Positions 1 through 64,000 of a stretch of DNA of 64,000 bases are shown here, in pieces. The first letter of the stretch is position 1; each line of letters starts with the position of its first letter. This stretch comes from a bacterium (GTDB lineage: Bacteria; UBP4; UBA4092; JAOAEQ01), in the NCBI GenBank assembly GCA_026416715.1, contig JAOAEQ010000002.1, forward strand, positions 34,255 to 98,254, given 5' to 3'. Position numbers and translations under genes: made by a program. The notes under the pieces were generated by a model. The model was not told where the DNA came from, made no database searches, and saw only the letters and a list, made by a program, of their open reading frames with translations.

Positions 1-163
1 ATGCAGCGGCAATTTGTTCCATTTTTTTAAGGGTGTTCGGAACATTAGCTATGACCGGGAATATCGAAATTTCTTTCTGAATGAGTTTTTTTAGGTCTAA
101 TGTAATCCAGTGGATTACTACCGGACCCGCAAGTGATTGAATAGTTTTCTGCGCTAATTTCAT
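1..163 (-). CDS. Hypothetical protein, N-terminal part (cut by window edge)
   Basis: An open reading frame runs from an ATG at 163 down to base 1 on the minus strand without a stop, giving 54 codons that start MKLAQKTIQSLAGPVV. The residues show a plausible mix (hydrophobic VVIHWITLD, then a basic helix), but I do not recognise a family. It lies downstream of the three-gene sugar-nucleotide group on the same strand, with a gap of about 165 bases, so it may belong to that transcription unit. No strong ribosome binding site precedes the ATG. The call as coding is tentative because only the start is visible. Confidence 0.45.
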   Translation of the reverse strand, partial: MKLAQKTIQSLAGPVVIHWITLDLKKLIQKEISIFPVIANVPNTLKKMEQIAAA

Positions 164-329
164 GTACTCAACTTAATCGTACCGTTAAGGTTATGGAAAC
201 GATTTGTTTTATCGATTGCGTTCCGCGGCTATGGTTAAATACTCAATCGGCTACCGATGATGAATCCTGATACATAACTGGATATTATTTAACGTATTTA
301 CTGCACGAATCCACTCATTTAACGATTGA

Positions 330-1946
330 TTAGAAGCAAACTAAACCTGCACCCGAAACAGAAATACACCGTTCTGCTCCTAATGGCAACGCCCGCGGGG
401 TATAATATTCTTGCTGTAATACGTTCAATACTCGGTCAACTTGGTTCTTTTCCACAAGGACAAGAACACAGCCACCCAGCCCAGCTCCGGTTAATCCAGC
501 GCCAACCACACCTGGGATACGTCGCGCGATATCAACCAATAAATCTAACTCCGCACAACTACACCGGTATCCACCGCTCTGCCGATAGAGTTGCGCTCGT
601 TCTATCCGTTCGGGTTCGTTACTTTCCAAATCGGAGATGAGCTGTTCCAACTGCGCTACAGTAGTATGATTATTGTACGGTCGACAATTCTTTTCAGAAT
701 CGTATTCGACTACACGGTCACCGTCATGGGAAATACTCATTAATTTCCCAAATCCCACCATATCATTGTTCGCTAAAAAATCTACACAAATTTTCCCACG
801 TTCACATTCAGCTAACCCAAATAATATGATATCTCGAACCCGATATCCGGTTGCCGGTTCATCGTGCGTACAAAATAATTCATCTAAATGCTCTTTGTGT
901 TCCGACAATTGCGCATATGCTTCTGCTCGAGTCATGGTTTCGGGTAGTGATTTAAGCATTCGATAAATTGTTGATTCAGATACACCGAGATGATGCGCAT
1001 TTATATCCCGGAGATGTTCTAATTTTGCCGCAAACTCCGGATAATTCTTTTTAATGAGCAGAAATCCGAGTTCATACCCCGCGATCCGCGAATTGAACAT
1101 ATCCTTAACATCTTTCGATTTACTTGCCGGTTTAAATGAATTACAGATTACAATTTCATATCCGCTAGGAAAAGGATAATATTGAACCTGTAATGGATAG
1201 AACTGGATATGCGCTATCTGATTTCTTTTCCCAAGCAGCATCGCCGCATGGTCTCCAGCGCCACCACGGGTACCGACATACCATTCCGCTTGACCACAAA
1301 GTTCAACGAGGGTTGTAGGGTCTATTCGTTCGTTATTTAATCCTAGCGTAACAAGCGTAGCAGCAACAACTAACGCCGAAGATGAACTCAATCCTGCGGC
1401 AAATGGTATACTACCATTGACGAATAAATTCATTCCGGTTAATGGTTTATTTGGAAATTCGGATTGCACGCGTAAAACCGCAGCTTTAATATAATTTGAC
1501 CAATCGCCCTGTGTCTCTGTTACCGCACGAACTACTTCTTCCGCAGAGATATATTCCAACCAATTCTGCCAATTCCCTTTTTGTTTCTCCGAATGAATTG
1601 AAAAAGTACGCGCTGGAAATAATGCTGAACGTAGATTGTGGATGTGCACTATATCATCGGATCGTGCAGAACCCGCAATAAGAATTTCGCGATAATGGGT
1701 TAAATAATTGACATACCCGCCACGATGCTCAATATGTACCCCTTTGAGATTTATCCGCGATGGACTGCGACTAACAATAACCTCGGATTGAACACCAAAT
1801 TGGTCTCTGAATGCGGTTAAAAGGGTTAAATATGCTTGTCTTCGTTCCTGGATTAATTCTAAAGAATCTCCGTACATTAATGCAAACTGTTCTTGCGTTT
1901 TTTGGTCAAACCGAATTAGTTTATCAATCCATTGGTCTACATTCAT
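330..1946 (-). CDS. GHMP-family sugar kinase, galactokinase-like
   Basis: 538-residue kinase of the GHMP superfamily, predicted to phosphorylate a sugar at C1 using ATP. Three GHMP motifs are visible: a galactokinase-type signature at 69-77 (GVHIEHRGG, where galactokinases usually have GEHxDY), the ATP loop PFAAGLSSSSA at 181-191, and a C-terminal glycine-rich GLTGAGLGGCV stretch near residue 495. A putative catalytic Asp lies in RGGAGDHAAM (228-236). The protein is longer than typical GalK (about 380-400 residues), with an extra N-terminal helix of some 50 residues. It follows the nucleotidyltransferase gene by 13 bases, so kinase plus pyrophosphorylase probably make an NDP-sugar from a free sugar. 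The substrate (galactose, arabinose or a uronic acid) cannot be told from sequence alone. Confidence 0.8.
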   Translation of the reverse strand: MNVDQWIDKLIRFDQKTQEQFALMYGDSLELIQERRQAYLTLLTAFRDQFGVQSEVIVSRSPSRINLKGVHIEHRGGYVNYLTHYREILIAGSARSDDIVHIHNLRSALFPARTFSIHSEKQKGNWQNWLEYISAEEVVRAVTETQGDWSNYIKAAVLRVQSEFPNKPLTGMNLFVNGSIPFAAGLSSSSALVVAATLVTLGLNNERIDPTTLVELCGQAEWYVGTRGGAGDHAAMLLGKRNQIAHIQFYPLQVQYYPFPSGYEIVICNSFKPASKSKDVKDMFNSRIAGYELGFLLIKKNYPEFAAKLEHLRDINAHHLGVSESTIYRMLKSLPETMTRAEAYAQLSEHKEHLDELFCTHDEPATGYRVRDIILFGLAECERGKICVDFLANNDMVGFGKLMSISHDGDRVVEYDSEKNCRPYNNHTTVAQLEQLISDLESNEPERIERAQLYRQSGGYRCSCAELDLLVDIARRIPGVVGAGLTGAGLGGCVLVLVEKNQVDRVLNVLQQEYYTPRALPLGAERCISVSGAGLVCF

Positions 1947-1959
1947 ATATTTGATGCAG

Positions 1960-3555
1960 TTATAAAATCTCTTTACTTACATTATCAATAAGTATCTTAT
2001 TTTCAATTACCTGGTTTCGTTCAATCCGGCTGTTCTCTATGTAACTATTCAAAATCGTCGCCCAGGGTGCAATATCAATCCTACCCTTCAACCCAATTAT
2101 ACCGTTAAGCACTACGTGGGGTCCAATATAAAATGATGGAATGGTTTTTGGGGGGATTTCAAGAATCGCGGACCAATCGTGTTCCCGGAGCAGGTGTATA
2201 TACTGTTCGCAAAATTCTTTCGCTCCACCAACGAGTTTAACTCGGTGCGCTAAATTGGTTAAGAAAAAAGCAATCTCTGGGTCAACATAAATCTCGGTAT
2301 TTGGCATAACCGTGACTGCAAACACTTGCTCTAAAACTTCAAATTCAGGTTCTCCGAGAAGTTTTGAGGTTCGGAAATCGTTACGTAGGTAAGACATCAG
2401 AGTTGACGGTCTTTGCGGGAAACTTTGCATTCGATCTTGAGCGTAGTGGCGTAAATCGGTCCGCGTATCGAATCCCATAGCAGTTTTTCTCGGAAGTGAA
2501 AATATTCCGACTGATTTATTCTGGGATTTCAGTTCCATAGCAAGTTCTGGCAAATAGTATTCATTTTTTTTATGCCGCCGTAAAACATAGGTTCCCACTG
2601 GATTTGGTGCTATTTTCCGACTTTCGAAAATAGACAATAACTCTGATTTTGTATATAGTTTCCCACGAATACTAACCTCTTGAGATGGCGATAAAGCATT
2701 TATATCCGGATTCGGAACCACTCCAATCTCTCGACCATATTCATCTCGAATTACACGCGCATAATTCGGCGCATCGATATCTCGAATGGTGTTCAGAAAA
2801 ACCTCACGATTTATGACTTCAAGAAGCACGTTCCGTTCTTTAATCTGATGTAAGTATTCTTTTGATAATGGTTCGGGGATGCCTGGGAACGAAATCGTCC
2901 CAGAACGTTCTTCTGGAGTTCGTCCAATTTCCGATTGTTCAACGACGGCAATAAATTCACCTGTCTGCGGTTCTCGAACAATTCGTCCGTAATTAAAGGG
3001 GTCTTCCTCAATAACCGATGCGATGGTCATTTCATATCCCATGCGGATGTGAAACAACACCATCTCTTTCAATAGTTCCGCTGGTATCGTTGGAATATCC
3101 GAAGCAAGGATAAGAATATATTGATATTCCGGATGATTCAAGAGAAACTCTTTTGCTTCCCGCGCGACCACCGTTGCACCGGTTCCATCATCTAATCCAT
3201 CGGCATTGCTATAATAGTGTCTAACGGTTGGAATTCGTTTTTCAATAAGCGCAACTACATCAGCATGGAGTTTATATCGAATCTTTTCATAGTCTGTTTG
3301 GCACTGGTCTTTCGGTTTGGGTCGATGGCCGACCCGAACTAAAATCTGTTCAGCAACTTGTCCATTTAATAAGGTATCAAATATTAGGTCGAGAAACGGT
3401 TTCCCGGTTGATAGTTCTCGCGTCGCTGGTTTGGCTAACGCATCGAGAAACGGGTCGCCTATCGTCCATAACGGAGTCATGCGTGAACCCAATCCCGCTG
3501 CGGGTATCACCGCTAGAACCCGTTTTACTAATCTTAACTGAGCATATTCATCCAT
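1960..3555 (-). CDS. Sugar-1-phosphate nucleotidyltransferase
   Basis: 531-residue nucleotidyltransferase. The N-terminal Rossmann-like domain carries the nucleotide loop AAGLGSRM at 19-26 and a LASDIPTIP segment typical of the metal-binding Asp region. The last 60 or so residues are rich in I/V-G turns and look like a short left-handed beta-helix tail (IGPHVVLNGIIGLKG). The likely reaction is NTP plus sugar 1-phosphate to NDP-sugar plus pyrophosphate. It sits directly upstream of the GHMP sugar kinase and about 180 bases downstream of the nucleotide-sugar dehydrogenase, all on the minus strand. This fits a salvage route of free sugar to sugar-1-P to NDP-sugar, with oxidation to a uronate by the neighbour. 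The nucleotide and sugar are not determined. Confidence 0.75.
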   Translation of the reverse strand: MDEYAQLRLVKRVLAVIPAAGLGSRMTPLWTIGDPFLDALAKPATRELSTGKPFLDLIFDTLLNGQVAEQILVRVGHRPKPKDQCQTDYEKIRYKLHADVVALIEKRIPTVRHYYSNADGLDDGTGATVVAREAKEFLLNHPEYQYILILASDIPTIPAELLKEMVLFHIRMGYEMTIASVIEEDPFNYGRIVREPQTGEFIAVVEQSEIGRTPEERSGTISFPGIPEPLSKEYLHQIKERNVLLEVINREVFLNTIRDIDAPNYARVIRDEYGREIGVVPNPDINALSPSQEVSIRGKLYTKSELLSIFESRKIAPNPVGTYVLRRHKKNEYYLPELAMELKSQNKSVGIFSLPRKTAMGFDTRTDLRHYAQDRMQSFPQRPSTLMSYLRNDFRTSKLLGEPEFEVLEQVFAVTVMPNTEIYVDPEIAFFLTNLAHRVKLVGGAKEFCEQYIHLLREHDWSAILEIPPKTIPSFYIGPHVVLNGIIGLKGRIDIAPWATILNSYIENSRIERNQVIENKILIDNVSKEIL

Positions 3556-3734
3556 CTTAAAAGAAAAAACTCAAAATTGGAAAATCAAAATGCAAAAACT
3601 ACCGAATAACTAAAGAAAAACGATGAAACAAAGAAACAAAAATTAATGATTTATGAGTTTTCTGTTCTTTAGTTCTTCCGTTTTTTCGTGTATGGTTGAG
3701 TTGATATTAGGAATATACCGTTTTCCTTTTGTCG

Positions 3735-5384
3735 CTAAATATGTCCGTGATGCATCTTTTTCACTACACAACCTCGTTTAAGGAATACCGCTATCTTATC
3801 ATCACTTAAGGTTCCGCAATCTATGATTACTAACGAACGTGCTGATTTCCCGGTTGCTTTAATAACCGTATCCGGATTTATTTCGCGATACTCTTGATGT
3901 GGCACAACGAATAATATCACATCGGCTCCCTGTAACACCAATTGGGTATTCGCTGAAACGGTTAGTTTTTTCAACGGCGCTTGATTTTTAAAATGGTTGG
4001 CCATAGAGTATGGATTTCTATCTTGGTCCCGGAGTTCGTCAAGACTTTTAACGTATGGGTCACCAACTGCTATCTTAGCGCCTAATTCTTGCAAACGGCG
4101 AACGATAGATTCATACGATGCATAGCGCGTATCGCCAACATCTTCCCGATATGCGGCACCAAGTACGGCAACTTTACTTCCTTTAATTCTCTTCCCAATG
4201 CTTTTTAACGCAATCTGCGCTAAATCGACCATTCGTAATGCACTGGTATCATTGATATCAACGATAAGCGAAATTAACCGCAACCAAGCGTTAAGTTTTT
4301 CTCGCTGTTTTCTATCGAGTCGGGAAACAAACGCTGGGATATTTCGCGCTGACCACATCAGAAATACCGCATCTTTCGGCAAACAGTATCCGCCGGTACT
4401 TGGAGTGGCGGGAACAATCAAATCCCGATGCGTTGGTCGTTTCGTAATCGCATCTTTTACCGCAGTTAAATTTACTCCCATAATTTCAGCTAAAAATCCG
4501 CCTACCCGAGCGAAAGCTAACAAACTCGCACGATAACTATTCTCAAAACATTTCGCAAACTCTGACATCGTTGTCGTCGGTAACTGGGTTAATTCCGCTT
4601 TCGGTCCAGTTAATACTTCGCTCAAAAATTTTCCGGCTAATTCTGCACTTATTTGATTAATTCCCGAATATACCCGCGGGAAATTTACAATCGAATCCCA
4701 ATAATCCTTTCCCGGCATAACCCGTTCATACGAATGCGCTAACCGAACCGGATGTTTGTTTAGATTAATTCCGCGTCGGATAAATTCCTTTTCTAAAATT
4801 GGTTTAGCAATATACTCACAAAATCCCGGCGGTACCGTGGTTTCAATTAAAACTAACGTTTCTGGTTTAATATATTTTCCTATTGTACGAATCGCTTCTT
4901 TACATGCATCAATTTCAACGGTTGCAGAGTCAGCGTTACCGAATTCTGGCTTAACGACATCACATTGCACGTCCACGACCACAATATCAGCTAATGCTAA
5001 GACTTCATCGACCCATGTAGCAATATAAGTTTTCTTTTTGAGAACAGTTCGTGCAATCCCTTCCGCAACGTTCGGGTCTTCTGAAGCGATAGGCGAAATT
5101 CCGGCATTCAACATCGGAATCTTCCAGAACGACCTGCGGGATGGACGTTGTAATCCAACAACAAATTTATTTTTAGCATCAGCAATGATCGCTGCCATAA
5201 CCGCACCTACAAATCCCTGTCCTTGCACAACAACAATCTCGGCATCGCGCTGTTTCGCCTCATGGATTTTCTGTTTAACTCGTTCTAATTCCACATCTGT
5301 TTGTGATTTATCCGGTAAGGGATACCTTGTTCCATCAGGTGCAATAGATACATTTTCTATATTTACGATTTTTTTCCTTTCCAT
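3735..5384 (-). CDS. UDP-glucose/GDP-mannose dehydrogenase family protein
   Basis: 549-residue nucleotide-sugar dehydrogenase, an NAD-dependent four-electron oxidase making NDP-uronic acids. The NAD loop GQGFVG is at 55-60, preceded by an unusual extension of about 45 residues. The catalytic cysteine is Cys334 in STGGYCLPKDAV, the hallmark of the family. The conserved ETTVPPG stretch is at 181-187 and the C-terminal UDP-binding domain begins near 400 (KVAVLGAAYREDVGDTR). It is longer than typical UGD/WecC (420-450) because of the N-terminal extension and inserts. It heads the minus-strand sugar-nucleotide group, and the product probably supplies an acidic sugar for surface polysaccharide. UDP-glucose 6-dehydrogenase versus ManNAc-type cannot be decided. 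Confidence 0.85.
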   Translation of the reverse strand: MERKKIVNIENVSIAPDGTRYPLPDKSQTDVELERVKQKIHEAKQRDAEIVVVQGQGFVGAVMAAIIADAKNKFVVGLQRPSRRSFWKIPMLNAGISPIASEDPNVAEGIARTVLKKKTYIATWVDEVLALADIVVVDVQCDVVKPEFGNADSATVEIDACKEAIRTIGKYIKPETLVLIETTVPPGFCEYIAKPILEKEFIRRGINLNKHPVRLAHSYERVMPGKDYWDSIVNFPRVYSGINQISAELAGKFLSEVLTGPKAELTQLPTTTMSEFAKCFENSYRASLLAFARVGGFLAEIMGVNLTAVKDAITKRPTHRDLIVPATPSTGGYCLPKDAVFLMWSARNIPAFVSRLDRKQREKLNAWLRLISLIVDINDTSALRMVDLAQIALKSIGKRIKGSKVAVLGAAYREDVGDTRYASYESIVRRLQELGAKIAVGDPYVKSLDELRDQDRNPYSMANHFKNQAPLKKLTVSANTQLVLQGADVILFVVPHQEYREINPDTVIKATGKSARSLVIIDCGTLSDDKIAVFLKRGCVVKKMHHGHI

Positions 5385-5472
5385 AATGCAATCTTATAAT
5401 CCTTTCCGCTGAATTCACCCTCGCATGAACGAGAACGTGAATTAACAATAATAATTATTATTCATAATAAAA

Positions 5473-5493
5473 GCGCTTACCTATGATAAGCGC
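5473..5493 (-). terminator. Rho-independent terminator (minus strand)
   Basis: GCGCTTA and TAAGCGC form a perfect 7-bp stem around a 7-base loop. Read on the minus strand, the stem is followed by TTTTATTA. It lies downstream of the secreted-protein gene ending at 5621 and upstream of the dehydrogenase gene, so it separates the two minus-strand units. Confidence 0.65.
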
Positions 5494-5573
5494 CTTATCG
5501 TCCAAGATAAAACCAGTAGATAAATATGTCTCAATATTTTATTCGAATCTATTAAGTTAGAATTACAAAATTT

Positions 5574-5608
5574 GCGGGGAGTCGACGATTATCTCTTGTG
5601 CTCCCCGC
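5574..5608 (-). terminator. Probable terminator hairpin after the secreted-protein gene
   Basis: GCGGGGAG (5574-5581) pairs perfectly with CTCCCCGC (5601-5608) across a 19-base loop, 13 bases past the stop codon of the gene on the minus strand. The tail on the minus strand is AAATTTTGT, a weak T tract. A second hairpin at 5473-5493 acts as a back-up, so this pair looks like tandem termination. Confidence 0.5.
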
Positions 5609-5620
5609 TGAATATATCTT

Positions 5621-6976
5621 TTATTCTTCTAATCGGACTCGATTGAATTCTGGAGTATCCGGATATAATGGCGCTACGGTCGGCACGACATTAATCGTTA
5701 CTTCAGCATATAACCCATTGGCATCAGTACACCGCACTACACAACTCCCAACTCCAGTCGAGATAAACGTTACACTATCCCCACTGACCGCACTCAATGT
5801 TCCCGGACTCCCTGATATCGTGTTGATTGACCAAGTATACGGTTTAGTTCCTAAACTTGCAGTCAGCTCACGATTGATTCCGATACTAATAGTGAGCGAA
5901 CCGGAAGGTACTAACTGTGGTAATTCCGGCGCATAAATATGGAGTTTACTCGCAACGAAATCGATGGCAATAAGTCGCTTATTATTTCCACTACCAATGG
6001 TGCACGACCCTGAACACCAGCCGGTGGGTCCAACCGTGCTATCTGCGGTTAACCGTTGTGTTTCCACGCCACTATCTAAATCATAGACACTGATAAAATA
6101 TCGTTCCGGAACCGCTGAACTCACCGAAGCAAACGTCTGCCGATATTCCCCATCAAATCCTAGCTGGAGCCGTACTCCATACATTGAATTATAGTTCATC
6201 AGTACCGAATCGATTGCATACCCTGTTAAATCCGAGGGAGTTCCGCCTGACCAACGTTCTAACAATCCGATAGAATTAAGGGTTAAGAAATTATTATTCG
6301 CTGCATCATACGTCAGACCGCGAATAAACCGGATTGAACCGCCTGAAGTTGATGCGCCATACGACGTATCGATCCCAATCCCTGTTGCCGCATCTATTCC
6401 GACTAACCGGCTGGTATACTGAACGTTCGGATTCGGACTTATTCCACTCAGGACTATTTTATTCGACGCTGGAACGTAACATAACCCACCAGCTCGGAAC
6501 GATAATCCATCCATCACCGGTGGACTCACTTTCCCGTTAGTCCCGAAACTGGTCACCACATTCCCATCTTTATCATATTTGCAGATAGCCGTTTCACCAC
6601 CAAACGCACCAATGTCGTAATAGTAGGAAAAATATACATTATCCGCAGTATCGCAGGTGAGCCCATAGTATTGGTTCCAAACCGAAATATCACTCACGGT
6701 ATGTAAAATCGATGCAGCGCGTGTCCCCGGGTCTAACACATTCACCAGCTTGTAGATATGAATATCGCCACGACCTGCCTGGTTCTGATAGGTACCGTAA
6801 TACACCACCCCACGAGAATCAGCAGCAACCCGAATTAACCGTTCTGTTGGACTTAATGCTAAACCGTTAGAAGTATCTATCGCCCCTTGATATACCCATT
6901 TGACACTTTTCGCTTGACTATTTACCGCTAACAATATCAAGCTTACCATGATACCTACAATTAAGTTTTTTTTCAT
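5621..6976 (-). CDS. Secreted protein with putative beta-propeller and Ig-like C-terminal domain
   Basis: 451 residues. A clear Sec signal peptide (MKKNLIVGIMVSLILLAVNSQAKS, cleavage after about residue 22) points to export. The middle (about 25-350) has repeated segments such as GLTCDTADNVYFSYYYD, GLTYDAANNNFLTL and GIDAATG, which read like blades of a beta-propeller, but the repeat is too degenerate to name. Residues from about 355 on (LTISIGINRELTASLGTKPYTWSI) look like an Ig-like fold repeat found in bacterial surface proteins. The start is supported by AAAGGGGGTG just upstream. It stands alone, with a long AT-rich upstream region and two terminators downstream. Function is unknown; a cell-surface or extracellular role is inferred. 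Confidence 0.7.
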   Translation of the reverse strand: MKKNLIVGIMVSLILLAVNSQAKSVKWVYQGAIDTSNGLALSPTERLIRVAADSRGVVYYGTYQNQAGRGDIHIYKLVNVLDPGTRAASILHTVSDISVWNQYYGLTCDTADNVYFSYYYDIGAFGGETAICKYDKDGNVVTSFGTNGKVSPPVMDGLSFRAGGLCYVPASNKIVLSGISPNPNVQYTSRLVGIDAATGIGIDTSYGASTSGGSIRFIRGLTYDAANNNFLTLNSIGLLERWSGGTPSDLTGYAIDSVLMNYNSMYGVRLQLGFDGEYRQTFASVSSAVPERYFISVYDLDSGVETQRLTADSTVGPTGWCSGSCTIGSGNNKRLIAIDFVASKLHIYAPELPQLVPSGSLTISIGINRELTASLGTKPYTWSINTISGSPGTLSAVSGDSVTFISTGVGSCVVRCTDANGLYAEVTINVVPTVAPLYPDTPEFNRVRLEE

Positions 6977-7413
6977 TAATAATTCACCCCCTTTCTTTTA
7001 TGGTACGCTTATTTAAACTTAATACTCTTTCGTTTTTGATTTTATCTTGATTGATTATTTAGTGTCTATTCTATAATATGAAATGCAATTGATGTATCAA
7101 GCATTACTATTTCGACCCGGCTTTCCACCGAGGATATATTCCGATTTATCGGGTAATATTATGGAAAAGCATTAATCCCGTATCTGAGATAAACCCTGAG
7201 CGCAAGCTCAGTCGAGGTCGTTGACCCTCTGTATTTCAATGGGAACTAATATTGATATAATTAAATCGTAATAAATATCATAGCGTAAACTGGCAATATT
7301 GTCAATAATTTTCACAAAAATGTAAATTATTTATAAAATATTATAAATAGTAGTTTTAGTGTATAGTCAAACGTTTGAAATAAATAATTATTGCTTTATT
7401 TTACGTTATTAAT
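6977..7413. other. Intergenic region, 437 bases, no gene seen
   Basis: AT-rich spacer between two minus-strand genes. It holds the ribosome binding site of the secreted-protein gene, one copy of a degenerate 64-base element (7110-7173), and a small hairpin CTGAGC-GCAA-GCTCAG at 7196-7211 with a GNRA-type loop. No open frame of note was found. Confidence 0.6.
7110..7173 (+). repeat. Degenerate 64-base dispersed element, copy A
   Basis: This segment aligns without gaps to 21802-21865 over 64 bases, with 45 identities by eye. Shared words include TTTCGAC, TTCCG, TATCG and AAAGCATT. In both copies the GGC...TTT side can pair with the ...AAAGC end, partly through different bases. It looks like an old intergenic repeat, possibly structured. 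Confidence 0.45.
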
Positions 7414-9588
7414 TTACTCAATAACTATTAATTCGTAGGTCTCAAAATTATCGATCGTAAAGTTAACTCTATCCAGAACAATTTGAAACGGAATTTGCTG
7501 TTTTAAAGATAGCGAAAATATTTTTTTCGGCGGTGATATCCGGAGTGAAATAGCTATTTTTGGAATCGGGAAAACTCTATTGATTGGACGTTGCATATCC
7601 CCACTCATATTAATCAGGTGAATCAGTAATCGGTTAGGATGCGACTGTTTTCGAAGTTCGATTTCAACCGTTGGTGGTGCATCGGTTTCCAAAAATAATC
7701 TATTTCCATAAGCAAGTTTGATGCTATTAATCATCAATTGCAGATGTTCTGCAAGTTTCAAACGCATATATGCCTCTTCTACGAGATGCGGAAAATAAAT
7801 GAGTTTGCCATTGCCTGACAATATCATGGCGGGATATTCCGATTCCCCTTGAAGCGAACGATACAACTGTCCTACTGGATTCATAAATATTATCGGACTC
7901 GGCGTTTTCGAGGTCGGTTGAATCAGCAAACTATATCCCGGTCGTGGTAGCAATTGGTTTAACCTAAGCCCATCAGTTATTAATTCATTCGATTTAATTT
8001 TTAAATATTCTTCGCCAGCAGTCGGTGCTAATACCCGTTCTATTTTGTTTATGCCAAATAATTGCCATAACGGATTCTGCGGTCTTGGGTTTCCGGATTC
8101 ATCATATTGTCCAGTTTCATAGCTAGCAATAAGGCTTCCTCCTTTTGCCACATACTCCTGAATCTTAGCTATTTGGCCATCAGACAGACAAGCAGCGTTT
8201 GATAATATGAGCACGCGATATTTTTGTGCGGTAATTCGTTTGATATCATCGTCAAGAATAATATCAAAAGGGATATGACTCCGAAACATCGCTGTCATCC
8301 AACCTAGCATTGCGGTATTCATAATCTGGTCGCAGATTGATTTTCGTTTCGTCCAGTCAATTGTTTTTTCTGCGGTAACATCAGCCACTAATCCTTCTTC
8401 GCGACCGGTTCCAACATCGAGATACATATCCGTTAATTGCGATAGATAATAGGTGGTTGTTTGTCGGGACAGAAGCAGTGCAATATCAGCCGCGGATTCT
8501 GTTGCCGTATAATAAACTTCATTTTCTTCAATGAATCCATTCACTTCTTGTACCGGATGTAGCGCCGTTTCATAACCATATTCTAATGCCGGGCTGAATA
8601 CTGCAAACCACGGATTTGCACCGTTCGCTACAGTCTGCGCAATTGCAATTCGCATTTCTTCTTCCGGCAGTGGAATATAATGCCAAGAACCAAGACAATG
8701 ATGGTTAAAAACTACTGCTGGCTTTTTCCCTGCAGTTAAATATTTCGCTAACCCTGACCAGAAAAAGAGTGATACATCTGGAAAACCAGGATGGAAAAAT
8801 GCTTCTGCACCATTGAAATCCTGATACGGTCCAACTTTCTCCATATCCCGAGCAATGCGCCATGCGCCACCGAGCCAATTTCCCGCATTTAGAAAAATTA
8901 CTCCTAACGGATTGATTGCTTTAACGACTTGGCGGGCATCATAGAGGAAATCAGCTACTGATTGTTCACGAAACTCGATAAATTTTTTCCAATTCGGGTT
9001 AAACCAATCTTCCTGGGTAGGAATTTCAGTTTGTTCCTGCAACTCGAATTTACGCCTACACGCAGAACAATAACAGCAATTCGGGTAGATTACCGGTCCA
9101 TCAAGGAACACGCCATCAACTCCGGTTTTCATTGTTTCTTCAATCATCTCAAATGCCCAATCTCGCCATCCGGAATTAACGCAAAAGGTTGTTCCAGAAC
9201 CGTATAGCGGTCGATAGCGACCGTAAGGTGTCCCATCCGGTAGCAATTGTTCCCACTCTGGATGGTTAGCCGCAAACTCATAGCTAAACCAATGCATATT
9301 TAGATACGCAAGCACTCGGATTCCATATTTTTTCGCATAAGGTAAATATTCTCGCAGCCAATCGAACTCACCTAAAGCGGGATATTTTTCAAATTTAGGC
9401 GTGTTAAAACTCACGGTATACCCTAATCCGGGAGCGACTCCTAACGTGGCTACGAGCCATTCACAGTTGATATGCCATTGTTCTTTTTTTATTTTCGCTA
9501 ATGCATCTAAATCAATGGATTTAATTTGTTCAAATGCATCTAAATAGTCTAGCCGCATCATTCGCACTGGTTTTTCATACCATTCCAT
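7414..9588 (-). CDS. Putative glycoside hydrolase (GHL-type, beta-galactosidase-like)
   Basis: 724 residues. Residues 1-350 look like a TIM-barrel glycosidase: LAYLNMHWFSYEFAANHPEW, a DGVFLDGPVIYPNCCYCSACRRKF stretch (a possible catalytic Asp in FLDGP plus a CCYCSAC cluster) and FLNAGNWLGG. Residues about 440-640 resemble the flavodoxin/GATase-like domain that follows the barrel in beta-galactosidase-type enzymes (KYRVLILSNAACLSDGQIAKIQEYVAKGGSL). A small beta domain closes the protein. There is no signal peptide, so it is probably cytoplasmic. It is monocistronic on the minus strand and convergent with nothing. The family level (hypothetical GHL / GH42-related) is a moderately firm reading; the substrate is unknown. 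Confidence 0.7.
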   Translation of the reverse strand: MEWYEKPVRMMRLDYLDAFEQIKSIDLDALAKIKKEQWHINCEWLVATLGVAPGLGYTVSFNTPKFEKYPALGEFDWLREYLPYAKKYGIRVLAYLNMHWFSYEFAANHPEWEQLLPDGTPYGRYRPLYGSGTTFCVNSGWRDWAFEMIEETMKTGVDGVFLDGPVIYPNCCYCSACRRKFELQEQTEIPTQEDWFNPNWKKFIEFREQSVADFLYDARQVVKAINPLGVIFLNAGNWLGGAWRIARDMEKVGPYQDFNGAEAFFHPGFPDVSLFFWSGLAKYLTAGKKPAVVFNHHCLGSWHYIPLPEEEMRIAIAQTVANGANPWFAVFSPALEYGYETALHPVQEVNGFIEENEVYYTATESAADIALLLSRQTTTYYLSQLTDMYLDVGTGREEGLVADVTAEKTIDWTKRKSICDQIMNTAMLGWMTAMFRSHIPFDIILDDDIKRITAQKYRVLILSNAACLSDGQIAKIQEYVAKGGSLIASYETGQYDESGNPRPQNPLWQLFGINKIERVLAPTAGEEYLKIKSNELITDGLRLNQLLPRPGYSLLIQPTSKTPSPIIFMNPVGQLYRSLQGESEYPAMILSGNGKLIYFPHLVEEAYMRLKLAEHLQLMINSIKLAYGNRLFLETDAPPTVEIELRKQSHPNRLLIHLINMSGDMQRPINRVFPIPKIAISLRISPPKKIFSLSLKQQIPFQIVLDRVNFTIDNFETYELIVIE

Positions 9589-9751
9589 AATTTAATCTTC
9601 CTCACAAAAATGTTAGATTTCGATGCAAGTATTATAACATACTGTATCATTATGCAGCGCAATATACACAATGTGGAATAGTACGCTTGGATGCTAAACG
9701 TAATCATTATTGCCTGCTGCTCTAACTTCATTATCGAATAACGCTTCAAAA

Positions 9752-9799
9752 TTAAAATATTCAATATTCAGAATCTTAAAATATTCAATATTCAGAATC
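9752..9799. repeat. Perfect 24-base tandem duplication
   Basis: The 24-base unit TTAAAATATTCAATATTCAG plus AATC occurs twice head to tail (9752-9775 and 9776-9799) with no mismatch. It lies in the divergent spacer upstream of the lipoprotein promoter, so it is either a recent slippage product or a repeated protein-binding site. Confidence 0.8.
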
Positions 9800-9879
9800 A
9801 TGGTAAAAGTTAATAAAGGAACTAATATAACGAAAGTACCCAGAAAATACTTGACTTTAAGGAGCGTGAGATGTTTTCC

Positions 9880-9908
9880 TTGACAAACGAGGGATATTTT
9901 ACTACAAT
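9880..9908 (+). promoter_or_regulatory. Sigma-70 type promoter of the lipoprotein gene
   Basis: A consensus -35 TTGACA (9880-9885), a 17-base spacer and -10 TACAAT (9903-9908). Transcription would start near 9915, which places the usable start codon of the following gene at 9964 or 9973. This is among the best promoter matches in the window. Confidence 0.75.
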
Positions 9909-9963
9909 AAAAAGGTTAATTTTGATAAATAAAAAGTTTTTTAATGGATTGAAAGGAGGTGTA

Positions 9964-10185
9964 TTGCGAGATATGTTACGTTGGATAAAGCTTGGCTTAG
10001 TAACCGCATTAATGCTCAGCTTGGTAGCATTATGTATTTACGGTTGTGCGCCGAAACCACAAGAACAGCCACCGGCACCACCGCCTGCGGTTGAACAGCC
10101 AGCTCCAGTAGCACCTGATACCACTGCAGCACCAGCTGCTCCGGCAGCACCAGCACCTGCACCAGCGGCTCCGGAAAAAAAGTAA
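9964..10185 (+). CDS. Small Ala/Pro-rich lipoprotein
   Basis: About 74 residues. AAAGGAGGTG ends a few bases before a TTG at 9964; an ATG follows at 9973, and either could start the protein. An upstream ATG at 9871 is rejected because it precedes the promoter. The N-terminus is a basic, then hydrophobic signal (MLRWIKLGLVTALMLSLVAL) ending in a lipobox IYGC, so the mature protein would be lipidated at Cys. The remainder is low complexity: KPQEQPPAPPPAVEQPAPVAPD and alanine-proline repeats ending in PEKK. Such tails often span the cell wall or periplasm. No enzymatic domain is present. It has a strong promoter and a long hairpin downstream, which suggests an abundant single-gene transcript. 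Confidence 0.75.
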   Translation: MRDMLRWIKLGLVTALMLSLVALCIYGCAPKPQEQPPAPPPAVEQPAPVAPDTTAAPAAPAAPAPAPAAPEKK

Positions 10186-10202
10186 ATTAATCAAGTTACT
10201 CT

Positions 10203-10277
10203 AGGCAGTCATTCGTTAGAGAAGCACAAGGGAAGTTGAAATCACCTATGCGATACTCCGATGACGAATGACTGCCT
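10203..10277 (+). repeat. 14-bp inverted repeat downstream of the lipoprotein gene
   Basis: AGGCAGTCATTCGT (10203-10216) is perfectly complementary to ACGAATGACTGCCT (10264-10277), with a 47-base loop. Only TTTA-type bases follow, so it is a weak candidate terminator, an mRNA-stabilising 3' structure, or a small RNA. It begins 17 bases after the lipoprotein stop and ends 13 bases before the Hsp20 start. Confidence 0.6.
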
Positions 10278-10289
10278 TTACCATATTCA

Positions 10290-10817
10290 ATGTTCTACCG
10301 CACGGTTTACCATAGAAATAACTCGGTCAACCAATCTACAGATGTACTAATTCTTTCAACGGATAGTTTGAAATCTGTTAAAGATGAAGTTGCGGATCTC
10401 GATGAACTGATTGATAATATTTTCGATTCTTTTCTCCCGAGTAAACGGAAAAATATGGCGTTTATTCGGCCGCAAAAAGTTTTTTCTCCAGCGACCGATG
10501 TATATGAAACCGAATCCGAGTTAGTTATAAAACTTGAAATTGCGGGAATTAATCCGGATGCGGTAGTGGTTTCAGTTTCAAAAGATTATGTAATAATCCG
10601 TGGTGTCCGCAAAGATATTCACACACGGCATATTCGGAAATGCAGTTATCATCTAGCCGAAATAAATTACGGCGTTTTTGAACGGCACCTTCCACTTTAT
10701 ATTCCAGTAAATGAACAACTAGCAAAAGCAACTTACCAGCAAGGGTTCTTAATTATCAGTCTTCCCCGGCAAGGCTCTTCAAAAGTTAAACAAGTTACGA
10801 TCGAGTCGGAAGAATAA
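10290..10817 (+). CDS. Small heat-shock protein, Hsp20/alpha-crystallin family
   Basis: 175 residues. The alpha-crystallin domain covers about 65-165: FSPATDVYETESELVIKLEI, AGINPDAVVVSVSKDYVIIRG and a C-terminal FLIISLPRQ strand. These are the standard DVYET, EIAGI and L-I/V-I-x-LPK-like landmarks of bacterial Hsp20 holdases. The first 55 residues form a variable N-terminal arm containing an acidic DELIDNIFDSFLPSKRKN helix. Hsp20 proteins bind unfolding clients without ATP and form oligomers. No clear ribosome binding site precedes 10290, and an internal ATG at 10455 would remove the arm, so the start is uncertain. It lies alone between the lipoprotein and rpiB. Confidence 0.85.
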   Translation: MFYRTVYHRNNSVNQSTDVLILSTDSLKSVKDEVADLDELIDNIFDSFLPSKRKNMAFIRPQKVFSPATDVYETESELVIKLEIAGINPDAVVVSVSKDYVIIRGVRKDIHTRHIRKCSYHLAEINYGVFERHLPLYIPVNEQLAKATYQQGFLIISLPRQGSSKVKQVTIESEE

Positions 10818-10962
10818 TATTATTCATCTCACCACAGAACACGCAGAAACACAGCGAAACATTAAAATACATTTAAATAATATATACTTTTTTCCTTATT
10901 TTTTCAACGGGCTCCGTAGTAAATAATTATAGCGGTTTTTTTGTTCTTCCCCATTTTTTCGC

Positions 10963-10992
10963 TTGACGAAATGGTGTAGTTCTCGCTATATT
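10963..10992 (+). promoter_or_regulatory. Probable promoter for rpiB
   Basis: TTGACG (10963-10968), an 18-base spacer and TATATT (10987-10992), about 50 bases before the rpiB start. It is a one-off mismatch in each box with an acceptable spacing. Confidence 0.5.
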
Positions 10993-11044
10993 GTTGTATT
11001 ATTATTTTAAACAAACAGTGGTATAACCCTGTGTGGGGTTCCGT

Positions 11045-11512
11045 ATGAAGATTGTTATCGGTTCAGACCACGCTGGATTCGAATTGAAAGAAACCATTAA
11101 ATCTTATTTACTTGAACTCGGACATGAAGTGAAAGATTTCGGAACGTTTGATGGTTCTACGCCGGTCGATTGGCCTGATATTGCGTTTTTAGTTGCACAA
11201 GCAGTGATGCGGGGTGAATTCGATCGCGGGATTATGATTGATGGTATCGGAACCGCTATGCCAATCGTAGCCAATCGTCTGCCGGGGATTCGCGCGATGT
11301 GTTGTTATGATGCGTTTACTACGCAAATGAGTCGAGAACATGCTGATGCAAATATCCTCTGTCTTGGCGGGTATATGACCGGTAAAGGTTTAGCGAAAAT
11401 ATTAGTTAAACAATGGCTGACTACTGAATTTCTCGGTGGTCGATATATCAAACGATTGGAGAAAGTAAAAGAACTAGAGAAAGTTCTTTATAAACCAGAA
11501 TTATTAAAATAA
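11045..11512 (+). CDS. rpiB: RpiB/LacAB family sugar-phosphate isomerase (BMC-type variant)
   Basis: 155 residues starting MKIVIGSDHAGFELKE, the family's usual N-terminus; a GTG at 11033 would add four residues. The family interconverts ribose 5-phosphate and ribulose 5-phosphate, or related sugar phosphates. The phosphate and ring-opening landmarks are present (SDHAG at 7-11, SREHADAN at 96-103, GIGTAMPIVAN at 67-77). The usual catalytic cysteine before the GTG loop (CGTGIG) is replaced by Asp66 in GIMIDGIG. From memory of the family, Asp variants of this kind occur in microcompartment-associated RpiB proteins. Its neighbours mtnP, deoC and eutN fit that. Substrate assignment is therefore open. 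Confidence 0.85.
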   Translation: MKIVIGSDHAGFELKETIKSYLLELGHEVKDFGTFDGSTPVDWPDIAFLVAQAVMRGEFDRGIMIDGIGTAMPIVANRLPGIRAMCCYDAFTTQMSREHADANILCLGGYMTGKGLAKILVKQWLTTEFLGGRYIKRLEKVKELEKVLYKPELLK

Positions 11513-11676
11513 ATTCGAAATATCGAATATCGAAACAAAAAGATAACTATAAAACGTAAAAAACGGAAAAGCCGACAACGATACTGGTAAGTTTTGAAGT
11601 AGAGTATGTATATTTTGGTTTTTGGCATGTCTTTTATTGTTGCGACATTCGATATTTAGAATAGATTTTTACTCCT

Positions 11677-12573
11677 ATGGAAAAAGTTAATTTAGCCGTA
11701 ATTGGTGGTAGTGGATTATATCAGATGGAAGGACTAACGGAGCTGAAGGAAGTGAAACTGAAAACTCCGTTCGGTAATCCATCTGATACAATTATGATAG
11801 GCACTTTAGCAGGGATGCGGATAGCATTTTTACCTCGGCATGGTCGCGGACATCGGATTATGCCAACGGAACTGAATTCCCGGGCGAATATTTATGCGTT
11901 AAAGAAACTGGGAGTAGAACGGATTATTTCCGTGAGTGCGGTAGGTAGTTTGCGAGAAGATTATAAACCGCTCGATGTGGTTATTCCCGACCAACTCGTT
12001 GACCGAACTCGGCATCGAATACATTCAACTTTTTTTGGGAATGGAATTGTTGCTCATATTCAATTTTCTGACCCGTTCTGTCCGGATTTATCGAAATGGC
12101 TTATTCAATCCGGACAAAATCTCAATAAAACTGTCCATCCGCAGGGAACTTGGATTTGTATGGAAGGACCGGCATTCTCGACAAAAGCGGAATCGAACTT
12201 ATATCGTCAATGGGGGATGGATATTATCGGGATGACCGTGCTTCCTGAAGCGAAATTAGCGCGGGAAGCAGAAATATGTTATGCTGCAATAGCTTTGGTT
12301 ACTGATTATGATTGCTGGCATCAGACGGAAGAAACTGTTTCTGTTGAAATGGTGATTCAGAATCTGTTAGCTAATGTAGAAACGGCAAAAAATATGATTC
12401 GCAATATTATTCCCATGCTGCCGAAAGAACGGAATTGTCATTGTGCAACGGCGTTACAGTATGCAATTATAACCGACCCGAAACGGATTACTCCCGCAAT
12501 CAGGAAAAAACTAGCGTTGCTTATTGATAAATATTTACCAGAACAACCTACAAAAAAAACGCAAAGCCTGTAG
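11677..12573 (+). CDS. mtnP: S-methyl-5'-thioadenosine phosphorylase
   Basis: 298 residues of the PNP/MTAP phosphorylase family. MTAP splits methylthioadenosine (and often 5'-deoxyadenosine) with phosphate into adenine and the 5-substituted ribose 1-phosphate. Visible landmarks are VIGGSGLYQMEGL at the N-terminus (phosphate loop), FLPRHGRGHRIMPTELNSRAN, the ISVSAVGSL core, MEGPAFSTKAE (substrate Glu/Phe region), and GMTVLPEAKLAREAEICYA leading to VTDYDCWH. The DYDCW signature favours MTAP over purine nucleoside phosphorylase. It stands between rpiB and deoC on the plus strand, and mtnA, the next step, is at 23.1 kb. Together they remove the by-products of S-adenosylmethionine radical chemistry and polyamine synthesis. 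Confidence 0.9.
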   Translation: MEKVNLAVIGGSGLYQMEGLTELKEVKLKTPFGNPSDTIMIGTLAGMRIAFLPRHGRGHRIMPTELNSRANIYALKKLGVERIISVSAVGSLREDYKPLDVVIPDQLVDRTRHRIHSTFFGNGIVAHIQFSDPFCPDLSKWLIQSGQNLNKTVHPQGTWICMEGPAFSTKAESNLYRQWGMDIIGMTVLPEAKLAREAEICYAAIALVTDYDCWHQTEETVSVEMVIQNLLANVETAKNMIRNIIPMLPKERNCHCATALQYAIITDPKRITPAIRKKLALLIDKYLPEQPTKKTQSL

Positions 12574-12589
12574 AACGTTACAACTTGTG

Positions 12590-12960
12590 GCTATGCAGAA
12601 AGTTTATTCGCCATTAGCGGGACTAGCGAAACGGCGGTTCATCATAACACAGCCATAAACGGCTGCGCTAAATCACTTATCCATTCGGGATAAACAACAA
12701 GCCCTGCAAAGGGCGATTGCGCTTAGTTTAGCCCAGTATGCAATGTTGGGAAATTTAGTTCGAGCAAAACGAAATAGTCCCGTCCTTGGGGCGGCTGAAT
12801 GAAAAAACATCATTTCACTGCGGAGAATGCCGAGGTGGTACAACTGGTAGAGGTAACAAACAGAACTAATTGGTTTCTCAGCAGACTCTGCGAACTCTTC
12901 GCTGGAAAATCAGGGTTTATCATCCTTTAGGGGTAAGTTGTTACTTCAGCATAACGTCAG
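12590..12960 (+). ncRNA. Candidate structured RNA or long deoC leader
   Basis: A 415-base gene-free stretch between mtnP and deoC that is clearly richer in G+C than neighbouring spacers. Helices found by eye: CGGGACTA (12618-12625) with TAGTCCCG (12775-12782) closes a 150-base domain. Inside it lie CAGCC/GGCTG (12650-12665), GCTAAA/TTTAGC (12667-12672 with 12727-12732), GCCCT-GCAA-AGGGC (12701-12714, GNRA loop) and CCCAGTA/TGTTGGG (12732-12750). A second domain is closed by a 10-bp helix, 12850-12859 with 12938-12947, holding GCAG-ACT-CTGC and CGAA-CTC-TTCG hairpins. I recognise no known riboswitch, RNase P, tmRNA or SRP signature. It could be an independent ncRNA or a deoC 5' leader. Confidence 0.45.
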
Positions 12961-12988
12961 CACGATAGATGGACTGAAATAAGGAACT

Positions 12989-13882
12989 ATGAATGAACAA
13001 CAGATAAACGAATTGGTTACTGCTATAACCAGAAACGTTCTGGCGCGTCTGCAATCGGCTAAAGACTCGATTCATCAACTCCAACGTCCCACAACCGCAC
13101 TTGGTTGCAGCAACGATCCGGCTTCCTGTTCGGATTGCGGCCATTGCGCAACTAAACGAACTGATGCGGTGCAAGAATTCGTTCACGCCGGGGTAGCTCG
13201 AATCAGTTCTGCACCGCATATCGCGCAGGTTCCTGCCACCATCGCACGGTTGATTGACCATACCCTACTAAAACCAACAGCAACTCCGGATGAAATTATT
13301 CAACTCTGCCAAGAAGCGAAACAGTTTGGGTTTGCTACGGTTTGTGTAAATCCGACGTATGTTAAATTAGCTAAATCGCAATTACAAGGGAGTCCGGTTA
13401 AAGTTTGCACAGTGGTAGGGTTTCCGTTAGGCGCCACGTCAACCACTGCTAAAGTCTGCGAGACCTTGCAAGCGATAATTGACGGTGCCGATGAAATCGA
13501 TATGGTGATTAATATCGGGTTGCTTAAAGGAGGTCGGCTGAAAGAAGTTGAAGAAGATATCCGCGCGGTTAAACAAGCTTGTCAAGGACGAATCCTAAAA
13601 GTTATTATCGAAACTGCGCTGCTCTCTGATGAGGAGAAAGTTACCGCTTCAATTCTGGCGAAAGCGGCTGGAGCGGATTTCGTTAAAACTTCGACAGGGT
13701 TCTCTTCCGGCGGTGCTACGGTTAAAGATGTCGCGCTGATGCGAAAAGCGGTCGGTCCGGAAATGGGCGTTAAAGCCTCCGGCGGGATTCGGGATTTAGC
13801 TACCGCAGAACAAATGGTACAAGCTGGTGCAACCCGACTGGGCACTAGCGCAAGTATTGCAATCGTGAAAGGAACGCAATAA
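12989..13882 (+). CDS. deoC: Deoxyribose-phosphate aldolase with N-terminal encapsulation-peptide-like extension
   Basis: 297 residues; AAGGA precedes the ATG. Residues about 83-297 are a full DERA TIM barrel: LIDHTLLKP (88-96), Asp171 in [10 protein letters not shown], the Schiff-base Lys233 in FVKTSTGF and Lys262 in VKASGGI. It cleaves 2-deoxyribose 5-phosphate to acetaldehyde and glyceraldehyde 3-phosphate. The first 80 residues are not part of ordinary Deo[21 protein letters not shown] is an amphipathic helix of the type that targets enzymes into bacterial microcompartments. After a linker come four cysteines at 40, 47, 50 and 53 (C-x6-C-x2-C-x2-C), which may bind a metal. A volatile aldehyde product fits encapsulation. 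EutN at 22.0 kb supports this. Confidence 0.93.
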
Positions 13883-14032
13883 GAAATCTCGGTTGTGAAC
13901 AGTACAATACCAAATGCCTAAATCCCCATGCTAATAAATGACCCATGTCAAAACAATCATATATGATCTGGAATTTGAAATTTGACATTATTACCTTAGA
14001 GAACATGCTCGAAAAATTAAGCTTGTGGATAT

Positions 14033-14572
14033 ATGTATTCTGATATAGAAAAAATATTATTAACCGAAGAACAGCTGCAAACGCGAATTAAAGAGCTCGG
14101 TGCCCAAATTTCACAAGATTATGTCGGGAAAAATCCGTTGTTAATCTCGGTACTTAAAGGGTCGATTATATTTTTATCTGATTTACTCCGTTGTATCACA
14201 ATCCCTTGTACTTTCGATTTAATGACGGTCAGCAGCTATGGGAAAAAAACGCATTCTTCCGGATCGGTTAAACTCGTCATGGATTTAAAACAAGATGTAG
14301 CTAATCAGCACGTTCTGATTATCGAAGATATCTTCGATACCGGAAGAACAATATACTATATCCTTGAACATATCAAACTCCGAAATCCAGCAAGCGTAAA
14401 AACCTGCGTTCTCTTAAACAAACTTGCTCCACGTGAGATAAATATTCATCTCGATTATATCGGATTCAATATTCCGAATGAATTTGTTGTTGGATATGGT
14501 CTTGATTACGGTGAATTCTATCGAAATCTACCGTATGTTTGTGTTCTCAAACCAGAAGTATACCAAAAGTAG
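14033..14572 (+). CDS. hpt: Hypoxanthine phosphoribosyltransferase
   Basis: 179 residues, the usual length. It joins hypoxanthine (and guanine) to PRPP to give IMP/GMP. The PRPP motif VLIIEDIFDTGRT is at 94-106, the first active-site loop LISVLKGSIIFLSDL is at 37-51, and the mobile loop SSYGKKTHSSG with its Ser-Tyr pair is at 67-77. The purine-clamp region GFNIPNEFVVGYGLDYGEFYRNLPY is intact. The gene lies between deoC and the pseudouridine synthase on the plus strand. With PNP at 24.6 kb it salvages bases released by nucleoside phosphorolysis, complementing the pentose branch through DeoB and DeoC. Confidence 0.93.
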   Translation: MYSDIEKILLTEEQLQTRIKELGAQISQDYVGKNPLLISVLKGSIIFLSDLLRCITIPCTFDLMTVSSYGKKTHSSGSVKLVMDLKQDVANQHVLIIEDIFDTGRTIYYILEHIKLRNPASVKTCVLLNKLAPREINIHLDYIGFNIPNEFVVGYGLDYGEFYRNLPYVCVLKPEVYQK

Positions 14573-14797
14573 CGGCTTACTTTATTGACTCCACCTAATC
14601 TCAAAATGTATGGGCTAAAGTCCGATATTATCAAGCTAGTGGGAACTCAGTTCAATAGAATAAATCCCTATGAGCTTCAGTTCGGGGTAACTGGTACCTA
14701 AACCACGTTGGGAGTGAATCCCGAATCTCTTGATCCCGCAAGGCTGGAAACAAAAAATGGATATTCCCTATTGTAAAATTTGAGGGATATCTACGAA
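14573..14797. other. Spacer between hpt and the pseudouridine synthase gene
   Basis: 225 bases without an open frame, fairly rich in G+C, with several short complementary words (GGGA-GTGAA-TCCC near 14710). An imperfect hairpin lies just before the next gene: GATATTCCCT (14761 area) against AGGGATATC, ending 8 bases before the ATG. The hairpin could affect translation of the downstream gene. I cannot name the element. Confidence 0.3.
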
Positions 14798-15793
14798 ATG
14801 AATCAATCTGCTACGCTAGAGTTAACCGGTAGGGAAATAACATTGGCAAAAAAGATTACCTTAACAATTGATTCTACCGCACCCAAAATTCGGATAGACC
14901 TTTTTTTAGCTAAACAACCTGAACTAGGACTATCAAGAGCACGCATTCAATCCCTGTTGGCCCAAGGATTAATCAAAGTTAACGGGAAAACAGTTAAACC
15001 GAGTTATCAACTCCGGACTAACGATTGTATTGACATTATAATTCCTGAACCGGAACCATTAACGATTGAATCAGAACAAATTCCGCTTGATATCTATTAT
15101 GAAGATGAACAAGTTATCGTTATCAATAAACCGGCGGGGATGGTTGTTCATCCAGCAGCTGGAGTTAAAAAAGGAACGTTGGTTAACGCGTTGTTAGCGC
15201 ATTGCAAAGGTTTATCCGGCATCGGCGGAATCCAGCGACCGGGAATTGTTCATCGATTGGATAAAGGGACTTCCGGTTTACTCATGGTCGCTAAAACCGA
15301 TTTTGCGCATCAGATATTATCTGCACAGTTGAAAGAACGTAGTATAACCCGAAAATATTTAGCGTTAGTTTATGGGAAAGTAGAACCGAATGAAGGATAT
15401 ATCGAGACCAAAATCGGTCGGCATCCAAAAAACCGGAAAAAAATGGCGGTTGTAACTCAGGGCGGAAGAATTGCAGGCACCTATTATAACGTTATCCAAT
15501 ATTTTTATTCTGGATTTACCTTAGTTGAATGCAAATTAACTACCGGCAGAACACATCAGATTCGAGTCCATTTATCTTACGTCGGACATCCAATTGTTGG
15601 CGATACAACCTATGGGAGCAAAAAAACCAGAAAACTTCCAGCCAACCTAGAATCAGCGGTTAAACAACTGAACGGAATCGCACTCCACGCACAAACGCTC
15701 GGATTTAACCATCCGATAACCAAAACATACCTCGAATTTACTGCTCCGTTACCTCAAAAATTCCAAGAGCTTATTTCTTTACTATCAAATTAA
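14798..15793 (+). CDS. RluA/RluD-family pseudouridine synthase
   Basis: 331 residues from the ATG at 14798; an in-frame TTG at 14780 is less likely. An S4 RNA-binding domain covers about 28-85 (IRIDLFLAKQPELGLSRARIQSLLAQGLIKVNG). The catalytic domain follows with INKPAGMVVHPAAG and the catalytic Asp155 in HRLDKGTSGLL, the family signature. TGRTHQIRVHLSYVGHPIVGD completes the fold. Length and layout match RluD, which modifies helix 69 of 23S rRNA, though RluC-type specificity cannot be excluded. It is preceded by a small hairpin close to the start codon and stands after hpt with a 225-base gap. Confidence 0.9.
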   Translation: MNQSATLELTGREITLAKKITLTIDSTAPKIRIDLFLAKQPELGLSRARIQSLLAQGLIKVNGKTVKPSYQLRTNDCIDIIIPEPEPLTIESEQIPLDIYYEDEQVIVINKPAGMVVHPAAGVKKGTLVNALLAHCKGLSGIGGIQRPGIVHRLDKGTSGLLMVAKTDFAHQILSAQLKERSITRKYLALVYGKVEPNEGYIETKIGRHPKNRKKMAVVTQGGRIAGTYYNVIQYFYSGFTLVECKLTTGRTHQIRVHLSYVGHPIVGDTTYGSKKTRKLPANLESAVKQLNGIALHAQTLGFNHPITKTYLEFTAPLPQKFQELISLLSN

Positions 15794-16076
15794 CCCGAAG
15801 TTTGAATTAGAACCGATACTCACTTGCAGCAGGATTTTTCGTTTTAAGCGGAGTATCCCAATGGATATCGAAATTCCAGGCTATTCACTATCGAACTAAC
15901 TCGCCCAGTGTTTCAGCTCGATTGTGGTACCATACACTTGCGGTAAAATTGTGGTTCACTACACTACGATGTGTCCTGCGTTATGGTATGATAAAGGGTG
16001 CGGTTTTGTTTCAAACTATTTACCTCTATAGAAAGATAGTCTTTACAATAAGTCAGTTAAATTTTTTTGGACAGTA
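15794..16076. other. Spacer, no feature recognised
   Basis: About 280 bases between the pseudouridine synthase and an orphan membrane-protein frame. I see no hairpin with a T tract, no good promoter and no open frame. Confidence 0.4.
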
Positions 16077-16607
16077 GTGAAATATAATCAAAATCAATTT
16101 TTTTCGCATTTTTTTGTAGGGTTTTATATGGTCTATTCCCGTCTATATATAAGAGGAGCAGGTTACGGAATTATTAACCCCAATATTTTAGCGATACCGA
16201 TTAGTGCGGTGGTGCCTACGCTTTCTTCTTGGCAAGTAAACTTTATGCAGAAACTTAAAAAGGTAATTAGTGATTATATTTTAAAATTTATATTTTGGTT
16301 TTACTTTTTCTTCGTAATAATACATACAATGCTGGTGGGTTATTGGGATGGCAGGGCTCGGTGGAATACCTGGAATAGTTTTGGAATGGACATTGGGATG
16401 TTGATTATTAATATATCTATGATTTATCTTATCAAGGTTGCTCGTCAAGAAGGCAGAATAAGAAGCATTAAGAGCAGCAAAAAATATAAACAATTTGTCA
16501 TAATTACAATCGTAATATTTATTGTAAGTTATACTGTAGGCTTTATTTTTTGGCATAAAGTATGGCAGTTTCTTAAGTTTTTAGTACAACTGCAGCATAG
16601 AATATGA
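16077..16607 (+). CDS. Hypothetical membrane protein
   Basis: Open frame of 176 residues from a GTG at 16077; an ATG at 16245 would give 120 residues and keeps all three membrane segments, so the shorter form is more likely. Hydrophobic helices fall at about 65-90 (ILKFIFWFYFFFVIIHTMLV), 103-121 (FGMDIGMLIINISMIYLI) and 139-160 (KQFVIITIVIFIVSYTVGFI), with basic loops between them (RQEGRIRSIKSSKKYK). I do not recognise a family. No ribosome binding site is evident, and base composition is more AT-rich than nearby genes. It may be a lineage-specific protein or a recent acquisition. The N-terminal 56 residues are of doubtful reality. Confidence 0.45.
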   Translation: MKYNQNQFFSHFFVGFYMVYSRLYIRGAGYGIINPNILAIPISAVVPTLSSWQVNFMQKLKKVISDYILKFIFWFYFFFVIIHTMLVGYWDGRARWNTWNSFGMDIGMLIINISMIYLIKVARQEGRIRSIKSSKKYKQFVIITIVIFIVSYTVGFIFWHKVWQFLKFLVQLQHRI

Positions 16608-16871
16608 AATTTCCCATGCATTTATTGTGCGCTTGAGAAACGGGTGATACGAACGGATTCATTTCAAATTTAGCCCCGTTAAACGGGGTAAACATTTAGT
16701 TTTACCCCGACAAAGTCGGGAATTTCAAAACGAAAATTTGCACACTGCTAACTTTGCCATTTAAACTGATTGATATGGTTTCTTATGTTCAGGAAGGCTT
16801 CGGGAATGTTTTAGCTACTAGCGGTTCTCTGACCTCTAACTTATGGCATCTGACCTCGAAGCAGGTAATAG
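16608..16871. other. Spacer with two CCCCG-type hairpins
   Basis: Two neighbouring hairpins of the same style: CCCCG-TTAAA-CGGGG at 16674-16688 and CCCGAC-AAA-GTCGGG at 16706-16720. Neither has a T tract. They look like small dispersed palindromic units rather than terminators. No gene is seen in the rest. Confidence 0.5.
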
Positions 16872-16879
16872 ATAATAAA

Positions 16880-16912
16880 AAGAGCAAAGTCCGAATTTCG
16901 GACTTTGCTCTT
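16880..16912 (-). terminator. Rho-independent terminator of pgk
   Basis: A perfect 15-bp stem (16880-16894 with 16898-16912) around a 3-base loop. Read on the minus strand it is followed by TTTATTATC, about 50 bases past the pgk stop codon. The symmetrical A-rich flank means it could also act on plus-strand transcripts. Confidence 0.85.
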
Positions 16913-16965
16913 GCATAGCATCCATTTAAATCCGCTGGCTATTTTATGCCCGTCTGAATCTGTTA

Positions 16966-18153
16966 TTATTTGTTCGTTAACGCTGCCACGCCTGGTAATT
17001 CGATTCCTTCCAAAAACTCTAACGACGCACCGCCTCCGGTAGAAACATGGCTCATTTTATCGATATACCCTGCTTTTTCGAGCGCTGCAATTGAATCACC
17101 ACCACCGATGATAGTTACCGCACCGGATTCACCAACGAGTTTCGCTATCGCATTGGTTCCTTTAGCAAACGGTTCCATTTCAAACACACCGAGCGGACCA
17201 TTCCAGACAATCGTTTTCGCTTTCTTAATTTCACTAGCAAACTTCTCGATGGTTGCCGGACCGATATCCATTCCCATCCATCCTTCAGGAATCTTGCCTT
17301 GAACCACAGTTTGCACATTCGCATCCGGCGCAAAGTTATCAGCTATAATATGGTCTATCGGCAGCAGTAACGGAATACCTTTTTCATTCGCTTTCGCAAG
17401 AATCTCTTTCGCTAACGGAATCTGGTCTTCTTCAATGAGCGATTTGCCAATACTTCCCCCTTGCGCTTTTAGGAACGTATACGCCATCCCGCCACCGATA
17501 ATCAGGCTGTCAACTTTATTAAGCAGATTTTTAATAACCCCGATTTTCGTTGAAACTTTCGCGCCACCGAGTATAGCAAGGAATGGACGTGCCGGATTTT
17601 CTAACGCTTTTCCAAGATAATCAATTTCTTTTTTCATCAGGAAACCCGCTACTGCCGGCTGGATATATTTAGCGACTCCTTCAGTTGAAGCATGCGCGCG
17701 ATGCGCTGACCCGAACGCATCGTTGACATAGACATCGCCGAGTTTCGCTAGTTTCCGAGCAAATTCCGGGTCATTTTTCTCTTCTTCTGCATAGAACCGG
17801 ACGTTTTCAAGTAACACGACCTCGCCTTCTTTCATCGCGTTCACCACAGATTCAACTTGCGGTCCAATACAGTCATCTAGTTTTATCACCGGTTTCCCGA
17901 GCAACTCACTTAACCGTTTCCCAATCGGAGTTAACCGATATTTTTCATCTACTTTCCCTTTCGGCCGACCGAGATGCGACATCAGAATCGCTTTCCCGCC
18001 TTTTTCGATGATATATTGAATAGTTGGCAACGATGCACGAATCCGAGTATCATCCGTGATATTTCCTTGTTCATCCTGCGGAACATTGAAATCTACCCGA
18101 ACTAAAACGCGTTTCCCTTTAAGCTCAATATCTGATATACATAGTTTATTCAT
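16966..18153 (-). CDS. pgk: Phosphoglycerate kinase
   Basis: 395 residues from the ATG at 18153, which has GGAGGG 8 bases upstream; an in-frame start 15 bases earlier is less likely. It interconverts 1,3-bisphosphoglycerate plus ADP and 3-phosphoglycerate plus ATP in glycolysis. The family landmarks are present: [10 protein letters not shown] near the N-terminus, the HLGRPKG basic patch, [16 protein letters not shown], the [11 protein letters not shown] nucleotide loop, [11 protein letters not shown] and [13 protein letters not shown]. Length is standard. Pgk is usually beside gap or tpiA; here it stands alone, with its own terminator downstream and a 330-base upstream region. Confidence 0.97.
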
Positions 18154-18486
18154 AAGTTTTCCCTCCAATAATACATGGTTTGACTATAGTTTAGGTGATT
18201 ATTGTATATAGAAATCGCTAAATTCGTCAACTGTTTATGATTAGAATCAGAAGTCTAACAAAATATTAAATAATCGAAATTTTAAATAAAATTCCTGGTC
18301 TACACGATGCTGGATGGTAATTCTTTTTGTTTGAGTTCGCATAAATCTACCTCTTTATGCGAATTTGCGAAAAATATCTTTAGCATAATTCTGACAATTT
18401 GAAACAATTCGTTGAGTTGAATTATTCCTACTAGAGCATAATACAAGTTAAATATATTTAATCTTTAACGTATGTAAAATCAGGAT
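18154..18486. other. Upstream region of pgk with a palindrome
   Basis: AT-rich spacer of 333 bases between pgk and a membrane glycosyltransferase gene, both on the minus strand. It contains one strong palindrome (18336-18363, listed separately). No open frame is seen. Confidence 0.5.
18336..18363. repeat. 10-bp palindrome upstream of pgk
   Basis: TTCGCATAAA and TTTATGCGAA are perfectly complementary, with the 8-base loop TCTACCTC. There is no T tract on either side. It lies about 185 bases upstream of the pgk start, where an operator or a small hairpin element would be plausible. Confidence 0.5.
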
Positions 18487-19926
18487 TCATAATTTCGAAT
18501 CCCTACTATACACCCAATATTTCCCGAGATGGTCAACTAAATGATAGTTGGTTCGAATCGCGTTAATCATTTCTTCCGTATATCGTTCTAAATCCGGATT
18601 GCGGTTAACATCGAAATAGAGGATAATCAGGTCAAACTTCTGCTGGTTCAAATCATTGACGACAGGCGTTTGGTCCCATAATTTCTGGCGGGCGAGCGTG
18701 CTCATGATAAACGGCTGAAATAATACTGGTCGGTAATTACGAACCAACATCGCCGCATCATCACTTACAATCATCCCCATCGTCTGCTGAATATATTTTT
18801 CGGTTTCCCGAGCATAGAACCAATCTTTTTTAGTCGGCGTTTCTCCATATTCGAATTTATAGGGGATATGGTATATCCAAACCAATTGTACTATAAGCAA
18901 AACATTGATTACCATTGGTTTGGAAATCCGAAATTTATTTATACTAATCCCAAAGAGGATACTACTCGCAGCGATAAGTTCTAATAAATAATTCACCGCT
19001 GACCCGACCTTTCCACAACTTAACGCGACTATGACCGAAAAGGAAAAATAGAGCGAAAAGAGGATATTGATTTTTTCCCTACCTAGTGCAAATAGTGCAA
19101 ATAAAACTAACATCAGAAATATCGGATAGAAATAAATAAGGTTTTTTGCATAGAGCCAGACGGTAAACCACGAAAATGGATTCATATTATATACAACCAA
19201 ATGCTGATAAAACTCTCCGCTGGTAATCGTGTTTCCAACCAGAAAAACAATGATTATTCCTACGAGATATACGAAAACTAACATCCTAGCTTGTTTCTTA
19301 TCTTTCATAAAAAGATATATTGCGGCGGCAACCGGAGCTGCTACCATACTCTGCTTGGTATAAAAAGCGAGAATGAACAATATACAAGGGATTAAAACAC
19401 CTGATATTTTTGATTTCGAATTGTGAATTTCGAATATACGCCAAATAAGATATATTCCAAGCAGAGAGAAGAACAGCGCGAGCATATCTACCCGGTTATA
19501 CGCTGCCCAACGATAGAAATAATGGGTAGCAAATGGAAACAATGCGGCGATGAATGCTGGGGTATTCGTATTGGTTATCCTCTTAACGATGAGAAATACT
19601 ATCAATCCGATTAGGAGTGTAGAGAGAACTGATAAAGTTCGGCCAATGGCATGGCTATTCCCAAAAATCCAGGTTAGTGGCACGCAGACCAACTGGAATA
19701 CCGGTGGATAATTCCCGACGGTATAAGGATAATCGTTCAACGTCGGATAAATAGTTTTCCCTTGAGCGAGTAATTTGGTTTGATTTAAGATAAATCCTTC
19801 TTCATTATCCAAATCATAGGGATAGATGATATACATGATGCAATGGTAGAGAAAAAAGAGAAAATAAACTATTAATATACCAATAACAATAGTTGTACCT
19901 ATTTTCTGTATGATATTTATATTCAT
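18487..19926 (-). CDS. Polytopic membrane glycosyltransferase-like protein (GT-C fold)
   Basis: 479 residues with about ten hydrophobic helices, starting at residue 10 (IGTTIVIGILIVYFLFFLYHC). The first periplasmic loop has acidic residues in DLDNEEGFILNQTKLLAQGKTIYP followed by YPPVFQLV, the layout of lipid-linked-sugar-dependent GT-C transferases such as ArnT/PMT relatives. A soluble C-terminal part of about 100 residues (KKDWFYARETEKYIQQTMGMIVSDDAAMLVRNYRP) follows the last helix. It probably uses a polyprenyl-phosphate sugar donor at the outer face of the membrane. It is single in its surroundings, and the acceptor is unknown. Confidence 0.65.
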   Translation of the reverse strand: MNINIIQKIGTTIVIGILIVYFLFFLYHCIMYIIYPYDLDNEEGFILNQTKLLAQGKTIYPTLNDYPYTVGNYPPVFQLVCVPLTWIFGNSHAIGRTLSVLSTLLIGLIVFLIVKRITNTNTPAFIAALFPFATHYFYRWAAYNRVDMLALFFSLLGIYLIWRIFEIHNSKSKISGVLIPCILFILAFYTKQSMVAAPVAAAIYLFMKDKKQARMLVFVYLVGIIIVFLVGNTITSGEFYQHLVVYNMNPFSWFTVWLYAKNLIYFYPIFLMLVLFALFALGREKINILFSLYFSFSVIVALSCGKVGSAVNYLLELIAASSILFGISINKFRISKPMVINVLLIVQLVWIYHIPYKFEYGETPTKKDWFYARETEKYIQQTMGMIVSDDAAMLVRNYRPVLFQPFIMSTLARQKLWDQTPVVNDLNQQKFDLIILYFDVNRNPDLERYTEEMINAIRTNYHLVDHLGKYWVYSRDSKL

Positions 19927-20042
19927 ATATTAATGCCAAATGGGCAATCAACCTAAAGTCATACCACTTCTGACCGCTAGAAAATAATATCATATGCTAA
20001 GTGCCTCCTTTGCCAACTCCTGTGAACTTAGCGGTTAGCGTT

Positions 20043-20585
20043 CTATTCTGTAAAATCAAGCATGCATGGGAAAAACGCTAATCCTAAATAATGTTGCGTA
20101 AAACTTTGCGCTGCAAGTTCATCAAATAATCGTGGTAGTTTTTCTCTTTGTTCTTTACTCTGTAAACCGTATGGTATACCGTGAACCTTATATAAGTTTA
20201 GATGGTGATATAGTTCATGAGCCAGTGCGATTTGTTCAAGTTGGGTAACAGCAATTTCATGGTTGTTTTTTTCTGCTAACTGCTGGATAGCTTTTCGGTA
20301 AATGGTTATCGTCGGGGGATTGCCGGAATATTTTGCATAGATTCGCAGAGTTCCGAGCCGACTTGTTTCATAATTATAGTGCACTATGACCCCCAATTGA
20401 TTAGCAAGTTTTTCTAACGGAACATTCGGATAATTTTGTTGCATTGTGCATGCAATTTTTCTACCGCATTCTAGCGCCTGCTGGATAAATTGGTTTTGTT
20501 TTTCAGCGGATAATTGAGTAAATACTTTATGACGAGAACAGAATTGGACGATGATTTGATAATTTCGGTATGAACGATTTACCAC
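20043..20585 (-). CDS. ImmA/IrrE-like metallopeptidase
   Basis: 180 residues from a GTG start. The zinc-peptidase motif HELYH lies at 123-127 (LAHELYHHLN), and a third acidic ligand is likely Glu156 in RLFDELAAQSF, the spacing seen in ImmA/IrrE-type (DUF955) proteases. The N-terminal half contains VPLEKLANQLGVIVHY, a segment typical of the domain start in these proteins. Such proteases often cleave a cognate repressor, but no HTH repressor gene is adjacent; the neighbour upstream is a REC-GGDEF regulator on the same strand, 57 bases away. Whether the two form a unit is unknown. No clear ribosome binding site precedes the GTG. Confidence 0.6.
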   Translation of the reverse strand: MVNRSYRNYQIIVQFCSRHKVFTQLSAEKQNQFIQQALECGRKIACTMQQNYPNVPLEKLANQLGVIVHYNYETSRLGTLRIYAKYSGNPPTITIYRKAIQQLAEKNNHEIAVTQLEQIALAHELYHHLNLYKVHGIPYGLQSKEQREKLPRLFDELAAQSFTQHYLGLAFFPCMLDFTE

Positions 20586-20641
20586 AATCTGATAGAAAGG
20601 AAAAACGATATATATTTATGTAACCTTGTAACCTATTGAAC

Positions 20642-21643
20642 CTATTTAACTATGTTCTCTGGTGGTAAACAGACTTTATTTTTCCCATCCTTTTTCGCTT
20701 TATACAATGCGGTATCCGCTTGCCGATTCAGTTCATCTGTTGTTCTGGCATGGGTAGGAATATTTGCTACTCCGACACTAATGGTTAAATGAAATGTTTT
20801 TCCGGGTTCATTAGTTGGAAATTGGGTGGTATCAATCAAATGCCGTAGTTTTTCGGCAACCACAACCGCAGCGGTGCCGTTCGTTTGGGGAAGCACGATG
20901 GCAAACTCATCGCCGCCATATCGTGCAACTAAATCTACTTCTCGCACATTTTCGGAAAGTAACCTCGCAATTTGCTTCAGTAAGATATCCCCTTGCTGAT
21001 GGCCATAGGTATCATTATAATCCTTGAATTGGTCAAAATCAATCATAATCAAGGACAGCGGCAAATCATACCGAATCGCTTTTTTCACTTCTTCATCAAG
21101 TCGCTCCTGTAGATACCGATGATTATAGAGTTGGGTTAAATCGTCAGTAATCGCTAGTTTCGATAAATTTTCATTTGCGATTTTCAGCTCACGGGTAGCT
21201 TGTTCGATTTTCTCTTCTAAAATCCGTTGCTGTTGTTCCAAATCATGAATTAACTGGCGGTTGTTAATAGCTAATGCGCGTTTTGTTATCGCATTGCGGA
21301 CTGTTAGTCGAATTCGGTCTACCGAAAACGGTTTTTGAATATAATCAAACACATTCAAGGTAACCGCATCAATCGCTGTATTGATGGAAGCGTAGGCGGT
21401 AATAATAATTATTTCTGTATCCGGGTCGAGTTTTTTCGCATGCCGAGCGATATCCATCCCATTGCCGTCAGGAAACTTAATATCGGTTATCACCAGCGCA
21501 TACCGTTTTGCACATAACGATTGTATCGCATCCGCAACCGATGCAACCTGAGTAATATTATATCCATCCGGCTCAAGTGCATCCGCAATAAGTTCGCCTA
21601 CGGTTTGTTCATCATCGGCAACGAGAATTCGTTCTTGTGCCAT
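20642..21643 (-). CDS. Response regulator with GGDEF diguanylate cyclase output
   Basis: 333 residues. Receiver domain 1-120 with Asp54 (VITDIKFPDG), acidic pocket ADDE and Lys104 in YIQKPF. A coiled-coil-like linker (LIHDLEQQQRILEEKIEQATRELKIANENLSKL) runs about 125-165. The GGDEF domain ends the protein, with an intact active site RYGGDEF (243-247) and an inhibitory I-site REVD (234-237) five residues before it. It should make cyclic di-GMP when phosphorylated. A histidine kinase gene starts 700 bases away on the opposite strand (22.3 kb), next to eutN, and could be the partner. This is an inference from proximity only. Confidence 0.9.
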   Translation of the reverse strand: MAQERILVADDEQTVGELIADALEPDGYNITQVASVADAIQSLCAKRYALVITDIKFPDGNGMDIARHAKKLDPDTEIIIITAYASINTAIDAVTLNVFDYIQKPFSVDRIRLTVRNAITKRALAINNRQLIHDLEQQQRILEEKIEQATRELKIANENLSKLAITDDLTQLYNHRYLQERLDEEVKKAIRYDLPLSLIMIDFDQFKDYNDTYGHQQGDILLKQIARLLSENVREVDLVARYGGDEFAIVLPQTNGTAAVVVAEKLRHLIDTTQFPTNEPGKTFHLTISVGVANIPTHARTTDELNRQADTALYKAKKDGKNKVCLPPENIVK

Positions 21644-22001
21644 ATATTCAACGTGTCTCTAGCAAAGAATCAATTTCGGAAATTGAAATTGTTATTGTAT
21701 AATATACAGGAATGATACAATTTGTAAAGGGTTTTCGGTTTTAAATTGCCGGTGTCCTATTAAATTTTATAATGAAGGGGTTGGGCTATCAAACTTTGCG
21801 GTTTCGACTCGGCGTTTAGTCGAGGGTATCTTCCGCTGTATCGAGGATATTTCCGCTAAAGCATTGCGAATATAAATGGCATCGACCCTATATGATTGTT
21901 CGACTGAAACTATTCAGCATCAGGATTGTTTTATCATAGACATTACGTATCTTAAAATAAAAAATAGTGTATAGGTCATTTGGTATTCAGGATTATCGAT
22001 A
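21644..22001. other. Divergent spacer between the GGDEF regulator and eutN
   Basis: 358 bases separating a minus-strand regulator and the plus-strand eutN group. It holds copy B of the 64-base degenerate element (21802-21865). TTGTAT/TATAAT-like words near 21695-21725 could serve as promoters in either direction. No open frame is convincing. Confidence 0.5.
21802..21865 (+). repeat. Degenerate 64-base dispersed element, copy B
   Basis: Partner of 7110-7173: 45 of 64 positions identical without a gap. This copy has an extra internal pairing CGACT/AGTCG (21805-21809 with 21818-21822) and the end pairing GTTTAG/CTAAAG. Confidence 0.45.
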
Positions 22002-22304
22002 ATGTATTTAGCGAAAGTCATCGGGAAAGTCATTTCAACCATTAAACATCCAGCGTATCTTGACCGAAAAATGTTGCTTATCCAACCGCTAACCCCGAAT
22101 AACCTACCCACTGGAAGAATTACGATTGCGATTGACTATGTCGGCGCAGGAGAAGGGGATACTGTTATCATCAGTGCTGGTCCGGGAACTGCGGCAGAAG
22201 TATTCGGATATCCCCGCGCTCCGATTCGAGAATTAATTGTCGGGATTGTTGACTACATCACAGTAGCAACCGCAGAACATAACAAACACAATCCAAATAG
22301 TTAA
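22002..22304 (+). CDS. eutN: EutN/CcmL family microcompartment vertex protein (BMC-P)
   Basis: 100 residues, the normal size of the family. The start MYLAKVIGKVISTIKHPAY matches the conserved N-terminal strand of EutN/CcmL. LLIQPLTPNNLPTGRITIAIDYVGAGEGDTVIISAGPGTA carries the family core (VGAGxGDTV then the Gly-rich pentamer loop), and IVGIVDYITV is the closing strand. Such proteins form pentamers that cap the vertices of bacterial microcompartment shells. No BMC-H hexamer gene is in this window, so the shell is not encoded as one locus here. The candidate cargo enzymes deoC and rpiB lie 8-11 kb upstream on the same strand. The next gene, a histidine kinase, starts within a few bases. Confidence 0.9.
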   Translation: MYLAKVIGKVISTIKHPAYLDRKMLLIQPLTPNNLPTGRITIAIDYVGAGEGDTVIISAGPGTAAEVFGYPRAPIRELIVGIVDYITVATAEHNKHNPNS

Positions 22305-22307
22305 CAA

Positions 22308-23087
22308 TTGCAACATTCAACTATGGCACCGGATACTACAGAACTTGAAGGAAAATTACGAGAAACAGAAAAACTCGCATATCTAGGGCAGATGTCGAGC
22401 AAACTAGCGCATGAGTTGCGGAATCCACTCAATACCATTTCGATAAATTTGCAGCTGCTTGAAGAAGATATAAAACGTCTCAAATCAACCAATTTAGACT
22501 TGGGATTAATTTCGCAAATAATCGATTGCAATAAATTTTGCCAACGAATAGAAATATCGCGACATGAAATCGAACGGCTTGAACATCTACTATCGAACTT
22601 CCTACGTTTTGCAAAAACCGCTCATAAAGAATTAATTTCTCTCGATATCAATCAGCTGCTCCGTAATTTGATTGAGTTTATCATGCCAACCGCGAAAGCT
22701 AAACAGATCGAAATTATCTCCGAATTGCAGTCAGGACTACCGTCCATTCGCGCTGACGATAAACTCATCAAATCCGCATTTCTAAATCTAATTCTGAACG
22801 CAATCGAAGCAATGCCAACCGGTGGAACGCTAACGATTAAGACTACTGCGGTTAACTCGGAGTTGAATCCAATCCAAGTTATCATTCAGGATACAGGAAT
22901 CGGTATACAACCGAAAAATCTCGCAAAAGTATTCGATATTTTTTATACTACGAAAGAAGATGGTTCCGGTCTCGGTCTGCCAATCGCTAAACGGATTATT
23001 AATGATATTGATGGAACGATTACGATAAGTTCAGAAGTCGGGAAAGGAACGACCGTTACGGTAACCCTCCCGACGGTACCACCGTAA
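22308..23087 (+). CDS. Soluble sensor histidine kinase
   Basis: About 259 residues from TTG 22308, or 254 from ATG 22323; neither has a good ribosome binding site, and coupling to eutN is likely. The H-box is LAHELRNPLNTI with His35, followed by a dimerisation helix. The HATPase domain has the N-box NLILNAIEAMP, the G1 box QDTGIGI and the G2 box DGSGLGLPIAKRI, so it should be active. There is no sensor domain and no membrane segment, as in NtrB-like cytosolic kinases; the N-terminal 25 residues (TTELEGKLRETEKLAYLGQMSSK) are a short coiled coil. Its regulator may be the REC-GGDEF protein encoded across the divergent spacer. Confidence 0.88.
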   Translation: MQHSTMAPDTTELEGKLRETEKLAYLGQMSSKLAHELRNPLNTISINLQLLEEDIKRLKSTNLDLGLISQIIDCNKFCQRIEISRHEIERLEHLLSNFLRFAKTAHKELISLDINQLLRNLIEFIMPTAKAKQIEIISELQSGLPSIRADDKLIKSAFLNLILNAIEAMPTGGTLTIKTTAVNSELNPIQVIIQDTGIGIQPKNLAKVFDIFYTTKEDGSGLGLPIAKRIINDIDGTITISSEVGKGTTVTVTLPTVPP

Positions 23088-23110
23088 TGGGTACAATTCG
23101 GAGTTGAAGT

Positions 23111-24124
23111 ATGGCAATAAAAACATTAGAATGGATTGACAATAAACTGCGGTTAATTGACCAGACGATGCTCCCAGAAGTTGAAGGGTATATTGAATGC
23201 CAAACGAAAGAAGAAGTGTTTGAAGCGATTCAGCAGATGCGAGTCCGTGGCGCACCAGCTATCGGAATTGCCGCGGCGTTTGGGGTCGTACTCGGATTAT
23301 TCCATTCGCAAACTACTGACTATCGCTCATTCCGGCAAGAAGCGGAACAGGTTATCCATTATCTTCGACTCGCTCGACCGACCGCAGTTAACCTTTTCAA
23401 CGCATTGAATCGTATGCAGCAGGTTATTGAGCAGAATAAAAATATGGAAGTTGCAGATATTAAAATCGCACTTTTAACCGAAGCGAAAATGATTCTTGAA
23501 GATGAGAAACGTGCTTCCCAGCAGATGGGTGATTTCGGCGCCCAATTACTTCCGCAAGAATGCACGATATTAACCCATTGCAATGCTGGCGCATTAGCGA
23601 CCGCAGAATATGGTACCGCATTAGCGGTCATCTATCGTGCGGTGGAACAAGGGAAAATTATCAAAGTATATGCCGATGAAACCCGACCACTCCTGCAAGG
23701 TGCGCGATTAACCTGCTGGGAATTAATGCGAGCGGGAATTGATGTAACCTTAATTTGCGATAATATGGCTGCATCGTTAATGCGGAAAAAACTAATTGAT
23801 TATATTTTTGTTGGTGCTGACCGTATTGCGCGCAACGGTGATACCGCTAATAAAATTGGAACTTATAACCTAGCGGTATTAGCGAAATACCATGGGATAC
23901 CATTTTACATTGTTGCGCCGACTTCGACCATAGATAACAATATTCCGGATGGTGAATACATCCCGATTGAAGAACGTGCTCCGGAAGAAATCACGCAATG
24001 GGGAAACCGACGAATTGCACCGAACAATGTTAAGGTATATAATCCTGCGTTCGATGTTACGCCAGCTGCATTAATCACCGGCTGGATTACTGAAGAAGGA
24101 CTTCGTCAACCGCCGTTTACTTAG
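23111..24124 (+). CDS. mtnA: S-methyl-5-thioribose-1-phosphate isomerase
   Basis: 337 residues of the MtnA / eIF2B-like family. It isomerises 5-methylthioribose 1-phosphate (and likely 5-deoxyribose 1-phosphate) to the ribulose form. The N-terminal RVRGAPAIGIAAAFG motif (44-58) binds substrate, the catalytic Cys157 lies in LTHCNAGALAT, and the catalytic Asp237 in VGADRIARNGDTANKIGTYN. The C-terminus has the IPIEERAPEEIT signature of MtnA proper rather than eIF2B. It follows the eutN-kinase pair on the plus strand and complements mtnP at 11.7 kb. No mtnB, mtnC, mtnD or mtnK is visible, so the full methionine salvage route is not in the window. Confidence 0.92.
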   Translation: MAIKTLEWIDNKLRLIDQTMLPEVEGYIECQTKEEVFEAIQQMRVRGAPAIGIAAAFGVVLGLFHSQTTDYRSFRQEAEQVIHYLRLARPTAVNLFNALNRMQQVIEQNKNMEVADIKIALLTEAKMILEDEKRASQQMGDFGAQLLPQECTILTHCNAGALATAEYGTALAVIYRAVEQGKIIKVYADETRPLLQGARLTCWELMRAGIDVTLICDNMAASLMRKKLIDYIFVGADRIARNGDTANKIGTYNLAVLAKYHGIPFYIVAPTSTIDNNIPDGEYIPIEERAPEEITQWGNRRIAPNNVKVYNPAFDVTPAALITGWITEEGLRQPPFT

Positions 24125-24276
24125 TCTCTATCTGATTTGAGCTGAAGAGGTATAATGCTTTTAGTATAAAAAATGGCTAACCCTACAAGGTTAGAACTCT
24201 GAGCTGAAGTTTATTCCGATGCATATCGGAACTCGGTCGAAGCTCGTTCGGTGCTATATTTCTAAGTGAATTTTGG
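24125..24276. other. Spacer upstream of the 20-bp hairpin
   Basis: About 150 bases after mtnA with repeated words of the form GAGCTGAAG...GAACTCGGTCGAAGCTCG (24190-24245). These resemble the TGAGC/TCGAAG palindromic words also seen at 7196-7211. No gene is seen. Confidence 0.35.
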
Positions 24277-24319
24277 GGGGTTGAGTGGGTATTGCTCAAA
24301 GCAATACCCACTCAACCCC
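24277..24319. repeat. Perfect 20-bp hairpin with 3-base loop
   Basis: 24277-24296 (GGGGTTGAGTGGGTATTGCT) is exactly complementary to 24300-24319; the loop is CAA. Neither side ends in a T tract, so it is not a standard terminator. It sits 21 bases upstream of the YggU-family start codon and would block a ribosome binding site if transcribed. The perfect match suggests a recent or selected palindromic element. Confidence 0.85.
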
Positions 24320-24340
24320 AGTGATACCCTACAATATAGA

Positions 24341-24601
24341 ATGAAATTAACAGTGAAATTACAGCCGCGAGCACGGAACAATGAAATTATCGGAGTTAAA
24401 GAAGGTATGGTATGGGTTCGGGTTACGGCACCGCCGGTTGATAATCAAGCGAATGGAGCGTTAATCGCTTGCTTAGCGAAAAAACTCGATATTCCGAAAT
24501 CTAGAATTCGGATTGTCACCGGAACCCAATCCCGAATAAAAGTCATTGAAATTGATGGAATAACCGACCTAGAACTTTATGCTAAATTAAAGGGGAAATA
24601 A
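24341..24601 (+). CDS. YggU/DUF167 family protein
   Basis: 86 residues starting MKLTVKLQPRARNNEIIGVK, the normal DUF167 N-terminus. A longer frame from 24266 would read through the strong hairpin and is rejected. Conserved landmarks: VRVTAPPVDNQANGALIACLAKKLDIPKS (the APPxDGxAN segment) and IRIVTGTQSRIKVIEI (GxxSRxK). The family's function is unknown; it is small, soluble and very widespread, often near YggT or pyrroline-5-carboxylate reductase. Here its stop TAA overlaps the ATG of the purine nucleoside phosphorylase by one base, so the two are translationally coupled. Confidence 0.85.
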   Translation: MKLTVKLQPRARNNEIIGVKEGMVWVRVTAPPVDNQANGALIACLAKKLDIPKSRIRIVTGTQSRIKVIEIDGITDLELYAKLKGK

Positions 24602-25437
24602 TGAATCCACGTATTACAATTCAACAAATTGAATCTAGCGCCCGATATGTAAAGAAACGGATTAAACCAACTCCCAAAATAGCGATTGTTCTCGGCTCGG
24701 GATTAGGTGAATCCATTACTACCGCTATCAAGAATAAGAAAATTATTCCTTATAAAACGGTACCGTATTTCCCGGTTTCAACTGTTCCTGGACATAGCGG
24801 TCAGCTTATTGCCGGTGAGCTCCATCGAACACCCCTACTAGTTCTACAGGGGCGCTGGCATTTTTATGAAGGATATACGCTTGCCCAGATAACCTTTCCG
24901 ATTCGCGTTCTTAAAGCGATTGGAATTAAAACGTTGATATTAACCTGTGCAGCTGGTGGATTAAATCCGAACCATCACCCTGGCGACTTAATGCTGATAA
25001 CTGACCATATCAACCTGATAGGAGATAATCCACTCATCGGACTCAATGACCCGGCGTTCGGACCGCGATTTCCAGATATGTCGGAACCATATAATTCGGA
25101 ATTAATTACATTAGCGCGAGCAACGGCAAAAAAACTCAACATTACATTGCATCAAGGGGTATATACCGCGGTTAGTGGTCCAAACTATGAAACGAACGCA
25201 GAATTGAAATGGCTTCGCAAAATCGGAACTGATGCTATCGGAATGTCAACCGTTCCAGAATGTATTGTCGCAAATCAAATCGGACTGCAGGTGCTCGGGG
25301 TTGTAGCGATAACTGATGTCTGGCATGGGAAATATAGCCAGCCGTTATCGCATACGGAAGTACTTAAAGTTGCGAACCGGATATCAGGCACGTTAAGTAA
25401 ACTTATTATTGGGATAATTAAAAATATCAAATGCTAA
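24601..25437 (+). CDS. Purine nucleoside phosphorylase, trimeric type
   Basis: 278 residues of the trimeric PNP (PunA/XapA) family. It splits inosine/guanosine and deoxy forms with phosphate into base and (deoxy)ribose 1-phosphate. The phosphate loop is VLGSGLGE (30-37), the conserved VPGHSGQLIAGEL follows, then LQGRWHFYEGY, TCAAGGLN, and the purine site VSGPNYETNAELKWL with Glu, leading to GTDAIGMSTVPECIVANQIG. It overlaps the YggU stop by one base and precedes deoB by about 100 bases. PNP, DeoB and DeoC together take purine deoxynucleosides to glyceraldehyde 3-phosphate and acetaldehyde. Confidence 0.93.
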   Translation: MNPRITIQQIESSARYVKKRIKPTPKIAIVLGSGLGESITTAIKNKKIIPYKTVPYFPVSTVPGHSGQLIAGELHRTPLLVLQGRWHFYEGYTLAQITFPIRVLKAIGIKTLILTCAAGGLNPNHHPGDLMLITDHINLIGDNPLIGLNDPAFGPRFPDMSEPYNSELITLARATAKKLNITLHQGVYTAVSGPNYETNAELKWLRKIGTDAIGMSTVPECIVANQIGLQVLGVVAITDVWHGKYSQPLSHTEVLKVANRISGTLSKLIIGIIKNIKC

Positions 25438-25536
25438 TTCTCACCTTCGTAACGATATCATACCTGCAAAAGCTGGACTGAATGCTAAGGGAATATAAAA
25501 TGATTAACCATGTAGCTTTGTTTTGATATTTCGTCT

Positions 25537-26712
25537 ATGCTGTTAACTCGGGTTATATTAATTGTCTTAGATGGTGTTGGAATCGGCGAACTTCCTGATG
25601 CAGTTCGATTTAATGACCAAGGGAGTAATACGCTGGGTAATCTCGCAAAAGCTGTCGGTGGATTGCAGCTCCCGAATTTCCAGAAACTCGGATTAGGCAA
25701 TATCGCTCCTATATTAGGAGTTGAACCGGCTAATCCTGCGCTAGCGAGTTATGGCAAAATGGCAGAACGCTCTGCGGGGAAAGATACTACGGTTGGCCAT
25801 TGGGAACTTGCTGGGATTATTTCTACCAAACCGTTTCCCGTGTATCCGCAAGGATTCCCGAAAGAAATTATCGACCAATTTATATCTGAAACTGGGATAC
25901 ACGGTATCCTCGGGAATGTTCCTGCTTCCGGAACTGAAATTATCTTGCGTCTCGGTGAAGAACATCTCAAAACCGGGTATCCTATCGTTTATACTTCTGC
26001 GGATAGCGTATTCCAAATCGCTGCACATGAAAAAATCATTCCGATTGAAGAGCAATATCGAATATGTACAATTGCGCGGCAGATTCTCCAAGGAGAGCAT
26101 GGGGTAGCGCGAGTTATTGCCCGTCCATTTCTTGGTGAACCGGGGAAATTTTATCGCACTGAACGACGAAAAGATTTTTCTCTTCCGCCACCGCAACCGA
26201 CAATGTTAGATTATTTAAAAGAAGCAGGATATACAGTGTTTGGCATCGGAAAAATCGAAGATATATTTGCAAATCAAGGGTTAACGAACTCAATCCATGC
26301 GCATGGTAATACGGAATGTATTGAAACTACGCTTGCGGTTATCCATCAATCGTTCTCAGGGCTCATTTTGGTTAATCTGGTTGATTTCGATATGCTCTGG
26401 GGACATCGGAACGATTGCGCCGGATTCTATCATGGATTGATTGAAGTAGATAAGAAACTTCCGGAAATAATGCATGCAATGCAACCAACGGATATCCTAT
26501 TTCTCGTTGCTGACCATGGTAATGACCCGACTACTCCTAGCACCGACCATTCCCGCGAATATTCACCGCTTTTGGTCTATAGCCCGTCGCTAAAAGGAAA
26601 CGTTAACCTTGGCACGCGCGCATCCTTCGCTGATATTGCTGGAACAATAGCGGAAATTTTCCAATTGAAGACTAACCTTGCTGGCAGAAGTTTCCTAAAA
26701 GAACTCATCTGA
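25537..26712 (+). CDS. deoB: Phosphopentomutase
   Basis: 391 residues of the alkaline-phosphatase superfamily. It converts (deoxy)ribose 1-phosphate to the 5-phosphate. The first metal Asp is in [15 protein letters not shown], the phosphorylated Thr region is [13 protein letters not shown], and the other metal ligands are in [12 protein letters not shown] and [25 protein letters not shown], all intact. Length matches E. coli DeoB (407). It follows the PNP gene on the plus strand and supplies the substrate of DeoC (deoxyribose 5-phosphate) and of RpiB (ribose 5-phosphate). The next gene is convergent, with only about 40 bases between stops and no obvious terminator. Confidence 0.96.
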
Positions 26713-26754
26713 TTTATTGCTCGATGGTATAATTTAACCTATGGTAACCCAAAC

Positions 26755-27858
26755 CTATATATTTTTCCCATTAAATTTCTGGTTGATTTTTCTCGTTATC
26801 AATAACAGGAAAAAATTGATGATACCGGATAAGAGAACAACCGACCGCGCGAGATCCCATTCCTTAATCATAAATGCGATTGCCATCGAAATGAGCAGAA
26901 CGAGTAACGATGCTTTTGCGATAGCCAAAAATTCATGAAATTCTGCACCGACTTTATGTTTCTGATATAATCCATACCAAGCACTAATGATAATCCAGAG
27001 CCCAATGATTAATGGTAATGCGTAGAGATAATAGATGAATGGATTGAGATGTTTGCCGAACAGTTCCGCTAAATATTCTCGAATCCAATATGCTGAAATC
27101 CAGGAAATAGCTACGGAAAGAATATCAACCAGAACTAACATTAGAACATGCATAATAAATACCATATTTCCAACGAGATATCGGCGCCACATCCGTCGCG
27201 GTTCGAGATATAACCGATATAACCATTCTAACCCAGATTGTCGCATCCACCGCGGAGCACGCGGGGTTTTCAGTGCATAATATTCCAATAATGCACCAAC
27301 CCCCCAAGCGACCGGAACATTCAATTCCCGATAATGTTTCGCTAGCCATTTCTCCTGACGTGGCACCCCGAATCCGACTAGTAAAATATCCGGTTGTTTA
27401 TTTTTTATATCAGCTATGATACTCTGTTCTTCCGATTCTGTAAAGTAGCCGTGATAGGTTCCGACTATCTTAAGATTCGGAAACTGTTTTTTTAATTGCT
27501 GTGCTGCAGCTTCAGCTACGCCAGGTTCTGACCCGAGAAAATAGAGTTTATATTGTTTCAATTCACAGAGCTTACATAAATCGGGTAAAAAATCACCTGC
27601 ATTAACTCGTTCTGGTAATGGGTCATTCGTTAAATGAGAAACCCAAACTAATGCCATTCCATCTGCATAGCAGATATCAGAATTTAATATTATTTGTCGA
27701 TATTCTTCATCGGTGAAGGTTCGATTAACACAATGCGCGTTCAGATACGATATCAAGTGTGGTTTTCTCGAGGCGATAAACTCTTCTAATTTTTGCAGAA
27801 CTTCCTGGGTAGTAATTTTATCGATATTCAAATCGAATAAATGACAAACAGAACGCAT
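26755..27858 (-). CDS. WecG/TagA/CpsF glycosyltransferase with C-terminal membrane domain
   Basis: About 367 residues from ATG 27858 (a 5' extension to 27879 is possible). Residues 1-230 form a GT26 domain: LISYLNAHCVNR, DICYADGMALVW, ERVNAGDFLPDLC, FLGSEPGVAEAAAQQLKK, DILLVGFGVPRQEKWL and the PRAPRWMRQSGLEWLYRL end, which are the family landmarks for UDP-HexNAc transfer to a lipid-linked sugar. After YLEPRRMWRRYLVGN come about four hydrophobic helices to the end (DILSVAISWISAYWI, FIYYLYALPLIIGLWIIISAWY, ASLLVLLISMAIAF). These resemble the N-terminal membrane part of polyprenyl glycosylphosphotransferases (WbaP/CpsE), but without their catalytic domain. It overlaps a glycosyltransferase operon. 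Confidence 0.88.
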   Translation of the reverse strand: MRSVCHLFDLNIDKITTQEVLQKLEEFIASRKPHLISYLNAHCVNRTFTDEEYRQIILNSDICYADGMALVWVSHLTNDPLPERVNAGDFLPDLCKLCELKQYKLYFLGSEPGVAEAAAQQLKKQFPNLKIVGTYHGYFTESEEQSIIADIKNKQPDILLVGFGVPRQEKWLAKHYRELNVPVAWGVGALLEYYALKTPRAPRWMRQSGLEWLYRLYLEPRRMWRRYLVGNMVFIMHVLMLVLVDILSVAISWISAYWIREYLAELFGKHLNPFIYYLYALPLIIGLWIIISAWYGLYQKHKVGAEFHEFLAIAKASLLVLLISMAIAFMIKEWDLARSVVLLSGIINFFLLLITRKINQKFNGKNI

Positions 27859-27913
27859 AGAATGAAATTCCCAATCCAACCGTCAAAAAAATACTGTATG
27901 CAATGCAATTAAC

Positions 27914-28813
27914 TCATTTACCCTGTTTACCGAAGTAACTTTTAATATCGAGATAACAGGAATATATCCCTAAAGCTAAATCTAACAATAATAATGAACT
28001 TATTCCGCTTCTTTTGGTATCGCGATAACAGTAAACGAGTCCACGAGCGATATTCCTACCTAAACTACGAATTAACTTTCTCCCGGTTACAGGCGGGTCT
28101 AAATCTACTGCGGTCCATCGCCATCGTGTATATAGAATAGACCGAATTGAATCATCCCGCAAATGGGTTACTTTAGCGCGAGGGTCATAAATCAATGAAT
28201 AGCCGTGTTGATAGAGACGTTGCGATAAATCTAAATCTTCATAATTCGTCCGATAATTTTCTCGATATCCATTGACCGCAAGTAACGCGGTTCTCCGATA
28301 AACACTGTTGCTCCCATACAACCATTTTGGATTATGAATACGGGCGTCACCCCAATGCTGGGACATATGCGCAATTCGCCACCGGTTCGCAATCCCATGG
28401 GTATTCAATTCAACGAGTTTTCCTCCCACTCCAGCAAGTTTTGCGGAGACAGACGAAGAATTGACAGTATTTGATATAGGTTCGTTAGTAAAGTTTTGCA
28501 TAAGCGCTGCTAGCCAATCTGGTTCAGCAACACAATCCGCATCTAGATTTGCGATATATTCCGAGTCGAGATTCTGCCAAGCAGTGTTGCGTGCGGCAGC
28601 AAGTCCGCGATTCACTTTATGCCGGATTAGCTTAACCTGCGGGAATTGTGCAACGATATCAATAGTATTATCCGTTGACCCATCGTCAACCACTAAAATA
28701 GTTTTAATCGAATAAGTTTGCTGCAGAATACTCTGAAGACACCGTTCAATATATTTTTCTGCATTATAACAAGGGATGTATAGAGAAACGTCCACAACAG
28801 TACTCAATACCAA
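27914..28813 (-). CDS. Glycosyltransferase family 2
   Basis: 299 residues from TTG 28813; a GTG at 28795 is an alternative start. It has the GT-A fold: VSLYIPCYNAEKYIERCL, LVVDDGSTDNT (nucleotide-binding Asp), NRGLAAARNTAWQ and the DXD-like IANLDADCVAEPDWL. An ED motif follows in NYEDLDLSQRLYQHG, the acceptor-side base region. It transfers a sugar from an NDP donor, probably to a polysaccharide repeat unit. It begins 3 bases after the stop of the GT4 gene upstream and is followed by the WecG-like gene, all on the minus strand, so the three form an operon. Confidence 0.9.
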   Translation of the reverse strand: MVLSTVVDVSLYIPCYNAEKYIERCLQSILQQTYSIKTILVVDDGSTDNTIDIVAQFPQVKLIRHKVNRGLAAARNTAWQNLDSEYIANLDADCVAEPDWLAALMQNFTNEPISNTVNSSSVSAKLAGVGGKLVELNTHGIANRWRIAHMSQHWGDARIHNPKWLYGSNSVYRRTALLAVNGYRENYRTNYEDLDLSQRLYQHGYSLIYDPRAKVTHLRDDSIRSILYTRWRWTAVDLDPPVTGRKLIRSLGRNIARGLVYCYRDTKRSGISSLLLLDLALGIYSCYLDIKSYFGKQGK

Positions 28814-28816
28814 GTA

Positions 28817-30004
28817 CTAAGTACTAAATTGGTTCGTACTTTGTCCTTCGTATTTTTTCCTTCCCAGTTCGTATGCGGATAAAAAAGTGTTAGCGATTTT
28901 TGTCCAATTATAGATTTGTTCTGCGCGTAACCGCGCTTGTTTCCCTAATTCTGCCATCGTATCAGGATTATTCAATAGTTCAATGATTCCCCCAGATAAA
29001 GCTTTAACATCATTAGGATTAACTAATATTCCAGCATTACCTAGCATGTTCGGAATATCTCCTACCCGACTGGCAACAATCGGCTTTCCCATCGCAAGAT
29101 ATTCCGCAATTTTTAAAGGACTTTTCCCGTGGGTAATCTCGTTATCTTCAAAACACGCTACAGCAATATCCGCAGCAGCGATATATTCCGGGATTGCTTC
29201 CTGATGAACATAATCAGTAAAAATCATATGGGGGGTGATCTGCAATTTCTCAGCCAATTGCTTTAATTGTGGAAGTTTATCTCCACCGCCAACAATAAGA
29301 AATTGCGTGGTAGGGAATTTCTCGAGAACAAGCGGTGCAGCATGCACCAATTGGTCAGCATAAGTTCCTAAATCCATTTGACCATGATAGATGATTACAG
29401 GTGAACCTAAGTTATATTTTTGTTTTATTCTTGAGCCATCAACTTCGGGATTAAATAGTGTGATATCCGCACCGACCGGCGCAGCGAAGATTCTATCCGA
29501 TTTGATGCCATAGCGAACCGCTAGATTCCGAATCATCTCCGTTGAAACGGTTATCGTATCAACCAGTTTCGGAATCAGCCATTCATATATGATTAAAGCG
29601 AATTTGACTAACTTCGATTGACTCCAGTCCGTAGCAAGCGCTGACTCGCGGTCATCCCAGTCATAATGAACTGGTTTATCGTAGAGATATGCTGCGAATA
29701 GTGCGGGTAATGCCGCATCAGGAAAGCATTTTTGGAAATGAATTATATCTGCAGATTTTGCTAATCGGCAAACGGTTCGAATATTGCGAAATAACGCTAA
29801 TTTGCTAGGTTCGAGCGGAATAATGTCAATTCCCACAGGGTCGGTTTTTCGAATCGGCGGGTAGGCTTTTCGACGCATGAAATCAGGATAATAACATAAC
29901 GTAACCTGATGTCCCTGTGAGACGAATTGGGTCGCTAAATTTATCATCCGAACCGTTCCGGGAACAGTATAGATATCAAACCGCTGCAGCATCACGATAT
30001 GCAT
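28817..30004 (-). CDS. Glycosyltransferase family 4
   Basis: 395 residues, GT-B fold. The N-terminal domain begins MHIVMLQRFDIYTVPGTVRMINLATQF, and the C-terminal donor-binding domain contains GSPVIIYHGQMDLGTY, FLIVGGGDKLPQLKQLAEKL and the EX7E segment ITHGKSPLKIAEYLAMGKPIVAS (a Lys and Glu pair). The end GNAGILVNPNDVKALSGGI is typical of GT4. It is the first gene of the minus-strand glycosyltransferase operon, with a 300-base upstream region. The likely role is synthesis of a surface polysaccharide; the acceptor and donor are unknown. Confidence 0.9.
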   Translation of the reverse strand: MHIVMLQRFDIYTVPGTVRMINLATQFVSQGHQVTLCYYPDFMRRKAYPPIRKTDPVGIDIIPLEPSKLALFRNIRTVCRLAKSADIIHFQKCFPDAALPALFAAYLYDKPVHYDWDDRESALATDWSQSKLVKFALIIYEWLIPKLVDTITVSTEMIRNLAVRYGIKSDRIFAAPVGADITLFNPEVDGSRIKQKYNLGSPVIIYHGQMDLGTYADQLVHAAPLVLEKFPTTQFLIVGGGDKLPQLKQLAEKLQITPHMIFTDYVHQEAIPEYIAAADIAVACFEDNEITHGKSPLKIAEYLAMGKPIVASRVGDIPNMLGNAGILVNPNDVKALSGGIIELLNNPDTMAELGKQARLRAEQIYNWTKIANTFLSAYELGRKKYEGQSTNQFST

Positions 30005-30137
30005 AATGAAATGCTAAATGTCGCAATCTGAATATCAAATGGATATCAAATAATAAAACCTAACTAGAAAATGTAAGCTGCTAACCTATGTTAATACTCC
30101 CCTCGGTAACCGGTGCTATTCATATTATGGATTACGG

Positions 30138-30254
30138 CTAGCTTTTAGGAATAATCCGTTTCTTTCCGAATAACCCTATGAGGAAAAACATTATCCCAGA
30201 AAAACAAAAGAGCAAAAGTAATAGTATAGCCTTACATTTTCGTTTTTTCAGCAT
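30138..30254 (-). CDS. Possible small membrane protein (38 residues)
   Basis: In the 309-base spacer upstream of the GT4 gene, a minus-strand frame from ATG 30254 to TAG 30138 encodes 38 residues: a basic start (MLKKRKCK), one clean hydrophobic helix of about 20 residues (AILLLLLFCFSGIMFFLIGL) and a basic end (FGKKRIIPKS). The pattern is that of a single-pass small membrane protein. No good ribosome binding site precedes it, so I rate it as possible only. The neighbouring genes are glycosyltransferases and a radical SAM enzyme on the same strand. Confidence 0.35.
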   Translation of the reverse strand: MLKKRKCKAILLLLLFCFSGIMFFLIGLFGKKRIIPKS

Positions 30255-30313
30255 ATGAATGAATATTAGCCGACACTTAATGCATCTTTTTGCTCGTGAT
30301 ACAATCTAAAGTT

Positions 30314-31759
30314 CTATAACGCTTGTTTGATTTTTTGTATTGCTTTTTTCGGGTCTCGAATTGCTTTTCTTATATTCGACCAGAAATATTCTGGACGTAA
30401 TGTCCGCCTGATGCGATGCCGTTCCCACATGCGATTCGCATATTGAACCGCATCTTCTAAATCCTGCTGGGTTAGGTTATCTGTTCTAATTACAGCTCGA
30501 TGATATCCATCATATTCTTCCCAGTTCTTGCTAAGGATATATCCCTGCTTGTCAAGCATATCGAAATATTTACTGCCCGGATATGGTGTGACAATAGAAA
30601 ATTGAACCGTATCCGGGTCTAGCTGCAATGCATACGCAACAGTCTGTTTAATGGTTTCTTTCGTTTCACCCGGCAGTCCGAAACAAAAAGTTAGGTGAAC
30701 TTTAATACCTAATTCTTTGGTTCGTTTGACGGTTTCCGCTACTTTATTTAAATCCAGATTCTTTTGACTTGCATTGACTATTTCTTGTACCCCAGATTCG
30801 ACCCCGTATTTCAACGCAACCATTCCTGCATCTCGCATAGCTTTTAAAGTTTCGAAATCGGTTGTATCCGCACGCGCCATAATCGCCCAGGGAACCTTCA
30901 TATTCCTTTTTTTTATTTCATCTGCAATACGGAGCATCCGTTCCTTTCCGAGATTGAACGTATCATCATCAAAATAAACGGATTTAAATCCATACTCTTG
31001 AATTAACCATTCCATTTCATTAACGACATCTACCGGATTCCGAACTCGATATTTATGTCCGCCATACATTATCTGTGGCCAGGAACAAAAGATACATTGA
31101 TACGGACAACCGCGACTCGCCCACATCTGTACACTCGGTAACGGAAGTATATTCCCTAAATCACAATACTTATACATAGGCAACATTTTTCTGGAAGGCC
31201 AGGGTAGTTCATCAAGATTTTCGATTTCCGGTCGACGCGGATTAACGATAACCGTTCCATTCTGCCGGTAAATTAATCCCAGCACCGAACTTAGCTCCTG
31301 CTGATTCTGCAACCGTTGCACCAGCTCTCGTAAGGTATACTCATATTCTCCCTGTAAAATAAAATCTAGTTCGGGATGTTCTTCCAGAAAATTCTGCTGA
31401 TACATATATAGATGCGGCCCGCAAAAGGTTAGTTTCGTTGCTGGCAATTTTTGTTTAATCTTTTTAGCGATGGTAATATCAATATCAATACTACTGGTAG
31501 AAACTTCTAAAACGACAAGGTGCGGTTGAAATTGTTCAATGCGAGTAATAAACTGTTCTTCGGATAATTCTTCCGCTATTCCGTCAACAAGAAGCACTTC
31601 AATTCCAGCTTGTTCAAGCACCGCGGTTGCATAGGCAAGAAAAAATGGAAACGGCATATACCCAGAACCGCAGCGTTCAAAATGGGGCCATCGTGAACCT
31701 GCTCGAACTCCATAAAACCCTTCTTTCCGCCATGGAGCATTACCGAGAAAAACTCTCAT
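30314..31759 (-). CDS. B12-binding-domain type radical SAM protein
   Basis: About 481 residues from ATG 31759 (MRVFLGNAPWRKEGFYGVRA); 14 further in-frame residues upstream are doubtful. Residues 1-170 resemble a cobalamin-binding Rossmann domain (AYATAVLEQAGIEVLLVDGI, PHLVVLEVSTSSIDID), though the DxHxxG cobalamin signature is not seen. The radical SAM core has the cluster motif at about 218-225 (GCPYQCIFC), then VYFDDDTFNLGKERM and ALKYGVESGVQ. Such BchE/hopanoid-type enzymes catalyse radical methylations or rearrangements. It is upstream of the glycosyltransferase operon, with a 300-base gap, and may modify a lipid or sugar. Confidence 0.85.
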   Translation of the reverse strand: MRVFLGNAPWRKEGFYGVRAGSRWPHFERCGSGYMPFPFFLAYATAVLEQAGIEVLLVDGIAEELSEEQFITRIEQFQPHLVVLEVSTSSIDIDITIAKKIKQKLPATKLTFCGPHLYMYQQNFLEEHPELDFILQGEYEYTLRELVQRLQNQQELSSVLGLIYRQNGTVIVNPRRPEIENLDELPWPSRKMLPMYKYCDLGNILPLPSVQMWASRGCPYQCIFCSWPQIMYGGHKYRVRNPVDVVNEMEWLIQEYGFKSVYFDDDTFNLGKERMLRIADEIKKRNMKVPWAIMARADTTDFETLKAMRDAGMVALKYGVESGVQEIVNASQKNLDLNKVAETVKRTKELGIKVHLTFCFGLPGETKETIKQTVAYALQLDPDTVQFSIVTPYPGSKYFDMLDKQGYILSKNWEEYDGYHRAVIRTDNLTQQDLEDAVQYANRMWERHRIRRTLRPEYFWSNIRKAIRDPKKAIQKIKQAL

Positions 31760-31885
31760 ATGGTGTATAGTTCCAACAATAGATAAGTGTAATAATGTCA
31801 AACATCAAAATCTTAATTCCAGCTTAATATCCAATGCTATAATGTTTATGCCAAAACATCCGGAAAGACGTTTAAGCTACTACAA

Positions 31886-31914
31886 TTGACATTTATGTTA
31901 TTGTATAGTATTAT
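31886..31914 (+). promoter_or_regulatory. Sigma-70 type promoter of rplJ-rplL
   Basis: A perfect -35 TTGACA (31886-31891), a 17-base spacer and -10 TATTAT (31909-31914). The start point would be near 31921, giving an rplJ leader of about 260 bases. Confidence 0.8.
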
Positions 31915-31944
31915 ATATTGCAATAATAAATTTAACAAAAAAAT

Positions 31945-32070
31945 TTACTGTCGAAGACCGTCGGTTTCCCGAAAAAGGGAATTAAATGAGAATTCAGCCT
32001 ACGCAGACTATCGTGGTAGGGATACGTCATAGCTAACCCTGTTCGGTTATTACTTCGACAGGGTTTTTTT
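31945..32070 (+). promoter_or_regulatory. Ribosomal protein L10 leader with attenuator
   Basis: The transcribed leader of rplJ shows the L10-leader pattern: a kink-turn-like GAAGACCGTCGGTTTCCC segment, the GGGAATTAAATGAGAATTC strand and CCTACGCAGAC. It ends in a terminator hairpin: AACCCTGT (32035-32042) pairs with ACAGGGTT (32058-32065), followed by a T run to 32070. In the known family, L10-L12 binds the leader and represses its own operon. Here termination before rplJ would be the control point. Family membership is by eye. Confidence 0.75.
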
Positions 32071-32179
32071 ATTTGCTCGAATACGCTGAATGATATCGAA
32101 TGATGCAAATAAATCCTTATTGGAATATTTGACTGATTCGTTATCATTCAGGTTACTGAAGTTTTAAGGAGGTGATGAA

Positions 32180-32716
32180 ATGGCGGTTCGACCTGAAAAG
32201 CAGGAAATTGTTAAACAACTGATTGAAAAATATACTACGGCGAAGAGTGTCTATTTTACGGAATACCGTGGGTTAACCGTTGCAGAACTAACCCAGTTAC
32301 GGAATCAACTCCGGAAAGCTGGCTGTGAATTCAAAGTTATCAAAAATACTTTGCAAGTTAAAGCATTTGAACAGATGAAAAAACCGGATTTTATTCCGTA
32401 TTTTATCGGACCAATAGCAACAGCGTTTAGCTCGCAAGACCCGGCACAATCAGCAAAAGTATTAAAAACTTTTGCGAAAGACCATCCAAATCTAGTGATT
32501 AAAGGTGGAATACTTGATGGTAAGAAATTATCCCAAAAGGAAATTTTAGCTATCGCTGACCTTCCGAGTCGGGAAGAATTGTTAGCCAAAGTTTTTGCCA
32601 GTATGCAAGCACCAATTGTTGGATTCTTGCGGGTTCTAAACGGTCCAATTAGCGGATTGGTTACTGTTTTAACCCAAATTAAGAAACAAAAAGAAACCGC
32701 GGCATCAGCGGCATAA
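32180..32716 (+). CDS. rplJ: Ribosomal protein L10
   Basis: 178 residues with the strong ribosome binding site AAGGAGGTG. L10 anchors the L12 dimers to the 50S stalk. Landmarks: MAVRPEKQEIVKQLIEKYTTAKSVYFTEYRGLTVAELTQLRNQLRKAG, then FKVIKNTLQVKAFE, and a C-terminal helix that binds L12. Length is normal (165-180). It is preceded by an L10 leader and promoter and followed 47 bases on by rplL. The usual upstream rplK and rplA are absent; the gene upstream is a divergent radical SAM gene. Confidence 0.97.
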   Translation: MAVRPEKQEIVKQLIEKYTTAKSVYFTEYRGLTVAELTQLRNQLRKAGCEFKVIKNTLQVKAFEQMKKPDFIPYFIGPIATAFSSQDPAQSAKVLKTFAKDHPNLVIKGGILDGKKLSQKEILAIADLPSREELLAKVFASMQAPIVGFLRVLNGPISGLVTVLTQIKKQKETAASAA

Positions 32717-32763
32717 ACAAGTACTAAGAATACAAAATACAATAAAGGAGATAAACAAAGAGT

Positions 32764-33141
32764 ATGACGAAAGATGAAATTAAAGAAGCAATAAAAAAGA
32801 TGAATGTTTTAGAGTTAGCAGAGTTGGTGAAAGAGTTAGAAACTGAATTCGGTGTATCGGCAGCAGCTCCAGTCGCCGTTATGGCAGGACCAGCCGCCGG
32901 TGCGGCAGCCGTTGCTCCTGAAGAAGAAAAAACTGAGTTTGATGTTATTCTCGTTTCCGGTGGAGATAAGAAGATTCAAGTTATTAAAGAGGTACGCGCA
33001 CTAACTAACCTCGGTCTGAAAGAAGCAAAAGACCTGGTTGAAGGAGCGCCGAAACCTGTAGCGGAAAAAGTTTCTAAGGAAAAAGCTAACGAAATCAAAA
33101 CGAAACTTGAAGCGCAAGGTGCTAAAGTAGAAATTAAATAA
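32764..33141 (+). CDS. rplL: Ribosomal protein L7/L12
   Basis: 125 residues, standard size, with AAAGGAG upstream. The N-terminal dimerisation domain ([30 protein letters not shown]) leads to an Ala-rich hinge ([19 protein letters not shown]). The C-terminal domain [43 protein letters not shown] recruits translation factors. It is co-transcribed with rplJ and ends at a rho-independent terminator at 33162-33192. The rpoB gene, usually next, is replaced by a convergent transporter gene. Confidence 0.98.
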
Positions 33142-33161
33142 CAGATTAATTGAGGATAGAT

Positions 33162-33192
33162 AGCGTCCTGAACTTCACCTATTCAGGACGCT
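33162..33192 (+). terminator. Rho-independent terminator of rplJ-rplL
   Basis: AGCGTCCTGAA pairs perfectly with TTCAGGACGCT (11 bp) around a 9-base loop, 20 bases after the rplL stop, followed by TTATC. It also terminates no obvious minus-strand gene; lysO ends at 33247. Confidence 0.8.
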
Positions 33193-33246
33193 TTATCATG
33201 CTTACCACCAAGTAGGTTAACGTCATTACATTTGGGATTTAGTAAA

Positions 33247-34170
33247 TTAAATTCCTCCTTTAACTAGCAAGGGAACAAGAAAAGGTACAAGAACCGAAAG
33301 TACCAATCCCTGAACGAAAGCAAGCGCTGCATATTCCGCACCAGCAACTCGGTCTATTAGAACTAACGTTGTATCCATGGTCGTTGCTCCACCGATAGCA
33401 ATACCGGAAATCGGGCGATGTAACCGAACAAAAACCGGAATAAAAATAAAAGCTATTAACTCACGAAGAACATTAGCAAAAAACGCTAACGCACCAAGTT
33501 GCGGACTATGCAGTTTATCAAGAACTATTGCTGATAATGTGTACCAACCAAATGCACCGGCTACGCTGGCAACTTCATTCATTTGCATCTGGAGCATTAC
33601 TCCAACCATTATCGCACCGAGCATTGTTCCACCAATAACTCCTAATGGCAAAATGAGGATATGCAATCCGATTTGTGAGATTTTTTTCCATATAGCGGTC
33701 ATGCCCATATCTATGCCGACTAATAACAGTAAAAACGCTAATAACCACCAAGATAAATCATCTAATCGAGTTAACATCATCTGTGGTAAAATCCGACTAT
33801 AACCGACAATAATCCCCGATGCCATACTGAATAGTATCAGCCCGGTTATCTGGAGTTCTCTATTTTCCCTCGGCGACGGAAAAAGAGAGGTACTAACAAT
33901 GATTTTTTTTCTCAACCAGAGTTCGATTGGGATTGCAAATAACAAGGTTCCTATAACCACACTGGATGCAATAGCCAACCCTTGAACCCCAATTTCACCT
34001 AAGTGTTGAGTTACTCGGGGTTCATTTCCAACTTTTACACCAAGCAGGAAAATTAAGCTGAACAATCCGATTAAACTGACCGGCTTGGTTAATCGCATCA
34101 CCTTGTTAGATAGTAAATGGAAGTAGCCAATGAACATTCCGAGGATAAGAGATGTAATAATAAGCAACAT
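33247..34170 (-). CDS. LysO family (DUF340) lysine exporter-like protein
   Basis: 307 residues with eight or more hydrophobic segments. Two LysO landmark regions are present: the N-terminal IGLFSLIFLLGVKVGNEP and the second-half LLAFLLLLVGIDMGMTA, followed by GAFGWYTLSAIVLDKLHSPQLGALAFFANVLREL and ISGIAIGGATTMDTTLVLI, which match the family core. LysO (YbjE) of E. coli exports lysine and its analogues. The gene is convergent with rplL, and only about 95 bases separate it from the GH38 gene upstream on the same strand. Substrate is not certain outside the E. coli protein. Confidence 0.88.
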   Translation of the reverse strand: MLLIITSLILGMFIGYFHLLSNKVMRLTKPVSLIGLFSLIFLLGVKVGNEPRVTQHLGEIGVQGLAIASSVVIGTLLFAIPIELWLRKKIIVSTSLFPSPRENRELQITGLILFSMASGIIVGYSRILPQMMLTRLDDLSWWLLAFLLLLVGIDMGMTAIWKKISQIGLHILILPLGVIGGTMLGAIMVGVMLQMQMNEVASVAGAFGWYTLSAIVLDKLHSPQLGALAFFANVLRELIAFIFIPVFVRLHRPISGIAIGGATTMDTTLVLIDRVAGAEYAALAFVQGLVLSVLVPFLVPLLVKGGI

Positions 34171-34266
34171 GAATTGTTAAATGGTAGTGGTCAAGAGTAA
34201 GAGATAGAGTAAAGAAGAAACTATAGAATTCTTCAAAATTCTAAACTCTTACTCTTAACTGATTCT

Positions 34267-36900
34267 TTATGGGGCAAATTGTACTGCAAGTGTGATAATC
34301 TTCTTCTTTGGAACCGAGAGTTCAACCGATTTCCCATTCGTTATCTCAAGCTTCTGAAGTCGTTTCTCGCTTAATTCGGCTAAGTATACCTGAGTAACTG
34401 TCTTCCCGAAACCAATTGTTCCCTGTACCGTTTTCTCTCCGATGTTATAGAATCGAATTATAACAAAATCTTCTTTTTCAGATTTCTTGATAGCAGTAAC
34501 TACCAACTCTTTTGGCTCAACAGAAAGAAACCCCATTGATTTGGGTAACCGCCCTTGATGACTATCAGTTTGCAGGGTACTAAACCCAACATTATGCTGT
34601 GCTGCTTGACGATATACTGTTGCATCTAACCAATTGCCCGAATGAGGCAGGATGCTGAATTTAAACCGATGTTTCCCTAAACATTGCGCATCCGGTGTCG
34701 GTAAATGCGGCCCTGCTGGCAGTTCTCGAGTTAATAAATCCCAATGGGCTAACCAACCAACACAACGAAGCAAAGTTAATGCTATTGTTCGTTTCGCGTC
34801 ATCTTTCACTTCATATTCCGGCAAACCTTGGTTGATAACTGCTAATCCAATTTTACTATCGTTAACATCAACAAATCCTAGTTGCGGATGGGTTGTTGGT
34901 GGATGCTCGATCTTATATGCAGTGATATCGTTCGGTAGACCGATTGTTCGCTGGACAACATCAAAATGTCCTTCAGCAAACGAATATTTTGTTTTGATCC
35001 CACTTGGGAATAAAACGCGAAGCCGATGGTCTTTCGCTTTATTTTCAAATTCAGTAACGATATCTATGCGTGGTGAACCTGTAGTTAACGTTACATACGT
35101 TGTGAGGGGACAGGCAACTGTTTCCGATACCCGTTCTTGGAAATCCGCAGTTAATGATTGAGGTAGGTGTAATACTCCGTCAATTTTAACTGTAGCAGCT
35201 AATGGACCATTATCAACTAATGATATTTGCGGTGAACTGGATTCGGTGGTAATAATGGTATCTTTCCGTGGAGGCGAATAATTATATTCGTCCCCAGCAT
35301 CAGCTCCATCTTCATAAATCAGACAATTTTTATATTCGGTATCAGTTTCTTTATGCCAAATATTTAAAGAACCATTCGGATTAACTTCTATTTGGAGAAA
35401 TTCGTTTTCGAGGATGTTATTATGAGCAAGTGGTTTCCCTTGCAAGATAGTATCGACCATGAGTGGTATAGCACGATACGTCTTATATCCGCAAGCAGGA
35501 ATTCTTTCGACTGGAATAGAAACTTTCATACTATATACTCGCGGCTGATGCGGATGTTTTTTCGGATGTAGGTACGTTTTAATATCAAGATTCACACTTG
35601 ATAGTTGGACTGGAATCTCAGTATTTGTTTCATCTAATATTCGAACCCCTTTATATTTGCCAATATCGGGTAATTCAAAGTTTATTTCTGTCTGGAACAC
35701 CTCTGTTCGTTCCCAATTGAGTGGATTGAATATGACGAAAGCAATTTCTTTTTTATCCAAATCGTGGGTATCAATCTGGTCTGCAATACTGATTTTCGCT
35801 CGATTACTAATTTCGCTGGCTAATTCGTGTGCCCAGTCGAATCGAGTTAGCATTTGCTGATGTACCGCATCTATACTGCACCCGCATATCGAATCATGCG
35901 GATGATTCTGCATCAGATATCGCCATGCACGCCATAACGCTCCCTGCGGATACTCACCTCCGAGCAACCAGGCAAACGCAGAAAATGGTTCTGCATATCG
36001 CGTTAATTCAACTTGGATGCGGTCATTCCGTTGCTTTAGATACATCCTTGCCGATTGGACTCCGTATAATAAATATTGCTCTTTATTACCCCGTAGTTCC
36101 TGACAGATAGTTTTTAATCTCGGTTTTGCCTTTTTAACCTGTGCAATATATGCCTGAAAAGTACTATGCATAAACTTTGCATCAGGAAATATTTTGCGGA
36201 ATCCTTTTAGTACTTCAGGTAGTTCTGGTTGCGGTGGAAGATGGTCGCAGCCATTATTTACTAAAAGATTCTGAGTAGTTGCTTTTTCCGAAAGCACACG
36301 ATATACATGCTTGAATCGGTCTAAATGCTCCTTGTTTTCGATACTTAACCATCTGCCGTTGCAATAACCACCTGGTTGGAATATAGCTAATACTTTTGTT
36401 CCATCCGGTGCCTGCCACCAAAATTCACTCTGCTGGGTATCATTCAATCCTCGGGTAAAAATAAAATTATCTATGCCGAACCCCTGCAGTATTTGTGGTA
36501 ACTGCGAAATATGACCAAACGGATCAGGGATATATCCCACTTTCATTACTGCACCAAACTCTTCAGCAATTTTATGACCAAGTATTAGATTACGGATATG
36601 GGCTTCTTCGCTAATCAGGAATTCGTCAGGTAAAATATAAAATGGACCGACCATAAGTTTGCCGGATTTAACCAGTTTCTCAACCCGAGATCGATTTTCC
36701 GGTCTTATCTCAAGATAATCTTCCAAAACTATTGCCTGACCGTCTAGGGTAAAGTATTTATATTCAGGATTGTTTTCTAACAAATCGAGTACTTGGTCAA
36801 TAACATCAACTAACCGCATCCGATACTGCTGAAACGTTAAATACCATTCCCGGTCCCAATGAGTATGGCTGACAACATGGACTTCTTTCGTTAATCCCAA
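34267..36900 (-). CDS. Alpha-mannosidase, glycoside hydrolase family 38
   Basis: 877 residues from a TTG start, supported by GGAGG nine bases upstream. The catalytic N-terminal domain has VHVVSHTHWDREWY (metal ligands in HTHWD at 12-16), the family nucleophile Asp126 in YIPDPFGHISQLPQIL, and NGCDHLPPQPEL. It is followed by the helical domain (HPHDSICGCSIDAVH) and long beta-sandwich domains to the C-terminus. No signal peptide: probably cytoplasmic, like E. coli MngB, cutting alpha-mannose (or mannosylglycerate) taken up by the cell. It stands alone upstream of lysO. Substrate is unknown. Confidence 0.95.
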   Translation of the reverse strand: MGLTKEVHVVSHTHWDREWYLTFQQYRMRLVDVIDQVLDLLENNPEYKYFTLDGQAIVLEDYLEIRPENRSRVEKLVKSGKLMVGPFYILPDEFLISEEAHIRNLILGHKIAEEFGAVMKVGYIPDPFGHISQLPQILQGFGIDNFIFTRGLNDTQQSEFWWQAPDGTKVLAIFQPGGYCNGRWLSIENKEHLDRFKHVYRVLSEKATTQNLLVNNGCDHLPPQPELPEVLKGFRKIFPDAKFMHSTFQAYIAQVKKAKPRLKTICQELRGNKEQYLLYGVQSARMYLKQRNDRIQVELTRYAEPFSAFAWLLGGEYPQGALWRAWRYLMQNHPHDSICGCSIDAVHQQMLTRFDWAHELASEISNRAKISIADQIDTHDLDKKEIAFVIFNPLNWERTEVFQTEINFELPDIGKYKGVRILDETNTEIPVQLSSVNLDIKTYLHPKKHPHQPRVYSMKVSIPVERIPACGYKTYRAIPLMVDTILQGKPLAHNNILENEFLQIEVNPNGSLNIWHKETDTEYKNCLIYEDGADAGDEYNYSPPRKDTIITTESSSPQISLVDNGPLAATVKIDGVLHLPQSLTADFQERVSETVACPLTTYVTLTTGSPRIDIVTEFENKAKDHRLRVLFPSGIKTKYSFAEGHFDVVQRTIGLPNDITAYKIEHPPTTHPQLGFVDVNDSKIGLAVINQGLPEYEVKDDAKRTIALTLLRCVGWLAHWDLLTRELPAGPHLPTPDAQCLGKHRFKFSILPHSGNWLDATVYRQAAQHNVGFSTLQTDSHQGRLPKSMGFLSVEPKELVVTAIKKSEKEDFVIIRFYNIGEKTVQGTIGFGKTVTQVYLAELSEKRLQKLEITNGKSVELSVPKKKIITLAVQFAP

Positions 36901-37152
36901 TTTTATTTTCCTCCTTATCTCACTTAGTTATTACCGATTATATAAATATAATCAGCGTTTACAAAGGTGTTATTTTTGGTAGACATTATATGCAAATTTG
37001 TATGTTTCCTGCAAATAATTATATCCTCGATATGTTACTTTCTATTTTGTTTCTGTCTAATACATGTTTAGCCCTATAGAAACAACAATCCTATAGTCAA
37101 ATGTTATCTTTAGGTGGATTTCGATTATTATTTATTATTTTCAAATTGCCCC
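36901..37152. other. Divergent spacer between GH38 and the NUMOD3-like gene
   Basis: AT-rich spacer of about 250 bases up to the promoter at 37153. The only feature seen is the GH38 ribosome binding site next to 36900. No operator palindrome is obvious. Confidence 0.4.
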
Positions 37153-37181
37153 TTGACAAATTCCACTATACTAGGTATGCT
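37153..37181 (+). promoter_or_regulatory. Sigma-70 type promoter of the small NUMOD3-like gene
   Basis: TTGACA (37153-37158), a 17-base spacer and TATGCT (37176-37181). Transcription would start near 37189, giving a leader of about 80 bases to the ATG at 37267. Confidence 0.7.
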
Positions 37182-37266
37182 AATATATTAAAGACAAAGA
37201 CGAATTTTTATCCTCATTGAGTTCGCCTTCTGCCTTAGGAATTAACTGAAAGGAGGCGAGAACCTT

Positions 37267-37452
37267 ATGAAAAAGTTCTCTGAAGCTGCTCGCAAAAAGA
37301 TGAGTGAAGCGAAAAAGGGAGATAAAAATCCGAATTGGAAAGGCGGAATTTATTCTAACGACCCGAAAGCGTATATGCAACAGTATTGGAAAAAACGGGC
37401 CGCGGCTCTATCCGCAAAACAAACAGCAAAAGTTGACAAAAAAATAAAATAA
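37267..37452 (+). CDS. Small basic protein with NUMOD3-like motif
   Basis: 61 residues; the start has a strong AAAGGAGGCG 9 bases upstream and a near-consensus promoter, so expression is likely. The sequence is very basic (about 17 Lys/Arg). Residues 5-25 (SEAARKKMSEAKKGDKNPNW) match the NUMOD3 repeat, a DNA-binding module normally attached to HNH or GIY-YIG homing endonucleases, usually followed by WKGG as here. No nuclease motif follows; the remainder is MQQYWKKRAAALSAK and a Lys-rich tail. It may be a free-standing DNA-binding microprotein or a remnant of an endonuclease. Function is unknown. Confidence 0.75.
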   Translation: MKKFSEAARKKMSEAKKGDKNPNWKGGIYSNDPKAYMQQYWKKRAAALSAKQTAKVDKKIK

Positions 37453-37496
37453 GGAACATGAATGATAAACGGCGTACTTATCCTTTTATCCTTGAG

Positions 37497-37991
37497 CTAA
37501 AACTTCTCCCAATGGATAACCGATGATAGTGGCCGTTTATTTTTTGCTTCCGGTGTTTCTGCTGGATATCCGATAGCTATTAAACTAATTAACTTATATC
37601 CGGTCGGAACACCGAGTAATTCGCGGATTTTGTCCGCATAGGGTTTTTTATCCCCAGCAACCCAGCAACTACCGAGACCGAGGGCGCGCGCTGCAACTAG
37701 TATATTCTGGGTTGCGGCTGAACCATCTTCCAAAAAATATTTAGTATCTTTACTAAACACAAGAATACATACCGGTGCAATTTTGATAAACTTACCATAT
37801 TCGGTTATATCCGCCAACTGCTGACGCATATTAGCGTCGGTCACCACCACAAACTCCCACGGTTGCAAATTATTCGCTGTCGCTGCCAACCGACCGACAT
37901 CAACTAACTGTTCAATTAATTCTTTTGAGACCGGCCGGTCTAAATATTTCCTAATACTTCTCCTTGTTTTTAAAGCTTCAATAGCATCCAT
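37497..37991 (-). CDS. Nitroreductase family protein
   Basis: 164 residues, on the small side for the family. The FMN-binding landmarks are TRRSIRKYLDRPVS (10-23, Arg cluster for the FMN phosphate), AATANNLQPWEFVVV (Asn and Trp ring contact) and GLGSCWVAGDKKPYADKIRELLGVP near the C-terminus (second FMN site). The protein should reduce quinones, nitro groups or similar using NAD(P)H. It is convergent with the small NUMOD3-like gene and alone in its unit, 59 bases before the SpoIID-type gene on the same strand. The natural substrate is unknown. Confidence 0.9.
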   Translation of the reverse strand: MDAIEALKTRRSIRKYLDRPVSKELIEQLVDVGRLAATANNLQPWEFVVVTDANMRQQLADITEYGKFIKIAPVCILVFSKDTKYFLEDGSAATQNILVAARALGLGSCWVAGDKKPYADKIRELLGVPTGYKLISLIAIGYPAETPEAKNKRPLSSVIHWEKF

Positions 37992-38049
37992 GTTTCCCCT
38001 CCAGTAATTAAATCGTAAAATTTTTAAATAAGTACTTCACCTCATTTTA

Positions 38050-39318
38050 TTATTGCAATTTGGAATTATGTATATTTATTAACGTTGTCCCCGGATAAAA
38101 ATAAGCTAGTATCTCCTGATAATCCTTTCCAGCTTCTGCCATATTTTTTGCACTCCACTGACTCATTCCTACACCATGTCCACTTCCAGTCCCTCGAAAT
38201 ATATAGGATTCACCTTGTTTTTCAAGAGTAAATAGCGTGCTCCGAATGCATGTTGTTCCCATTTTATTCCGAAACTCTGGTCCGGACAATCTTGTTTTCC
38301 CAAGCGAATGAACTATGGTTATCTCTCGAACCCGACCAGAATCAGCTACGGTAGTTAATTCGATGTCGTTAATTGTACCTATGGCTAAACCATTATCATG
38401 TAATCGAGCTCTGATTTCTGCTGCCGATATGGTTCTTGACCAATGATAGGTAGCGCTGGGAACCGCATATTTATCCGGTTTCCTGCATAGATAGGGTATT
38501 CGTCCTCCGAAAACATCATCGTTATCTTCCAACTGCCCGCCGCTATTCCCATGATAACAAGCATAAATCGGTTTATCGTTATATACCAAAATCTCGCCAC
38601 ACGTTGCAGCAATTGCCAGATTACATGATTCCCGTTCATCAGTATATCCACCGTACACTTGGTCGGCAATAGTCGGTAGTAAATCATAATTTTTATTTCT
38701 CGCATTTCGGGTAAACAAGCGGTTGTAGGTAAAGGTCCGTGCTGCAACCGCTTGCGCTTTCAACGCTTCAATGTGCCAAGAAAATGGCATTTCACGCGGA
38801 ACGACTCCGCAAAGATATTCCTCTATATCTAGAACATTTACCACTTGCATAGTTTTACCAGTATTGTAAAGTCTAAATTCACCACGATATTTCTTGCCAT
38901 TCACAATGAGCAAAGGAACCGTTTTCTGTTGAGTAGTATCACCAGTATTTTTTACAGGTACAATTTTTAAACTCGATTGATTCACTTTTTTCCCATTTAC
39001 AGCAAATCCTATTCCACTGACCTGGATCATAATCGGGTTTTTATCGCATGTATCAACTATGTTATCTTCCATATCATAGATAATCATATCTACCGTTGAT
39101 CCAAGCTCTATCTGTTTTACGTCTTCCAGAATTAATACACGTGCCGTATCCCCTGACATATTTAATTCACCTCCAAAACATTTCACCACCAAGATATCCC
39201 CACAACGGGGACTTCCCAATGTCAATATCCCAATTTCACATAAATATAAAATAAAAATCCAAATAAATATTTTTTTTATTTTGATTAATAGATAGAACGA
39301 TTTATTTGGATTTTGCAT
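38050..39318 (-). CDS. SpoIID/LytB domain-containing protein
   Basis: 422 residues from ATG 39318, which has AGAGG upstream; a longer frame to 39402 overlaps the AmrS gene's coding end and is unlikely. A short N-terminal hydrophobic segment (IKKIFIWIFILYLCEIGIL) is a signal or anchor. Residues about 150-410 are a SpoIID domain: VLDIEEYLCGVVPREMPFSWHIEALKAQAVAARTF (catalytic Glu region), YGGYTDERESCNLAIAATCGEIL and ACYHGNSGG. SpoIID is a lytic transglycosylase that cuts denuded glycan, active at the cell wall. It is the last gene after amrS and the DUF362 gene, all minus strand. Confidence 0.88.
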   Translation of the reverse strand: MQNPNKSFYLLIKIKKIFIWIFILYLCEIGILTLGSPRCGDILVVKCFGGELNMSGDTARVLILEDVKQIELGSTVDMIIYDMEDNIVDTCDKNPIMIQVSGIGFAVNGKKVNQSSLKIVPVKNTGDTTQQKTVPLLIVNGKKYRGEFRLYNTGKTMQVVNVLDIEEYLCGVVPREMPFSWHIEALKAQAVAARTFTYNRLFTRNARNKNYDLLPTIADQVYGGYTDERESCNLAIAATCGEILVYNDKPIYACYHGNSGGQLEDNDDVFGGRIPYLCRKPDKYAVPSATYHWSRTISAAEIRARLHDNGLAIGTINDIELTTVADSGRVREITIVHSLGKTRLSGPEFRNKMGTTCIRSTLFTLEKQGESYIFRGTGSGHGVGMSQWSAKNMAEAGKDYQEILAYFYPGTTLINIHNSKLQ

Positions 39319-39359
39319 GATAACCTCTTTGCACTCTCTCCATACTCTGCGGCAAATGA

Positions 39360-40496
39360 TTATGTCCACACACCGGCTATGTTCGTTTGGCAGAACCGAC
39401 ACTTTCCGCCGCTAATATTAAACTGAAGCACACGAAATCCGATTCGTTGAACAACGATTTTTTTACAACTCGGACAATAGGTATTTTCACCTTCATGTCC
39501 TGGTACGTTCCCGATATAAACATAACGTAACCCTACGTCCCGACCAATATCCCGGCATCGTTCCAACGTTGGAATTGGAGTTGGTGGAAGATTTTTCAGT
39601 TTATACATCGGATTAAAACGCGTGAAATGCAGCGGAACATCTACACCTAATTCTGATTTTATCCAAGCACACACCGCCGTGATTTCTGACGGATTATCGT
39701 TCAGCGTCGGAACAACTAGATATACAATTTCATACCATATCTTGAGTTGGTTCAACAACTTCAGGGTATCGAGAACTGGCTGTAGTTTCCCACCAACTAT
39801 CTCTTTATAGAACCTTTCGGTAAATGCTTTTAAATCAACTTTTACTGCACTTAAAACGGTACAGAGTTGTTTCATCGGGTCAGGGTTAATATAGCCATTA
39901 GTTACCATGACCGATTTACGGTTTGATTGATTCCCAAGCTTCGCAATATCGTAACAATACTCTATAAACACTACCGGTTCGGTATAGGTGAACGCAATAA
40001 TTGGACATCCATTATCTACCGCTTGTCGTACAACTTCTTCTGGTGGCAGGTTAATATTATCAGTTTGTTCCGGTCGTGCTTGGGATATTTCCCAATTCTG
40101 GCAAAACGCACAATTAACATTACATCCTGCGGTCGCCAAAGATAAGGTTCGCGCTCCAGGTAAATAATGAAAAAACGGCTTCTTTTCAACCGGGTCAATA
40201 TGGATTGAACAGGGATTCGAATGAACTAACGTATAATAGGTTCCATCCTGATTTTCTCGAACTCCACAATACCCACGTTCCATATCATCAACTTTACACG
40301 CACGCGGGCATAGCATACATTCGACTCGCTTCTCCGGTAATCTTTTCCAATACTTTGCTTCTTTTTTCGACAACAACGGCACTGTTTCCGCTGATGGTAT
40401 CAATGGCGATAATAGTGGAGTTAGAGTACTTGCGGCTAATATCTGTCCTGTTCTTGTAACAAATTGTCGGCGGGTTATTTTATTTTGCTTATTCAT
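39360..40496 (-). CDS. AmmeMemoRadiSam-system radical SAM protein with Tat signal
   Basis: 378 residues from ATG 40496. The start MNKQNKITRRQFVTRTGQILAAS is a twin-arginine signal (TRRQFVT). The radical SAM cluster cysteines are at 125, 129 and 132 (AGCNVNCAFCQNWE), an upstream CMLCPRACKV (60-68) is a second cysteine cluster typical of AmrS, and a C-terminal CPSCKKIVVQ...CRFCQT zinc-finger-like tail closes the protein. It looks like the AmrS family that goes with AMMECR1 and Memo. Neither partner is seen here. A Tat signal on a SAM-dependent enzyme is unusual; either the protein is a Tat-tethered one or the start is misassigned. Between DUF362 (78 bases) and spoIID. Confidence 0.85.
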   Translation of the reverse strand: MNKQNKITRRQFVTRTGQILAASTLTPLLSPLIPSAETVPLLSKKEAKYWKRLPEKRVECMLCPRACKVDDMERGYCGVRENQDGTYYTLVHSNPCSIHIDPVEKKPFFHYLPGARTLSLATAGCNVNCAFCQNWEISQARPEQTDNINLPPEEVVRQAVDNGCPIIAFTYTEPVVFIEYCYDIAKLGNQSNRKSVMVTNGYINPDPMKQLCTVLSAVKVDLKAFTERFYKEIVGGKLQPVLDTLKLLNQLKIWYEIVYLVVPTLNDNPSEITAVCAWIKSELGVDVPLHFTRFNPMYKLKNLPPTPIPTLERCRDIGRDVGLRYVYIGNVPGHEGENTYCPSCKKIVVQRIGFRVLQFNISGGKCRFCQTNIAGVWT

Positions 40497-40574
40497 AACT
40501 TCTCTAACCGTTAAGAAACAAAAATACAATCACGAATGGTAAATTTTTTTTACGCTCTTTACCGACTAGCTTTT

Positions 40575-41576
40575 TTACACGTATACCACTTCAATTTGAT
40601 TCGGTTGGTTCGTTCCCAGATTTCTCTCTTTCTCCGCAGCGGTCGCAATCCAGATTGGCTCACGTTCCTGCTCTTTCAACGAGGGAAACCCCTTTTCTCT
40701 TCGTTTTTGTTCAATAATTTGCCAGCATAGATAATCAAGAGCAACCGGGTCGGTCGAAACGATTATTCCATTATAATACCACGCATACTGTGATTTATAT
40801 GCGGGGCCACCATGATATTGCGCAACCAACCCATCACAAATAACCAATTTCATTTTATCTCGAACTGTAGGCATGCAGTTCAAATCAGCAATATATGGAT
40901 CTCCGAGGTTATCATGGTATTTATTCGGATTATGAATTACACCATAAAGATTTTTCATTGCTCCACTAATTCCAACTATACCATGGTCTTTCAAAACCGG
41001 AACATTAATGAGCGCAGTACATTGTTCTGTCAGGATTCGAGAAAAACAACTTCCAATACTATTATAAACTTTCGGTTCTAGTTCATAGCCGATGCCAGAA
41101 GTATCGGTTCCATAGCAACGGATACCAGTTCGAGAATAATTCAGTTGATATCCCGCGGTCTGAAGTTCATTATTCTGCCGGTCAAAAATAATTATCTGAT
41201 TCGCTGGTAGTCCTGCATCACGTAAACTATACGCTATCGCTAGTGCTAGTTCCGGATGGGTTGATAATTGTTTGCCAGCGAGCGTATTAACTTTGATACC
41301 AACGATATCTCGACGTGAGAAAAACTTACCCCAAGCATCACGCAGTGTAGTTAAACCGGTTAAGCGTAGAATAGATTGATTCACCATCTGCTGCAGCACC
41401 TGAAAATCGAGTGTGCCCTGTTTAGAAAACACTTTATCATTTCTGTAGATAACCACTCGCGATTTTAACCGCGAAAGTTGACTGAACAAACTAAATAAAA
41501 GACTATTTCCACCAGTAACCAGCCCAATACTGGTTAGCATTGAATTACGGAGAAATTCACGTCTGGTTTGTTCCAT
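40575..41576 (-). CDS. DUF362 domain-containing protein with Tat signal
   Basis: 333 residues. The N-terminus MEQTRREFLRNSMLTSIGLV has the Tat motif RREFL at 5-9 followed by a moderately hydrophobic stretch. The DUF362 domain fills most of the protein: VGIKVNTLAGKQLSTHPELALAIAYSLRDAGLPANQIIIFDRQ, ALINVPVLKDHGIVGISGAMKNLYGVI and IIVSTDPVALDYLCWQIIEQ, the conserved core. The family is often near Fe-S proteins and its function is unknown. It is the first gene of the minus-strand group DUF362 / AmrS / SpoIID, which suggests one transcript exporting several proteins. Confidence 0.85.
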   Translation of the reverse strand: MEQTRREFLRNSMLTSIGLVTGGNSLLFSLFSQLSRLKSRVVIYRNDKVFSKQGTLDFQVLQQMVNQSILRLTGLTTLRDAWGKFFSRRDIVGIKVNTLAGKQLSTHPELALAIAYSLRDAGLPANQIIIFDRQNNELQTAGYQLNYSRTGIRCYGTDTSGIGYELEPKVYNSIGSCFSRILTEQCTALINVPVLKDHGIVGISGAMKNLYGVIHNPNKYHDNLGDPYIADLNCMPTVRDKMKLVICDGLVAQYHGGPAYKSQYAWYYNGIIVSTDPVALDYLCWQIIEQKRREKGFPSLKEQEREPIWIATAAEKERNLGTNQPNQIEVVYV

Positions 41577-42050
41577 AAGAAACGAATGTTACATTAGGTT
41601 TGCAAATATTAAACCACGCTATATAAATTGATGAATTCTTGCTATTTTAAATACCGTAACCGGTAATATTTACAACCATTTACCAATGAATTACACACAT
41701 TTTATCTCAACTAATTCTATCATATTTATAGTATCACTTCCTGCGGTAAATTTCAATTAATACAGAGGAATAACTTTAAAACCGATTATACTGTTTGCTG
41801 TTCGTTCTAAGATTCACAAAACCTATTTTTATGTTGACAAAAAAAATAAATGTATCTTATTTTAGTTGTTGATATATAAAATCACATCATGCGAATTGAT
41901 GATAGGTTTTAATGTAATTTGGTTTCTTAACAATCGATAATTGACAATCCACGTCGGAACCATATTTAACCACCATGAACTAAAAAACTGTAACACTAAA
42001 CTCGGAAGAACGAACAACATGTTTGTACGTTTTTACGTTTAGGGTATACC
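41577..42050. other. Divergent spacer upstream of the sugar-isomerase gene
   Basis: 474 AT-rich bases between divergent genes. A TTGACA at 41834-41839 with TATTTT at about 41858-41863 (spacer 18) would serve the plus-strand gene, giving a leader of about 180 bases. No gene or strong hairpin is seen. Confidence 0.4.
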
Positions 42051-43004
42051 ATGTTCAAATTAGGGATTATAACTGACGAAATTTCGCAAGATTTCGAACA
42101 AGCGGTAGCATTCGCAAAAAAGAATAATCTTGATTTCGTTGAGCTTCGTTCGGTGTGGGATAAACCACCACAAGCATTGGATACATCTGATATATGGAAA
42201 ATAAAAGAGCTACTGAAACGAACGGAATTGAAGGTAACCTGTATTGCATCACCAGTTTTTAAATGTCATATTGATAAAGCAGATGAATATCAGGAACATC
42301 TAGATTTTTTGAAACGGTGTATCAATTTAGCGCATCAGTTGAATACTAATATCATCCGCATTTTTACCTTCTGGAAAAAAAATCTTTCCCTTGAACAACA
42401 TTGGGATTTGCTCATTAACCGATTTGGTTCAGCGGTTGAACTAGCCAAAAAAGAGAATATAAAACTTGCAATTGAAAATGAACATTCTTGTTTGGTTGGA
42501 ACCGGTCAAGAACTTGCCCAATTTATGGAGATATTGGATTCAAATCTGAAATACACAGGATCTCATTCGCAATCAGTTTATGCGTTATGGGACCCGTGCA
42601 ATGAAATTTTCGCTGGAGTAACTGAGCCACCTTATCCCAATGGGTTTAACTATATCGCTACAAGGATTATTCACCTGCATATCAAAGATGCTATCCGGGT
42701 AAACGCTAAATACAAAATGCAAAATTTAAAACAAATCCTACCTGAAGGTGGAGAACCAAAATGCGTACCAATAGGAGAGGGATGGATCGATTGGCAGGGG
42801 CAACTGCAGGCGCTCATTAACTTGAATTATCGCGGTGGGGTATCTTTAGAAACCCATTGGCGACCGAAAAAAGAATTATCGGAATCAAAGTTATCCCTTC
42901 CGGGTGGAACGGAATTTTCTTCGCTTGGTGAAGAAGCGTCGCAAGTCTGTCTCAATCGAGTTTTTGATATCCTAACAAAACTTAATATTCCAAAAAAGGA
43001 GTAA
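42051..43004 (+). CDS. Sugar phosphate isomerase/epimerase-like TIM barrel protein
   Basis: 317 residues of the xylose-isomerase-like TIM barrel (AP endonuclease 2) superfamily. It begins KLGIITDEISQDFEQAVAFAKKNNLDFVELR. Metal-ligand positions fit: FVELRSV, then KLAIENEHSC (Glu), ALWDPCNEIF (Asp), IIHLHIKDA (His) and GVSLETHW (Glu) near the end, the usual four-ligand set. Family members include hydroxypyruvate isomerase and ketose epimerases. It ends 25 bases from the convergent PAS kinase stop. Neighbouring genes give no hint of substrate. Confidence 0.8.
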   Translation: MFKLGIITDEISQDFEQAVAFAKKNNLDFVELRSVWDKPPQALDTSDIWKIKELLKRTELKVTCIASPVFKCHIDKADEYQEHLDFLKRCINLAHQLNTNIIRIFTFWKKNLSLEQHWDLLINRFGSAVELAKKENIKLAIENEHSCLVGTGQELAQFMEILDSNLKYTGSHSQSVYALWDPCNEIFAGVTEPPYPNGFNYIATRIIHLHIKDAIRVNAKYKMQNLKQILPEGGEPKCVPIGEGWIDWQGQLQALINLNYRGGVSLETHWRPKKELSESKLSLPGGTEFSSLGEEASQVCLNRVFDILTKLNIPKKE

Positions 43005-43029
43005 AATCCTGCAAGATAAAAAATTGGAG

Positions 43030-44172
43030 TTATCCTTCTGCTGGTTTTGGAAGAGTAAAATAAATCGTTAAACCCGCATCAGCGTTATTCTCTGCCCAAA
43101 TACGACCCTGATGGCGCTGAATCGCACGACGAACAATCGCTAATCCCAACCCGCTCCCGGTATATTCTGCGGAATTATTCCCGCGATGGAAAATATCAAA
43201 TATTTTTTCAATATCTTCCTTGGCTAATCCTATTCCATTATCTTTAATATAGAAAACTACTTGGTCTGCTTCTTCTCGACCACCGATGGTGATTATTGGT
43301 TGCGGTGTGTGTTGCGTAAATTTAAATGCATTTTCGAGAAGATTGAATAATATTTCCCGTAACATAACCGGGTCAGCAAATGCTTTTGGTAACATATGCA
43401 TAACCAGTTTCCGGTGTGGTTCCGGCTGCTGTTGGCTTAATTCTGCATATAACGATTGGACTAATTCCGATAATTCAACCTCTTGAAAATGGAGCGCAGC
43501 TCGGCCAAACTTCGCATACGTGAGAATATTTTCAATCAGCGTTTCCATAATTTTAATATTCTTTTCAATTAACCGAATACATTCTATTCCTTGGCTATCT
43601 ACCTGGGATGAATAATATTCATTCAAAATATGCCAAGCTCCTTTAATGTTCTGCAAAGGAGTACGTAATTCGTGAGAAATAGTATAATCATATTCAGCTA
43701 AACTTTGATTTGCTATTAATAATTCTAAAATACGTCGTTCCAGCTGCTGATTTAATTGTTGGATTCTCTCCTCTGTTTGCTTTCGATAGGATATATCTCT
43801 AACCGTAACATGATTAGTTAATTTTCCAGCATAATTTATCATAGAACCGAATACTTCAAGATATACTCGCTGTCCGTCTTTACGGATTCCAACCGTTTCA
43901 TAATGCGACGGTAGCATGTCTCCCTGACGTCGTTTCTCAAACTGTTCACGCATTCTTTCTAATTCTTCAGGAGCAATCAGTAATATTGATTCTGTCCCAA
44001 TCAATTCTTCTCGCGCGTATCCGAAGATTTTCGCAAATGATTGATTAACAAAAATATGTTTTCCATCTTGAACTAATGCCACCCCATCCGCTAAATTATC
44101 TATTAATAGTAAATAATTCTCACTATTTTGCTCAAAATAGTTGTTTACGTTCAACGTCTCTTTATGAGCCAT
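43030..44172 (-). CDS. PAS-domain sensor histidine kinase
   Basis: 380 residues, soluble. One PAS domain at about 17-130 (LLIDNLADGVALVQDGKHIFVNQSFAKIFGYAREELIG), a linker coiled coil, then HisKA with the phosphorylatable His in YTISHELRTPLQNIKG (about residue 166). The HATPase domain has FNLLENAFKFTQH (N-box), IKDNGIGLAKEDIEKIF (G1) and GSGLGLAIVRRAI (G2). It resembles phytochrome-type PAS kinases without the photosensor part. It lies beyond the LuxR regulator and the giant kinase, all minus strand, so the three may share signals. The ligand of the PAS domain is unknown. Confidence 0.92.
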   Translation of the reverse strand: MAHKETLNVNNYFEQNSENYLLLIDNLADGVALVQDGKHIFVNQSFAKIFGYAREELIGTESILLIAPEELERMREQFEKRRQGDMLPSHYETVGIRKDGQRVYLEVFGSMINYAGKLTNHVTVRDISYRKQTEERIQQLNQQLERRILELLIANQSLAEYDYTISHELRTPLQNIKGAWHILNEYYSSQVDSQGIECIRLIEKNIKIMETLIENILTYAKFGRAALHFQEVELSELVQSLYAELSQQQPEPHRKLVMHMLPKAFADPVMLREILFNLLENAFKFTQHTPQPIITIGGREEADQVVFYIKDNGIGLAKEDIEKIFDIFHRGNNSAEYTGSGLGLAIVRRAIQRHQGRIWAENNADAGLTIYFTLPKPAEG

Positions 44173-44486
44173 AAATCTTATTATAATAATCTACATAAAA
44201 ATTACACGAAAATTAAATTTATTTAACTGCTTAACTCTATTCCTTGGAGATATTTTAAATATTTTTGTTCTATTTAATAAGATTTATAATACACAATTCT
44301 ATTGTATATATGCGGGGTTGTAAATCGGGGAATCCCTGAGTTGGCATTACGAAAAACCTGACTGAAAATTCAAGCGCAGAACACGTAAAACCTACAGAAA
44401 AAACTAATTATTAAAATTACGAACTAGGTAATTATGCAGTTATGCTATTCTGCGAACTCTGTGTTCTCCTCAGGTAAGATTCTGGT
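44173..44486. other. Spacer between the PAS kinase and the LuxR regulator
   Basis: About 314 AT-rich bases. It contains degenerate CAGAACACG/CTCTGTGTTCTCC words (44376-44470) of a type also seen at 10829-10855. No gene is seen. Confidence 0.4.
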
Positions 44487-45140
44487 TTATGTGTCTAGAG
44501 AAACCAGTCCTTCCTTAATCGCGTATTTGGTAAGGTCTGCAATTGAATAGATATTAAGTTTATCCATAATCTGTTGACGGTAGGTTTCAACGGTTTTAAT
44601 ACTAATTTTTAATGATGCTGCAATTTGTTTTGTACTCTTCCCTTCAGCTAAAAGCTGAAGTACTTCTCGTTCTCGGGCTGTTAGAATCGAATACACGGAA
44701 GCATCATTGTTTTTTAACCGATAGATATAATCCTTTAAAACTATATCCGCTATCGGTGGACTTAAATAAATTTGATTCGAGTTTACGGTACGAATCGCTG
44801 TAATTAATTCTTCAAATGCACAATCTTTAAGTAAATATCCTGCTGCGCCAACTTTTAACATTTCCATAACATACCTTCGGTCGGAATGCATTGAGAGACC
44901 GATAATTCTCACTTCCGGATACTTAGTAAGAATCTGGCGAGTGGCTTCGATTCCGTTTAAATCCGGCATTGCAACATCCATAACAAGAACATTCGGCCGT
45001 CGTTCGTGAACCAATTGCACTGCGATTCTCCCGTTATATGCTTCCCCGACAATAAGCATATCCGGTTCTCGAGCAATTAAAGAACATAATCCTTGCCGAA
45101 CTAGAGTATGATCATCCGCTAACAGAACTTTTATTTTCAT
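44487..45140 (-). CDS. NarL/FixJ-type response regulator
   Basis: 217 residues from ATG 45140 (MKIKVLLADDHTLVRQGL); a 5' extension to 45176 is less likely. The receiver domain has the acidic pair ADDH and the phosphoacceptor Asp55 (VLVMDVAMPDLNG), Lys106 near GAAGYLLKDC. The C-terminal LuxR helix-turn-helix lies in LTAREREVLQLLAEGKSTKQIAASLKISIKTVETYRQQIMDKLNI. It is encoded 67 bases downstream of the 1370-residue kinase with a HisKA_3-type domain, the usual partner for NarL regulators, so the pair is very likely cognate. Target genes are unknown. Confidence 0.93.
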   Translation of the reverse strand: MKIKVLLADDHTLVRQGLCSLIAREPDMLIVGEAYNGRIAVQLVHERRPNVLVMDVAMPDLNGIEATRQILTKYPEVRIIGLSMHSDRRYVMEMLKVGAAGYLLKDCAFEELITAIRTVNSNQIYLSPPIADIVLKDYIYRLKNNDASVYSILTAREREVLQLLAEGKSTKQIAASLKISIKTVETYRQQIMDKLNIYSIADLTKYAIKEGLVSLDT

Positions 45141-45206
45141 CTTAAATATGATTACACAAATTATGGCTAAACACAATTACTATAGATTACGGTTCACCTA
45201 TTTCAC

Positions 45207-48200
45207 TTATTCAACCTGATTCAAAGGCACCGATAACGTTACCGTAGTACCTTTTCCAGGCGCAGACATCACCTGCATGTTCCCACCGATATTTTTAATC
45301 TGCTCTTGAACATTAAATAATCCATATTTTCCGGCTTTCATTAAATTTATATCAAATTCAAATATTGAAAAGCCAATGCCGTTATCAGCTACTTGGATAT
45401 TAAGCACATGTCCTTCCTGTTGCAACGTTAATTTAGCATGACGTGCTCGTGCATGCTTCCCAACATTAACGAGTAACTCGCGGATTAGCTGATATAATAG
45501 AACCTGTAAATTATGCGGTAACGGTTGCGATTTCAGCTCAATCTTTACCCGAATTGGTATATTATACTGCAATTGTATCTGTTCGGCAAGCCATCTTATT
45601 GCTGCTTCAAACCCTACATCATAAAGAATTGGAGGACTCAATTCAATGGTTAAGGTTCGGATATATTGAATCGCTTGTTCTATTAGACTGCGAATCTCAT
45701 CGCTCAGTTTTGATATCGCCGGAGCAACCTCTAGTTCACCTAATTTGATTTTACATAACGCTAATATCTGGCCAATATTATCATGCAATGCTTGTGCTAT
45801 TTGCCGCCGTTCTCGCTCTTCGGTCAGCGTAAGTTCTGCAGCTAATCTGCGTAATTCTTCCTGATACTGCTTCATATTTTCTTCAGCAAGTTTTCGAACC
45901 GTTATATCTTGTAGAATACCAAGGGTACGTACAGGATTCCCAAACGAATTTAGTTCGGTAACATTCGTTTCTGCAATCCATTTCATTTGCCCAGATCGGG
46001 TTGTAATCTGGACTTCTGCTTGCCATTCAGTAATCTCACCGAGCCTTGAACGTTCAATCGCTTCTTCCAAAGGCATCCCTGCAAGTTTTCCACATAATTC
46101 TACGTGCTGGATTAATGATTTCCACCGTTCAATAGTTATCTCCTTATTAGAATATCCGGTCAGTTCTTTGATACCTTCGTCTATAAAAGTATAAGTCATA
46201 CTTGTGCGGTCTAACTCAAACGGAACAGCATTTGCTAACGCGATCGCACGCCGATATCGCCGTTCTCTTTGCCGAAGTTTCTCTCGCGCTAATGTTCGAT
46301 CTAACGCTCCGCTAGCATAATTCACAAGAAGCGTGAACAGCGTTAAATCATTCTGGGTATATTTATTCGGTATATAACTTTGAATAGTAGCAATCCCGAT
46401 ATTAGTATTTTGTCTTCGTATCGGAACCAACATCATAGTTTTCGGAAATCGAGAAACATCACCAAACGGAATTAATACTCCTTCCGGAAGTTGCGCTATT
46501 TCTGTTTCTGTCAATAGTTTTGCTCCCTCTTCAAAAACTTTATTGGTCATCGGACTGAACTGTGCTGGTAAAGTTGCAGTAACTAATTCGCGGTTTCCGT
46601 TGATAATATCATACGCTAAGAGATTCGAAACAGTCATTGTCTCTTCATCATATATCCGGACCGCGCAGGAATCCCACCCGAAAAATTGATCTGCGGTTGC
46701 AACTAGTTCTTGGGCCACCATTTCCGGAGTAACAGCTGCCCCGACTTTTTCACCTAATTCTGTTATCGCTTGTTGGAATTCTTGCTGTCTCTTTTTTTCC
46801 GTTATATCACGACCGACAACCAGAATTGATTGACTACCGAGATATTGAATAGGTATAGACGCAATTTCTGCATCGATTACTTCACCATGAATCCCCTTGA
46901 GTTTTAATTCGATAAGCGGCGCTTCTTTTCCTTGTTCAAGCATCATTCGGATACGGTCTCGAACTAACGGTTGAAATTCTGGTGTAACGAATTCGAGCAG
47001 TGGTTTCCCCAAAATTTGTTCAGGAGAATTCGCATGTAATACTTTACAGCACGCTTGATTGACATATTCCATGATCCCATTTCGATGAATCATAATCGGG
47101 TACGGTGCTAAATCTAACAGTAACCGATACCGCTGTTCACTTTCCTGAAGAGCTTGTTTGGCATTATAGAGTTCAGTAATATCATATGCAGCGGTAAGAA
47201 TACATTTTTTACCTGCGACTTCGATTATTTCACCGGAGAACAATCCGATACGTTCTGCTTTCGTTTTCGTCCTCATTTTAATTTCCACGTTACGAAATCG
47301 ACCTTGTTCATTCAGTAATGTTAACGCATCGTAATATTCAGTGATATTAGGAAAACCATTAAGCGAAACCGGAGTTTTCCCGATGATCTCTTCTCGTTGA
47401 TATCCGAGCGTCTTGAGAAAAGCTTCGTTGACATCAAGAAATGCCTGGTTTTCTAAGTCGTTAATTGCCATTAATGCTGGGCTGGAATTAAATGCGGTAG
47501 CGAATTTTTCTTCTGAAGCACGGAGAATTCGTTCATTCCGTTTCTGTTCAGTAATTTCTCGAGCGAAAACCGCAACTTGACCTACTTTTCCCGTACTATC
47601 TAATATTGGACAAAATTGATTATCAAATACCATCTCATCTCGTTCATCTTCAAATCGAACAACGTTGCCGGTTCGAATAGCCGTTTCGAAATATTGTTTT
47701 CTTTTTCCGGAGACTATTGGCGGAAAAACATCAAAAATGTTTACTCCGATAAGGTCATCAACCGACTTTTTAAGCCGTCTTGCCGCGGCATTGTTTAGCA
47801 TCAAAACATTCCCGTTTGTATCGAGGAGAGCCATCGAATCTGGTGATGTATTCATGAGCGTAGATAATATAGCTTCATTTTCCCGTAGGCGTTTTTCCGC
47901 TAATTTTTGTTCCGTTATATCCTCCGAAATTCCTAAAAGATATTTCGGTTTGCCGGTTGGGTCGTAAATCGGTACTTTTTTCGTTCGCAGAATCCGCGAC
48001 CCTTTATACTTTGTTTCAATTCGTTCTTCAAGAATATCAACCAGTTTTTCTCCAGCAAGTATTTCCTGGTCTTTAATGGTAGATAATGTTGCATCTTCTA
48101 TAGGAAACAAATCAAAATCATTCTTCCCAAGGATTTCTTTTCGATTATACCCAAGTAACTCTTCCCCCGCGCGGTTAATTCGAACATATCGGAGATTTTC

Positions 48201-49319
48201 CGCTTCTTTAACAAACATCATATTCGGGATATTCTCAACGACCGAATCAAGAAAAATCTGGTTCCGTAATAATTCCAACTCCATCTGTTTGCGAAGTGTG
48301 ATATCTTCTATAACGCCATCAATCCATGCAATAGTTCCATCGGGTGCAAACTGCGCTCGCGCGGTTACTGAACCCCAAAATATTGTCCCATCTTTTTTTC
48401 GTAATCGAACCTCTCTATTTTTTAGTTCCCCTTTTTGCCTTAGTTCTTCAAGATACTGTTGGCGTTCTTCAGGGTTCTGATAGAGTGTAGGGATTGGAAC
48501 CTGGATAAACTCCTCGACAGAATCATAACCATGCATTGCAGCTACTGCGCGGTTCGCAAAAATGAACTGACCTTGCACCGTGTTTCGAAATACGCCAAAA
48601 TTGACATTTTCGACCATCGTGCGATATCGCATTTCACTCTCGCGCAGCGATTGTTCCGCTAATCTTTGTTGCGTGATATCCTCGGTATGAACCATAATAA
48701 TATCTGAAGGGATATAGACGTAACTACTGTTGAAAATCTTCGTTTCACCAATACTTTGAAAATGATATGTGATTTCACGCTTAACAACACCTTTTTCAGC
48801 AAAGCATTTTTCAAAATCAGCGAGTATCTCTGGTCGATTACCAATTAATTCACGCAAAGTTTTTCCAATAAACTGGCGAATGCCACCTTGGGTAAAATTT
48901 TCCGCAGCGTGATTACAATCAACCAGAACGAAATCGTCCCCTTGTTTTTGCCAAGTATAGGTTGGTATTGGGAACCCTTGATATTGCGCACGAAGTTCTG
49001 CCTCCTTTTGCTTGATAACATCAGTTGCTTGTTGATATAGACGATATTCCTGTTCTAACTCTCGCCAACGTCGCCATGAAAAGATACTCAATCCTATTCC
49101 CAAGAGCATCAGTATGATAAGGATTCGCATAATCTGGAGATATCCAGTATGTTCGAGCAGCGCAACGAGCGGGGTATAAACAATCAACGCATCTACAATA
49201 ATGAATACGATAATCGCGCCAAGCGTTATCAATACTAAGTCACGATTTACCGTACTTTCCTGATGAAAATCCGGAACAGGATTTTTTTGATTCAATTGTT
49301 TAGCAGTTTTACTATCCAT
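45207..49319 (-). CDS. Multi-PAS/GAF NarX-type sensor histidine kinase
   Basis: 1370 residues. The N-terminus has two hydrophobic helices (about 30-50 and 60-80) and thus a short membrane anchor. Several PAS or PAC segments follow at roughly 100, 230, 350, 475, 600 and 730, each with a GYxxEE/IGK pattern and an EDITEQ/ITLRKQ-type PAC linker. A GAF-like domain is at about 860-990, then one more PAS. The kinase core is the HisKA_3 type: QALHDNIGQILALCKIKLGEL near residue 1160 with the phosphorylatable His, then VADNGIGFSIFEF and GLFNVQEQIKNIGG of the HATPase. It is the sensory partner of the LuxR regulator downstream. The stimuli are unknown. Confidence 0.92.
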   Translation of the reverse strand: MDSKTAKQLNQKNPVPDFHQESTVNRDLVLITLGAIIVFIIVDALIVYTPLVALLEHTGYLQIMRILIILMLLGIGLSIFSWRRWRELEQEYRLYQQATDVIKQKEAELRAQYQGFPIPTYTWQKQGDDFVLVDCNHAAENFTQGGIRQFIGKTLRELIGNRPEILADFEKCFAEKGVVKREITYHFQSIGETKIFNSSYVYIPSDIIMVHTEDITQQRLAEQSLRESEMRYRTMVENVNFGVFRNTVQGQFIFANRAVAAMHGYDSVEEFIQVPIPTLYQNPEERQQYLEELRQKGELKNREVRLRKKDGTIFWGSVTARAQFAPDGTIAWIDGVIEDITLRKQMELELLRNQIFLDSVVENIPNMMFVKEAENLRYVRINRAGEELLGYNRKEILGKNDFDLFPIEDATLSTIKDQEILAGEKLVDILEERIETKYKGSRILRTKKVPIYDPTGKPKYLLGISEDITEQKLAEKRLRENEAILSTLMNTSPDSMALLDTNGNVLMLNNAAARRLKKSVDDLIGVNIFDVFPPIVSGKRKQYFETAIRTGNVVRFEDERDEMVFDNQFCPILDSTGKVGQVAVFAREITEQKRNERILRASEEKFATAFNSSPALMAINDLENQAFLDVNEAFLKTLGYQREEIIGKTPVSLNGFPNITEYYDALTLLNEQGRFRNVEIKMRTKTKAERIGLFSGEIIEVAGKKCILTAAYDITELYNAKQALQESEQRYRLLLDLAPYPIMIHRNGIMEYVNQACCKVLHANSPEQILGKPLLEFVTPEFQPLVRDRIRMMLEQGKEAPLIELKLKGIHGEVIDAEIASIPIQYLGSQSILVVGRDITEKKRQQEFQQAITELGEKVGAAVTPEMVAQELVATADQFFGWDSCAVRIYDEETMTVSNLLAYDIINGNRELVTATLPAQFSPMTNKVFEEGAKLLTETEIAQLPEGVLIPFGDVSRFPKTMMLVPIRRQNTNIGIATIQSYIPNKYTQNDLTLFTLLVNYASGALDRTLAREKLRQRERRYRRAIALANAVPFELDRTSMTYTFIDEGIKELTGYSNKEITIERWKSLIQHVELCGKLAGMPLEEAIERSRLGEITEWQAEVQITTRSGQMKWIAETNVTELNSFGNPVRTLGILQDITVRKLAEENMKQYQEELRRLAAELTLTEERERRQIAQALHDNIGQILALCKIKLGELEVAPAISKLSDEIRSLIEQAIQYIRTLTIELSPPILYDVGFEAAIRWLAEQIQLQYNIPIRVKIELKSQPLPHNLQVLLYQLIRELLVNVGKHARARHAKLTLQQEGHVLNIQVADNGIGFSIFEFDINLMKAGKYGLFNVQEQIKNIGGNMQVMSAPGKGTTVTLSVPLNQVE

Positions 49320-49530
49320 ACTTTCTCACCTCGTTTATGATGGATGAATTTATTAGCTAAAACGACTCACAATCGGTTCTTAATTGTAGACATAACTTGC
49401 AGGTTACGTCAAGGGGGAAAAATGTGAAAAAATTAAATCGAGATAAGAAAATTGCTCAATGTGAATTATATAGGAGTAGGTTCTTTCGGAAAGCTCAACC
49501 GGCAACCTGATTTTCGTTTTCGACGAAAAC

Positions 49531-49621
49531 TGGCGGAGAGAGTGGGATTCGAACCCACGAGGGCAACGAGACCCTACACGCTTTCGAGGCGTGCTCCTTC
49601 GACCAACTCGGACATCTCTCC
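49531..49621 (-). tRNA. tRNA-Ser(CGA)
   Basis: On the minus strand, the acceptor GGAGAGA pairs with TCTCTCC and the CCA end is encoded. The anticodon stem CACGC/GCGTG holds loop CTCGAAA, anticodon CGA. The long variable arm and GTGGGTTCGAATCCCAC T-arm fit a class II serine tRNA of 91 bases. It lies upstream of the giant kinase gene. Confidence 0.95.
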
Positions 49622-49804
49622 GCACCCTAACCCTTAGATAAACCTGACGGAGGGAAGAAAATGCAAAAGGATAGAAGAACTAATTTTTTTCAGTTCTTTC
49701 GTTATTCCGTGCTTTAGCGTGGTTTAACTATATACCATTAAATATGTATTAATTATACCTTTTAATGATTAAGACGGACAAGGAAGGTAGAACTTTCGGT
49801 GAAT

Positions 49805-50548
49805 CTAGTTGCCGAGTTTCGGGAATATTTTTAATGCGGTAGTATAATAGATTTTCTTTTTATCAGCCTCGGTTAAGTTTATAGCTTCGAACATGCTGAT
49901 AGCGATTGCCGGATGAATTAAGGTTAAATCGGTTCCAAAAACTAGTTTATTAACCCCGACCCGGTCAATCGCTTCTCCGACCTTATCATAGTCGAAAACA
50001 CTACAGACGATATCGAGATAAACCTTATCCGTCTTTTCAGCGACGTCAATCCCTTCTTTCCAGTTATTCCCGCCCATATGTGCCATGATTATCGGGATAT
50101 CCGGACATCGCTCGCGAACACTCAGAACCCGCCGTGGTGCTGCATCTCCAAAATCGTACGTATGAATGAGAAGCGGGAGGTTCGCTGACTCCGCCATTGT
50201 AATTAGCTTGATATTTGCTGCTGAATCTATCGGATGACCATTATATGACGGATGCAGTTTTACTCCAACCCATTTCGGATGCGTATGGTATTTCTCAATT
50301 TCCTTCTCGGATTCCACAAGATAATTTGGATTCAACGTTATATAACCATAGCATTCAGGGTTACGGTCAAGTAACGGGGCTAATTCCGCATTTCCAGCAA
50401 CGAAATCATATTGGACTGCTTTCGCAGAAGAAAAAATGCATTTCTCGATTCCGGCTTCTTGCATTATTCGCAATGCATCCGATTCTGATTCTGCTAAAAT
50501 CGGAAATGGCCAATATCCATAATGTGCATGTATATCAATCTTTTTCAT
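49805..50548 (-). CDS. Amidohydrolase family protein (metal site intact)
   Basis: 247 residues of the amidohydrolase-2 TIM-barrel group. The metal ligands are visible: HxH in IDIHAHYGYW (6-8), His in PLLIHTYDFGD, His in IIMAHMGGNNW and Asp in FGTDLTLIHPA near the C-terminus, so it could be a decarboxylase or lactonase/hydrolase. It is the second of two tandem paralogues on the minus strand, about 60 bases after its partner. The partner has lost all these ligands. The substrate is unknown. Confidence 0.85.
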   Translation of the reverse strand: MKKIDIHAHYGYWPFPILAESESDALRIMQEAGIEKCIFSSAKAVQYDFVAGNAELAPLLDRNPECYGYITLNPNYLVESEKEIEKYHTHPKWVGVKLHPSYNGHPIDSAANIKLITMAESANLPLLIHTYDFGDAAPRRVLSVRERCPDIPIIMAHMGGNNWKEGIDVAEKTDKVYLDIVCSVFDYDKVGEAIDRVGVNKLVFGTDLTLIHPAIAISMFEAINLTEADKKKIYYTTALKIFPKLGN

Positions 50549-50609
50549 AAAAAAGAAATTATACCGATTATTAGCAACAGATTATACAGATGAAAAAATC
50601 AAATGCTTT

Positions 50610-51341
50610 TTAAATTTGTAAAAGTTTTTTAATATTTTCAGCGAGAATCAACGATTTCTCTTCTTGCGAAATATGCGAGCGCTCAATCAGCATCAGCGCC
50701 GGCTCGATATAATCAAACGGTGCATGTGAGCCGAAAATCAGCCGGTCAGCGCCGGCTTCTTTAACCGCTAAATCGATGCCGTCTGGAGTATCGAGAATTC
50801 GGGGTTCAAGATATACCTTCGGAACGGTTTTGAGCAACTCGAGTGCTTCACCGAAATTAAAATAGGATATTCCAGTTAAAATAATCGGGAAACCATATCG
50901 TTGTGCGAGTTCCGCATATTTCGTAGCTACACCCCAGGCGCGGGATTCGACCATCAAGATTAACTTTGCATCCGCAATCGCCCGCAAGATTTTCGGAAGC
51001 GGCGCAGCATCGAAATGCCATCCTTGCACCTCCGGAAATAGCCGAATGAGTTTGCATCCCTGACTTGCACGCAGGTTGATTTCATCGAAACAACCAAAAT
51101 ATTCTCGCGGGTCAACGCTAAACGCTGGAGTTAAATTCGGATTGGCTTGGGCTACTTCAATTGTTTCCTGATTTCCGAGCCGATAATCATAATGGATGCT
51201 CTGCAGAGATATAGTTATCGCGCGGGATATGTTATTCTTTTTCATCATATTCAACAACTGCGTAACTGAAGTATCCAGATTCCGTTTCGGATAGAATCCA
51301 AAAAAAGTATTTCCATCGATTATTTCTGTTGACATAAGCAA
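50610..51341 (-). CDS. Amidohydrolase-like paralogue lacking metal ligands
   Basis: 243 residues, clearly paralogous to the next gene: both have a DIH/DGN start, ISRAITISLQSIHYDYRLGNQE versus CIFSSAKAVQYDFVAGN, and the GADRLIFGSHAPFD versus GVNKLVFGTDLTL end. Aligned by eye, the HxH becomes DGNTF, the TIM-barrel His becomes Glu in LILMVESRAW, the AHMGG His becomes Gly in IILTGISYF, and the metal Asp becomes His in FGSHAPF. So the metal centre of the family is absent. It may be a structural or regulatory partner, or use another chemistry. A start at 51341 is reasonable. Confidence 0.8.
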   Translation of the reverse strand: MLMSTEIIDGNTFFGFYPKRNLDTSVTQLLNMMKKNNISRAITISLQSIHYDYRLGNQETIEVAQANPNLTPAFSVDPREYFGCFDEINLRASQGCKLIRLFPEVQGWHFDAAPLPKILRAIADAKLILMVESRAWGVATKYAELAQRYGFPIILTGISYFNFGEALELLKTVPKVYLEPRILDTPDGIDLAVKEAGADRLIFGSHAPFDYIEPALMLIERSHISQEEKSLILAENIKKLLQI

Positions 51342-51548
51342 ATGTTAACTCAAAATTTGAAAAAATAGTATAATTGAGAATTAACTACTCTGCAACTATA
51401 CTCCTTTTCTATTTACCATCATCCTTAATCTTTCTAACAACATTAGTAGGTAAGCTTTCAAGAAGGCAAGTTGATGTCTAACTACTTATTATTGCTTACG
51501 CTAAATTATTTTATATCCTAAAGTCTTAAAAAATTCACAAACTTAATT

Positions 51549-52805
51549 TTAACAACTGGTTAGTATCGTTTTCAGGTTGGCAAGAGGAATGGTTTTCTGT
51601 TCGCCGGTGGTCATATCTTTTACGATGCAGATTTGATTGGTTAATTCCGTTTCGCCGAGAATAACCACTCGTTTTGCACCAAGCCGATTCGCAAAATGCA
51701 ACTGCGATTTCATACTTCCCTGCCGATAATCAAGTTGAATTGGAATTCCAGCATTCCGTAATTCCGCAATTAACGGAATCGCGTAATCGAATGCAGGTTG
51801 ACCGAGAGTTATGAAAACAATCGGTATCTCTTCCTGCATCTGTCGTGTAACTTTCTGAAGCGCTAACGCTAGCGCTAATCGTTCTACTCCTGTTCCAAAT
51901 CCTAATCCGGGAATGGCTGGTCCGCCGAGAATTTCGGCAAGTTCATCATATCGTCCGCCGCCGCCAATTGCATTCTGCGCTCCGAGCGATTCAACCTGAC
52001 ATTCGAATACTGTCCGGGTGTAATAATCCAAGCCACGCACTAACCTCGGGGCAATGTGATATTCTACTTTTAATATCTCTAAATACTTTTTAACATCTGC
52101 AAAATGGTTCTTGCATTCACCGCATAGGTAATCTAGACTACTCGGAGCTTTCGATACTATCGGTTGGCAGGAATCAACCTTACAATCCATCACACGCAGT
52201 GGGTTTCGATCAAAACGAATCTTGCAGTCTGCACATAAGGTTTCTAAATGCGGTTGCAAATAGTTACGTAATACCTGCCGATATTTCGGTCGGCATTGTT
52301 TACACCCGATACTATTGATTAACACCGTAAATTTCGTTAAGCCAAGCGCAGTAACGAATTGACGGAACATCGCAATCACTTCTGCATCTAAACTTGGCGC
52401 GAGACTTCCAAGACATTCCGCACCAATTTGTGTATGTTGCCGGAACCGACCTGCTTGTGGGCGTTCGTAACGAAACATCGGTCCGAGATAATAGAGTTTC
52501 GTTATCGGCGCCTGGTTGCCGAGTTTATGTTCTAGAAATGCACGGACTACTCCAACCGTTCCTTCAGGTCGGAGTGTTAACAATCTCCCCTTCCGGTCAG
52601 GAAAAGTATACATTTCTTTAGAGACGATATCCGTTGCTTCTCCTGCTCCTTTTTGGAACAATTCGGTATATTCAAAAATCGGGGTACGGATTTCCGCATA
52701 TCCGTATAATGAAAAAATCTGTCGCGCAGTTGATTCAATAAAGTAATATATTGCAGTTTCGGGTGGGAGTACATCTTTTGTTCCGCGAGGTGCTGAGATT
52801 GACAT
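51549..52805 (-). CDS. hisS: Histidyl-tRNA synthetase
   Basis: 418 residues from ATG 52805 (MSISAPRGTKDVLPPET, the family start); 14 residues further upstream are unlikely. Class II landmarks: motif 1 region PIFEYTELFQKGAGEATDIVSKEMYTF, motif 2 GPMFRYERPQAGRFRQHTQIG, and the histidine-specific loops LVRGLDYYTRTVFEC and NAIGGGGRYDEL. The C-terminal anticodon domain begins near 320 (PIVFITLGQPAFDYAIPLIAELRNAG). A four-cysteine insertion (CKQC...CADC...CGEC) is visible in the middle, common in some bacterial HisRS. It charges tRNA-His. The next genes downstream on the same strand are the paralogous amidohydrolases. Confidence 0.96.
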   Translation of the reverse strand: MSISAPRGTKDVLPPETAIYYFIESTARQIFSLYGYAEIRTPIFEYTELFQKGAGEATDIVSKEMYTFPDRKGRLLTLRPEGTVGVVRAFLEHKLGNQAPITKLYYLGPMFRYERPQAGRFRQHTQIGAECLGSLAPSLDAEVIAMFRQFVTALGLTKFTVLINSIGCKQCRPKYRQVLRNYLQPHLETLCADCKIRFDRNPLRVMDCKVDSCQPIVSKAPSSLDYLCGECKNHFADVKKYLEILKVEYHIAPRLVRGLDYYTRTVFECQVESLGAQNAIGGGGRYDELAEILGGPAIPGLGFGTGVERLALALALQKVTRQMQEEIPIVFITLGQPAFDYAIPLIAELRNAGIPIQLDYRQGSMKSQLHFANRLGAKRVVILGETELTNQICIVKDMTTGEQKTIPLANLKTILTSC

Positions 52806-52911
52806 AGAATAAAAAAGCATTGCACAATACAACCCGCGATGATACATTGAGGTTAGATTAGCAATGCAAACTTACAATGTAAAATGCTAAATTTAAAATT
52901 CGACGTAGAAT

Positions 52912-53256
52912 TTACTGTTTCTTAGTTAAATCAATATACATTGATTCCAGCGATTTATCCGGAAAATCTTCTTTTACTTCAGCGACCTCTTCCAGTTCTT
53001 CTAAAACGGGAACCGCTTCTAGGGGATAGATGAAAATAATCTGGTCGCGTCGAATTTCTAATAATTTCGGCTCTGAGATTAATCGGTCGTCGCTAATCGC
53101 AAATATTTTTGCATCGGTAATCGGAATAAATTCCGGGGCCGCGTTCATAAAATCGCTAAACCGCATCATCGGGTGGAGGTGTATCGTTCCTTGAATTCGA
53201 TAATCTGGTATAACTATATTTACCTGACAAGGATTTCGTTTGATACGTAATGCCAT
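52912..53256 (-). CDS. Conserved hypothetical protein
   Basis: 114 residues, with AGGAGG seven bases before the ATG. Composition is soluble and beta-rich at the start: VNIVIPDYRIQGTIHLHPMMRFSDFMN, then FIPITDAKIFAISDDRLISEPKLLEIRRDQIIFIYPLE. The C-terminus is acidic (LEELEEVAEVKEDFPDKSLE). The N-terminal part resembles a small uncharacterised family, but I cannot name a function. It lies between hisS and another small protein gene, with ftsK and RNase J genes upstream on the same strand. Confidence 0.7.
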   Translation of the reverse strand: MALRIKRNPCQVNIVIPDYRIQGTIHLHPMMRFSDFMNAAPEFIPITDAKIFAISDDRLISEPKLLEIRRDQIIFIYPLEAVPVLEELEEVAEVKEDFPDKSLESMYIDLTKKQ

Positions 53257-53300
53257 AATTTACCTCCTCTCATTACCATATCTTAAAATAGTTGAGATCG

Positions 53301-53591
53301 TTATCTTAAGGATAATGGTTGGGCGGATTTAAACCGCTGATATAGTTTATCCCGACAAGATTTACATAAATCAAACTGATAATGAATATAGACTTCGTCG
53401 TTCAGCTCTTCAGGATTCATCGTTTCCATCTGCTGGATCAATTGTTCAATCTCTTTTCGAAAATCCCGATGTCGGTCTTCTTCAGTGAACACGACTGGTG
53501 TTTTCGCCGCATATAATTCCGCTTTAAAAGTATATCGAGTTCCACTTTGTTTTATCTCTTCACCGCAACTATCGCATAGATATATTAACAT
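53301..53591 (-). CDS. Small Cys-pair protein, hypothetical
   Basis: 96 residues from ATG 53591 (MLIYLCDSCGEEIKQSG); the upstream frame to 53612 is doubtful. Two CxxC pairs, CDSC near the start and CKSC near the end (FDLCKSCRDKLYQRF), would form a zinc ribbon. The centre is a helical acidic segment (DFRKEIEQLIQQMETMNPEELNDEV). I do not know the family. The gene is beside the 114-residue hypothetical gene with a short gap and shares its strand. Confidence 0.65.
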   Translation of the reverse strand: MLIYLCDSCGEEIKQSGTRYTFKAELYAAKTPVVFTEEDRHRDFRKEIEQLIQQMETMNPEELNDEVYIHYQFDLCKSCRDKLYQRFKSAQPLSLR

Positions 53592-53754
53592 AAGACTATG
53601 GGAAAAAACCAAAAATTCGATTCAAATCGAGTTATATAGTTACATGGTTACATTACAAAGGTAGTTATATCAGCTAAACAAGTCATCTCGTTCTGTTTGT
53701 TATCCTTGCTTTTTCTAATATAATCTATCTATCCGATTGTTTATTTAACGAGTT

Positions 53755-55971
53755 TTATGATCCATCATCAAATGGTAGCAAAATTTCGCGCGGTTTGCTT
53801 CCCCGCATCGGACCAACAATACCGTCGCGTTCCATTTGTTCGATCAACTTTCGTGCTCGAGGGTAACCGATTCCAAGTTGAGTCTGTAACATTGACGCAG
53901 ATGCCTGTCGTGTTTTCCGAACAATACGGACTGCTTCTTCGTAGAGTGCATCCGAAATGCCATTTACTCCTTCTTTTTCTTCTGTTTCTTCTGCTACAAG
54001 GTCGCTAAATGATGTAATCGCATAGTCTGGACCCCGCTGATTCCGAATGAATTCAGTCAGCTTTTCCATTTCAGCATCTGAAATGAACGAACCTTGAAGT
54101 CGATACGGTTTTGGCGTTCCGCCAGGAGAAAAAAGCATATCGCCGCGACCGAGTAACGCTTCTGCACCGGAACCATCGAGAATGGTTCTCGAATCAATTT
54201 TTGTTGAAACCTGAAACGCTATGCGCGATGGGAAATTCGCTTTAATCAAACCGGTAATAACATCTACCGAAGGCCGTTGTGTTGCCAGTACTAGATGAAT
54301 TCCGACCGCACGTGCCATCTGGGCTAATCGAGTTAATAAATCTTCATTATCGGTTCGCGCGACCATCATTAAATCTGCTAATTCGTCGATGATGATAACG
54401 ATTAGGGGGAGTTTTTCCATTGGCTGTTGGAGTAATAAATCTGGCGCATTTTTATCCAATGATTTCTGTCGTTCATACAGTGCATTGTATCCGGTTATAT
54501 CCCGAACTCCAACATCCGCAAAAAGATTGTATCTTCGTTCCATTTCACGTACCGCCCATTTTAATGCCAGACATGCTTTTTTGGCTTCCGTGACTACTGG
54601 AGTTAACAAATGCGGAATCTCGCTGAACATTGAGAGTTCAACTCGTTTCGGGTCAATCATAATAAACTTCACTTCATCTGGCGTAGCGTTATAGAGAATG
54701 CTAGCAATCATTGCGTTGATACATACACTTTTCCCGGAACCAGTGGTTCCGGCAACGAGTAAATGTGGCATTTTCGCTAAATCCGCTACATACGGTTCAC
54801 CGTCAATCGTTTTCCCGAGCGCTAACGCAAGTTTCGAATTGCATTTTCGGAACGCTTCAGAATCTAATATTTCGCGTAAAAGAACGGGGGTTGTAGTCCG
54901 ATTCGGAATCTCGATACCGACTGCCGCTTTCCCCGGTATCGGTGCAACAATGCGAATATGATGCGCTTTCATAGCGAGCGAAATATCATTCTGTAAACTG
55001 GTAATACTGCTGATTTTAACTCCGGGTGCCGGCTGTAACTCGTATCGGGTAACGACCGGACCGCGACTCACTTCAACCACTTTCGCTTCAATTCCGAAAT
55101 TGAGTAAGGTATCCTCGAGATTTTTCGATTCTTGCAGGATTTCTTCTTGAATTCGCGATTCTTCTTCTCCGGTCGGAAGTTGTAACAAATCAATCGGTGG
55201 AAGTTGGTATCCATCTTTACTAGCCGGTTTTTCAGCAGGTATCGGTTTTTCCGGTTTAACTCCTTTCTTTGCCGATTTATCCTGACCAACAACGGTTATT
55301 TTAGGTGGTGGTGAAACTTGCGGTGGAGACGGAGGAGTGGTTGTCTGCGGTTGCAGAGTTGGTTTGATTAACGGGTGAGCAGATTTATACGCTTTTCGTT
55401 TCTCCCGCCATTGCAGATACGCAGTTTGCAGTTTATTTTTCGCAAGAACCACATATTCAGAGAATAAAAATTCGGTACTTAATATGGTACCAATTACTAA
55501 AATCATACTAGCAAGGAGATACGCGCCAATCGTCCCAAACAAACGGGTTATCTGCAAAGAATAAGGATATCCAGAGGTGATAAATGCTCCGATTATGCCG
55601 CCATTATCAAAATTTTTCTGTTTCTGATACAGGTTATCAGATACTCCCGCATAGGGTAAACTTAATAACGTGCATAATGAAATGATAACCAAAATTCCAC
55701 CGATAAGTTTACCGGTTATATTCGTCGGCTGTTCTGCTTGTTTGAACTTACTTACACCCCAAAGGAATAACAATATCGGAATAACGAACGCAACATAATT
55801 TCCAAAAATAAAAAAGAGCAACCGAGAAATGAAATCACCAATGAGCCCAATCCAATTGTATTGCAAATCATACGTTGCCAGACTTAATAGAATAATCAAC
55901 GCACAGAAAAACAAGATTATACCGACAATTTCATTTTTAGTTTTCTTTTCTAATTCAGGGAAAAACTTCAT
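53755..55971 (-). CDS. ftsK: DNA translocase FtsK/SpoIIIE
   Basis: 738 residues. Four membrane helices at the N-terminus (15-165), a Pro/Lys-rich linker (205-255), then the alpha/beta motor. Walker A GTTGSGKS is at 408-415, Walker B LIVIIIDELADLM, and the LATQRPSVDVITGLIKANFPSRIAFQV segment is intact. The C-terminal gamma domain (LYEEAVRIVRKTRQASASMLQTQLGIGYPRARKLIEQMERDGIVG) is a winged helix that reads polarising sequences. It moves DNA at the septum during division and activates XerCD. The gene is followed by the Cys-pair protein gene and preceded by the RNase J gene, spaced 90 bases. Confidence 0.95.
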   Translation of the reverse strand: MKFFPELEKKTKNEIVGIILFFCALIILLSLATYDLQYNWIGLIGDFISRLLFFIFGNYVAFVIPILLFLWGVSKFKQAEQPTNITGKLIGGILVIISLCTLLSLPYAGVSDNLYQKQKNFDNGGIIGAFITSGYPYSLQITRLFGTIGAYLLASMILVIGTILSTEFLFSEYVVLAKNKLQTAYLQWREKRKAYKSAHPLIKPTLQPQTTTPPSPPQVSPPPKITVVGQDKSAKKGVKPEKPIPAEKPASKDGYQLPPIDLLQLPTGEEESRIQEEILQESKNLEDTLLNFGIEAKVVEVSRGPVVTRYELQPAPGVKISSITSLQNDISLAMKAHHIRIVAPIPGKAAVGIEIPNRTTTPVLLREILDSEAFRKCNSKLALALGKTIDGEPYVADLAKMPHLLVAGTTGSGKSVCINAMIASILYNATPDEVKFIMIDPKRVELSMFSEIPHLLTPVVTEAKKACLALKWAVREMERRYNLFADVGVRDITGYNALYERQKSLDKNAPDLLLQQPMEKLPLIVIIIDELADLMMVARTDNEDLLTRLAQMARAVGIHLVLATQRPSVDVITGLIKANFPSRIAFQVSTKIDSRTILDGSGAEALLGRGDMLFSPGGTPKPYRLQGSFISDAEMEKLTEFIRNQRGPDYAITSFSDLVAEETEEKEGVNGISDALYEEAVRIVRKTRQASASMLQTQLGIGYPRARKLIEQMERDGIVGPMRGSKPREILLPFDDGS

Positions 55972-56061
55972 TACCCAATCGATCCAGACGGATGGTATCG
56001 GATATAAACGGACGAGTTTATCCGCATCGAGCCGTGGCTTGATCCGTCTGCATATGTTTAT

Positions 56062-57723
56062 TTATAATTCGATTATAACCGGTAAAATCATTGGCCGTCG
56101 TTCTATTCGCTTATATAAGAATCGGCGAATCCCAGTCGTCACTTCACTTTTAACTATTGCCCATTCTGTTTTACTTTCTTTTGGAATTTCAGCCAGAATT
56201 TGTTTAACCAATTCTTGGGATTCAGCAATTAAATCGCCGGCTTCTTCCATAAATACGAATCCACGACTGACAATTTCTGGTTCCGCAACCAGTTCGCCAG
56301 TTAACCGATTGATGCCGATTACGATAATGAACATTCCGTCGGATGCCAGATGCAATCGGTCACGTAACACCGTATCTCCGACATCACCAACCCCTTTCCC
56401 ATCAACGAAAACGCGGTTCGCTGAGGTCTCTCCGACTTTCCGAATTGAATTCGGGGTTAATTCAATTATATCACCATCTTCAACAATGAGGGTATGGTTG
56501 GCGGGGATTCCAATCTGTTGTGCTAGTTGAACATGATAAAATAAATGGCGATACTCACCATGAACTGGAATGAAATATTTCGGTCGAACCATATTGAGCA
56601 TGAGTTTCTGTTCTTCTTGCGAAGCATGACCAGAAACATGGATTTCTGAAACCCGTTCATAATATACTTCGGCACCACGTCGGAATAAATGATTTATTGT
56701 TCGGGCGATAGATTTTTCATTTCCCGGAATAACCCGAGCGGAAATGATTACCGTATCCCCAGGATTAATTTTAATCTGTTTATGTTCATTCATCGCAAGT
56801 CGCGCCAGAACTGACATCGGTTCCCCTTGACTGCCAGTAGTTATTATCACCGTTTTATCCGGCTGAATCCGTTGGATATCTCCAAATTGAACGAAAGTAT
56901 TTTCCGGAATAGATAAATACCCAAGGTCAGCAGCGATACGAACATTACTGGTCATACTTTTCCCAGTTACTGCTACTGACCGGCCATATTTATATGCTTT
57001 ATCAATAATCTGCTGTACTCGATGGATATTGCTGGAGAAGGTTGCCGCGATAATTCTACCTTTCGCTTGAGCAAAAATCGTATCGAGAGTATCGCCAATA
57101 TCTTTTTCGGACAGGGTATATCCTTCCCGTTCAACGTTAGTACTATCAGATAATAATAAGAGTACTCCTTGTTCACCTAACTCAGTAAACTTATGCAAAT
57201 CCATTAACTCGCCATCAACCGGAGTTGGGTCAATTTTAAAATCGCCACTGTGCACAATGGTTCCTATTGGAGTATGAATCCCTAATCCGACACCATCAAC
57301 GATACTATGCGTCACCCGGATAAACTCAATGCGAAAATCACCGAGAATAATCTGGTCGCGTGGTTTAACGATGTTCCGTTGTGTTTGGTCAAGTAAATCG
57401 AATTCCCGCAGTTTCGGTTCAATCAGCCCAAGAGTCAATCGCGTTCCATAAAGCGGAACATTAAGTTGCTGTAAGAAAAATGGTAACGCACCGACGTGGT
57501 CTTCATGCCCATGAGTAAGAATAATTCCACGAAGTTTATCTTTTCGTTCTAGCAGATAGGTTATTTCCGGAATGATTAAATCTACGCCGGGGGTCTCTTC
57601 TTCCGGAAACATCACACCACAATCGATTACAATGATATCGTTTGCGGATTCGAATACCATCATATTCATTCCGATTTCGCCTAATCCACCTAGCGGAATG
57701 AACCGAATTGAAGAAGATTCCAT
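56062..57723 (-). CDS. Ribonuclease J
   Basis: 553 residues, the RNase J size. It is a metallo-beta-lactamase/beta-CASP nuclease with 5'-3' exonuclease and endonuclease activities in RNA decay. Landmarks: HGHEDH at 71-76, FIRVTHSIVDGVGLGIHTPIGTIVHSGDFKID, then LLSDSTNVEREGYT and the C-terminal SGHASQEEQKLMLNMVRPKYFIPVHGEY. The start MESSSIRFIPLGGLGEIGMNM is the standard N-terminus. The gene is on the minus strand before ftsK. RNase J presence rather than RNase E is typical of many non-proteobacterial lineages. Confidence 0.95.
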   Translation of the reverse strand: MESSSIRFIPLGGLGEIGMNMMVFESANDIIVIDCGVMFPEEETPGVDLIIPEITYLLERKDKLRGIILTHGHEDHVGALPFFLQQLNVPLYGTRLTLGLIEPKLREFDLLDQTQRNIVKPRDQIILGDFRIEFIRVTHSIVDGVGLGIHTPIGTIVHSGDFKIDPTPVDGELMDLHKFTELGEQGVLLLLSDSTNVEREGYTLSEKDIGDTLDTIFAQAKGRIIAATFSSNIHRVQQIIDKAYKYGRSVAVTGKSMTSNVRIAADLGYLSIPENTFVQFGDIQRIQPDKTVIITTGSQGEPMSVLARLAMNEHKQIKINPGDTVIISARVIPGNEKSIARTINHLFRRGAEVYYERVSEIHVSGHASQEEQKLMLNMVRPKYFIPVHGEYRHLFYHVQLAQQIGIPANHTLIVEDGDIIELTPNSIRKVGETSANRVFVDGKGVGDVGDTVLRDRLHLASDGMFIIVIGINRLTGELVAEPEIVSRGFVFMEEAGDLIAESQELVKQILAEIPKESKTEWAIVKSEVTTGIRRFLYKRIERRPMILPVIIEL

Positions 57724-58110
57724 AACGTAAATTAAACTAACAAATTTTTCTGTTTCAAACTATCTAGATAATTTTTTGTTCTTTCGTTCTTATATAATAG
57801 ATTGGTGATTGTACCATTTAACTCATTTTACCTAGATATCACTAATGATTATAGCATAGGAAACAAAAAAAGCGAACCCTGTTTGTTAGCTGAATATACA
57901 GACAGCATTTTCGAATGAAGTTATCGTTTCTATGTTGTTTTCAAATTCCAAAATAGAGCAAGATATACTCCATCTGAAAATAAATGGATTTTGCAATGAA
58001 TAGCTCCTATTGCAGAAAATCAAAGTGACCTGCATTCATTTTGATCGGATTGCGTGTTTTGCAAGAAACTCACGTCTATCGCAATTGATTTTTCCGTTTC
58101 TCTGTTTTTT
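57724..58110. other. Spacer between RNase J and hypD, no gene seen
   Basis: 387 AT-rich bases with no open frame, no hairpin with a T tract and no clear promoter. The hyp genes end here, so a missing hypE is not hidden in the gap. Confidence 0.5.
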
Positions 58111-59211
58111 TCAGTTTCTCTTATACTTATAATATGCCGCACAGGTTCCTTCGCTCGAAACCATACACGGTCCAATCGGGTTGTCTGGAGTACATTTTTT
58201 TCGGAATAACGCGCATTCCGGCGGGGTGATTATTCCACGAAGTACTTCACCGCAGCGACATGGCGAAGAACGATGGACGGCAGATGACAGACGAATATTA
58301 GGTACTGTTTCTAAAATATTAAACCGTAAATATGGTTTGGTTAAGTTCAATCCGCTATTAGGAATCGTTCCCAACCCGCGCCAAGTGGTATCCGCTGGCT
58401 CGAAAACTTCATATAACATCTGACGCGCTTTCGGATTTCCTTCTGGTTTAACCACACGCTGATATTGAATTTCAACGCATGGATTCTGGTCAACAATCTG
58501 ATGGAGTAACATTACAATCGCCTGCAGAATATCTAACGGTTCGAATCCCGCAATAACGCAGCCGACTCGATATTGTTCTGGGATAAATTGATATGGTTTA
58601 GCGCCGATAACGGCGCTCACATGCCCCGGACAGATGAATCCGTTTATATTCACTTCTCCCGATTCGAGCAGAGCCCGCATCGCCGGAGGAATAAGTTTAT
58701 GTGCCGGATAAATGAAAAAATTATTAATCTTACTCTGTGCAGCTAGCTGGAGCGTAGCAGCTACCGTTGGCGACGTTGTCTCAAATCCGACCGCGAAAAA
58801 GATTACTTTCTTCTCCGGATTATTTTTAGCGATTTCTAATGCATCTAAACAGGAATACACAACGCGAACATCCTTACCGTTAGCTTTTTGCTCTTGCAAC
58901 GATGAATTCGTCCCGGGAACGCGGAGCATATCTCCGAAGGTCGTAAAAATAATTGATTCGAGTTCAGTTAACGAAATCGCAGTATCAATATCTTGCTGCG
59001 TGGTAACACAGACTGGACAGCCTGGACCAGAGAGAAGTTTGATATTCTTCGGTAATAGGTCTCGAATTCCAAATTTAAATATCGTAACGGTATGTGTTCC
59101 GCAAACTTCCATTAACTGAATTGGTTTCCCAATTTGCTGAGAATAGCGGGCAATTTGCGCTAAAATCCCTTTTGCGATTGTTCTATTCCGAAATTCATCG
59201 GTAAATTTCAT
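58111..59211 (-). CDS. hypD: Hydrogenase maturation protein HypD
   Basis: 366 residues. HypD is the Fe-S scaffold that, with HypC and HypE, builds the Fe(CN)2CO unit of [NiFe] hydrogenases. The motifs are CGTHT (37-41), GPGCPVCVTT (62-70), FAVGFETTSPT and GFICPGHVSAVIG, and the C-terminal cluster cysteines CRCG...CALFRKKC...GPC are intact. It is the last gene of the minus-strand hypA-hypF-hypC-hypD set. HypE and HypB are not visible, and no hydrogenase subunit gene is in the window. Confidence 0.96.
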   Translation of the reverse strand: MKFTDEFRNRTIAKGILAQIARYSQQIGKPIQLMEVCGTHTVTIFKFGIRDLLPKNIKLLSGPGCPVCVTTQQDIDTAISLTELESIIFTTFGDMLRVPGTNSSLQEQKANGKDVRVVYSCLDALEIAKNNPEKKVIFFAVGFETTSPTVAATLQLAAQSKINNFFIYPAHKLIPPAMRALLESGEVNINGFICPGHVSAVIGAKPYQFIPEQYRVGCVIAGFEPLDILQAIVMLLHQIVDQNPCVEIQYQRVVKPEGNPKARQMLYEVFEPADTTWRGLGTIPNSGLNLTKPYLRFNILETVPNIRLSSAVHRSSPCRCGEVLRGIITPPECALFRKKCTPDNPIGPCMVSSEGTCAAYYKYKRN

Positions 59212-59269
59212 ACAGGAACTTGGTTTTTATAGAGTTAAATTATACTGTCGCACGCGAATTGATACTGGC

Positions 59270-59306
59270 GCGGAACCAGTGTGGGTTAAAGGCACACTGG
59301 TTCCGC
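59270..59306. repeat. Perfect 14-bp hairpin between hypC and hypD
   Basis: GCGGAACCAGTGTG (59270-59283) pairs with CACACTGGTTCCGC (59293-59306), loop GGTTAAAGG of 9 bases. No T tract follows on either strand. It sits inside the hyp operon gap (59212-59356) and could stabilise or process the transcript, or be a small palindromic element. Confidence 0.75.
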
Positions 59307-59356
59307 CTCGCTTTGAATTCGATCCTGATTGTGAATTAACTTGGATTTAGTTTACC

Positions 59357-59584
59357 CTATGTATTGGGTTCAAGTTCTGCAAGTTGCCGAAGTAGAGTTA
59401 AGGTTTCTTTCGCATCCTGTTCATCCATTTTTTGGATAGCGAACCCAGAATGGAGAAGCACGTAATCGCCAACCGTAACATTTTCAACCAATTGCAGCGA
59501 TACCGGACGGAGGACTCCACCAATATCAACTATTGCAGTTAACCCTTCAATTTTAATTATTTTCCCCGGAATACCTAAACACAT
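59357..59584 (-). CDS. hypC: Hydrogenase maturation protein HypC
   Basis: 75 residues from ATG 59584. The start MCLGIPGKIIKIEG is the family signature; Cys2 binds the Fe(CO)(CN)2 group. The body is a small beta-barrel (TAIVDIGGVLRPVSLQLVENVTVGDYVLLHSGFAIQKM). An upstream frame to 59620 only adds a doubtful 12 residues overlapping hypF. HypC works with HypD, which follows after a 145-base gap containing a hairpin. Confidence 0.95.
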   Translation of the reverse strand: MCLGIPGKIIKIEGLTAIVDIGGVLRPVSLQLVENVTVGDYVLLHSGFAIQKMDEQDAKETLTLLRQLAELEPNT

Positions 59585-59616
59585 ACGGAAAAACGTAAGA
59601 ACGGAAGAACTTAAAT

Positions 59617-61956
59617 TCAAAACATCCGTATTGTTCTTTCGTTTTCACCTTCCTTTGTTCTTTCTTGATTGATTTGAGCATTAGCAACAACCACTTGACC
59701 GAATGAAACGCAAGCGTCGTTCGGTGGCATTTGCTGATGCGTATACACCTTAAACTTTAATTCTTGCAATCGTTCGATTAATCGAGATACTATAATCCGA
59801 TTTTGGAACGTTCCGCCACTTAACGCGACCGAATTCAATCCGGTTTGGTTTCGAATTCGTTGCGCGATATCGACGGCAAACGCAACGACCGTATTATGGA
59901 ACTTCGCCGCAATGACCGAAGTTGGAACTCGTTGTTTGAGTTCAGTAACGATTTCTTCGAACATTGGCCTGCAACTAATCATCAATTGATTTTCTTGTTC
60001 GTTTATTCTATATGAATATTGTTCAGGAACGTTTTCATCAACAGCCATTTCAAGTTCTATCGCAGGTTGCGCTTCATAAGTTGCAGTCAATCGTATCCCT
60101 ATCAGCGCACTTACCGCATCAAATAATCGTCCTGCGCTGGAACATAACGGTGCATTGATTTTCTTTTCGATTATCCGAATTATAAGTTGAAGTTTATCTT
60201 CATCCATTGCTTTCACAAGCGGAATATCAAGATTCGCTATGTCATTTCCGTAGATAGCATAGAGATAACTTAATGCCATCCGCCAGTTTTCTGCAGCAGC
60301 AACATCTCCGCCGGGTAACGGGATATATTCAAGATGCGCTATCCGGTCGAACTCCCGTTCATCAGCGAGCAAAAATTCGCAACCCCAGATATTGCCATCG
60401 GTGCCGTATCCGGTACCATCCATCGCAATGCCAATAACTTTCTCATCTACTTGGTTTTCAGCAATGACACTAGCGATATGTGCATGGTGATGTTGAACCT
60501 GAACCCCTTGCATTCGTTGAGTCTGGCTAGCGATTTTTTCGACTGCAAATTGGGTAGATAAATAATCCGGATGTAAATCGAAGGCAATAACCTGTGGTTT
60601 AATCCGGAATAATTTTTCAAACCGAGCTATTGTCTCCTGATAGAACACAAACGTTTCAGCGGATTTCAAATCGCCGATATGTTGACTGATAAACGCAAAT
60701 TCGCCTTTAGTCAAACAGAAGGTATTCTTCAATTCCGCACCACAACCGAGAATCTCTGGCATTGGTGTCGCTAACCGGATGGGTATCGGAGCATATCCAC
60801 GAGCGCGACGCAAAACAATCGGCTTCCGATTGACCACCATCGCAATCGAATCATCGCAGCGATGATAGATATCACGATTATGTACAAGATAACCATCTAC
60901 CATGTCAACAAAGGTTTTTAGTGCAACTTTATTCTCAATAACAATCGGTTCATCGCTGATATTCCCGCTGGTCATAACCAACGCAATAAAATTATTATCC
61001 TGAAATAAGAGATGATGTAACGGTGCATAGGGTAGCATCACACCGAAATAATTATTGTTTGGAGCTACTGCTTCGGAAATAAAATTAACTTTTTTCTTTT
61101 TCCTCAATAACACTATCGGCCGCTGCACACTGGATAATAATTGTTCTTCTGCCGGAGATATTTCGCAATATCGCCGAATAGTCGGTATATCTCCGCTCAT
61201 TATCGCAAACGGTTTTGCTTCTCGTTTTTTTCGAGCACGTAACTGTCGAACCGCAGTATCATTCGTTGCGTCGCAAACCAGATGGAATCCGCCGATTCCT
61301 TTAACCGCAATGATTTCTCCTTGTTTCAAGCGTTGAATCGTCATAATAATCGCATCAGAAGTAGCAATCTTCTTACCAGTTTTATCTAGGAGGGTATAAT
61401 GAGGACCACACTCGGGACAACAGTTCGGTTGCGTATGATATCTTCGATGATGGAGATTGTGATATTCTGCTTCACAACGTGAACACATTTGAAACTTCTG
61501 CATGGTTGTCTGCTTGCGGTCATACGGGATATCACGGATGATAGTGAATCGAGCACCGCAATTGACGCAGTTAATAAACGGATAGCGATATCTTCGGTCG
61601 GCAGGATTAAGGAGTTCCGCAACACAATCATCACAGACGCAGATATCCGCTGGGATATGAACAAGTTTATCATCCGCTTTTTCGCTCGGACGAACGATAA
61701 ACTCGGTTTCACCTAATTGTGGCAAATCGGTAATCGTAAATCGTTCAATATGGGCTAACGGCGGATGAGTGGTAGTAGCTTCTTTAATAAATGCCGTAAG
61801 CGATTCCGCTGAACCTTCCGCTTCAATAACCAGCCCTTGCGTGGTGTTCATCACCCAACCGGCAACCCCATGTTTAATTGCTAACCGATGAATAAACGGG
61901 CGGTAACCGACTCCCTGAACCACGCCTTGGAGAACGATACGGGAACGTCTATTCAT
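59617..61956 (-). CDS. hypF: Carbamoyltransferase HypF
   Basis: 779 residues, typical of HypF (about 750). It turns carbamoyl phosphate into the cyanide ligand precursor on HypE. Domains in order: acylphosphatase (VLQGVVQGVGYRPFIHRLA, 8-26), zinc fingers (CVCDDC, CVNC, CSRC, CCPEC at about 106-185), the YrdC-like domain (GIGGFHLVCDATNDTAVRQLRARK) and the Kae1-like carbamoyltransferase domain (VQHHHAHIASVIAENQ, ALSGGTFQNRI) to the end. It starts the group together with hypA upstream. Its presence implies a [NiFe] hydrogenase elsewhere in the genome. Confidence 0.96.
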   Translation of the reverse strand: MNRRSRIVLQGVVQGVGYRPFIHRLAIKHGVAGWVMNTTQGLVIEAEGSAESLTAFIKEATTTHPPLAHIERFTITDLPQLGETEFIVRPSEKADDKLVHIPADICVCDDCVAELLNPADRRYRYPFINCVNCGARFTIIRDIPYDRKQTTMQKFQMCSRCEAEYHNLHHRRYHTQPNCCPECGPHYTLLDKTGKKIATSDAIIMTIQRLKQGEIIAVKGIGGFHLVCDATNDTAVRQLRARKKREAKPFAIMSGDIPTIRRYCEISPAEEQLLSSVQRPIVLLRKKKKVNFISEAVAPNNNYFGVMLPYAPLHHLLFQDNNFIALVMTSGNISDEPIVIENKVALKTFVDMVDGYLVHNRDIYHRCDDSIAMVVNRKPIVLRRARGYAPIPIRLATPMPEILGCGAELKNTFCLTKGEFAFISQHIGDLKSAETFVFYQETIARFEKLFRIKPQVIAFDLHPDYLSTQFAVEKIASQTQRMQGVQVQHHHAHIASVIAENQVDEKVIGIAMDGTGYGTDGNIWGCEFLLADEREFDRIAHLEYIPLPGGDVAAAENWRMALSYLYAIYGNDIANLDIPLVKAMDEDKLQLIIRIIEKKINAPLCSSAGRLFDAVSALIGIRLTATYEAQPAIELEMAVDENVPEQYSYRINEQENQLMISCRPMFEEIVTELKQRVPTSVIAAKFHNTVVAFAVDIAQRIRNQTGLNSVALSGGTFQNRIIVSRLIERLQELKFKVYTHQQMPPNDACVSFGQVVVANAQINQERTKEGENERTIRMF

Positions 61957-62028
61957 AAAAAAACAAACCGCGAAGACGCTCGGTTGTGCAGAAATGCAAA
62001 TAAAATGAGCGCTAATTGCAGTTAGCTT

Positions 62029-62271
62029 CTATTCAATATCCAGGTTGGTGATGGTGATTTCGGTTCCTGGCACTTCGGTAACAACTATGTTTGCGGTTGC
62101 AGCAATCGTTTCTTTCGCTACGATTTCGAATGCTCCTTGCAAGGTTTCTGGTTTCAGATAGTTTAGTTGCCCGAGGGTAACATAGATAGCCGCTATTTTT
62201 TTCGCCTGATGTTTTTCTGCTTCTGCAAGTGCCGTTTTTAAAATATTCTCTGCTATTCCAAACTCATGCAT
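62029..62271 (-). CDS. hypA: HypA-like protein without zinc ribbon
   Basis: 80 residues, against about 113 for HypA. It starts MHEFGIAENILKTALAEAEKH, the nickel-binding N-terminus (His2), and the first domain (KIAAIYVTLGQLNYLKPETLQGAFEIVAKETIAA) is complete. The zinc domain with two CxxC pairs should follow the EVPG turn. Here EVPGTEITITNLDIE runs straight to the normal C-terminal strand (GxELxIxxLEIE in relatives), so the ribbon is precisely missing and no frameshift is apparent. The gene is 73 bases upstream of hypF. It could still deliver nickel by His2 alone, or serve another role. Confidence 0.8.
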   Translation of the reverse strand: MHEFGIAENILKTALAEAEKHQAKKIAAIYVTLGQLNYLKPETLQGAFEIVAKETIAATANIVVTEVPGTEITITNLDIE

Positions 62272-62438
62272 AAACGTTAATATATAAAAATTAAAAATGT
62301 ATCCAATAATTCTTTAGATATTATACCATATTCAGCAAACCATGAATGATTCAAACTTGCAACATACATAAAATCAGACATTTCCGGATTTTAATGGTAC
62401 ACTGGAACCGATACCTAGATATCGCTTATTATTTACTT

Positions 62439-62467
62439 GACAATCTTCTCTAAATAGGCATATAGTT
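62439..62467 (+). promoter_or_regulatory. Probable promoter of the SBBP-repeat gene
   Basis: TTGACA at 62439-62444 followed by a TATAGT-like -10 near 62461, about 80 bases before the start codon; spacer 16-18 by my count. A good AAGGAG lies just upstream of the ATG. Confidence 0.45.
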
Positions 62468-62545
62468 ACATAGTGATATTACATCACTCGTGTCTCATTA
62501 AAGTTCAAAATTCAGGGAATTGATTTATAAAGGAGATTATAGTTT

Positions 62546-64000
62546 ATGCTTTATCGGAAACTGCAAACCGTTCTCATTCTTTTTTCTTTCATAAGTTTCG
62601 CTTCAGCAAGTGAATTAATGTATGGGACTTATATCGGTGGAACGAATTATGATTATGCCTGGGCGATGACGGTTGACCCTGATGGGAATGTATATATTAC
62701 TGGAGATACTTATTCGAACGATTTTCCAACCACGAGCGGTGCGTATGACCAAACGTTTAATAGTCTCCCGGGAACGAGTGATGTTTTTGTAGTCAAACTC
62801 AATCCGAGCGGAACCGCATTACTTTACGCAACCTATCTCGGCGGAAGTCAGGATGATTATGGCTATGCGATTGCCATCGATACCGCTGGCAACGCATATA
62901 TTACCGGCGCAACATATTCTGTTAATTTTCCGACTATCGCTGGATCGTATGATATCTCAATAAATAATCCGCCGGGAAATGATGACGCGTTCGTAAGTAA
63001 GCTAAATCCGTCAGGTTCTGCATTAGTATATTCAACTTATCTTGGCGGAAATAATAGCGACCACAGTTGGGGTATCGCAGTAGATAATGCCGGAAATGCG
63101 TATGTAACTGGCGTAACGAAATCAACGAATTTCCCAACAACGGCTGGCGCCTATGACCAGACGCATAACGGGAATATGGATATTTTTGTTACCAAACTGA
63201 ATAATAGTGGGACTGCATTGAGTTATTCGACATTTATCGGCGGAACCGGTAATGAAGCTGGATACGCTATAACGCTTGATACCGTTGGAAACGCGTATAT
63301 TGCTGGCGCAACTAATTCTTCGAATTATCCGACTACCAGTGAAGCGATTGACCGGTCATATAACGGCGGTGGCGGCGATGGATGCTTGAGTATCCTGAAT
63401 CCGACTGGTTCTTCATTGCTTCGGTCAACCTATCTCGGCGGAACAGAGTATGATGCAGCGTTTAATGTTCGGGTAGCAAATAGCGGAAATATCTATCTCG
63501 TCGGAATGACACAATCCGTTGATTTCCCAACCAAGCAAGGGTCGTTTGATGTAACCTTCAATGGAGTTGCAGATATTTTTGTCACCAAATTAAATGCTTC
63601 GGTTTCAACTGTGTTTTATTCAACCTATCTCGGCGGAACGAATGATGAACAGGGTTGGGGTTTAGCGCTCGATAATCAAGAAAATGCTTATATCACCGGG
63701 TATACTGCTGGACTGAATTTTCCGACTACCGTTGATGCGTATGATAGAACTTATAACGGCGGCACTTCTGATATTATCCTTAGTAAACTCAATACCGATG
63801 GAACCGCATTAGTTTATTCAACATTCATTGGCGGAAGTGGTAATGAGGTAGAAATCGGACTTGGCATTGGACTTGATAAATACGGAAACGCATATATCGC
63901 TGGACCAACAAGTTCAACGGATTTTCCAACTACAAATGGTGCGTATGATACAACCTACACCGGACTTGGCGATGTATATGCTATTAAAGTAAGTGTGGTT
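62546..64000 (+). CDS. SBBP-repeat secreted protein (partial, cut by window end)
   Basis: 485 codons from ATG 62546 (ribosome binding site AAAGGAG) to the last base; the frame is still open. A signal peptide (MLYRKLQTVLILFSFISFASA) starts the protein. The remainder is a series of about eight repeats of roughly 55-60 residues with the form YSTYLGG-x-x-D-(Y/W)-G-x-A-(I/V)-x-(V/L)-D-x-x-GNAYITG-x-T-x-S-x-(N/D)-FPTT-x-GA(Y/F)D. This is the SBBP (Seven Bladed Beta Propeller) pattern. Neighbouring hypA is divergent. The protein is likely cell-surface or extracellular; the function is unknown. Confidence 0.9.
   Translation, partial: MLYRKLQTVLILFSFISFASASELMYGTYIGGTNYDYAWAMTVDPDGNVYITGDTYSNDFPTTSGAYDQTFNSLPGTSDVFVVKLNPSGTALLYATYLGGSQDDYGYAIAIDTAGNAYITGATYSVNFPTIAGSYDISINNPPGNDDAFVSKLNPSGSALVYSTYLGGNNSDHSWGIAVDNAGNAYVTGVTKSTNFPTTAGAYDQTHNGNMDIFVTKLNNSGTALSYSTFIGGTGNEAGYAITLDTVGNAYIAGATNSSNYPTTSEAIDRSYNGGGGDGCLSILNPTGSSLLRSTYLGGTEYDAAFNVRVANSGNIYLVGMTQSVDFPTKQGSFDVTFNGVADIFVTKLNASVSTVFYSTYLGGTNDEQGWGLALDNQENAYITGYTAGLNFPTTVDAYDRTYNGGTSDIILSKLNTDGTALVYSTFIGGSGNEVEIGLGIGLDKYGNAYIAGPTSSTDFPTTNGAYDTTYTGLGDVYAIKVSVV

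Follow-up and report, generated by a model that had tools for sequence, protein, structure and literature searches.

What purpose is served by an N-terminal extension on a deoxyribose-phosphate aldolase (DeoC) when that extension includes both a helix and a cluster of cysteines? We addressed this question for a deoC gene in a stretch of 64,000 nucleotides of bacterial DNA, called here the window (Table 1). An earlier note had proposed that about the first 80 residues of this protein are foreign to ordinary DeoC, that they begin with a helix like the encapsulation peptides (EPs) of microcompartment (BMC) cargo, and that a C-x6-C-x2-C-x2-C cluster precedes the barrel.

Table 1. Features in the window discussed in the text.
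Feature	Position	Strand	Basis
rpiB, ribose-5-phosphate isomerase B; ATG at 11045 likelier start	11033..11512	+	family matches
MTAP, S-methyl-5'-thioadenosine phosphorylase	11677..12573	+	family matches
deoC, deoxyribose-phosphate aldolase with 84-residue N-terminal extension	12989..13882	+	family and catalytic-residue matches
putative encapsulation peptide, residues 3-22 (predicted helix 3-31)	12995..13054	+	AF2, EP profile
four-cysteine loop, residues 40-53, C-x6-C-x2-C-x2-C	13106..13147	+	sequence, spacing survey, chance estimate
GxxR segment, residues 58-76; G68, R71 invariant	13160..13216	+	alignment of 36 extended DeoCs
DERA barrel, residues 85-293, catalytic D171, K204, K233	13241..13867	+	TIGR00126, AF2, alignment
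hpt, hypoxanthine phosphoribosyltransferase	14033..14572	+	family matches
BMC-P vertex shell protein (EutN_CcmL family)	22002..22304	+	PF03319 E 3.2e-22, 79.3 bits
mtnA, methylthioribose-1-phosphate isomerase, tight cluster after BMC-P	23111..24124	+	
PNP, purine-nucleoside phosphorylase	24601..25437	+	
deoB, phosphopentomutase; makes DeoC substrate	25537..26712	+	

deoC encodes a DERA barrel behind an extension

The open reading frame (ORF) encodes 297 amino acids. Its start is well placed because the frame opens just two codons 5' of the ATG, and AAGGAA precedes the ATG. Asp171, Lys204 and Lys233 align with the catalytic residues of E. coli DERA; that is, the Asp and both Lys residues expected of such an enzyme are present. 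The family domain begins at residue 88 (Pfam DeoC) or 85 (TIGR00126 deoC) and solved DERA structures had no match upstream of residue 80, so the first 80 or so residues are indeed foreign to ordinary DeoC. AF2, given 36 relatives as input, modeled the barrel with confidence and residues 32-81 with low confidence. The C-terminus is VKGTQ (13868-13882), without the C-terminal Tyr common to most aligned relatives.

The N-terminal helix resembles an encapsulation peptide

The helix at residues 3-31 was predicted confidently by AF2, more weakly towards its end (pLDDT about 90 for residues 1-20). We built a helix profile of 17 columns from 31 other DeoC extensions, excluding the window DeoC, and used it to rank 253 ORFs from the window and three further stretches of the genome. 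The window DeoC came first (25.3), followed by the C-terminus of a class II aldolase (17.6) and the N-terminus of PduL (17.2); the next-best ORF scored 11.4. Both runners-up are BMC-locus proteins absent from the training of the profile. The window DeoC has the terminal amphipathic helix of about 15-20 residues and the linker that are expected of BMC cargo, and shell genes are present in the same genome. From these features we infer that helix 3-22 would package DeoC into shells.

The linker combines a cysteine loop with a GxxR segment

The cysteine cluster was as the earlier note described it, with Cys at positions 40, 47, 50 and 53. Cys accounts for 1.4% of residues across 47 genes of the window, and a run of 14 residues with four Cys would arise by chance somewhere in the extension with a probability of about 0.002. 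Only one other window gene reached this density, one that encodes a GHL6-type protein (7414-9588). Conservation in unrelated phyla is stronger evidence for the cluster than this chance estimate.

Beyond the cysteines, the G68-x-x-R71 pair was invariant in an alignment of 36 extended DeoCs, an invariance inflated by selection, since these proteins were picked mostly by a loose GxxR pattern. Among 48 extensions, the number of Cys near the linker was four in 23, five or six in 5, three in 3, two in 9, and zero or one in 8. That is, about two thirds had at least three, and four was the commonest number. The last Cys was exactly 10 or 14 residues upstream of the conserved Gly in 35 of the 43 linkers that contained cysteine; a distance of 14 marks the CxxCGxC type, which includes the window DeoC, and a distance of 10 marks other types. 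In 27 of 28 cases, the N-terminus of an AldDH or PduL encoded at these loci had at most one Cys. These regularities suggest that the cysteine loop and the GxxR segment make up one small module and that the linker is not a plain spacer.

About a third of the GxxR-type extensions had at most two cysteines, so the cysteine site is dispensable. When the cysteine label was mapped on a barrel tree, it required 19 changes (gains and losses not separated), at least 11 of them forced by well-supported branches. The GxxR segment resembles the last helix-strand of the barrel itself (E 2.8e-9; best local match in 31 of 36). Its origin by internal duplication is unproven, because the similarity signal was gone once GAxRI was masked. 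We looked across loci for a link between linker cysteines and nearby PduS/PduT and saw none; in L083, the only locus that has PduS and a CPG-type BMC-T close by, the DeoC linker is cysteine-free.

Several DeoCs had other unusual arrangements. Repeats like VTIGTAGKVF or VTYGSSGKPV occur 5' of the cysteine linker in some (L174, L195, L197). RpiB-DeoC fusions with a helix or a cysteine linker between the domains were found in L024, L063, L114 and other loci. A PduL-DeoC fusion in L059 (9347-10651) is joined by SDCCCCCSKKK and comes from a genome without a PF00936 match. In L014 (53-1492, minus strand), DeoC is fused behind a protein that resembles the flavoprotein-like ORF of BMC loci.

Extended DeoCs are found in genomes with BMC genes

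Scanning named genomes yielded 80 DeoC loci, and 109 DeoCs were scored. PF00936 was present in 45 of 46 genomes with a GxxR-type linker (the 45 include L031, a read-through) compared to 22 of 63 others (Fisher p about 1e-12). In the exception, L046, deoC is flanked by a group of three BMC-P genes. Because these loci had been found through their similarity to extended DeoCs, we did a second survey, in which 389 sampled genomes were searched with a profile and chosen ones were tested for PF00936. BMC genes were present in 42 of 42 genomes with an extended DeoC, a set that includes the source genome and several genomes used to build the profile, compared to 14 of 57 comparison genomes, which were chosen from the hit list and whose BMC status was pooled from several searches. 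Sequences were printed for 30 loci, so the 42 extensions were not all read individually; G029, counted among the 42, has neither GxxR nor cysteine. G078 and G094 had no extension on reading. G461, G314 and G341 cross stops and were omitted from the counts unread. L019, L025, L031, L199 and two plasmid matches were rejected as extended DeoCs when their frames were read and proved to be read-through artefacts.

Comparison of the N-terminus with other DeoCs, as the earlier note had suggested, revealed a GxxR-type extension that recurs among DeoCs of BMC-bearing genomes from many phyla; Levilinea saccharolytica, a cultivable species, has such a DeoC (L053). Among the loci in which this extension was found and read, we encountered no genome devoid of BMC genes, and the proposal that the helix is an encapsulation peptide is supported. 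In the only class-mate compared (G001), deoC likewise sits between MTAP and Hpt but lacks an extension like that of the window DeoC. This genome has no PF00936 shell gene, and the tail is missing from its class II aldolase.

BMC genes are scattered in this genome

The genome has two BMC-H genes, one tandem BMC-T (PF00936) and three BMC-P genes (PF03319), distributed over four places; one BMC-P is in the window. The BMC-T is PduT-like (TIGR02526, 3.7e-39) and contains CPGKY, a pore motif that has been linked to an Fe-S cluster (PMC6325248). At locus L009, BMC-H is accompanied by PduL, a class II aldolase, an acylating AldDH, a flavoprotein-like protein and an RnfC/PduS-like protein that has a 4Fe-4S domain. 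The main BMC locus does not include deoC. The deoC/rpiB pair has no adjoining shell gene: the BMC-P gene is about 8 kb off and the other shell genes are on other contigs. DeoC and RpiB are therefore not inside a shell-gene locus, as they would be in a typical sugar-phosphate (SPU) locus, and the AldDH and PduL expected there are in L009 and not beside deoC. No targeting helix was seen in the rpiB product of the window.

A tight run on the plus strand (22002-26712) comprises genes for BMC-P, a histidine kinase, MtnA, a DUF167-like ORF, PNP and DeoB. It may serve nucleoside, possibly 5'-deoxynucleoside, catabolism beside a shell gene. The mtnA, PNP and deoB enzymes could supply both aldolases.

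A class II aldolase has a similar cysteine cluster

In this genome, the class II aldolase has CKGAECAECGIC at its end, followed by a helix. Its cluster, C-x4-C-x2-C-x2-C, lies beside the C-terminal tag and is similar to the DeoC loop; similar clusters were not seen in the linkers of AldDH and PduL. Of 26 class II aldolases judged by eye, 18 came from BMC genomes, and 7 of these had at least three tail cysteines; 0 of the other 8 did (p about 0.05-0.06; 0.03 when 8 in place of 7 were counted). The association of tail cysteines with BMC genomes is only suggestive, because the p value is borderline and the non-BMC enzymes mostly have no tail. Some class II aldolases take part in 5-deoxyribose salvage, where they split 5-deoxyribulose-1-phosphate into DHAP and acetaldehyde (PMC6079011). 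The class II aldolase of L009 may be such an enzyme; in the literature searched we found no link between 5-deoxyribulose-1-phosphate and microcompartments.

Iron-sulfur or zinc

Matches of a CxxCGxC-type profile in the PDB were weak (E above 0.01). Most were Fe-S proteins; some were zinc proteins, among them a zinc dehydrogenase (6dkh) and a zinc subunit of RNA polymerase. Three other matches in the same genome that we examined were ferredoxin-type. The relative in G095 has CTACGLCVVKCP, a complete ferredoxin-like CxxCGxCxxxCP, and approaches the Pfam Fer4 family (E 6e-4, 20.0 bits versus a cut-off of 21.1). The window DeoC shares the CxxCGxC core of ferredoxin-type [4Fe-4S] sites, but its fourth cysteine is upstream and it has no Fer4 match. 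Compared to Fe-S families it gave no match at all, and its best hit was a sub-threshold zinc-binding domain. The combination of CxxCxxCxxxCP with a Fer4 match that defines [4Fe-4S] ferredoxins is thus missing from the window DeoC, and only G095 comes near it. Spacing varies among relatives and includes C-x2-C-x3-C-x3-C and C-x3-C-x4-C-x3-C, neither of which, to our knowledge, is a familiar Fe-S signature. We favour an Fe-S cluster at the cysteine site, not as an established fact, and zinc is a serious rival.

Discussion

We think it probable that DeoC is a lumen enzyme of an SPU-type BMC whose genes are scattered in this genome, that the helix targets it there, and that the cysteine/GxxR module holds one metal, likelier [4Fe-4S]. 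Targeting, metal and role are what we infer from the sequence, its conservation and its association with BMC genes. Helix 3-22 would tether DeoC to the shell's inner face or to a cargo core. The four thiolates would hold a single metal site, more likely [4Fe-4S] than zinc in the CxxCGxC type, and this site could be an ordered knob that docks aldolases in the lumen. AF2 had low confidence in the cysteine and GxxR regions and so does not show a folded knob. Alternatively, the site might be a relay that connects with the Fe-S shell protein and the PduS-like flavoprotein encoded by the same genome. A bolder version, which we consider unlikely, is that two unrelated aldolases feeding the same kind of organelle independently gained a [4Fe-4S] module beside a targeting helix; enzymes without redox chemistry would thereby be wired into an electron path that runs through Fe-S shell proteins.

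The strongest competitor, less probable in our view but to be taken seriously, is that the four cysteines bind structural zinc, which would stiffen the linker or join cargo enzymes and have no redox role. The structural zinc site of alcohol dehydrogenases is C-x2-C-x2-C-x7-C, and the relative in L090 has exactly this spacing. The zinc proteins among the PDB matches and the sub-threshold domain match fit as well, and loss of such a site without catalytic harm would be readily understood. However, CxxCGxC, and CxxCGxCxxxCP in G095, are ferredoxin-like.

Two readings without a metal seem improbable to about the same degree. Disulfide-regulated scaffolds exist in carboxysomes, and the cysteines could likewise form disulfides that lock cargo when the BMC interior is oxidising, as proposed for carboxysome assembly proteins. 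Even numbers of Cys (two or four) dominate, in favour of this reading, but the CxxC and CxxCxxC spacing and the exact register to GxxR fit metal binding better, and the AldDH and PduL linkers have no cysteine clusters. It is also conceivable, and just as doubtful, that only the helix matters and that the cysteines are functionless lineage baggage. The third of extensions with two or fewer Cys and the repeated changes on the barrel tree are in keeping with this. In contrast, the recurrence of four Cys, their exact spacing to an invariant Gly, and the parallel cysteines on class II aldolase tails all argue that the cysteines do something.

BMC-targeted DERA is already known, and the cysteine/GxxR module seems to be undescribed in the literature searched, in line with the suggestion that the cysteine cluster is the less described part of this protein. 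The passages concerned on SPU BMCs (Axen 2014, PMC4207490; Sutter 2021, PMC8217296) report the same DeoC-type aldolase, AldDH, PduL and RpiB in a BMC genome and do not describe the module; the word 'cysteine' is absent from the main text of PMC8217296, to which our search of that paper was confined. Our genome differs in that the main BMC locus has a class II aldolase and contains neither deoC nor rpiB. An unlinked deoC with an EP-like N-terminal extension is likewise reported from genomes with HO-type BMCs (Sutter 2021, PMC8217296). FRAG BMCs and SPU-like loci with a class II aldolase (Sutter 2021; Axen 2014) have the same scattered shell genes, PduL, AldDH and PduS-like protein, whereas here there are both aldolases, each with a helix and a cysteine loop, and three BMC-P genes in two places.

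Many bacterial phyla have organelle-targeted aldolases with the cysteine module. We know of no experimental study of an SPU BMC signature enzyme. With over 280 members in 26 phyla, the SPU class is one of the commonest kinds of BMC (Sutter 2021, PMC8217296). A conserved module on their signature enzyme, echoed on a second aldolase, provides a concrete handle on organelle assembly or redox balance, and serves as a sequence marker for BMC-targeted DERAs whose genes lie apart from shell genes.
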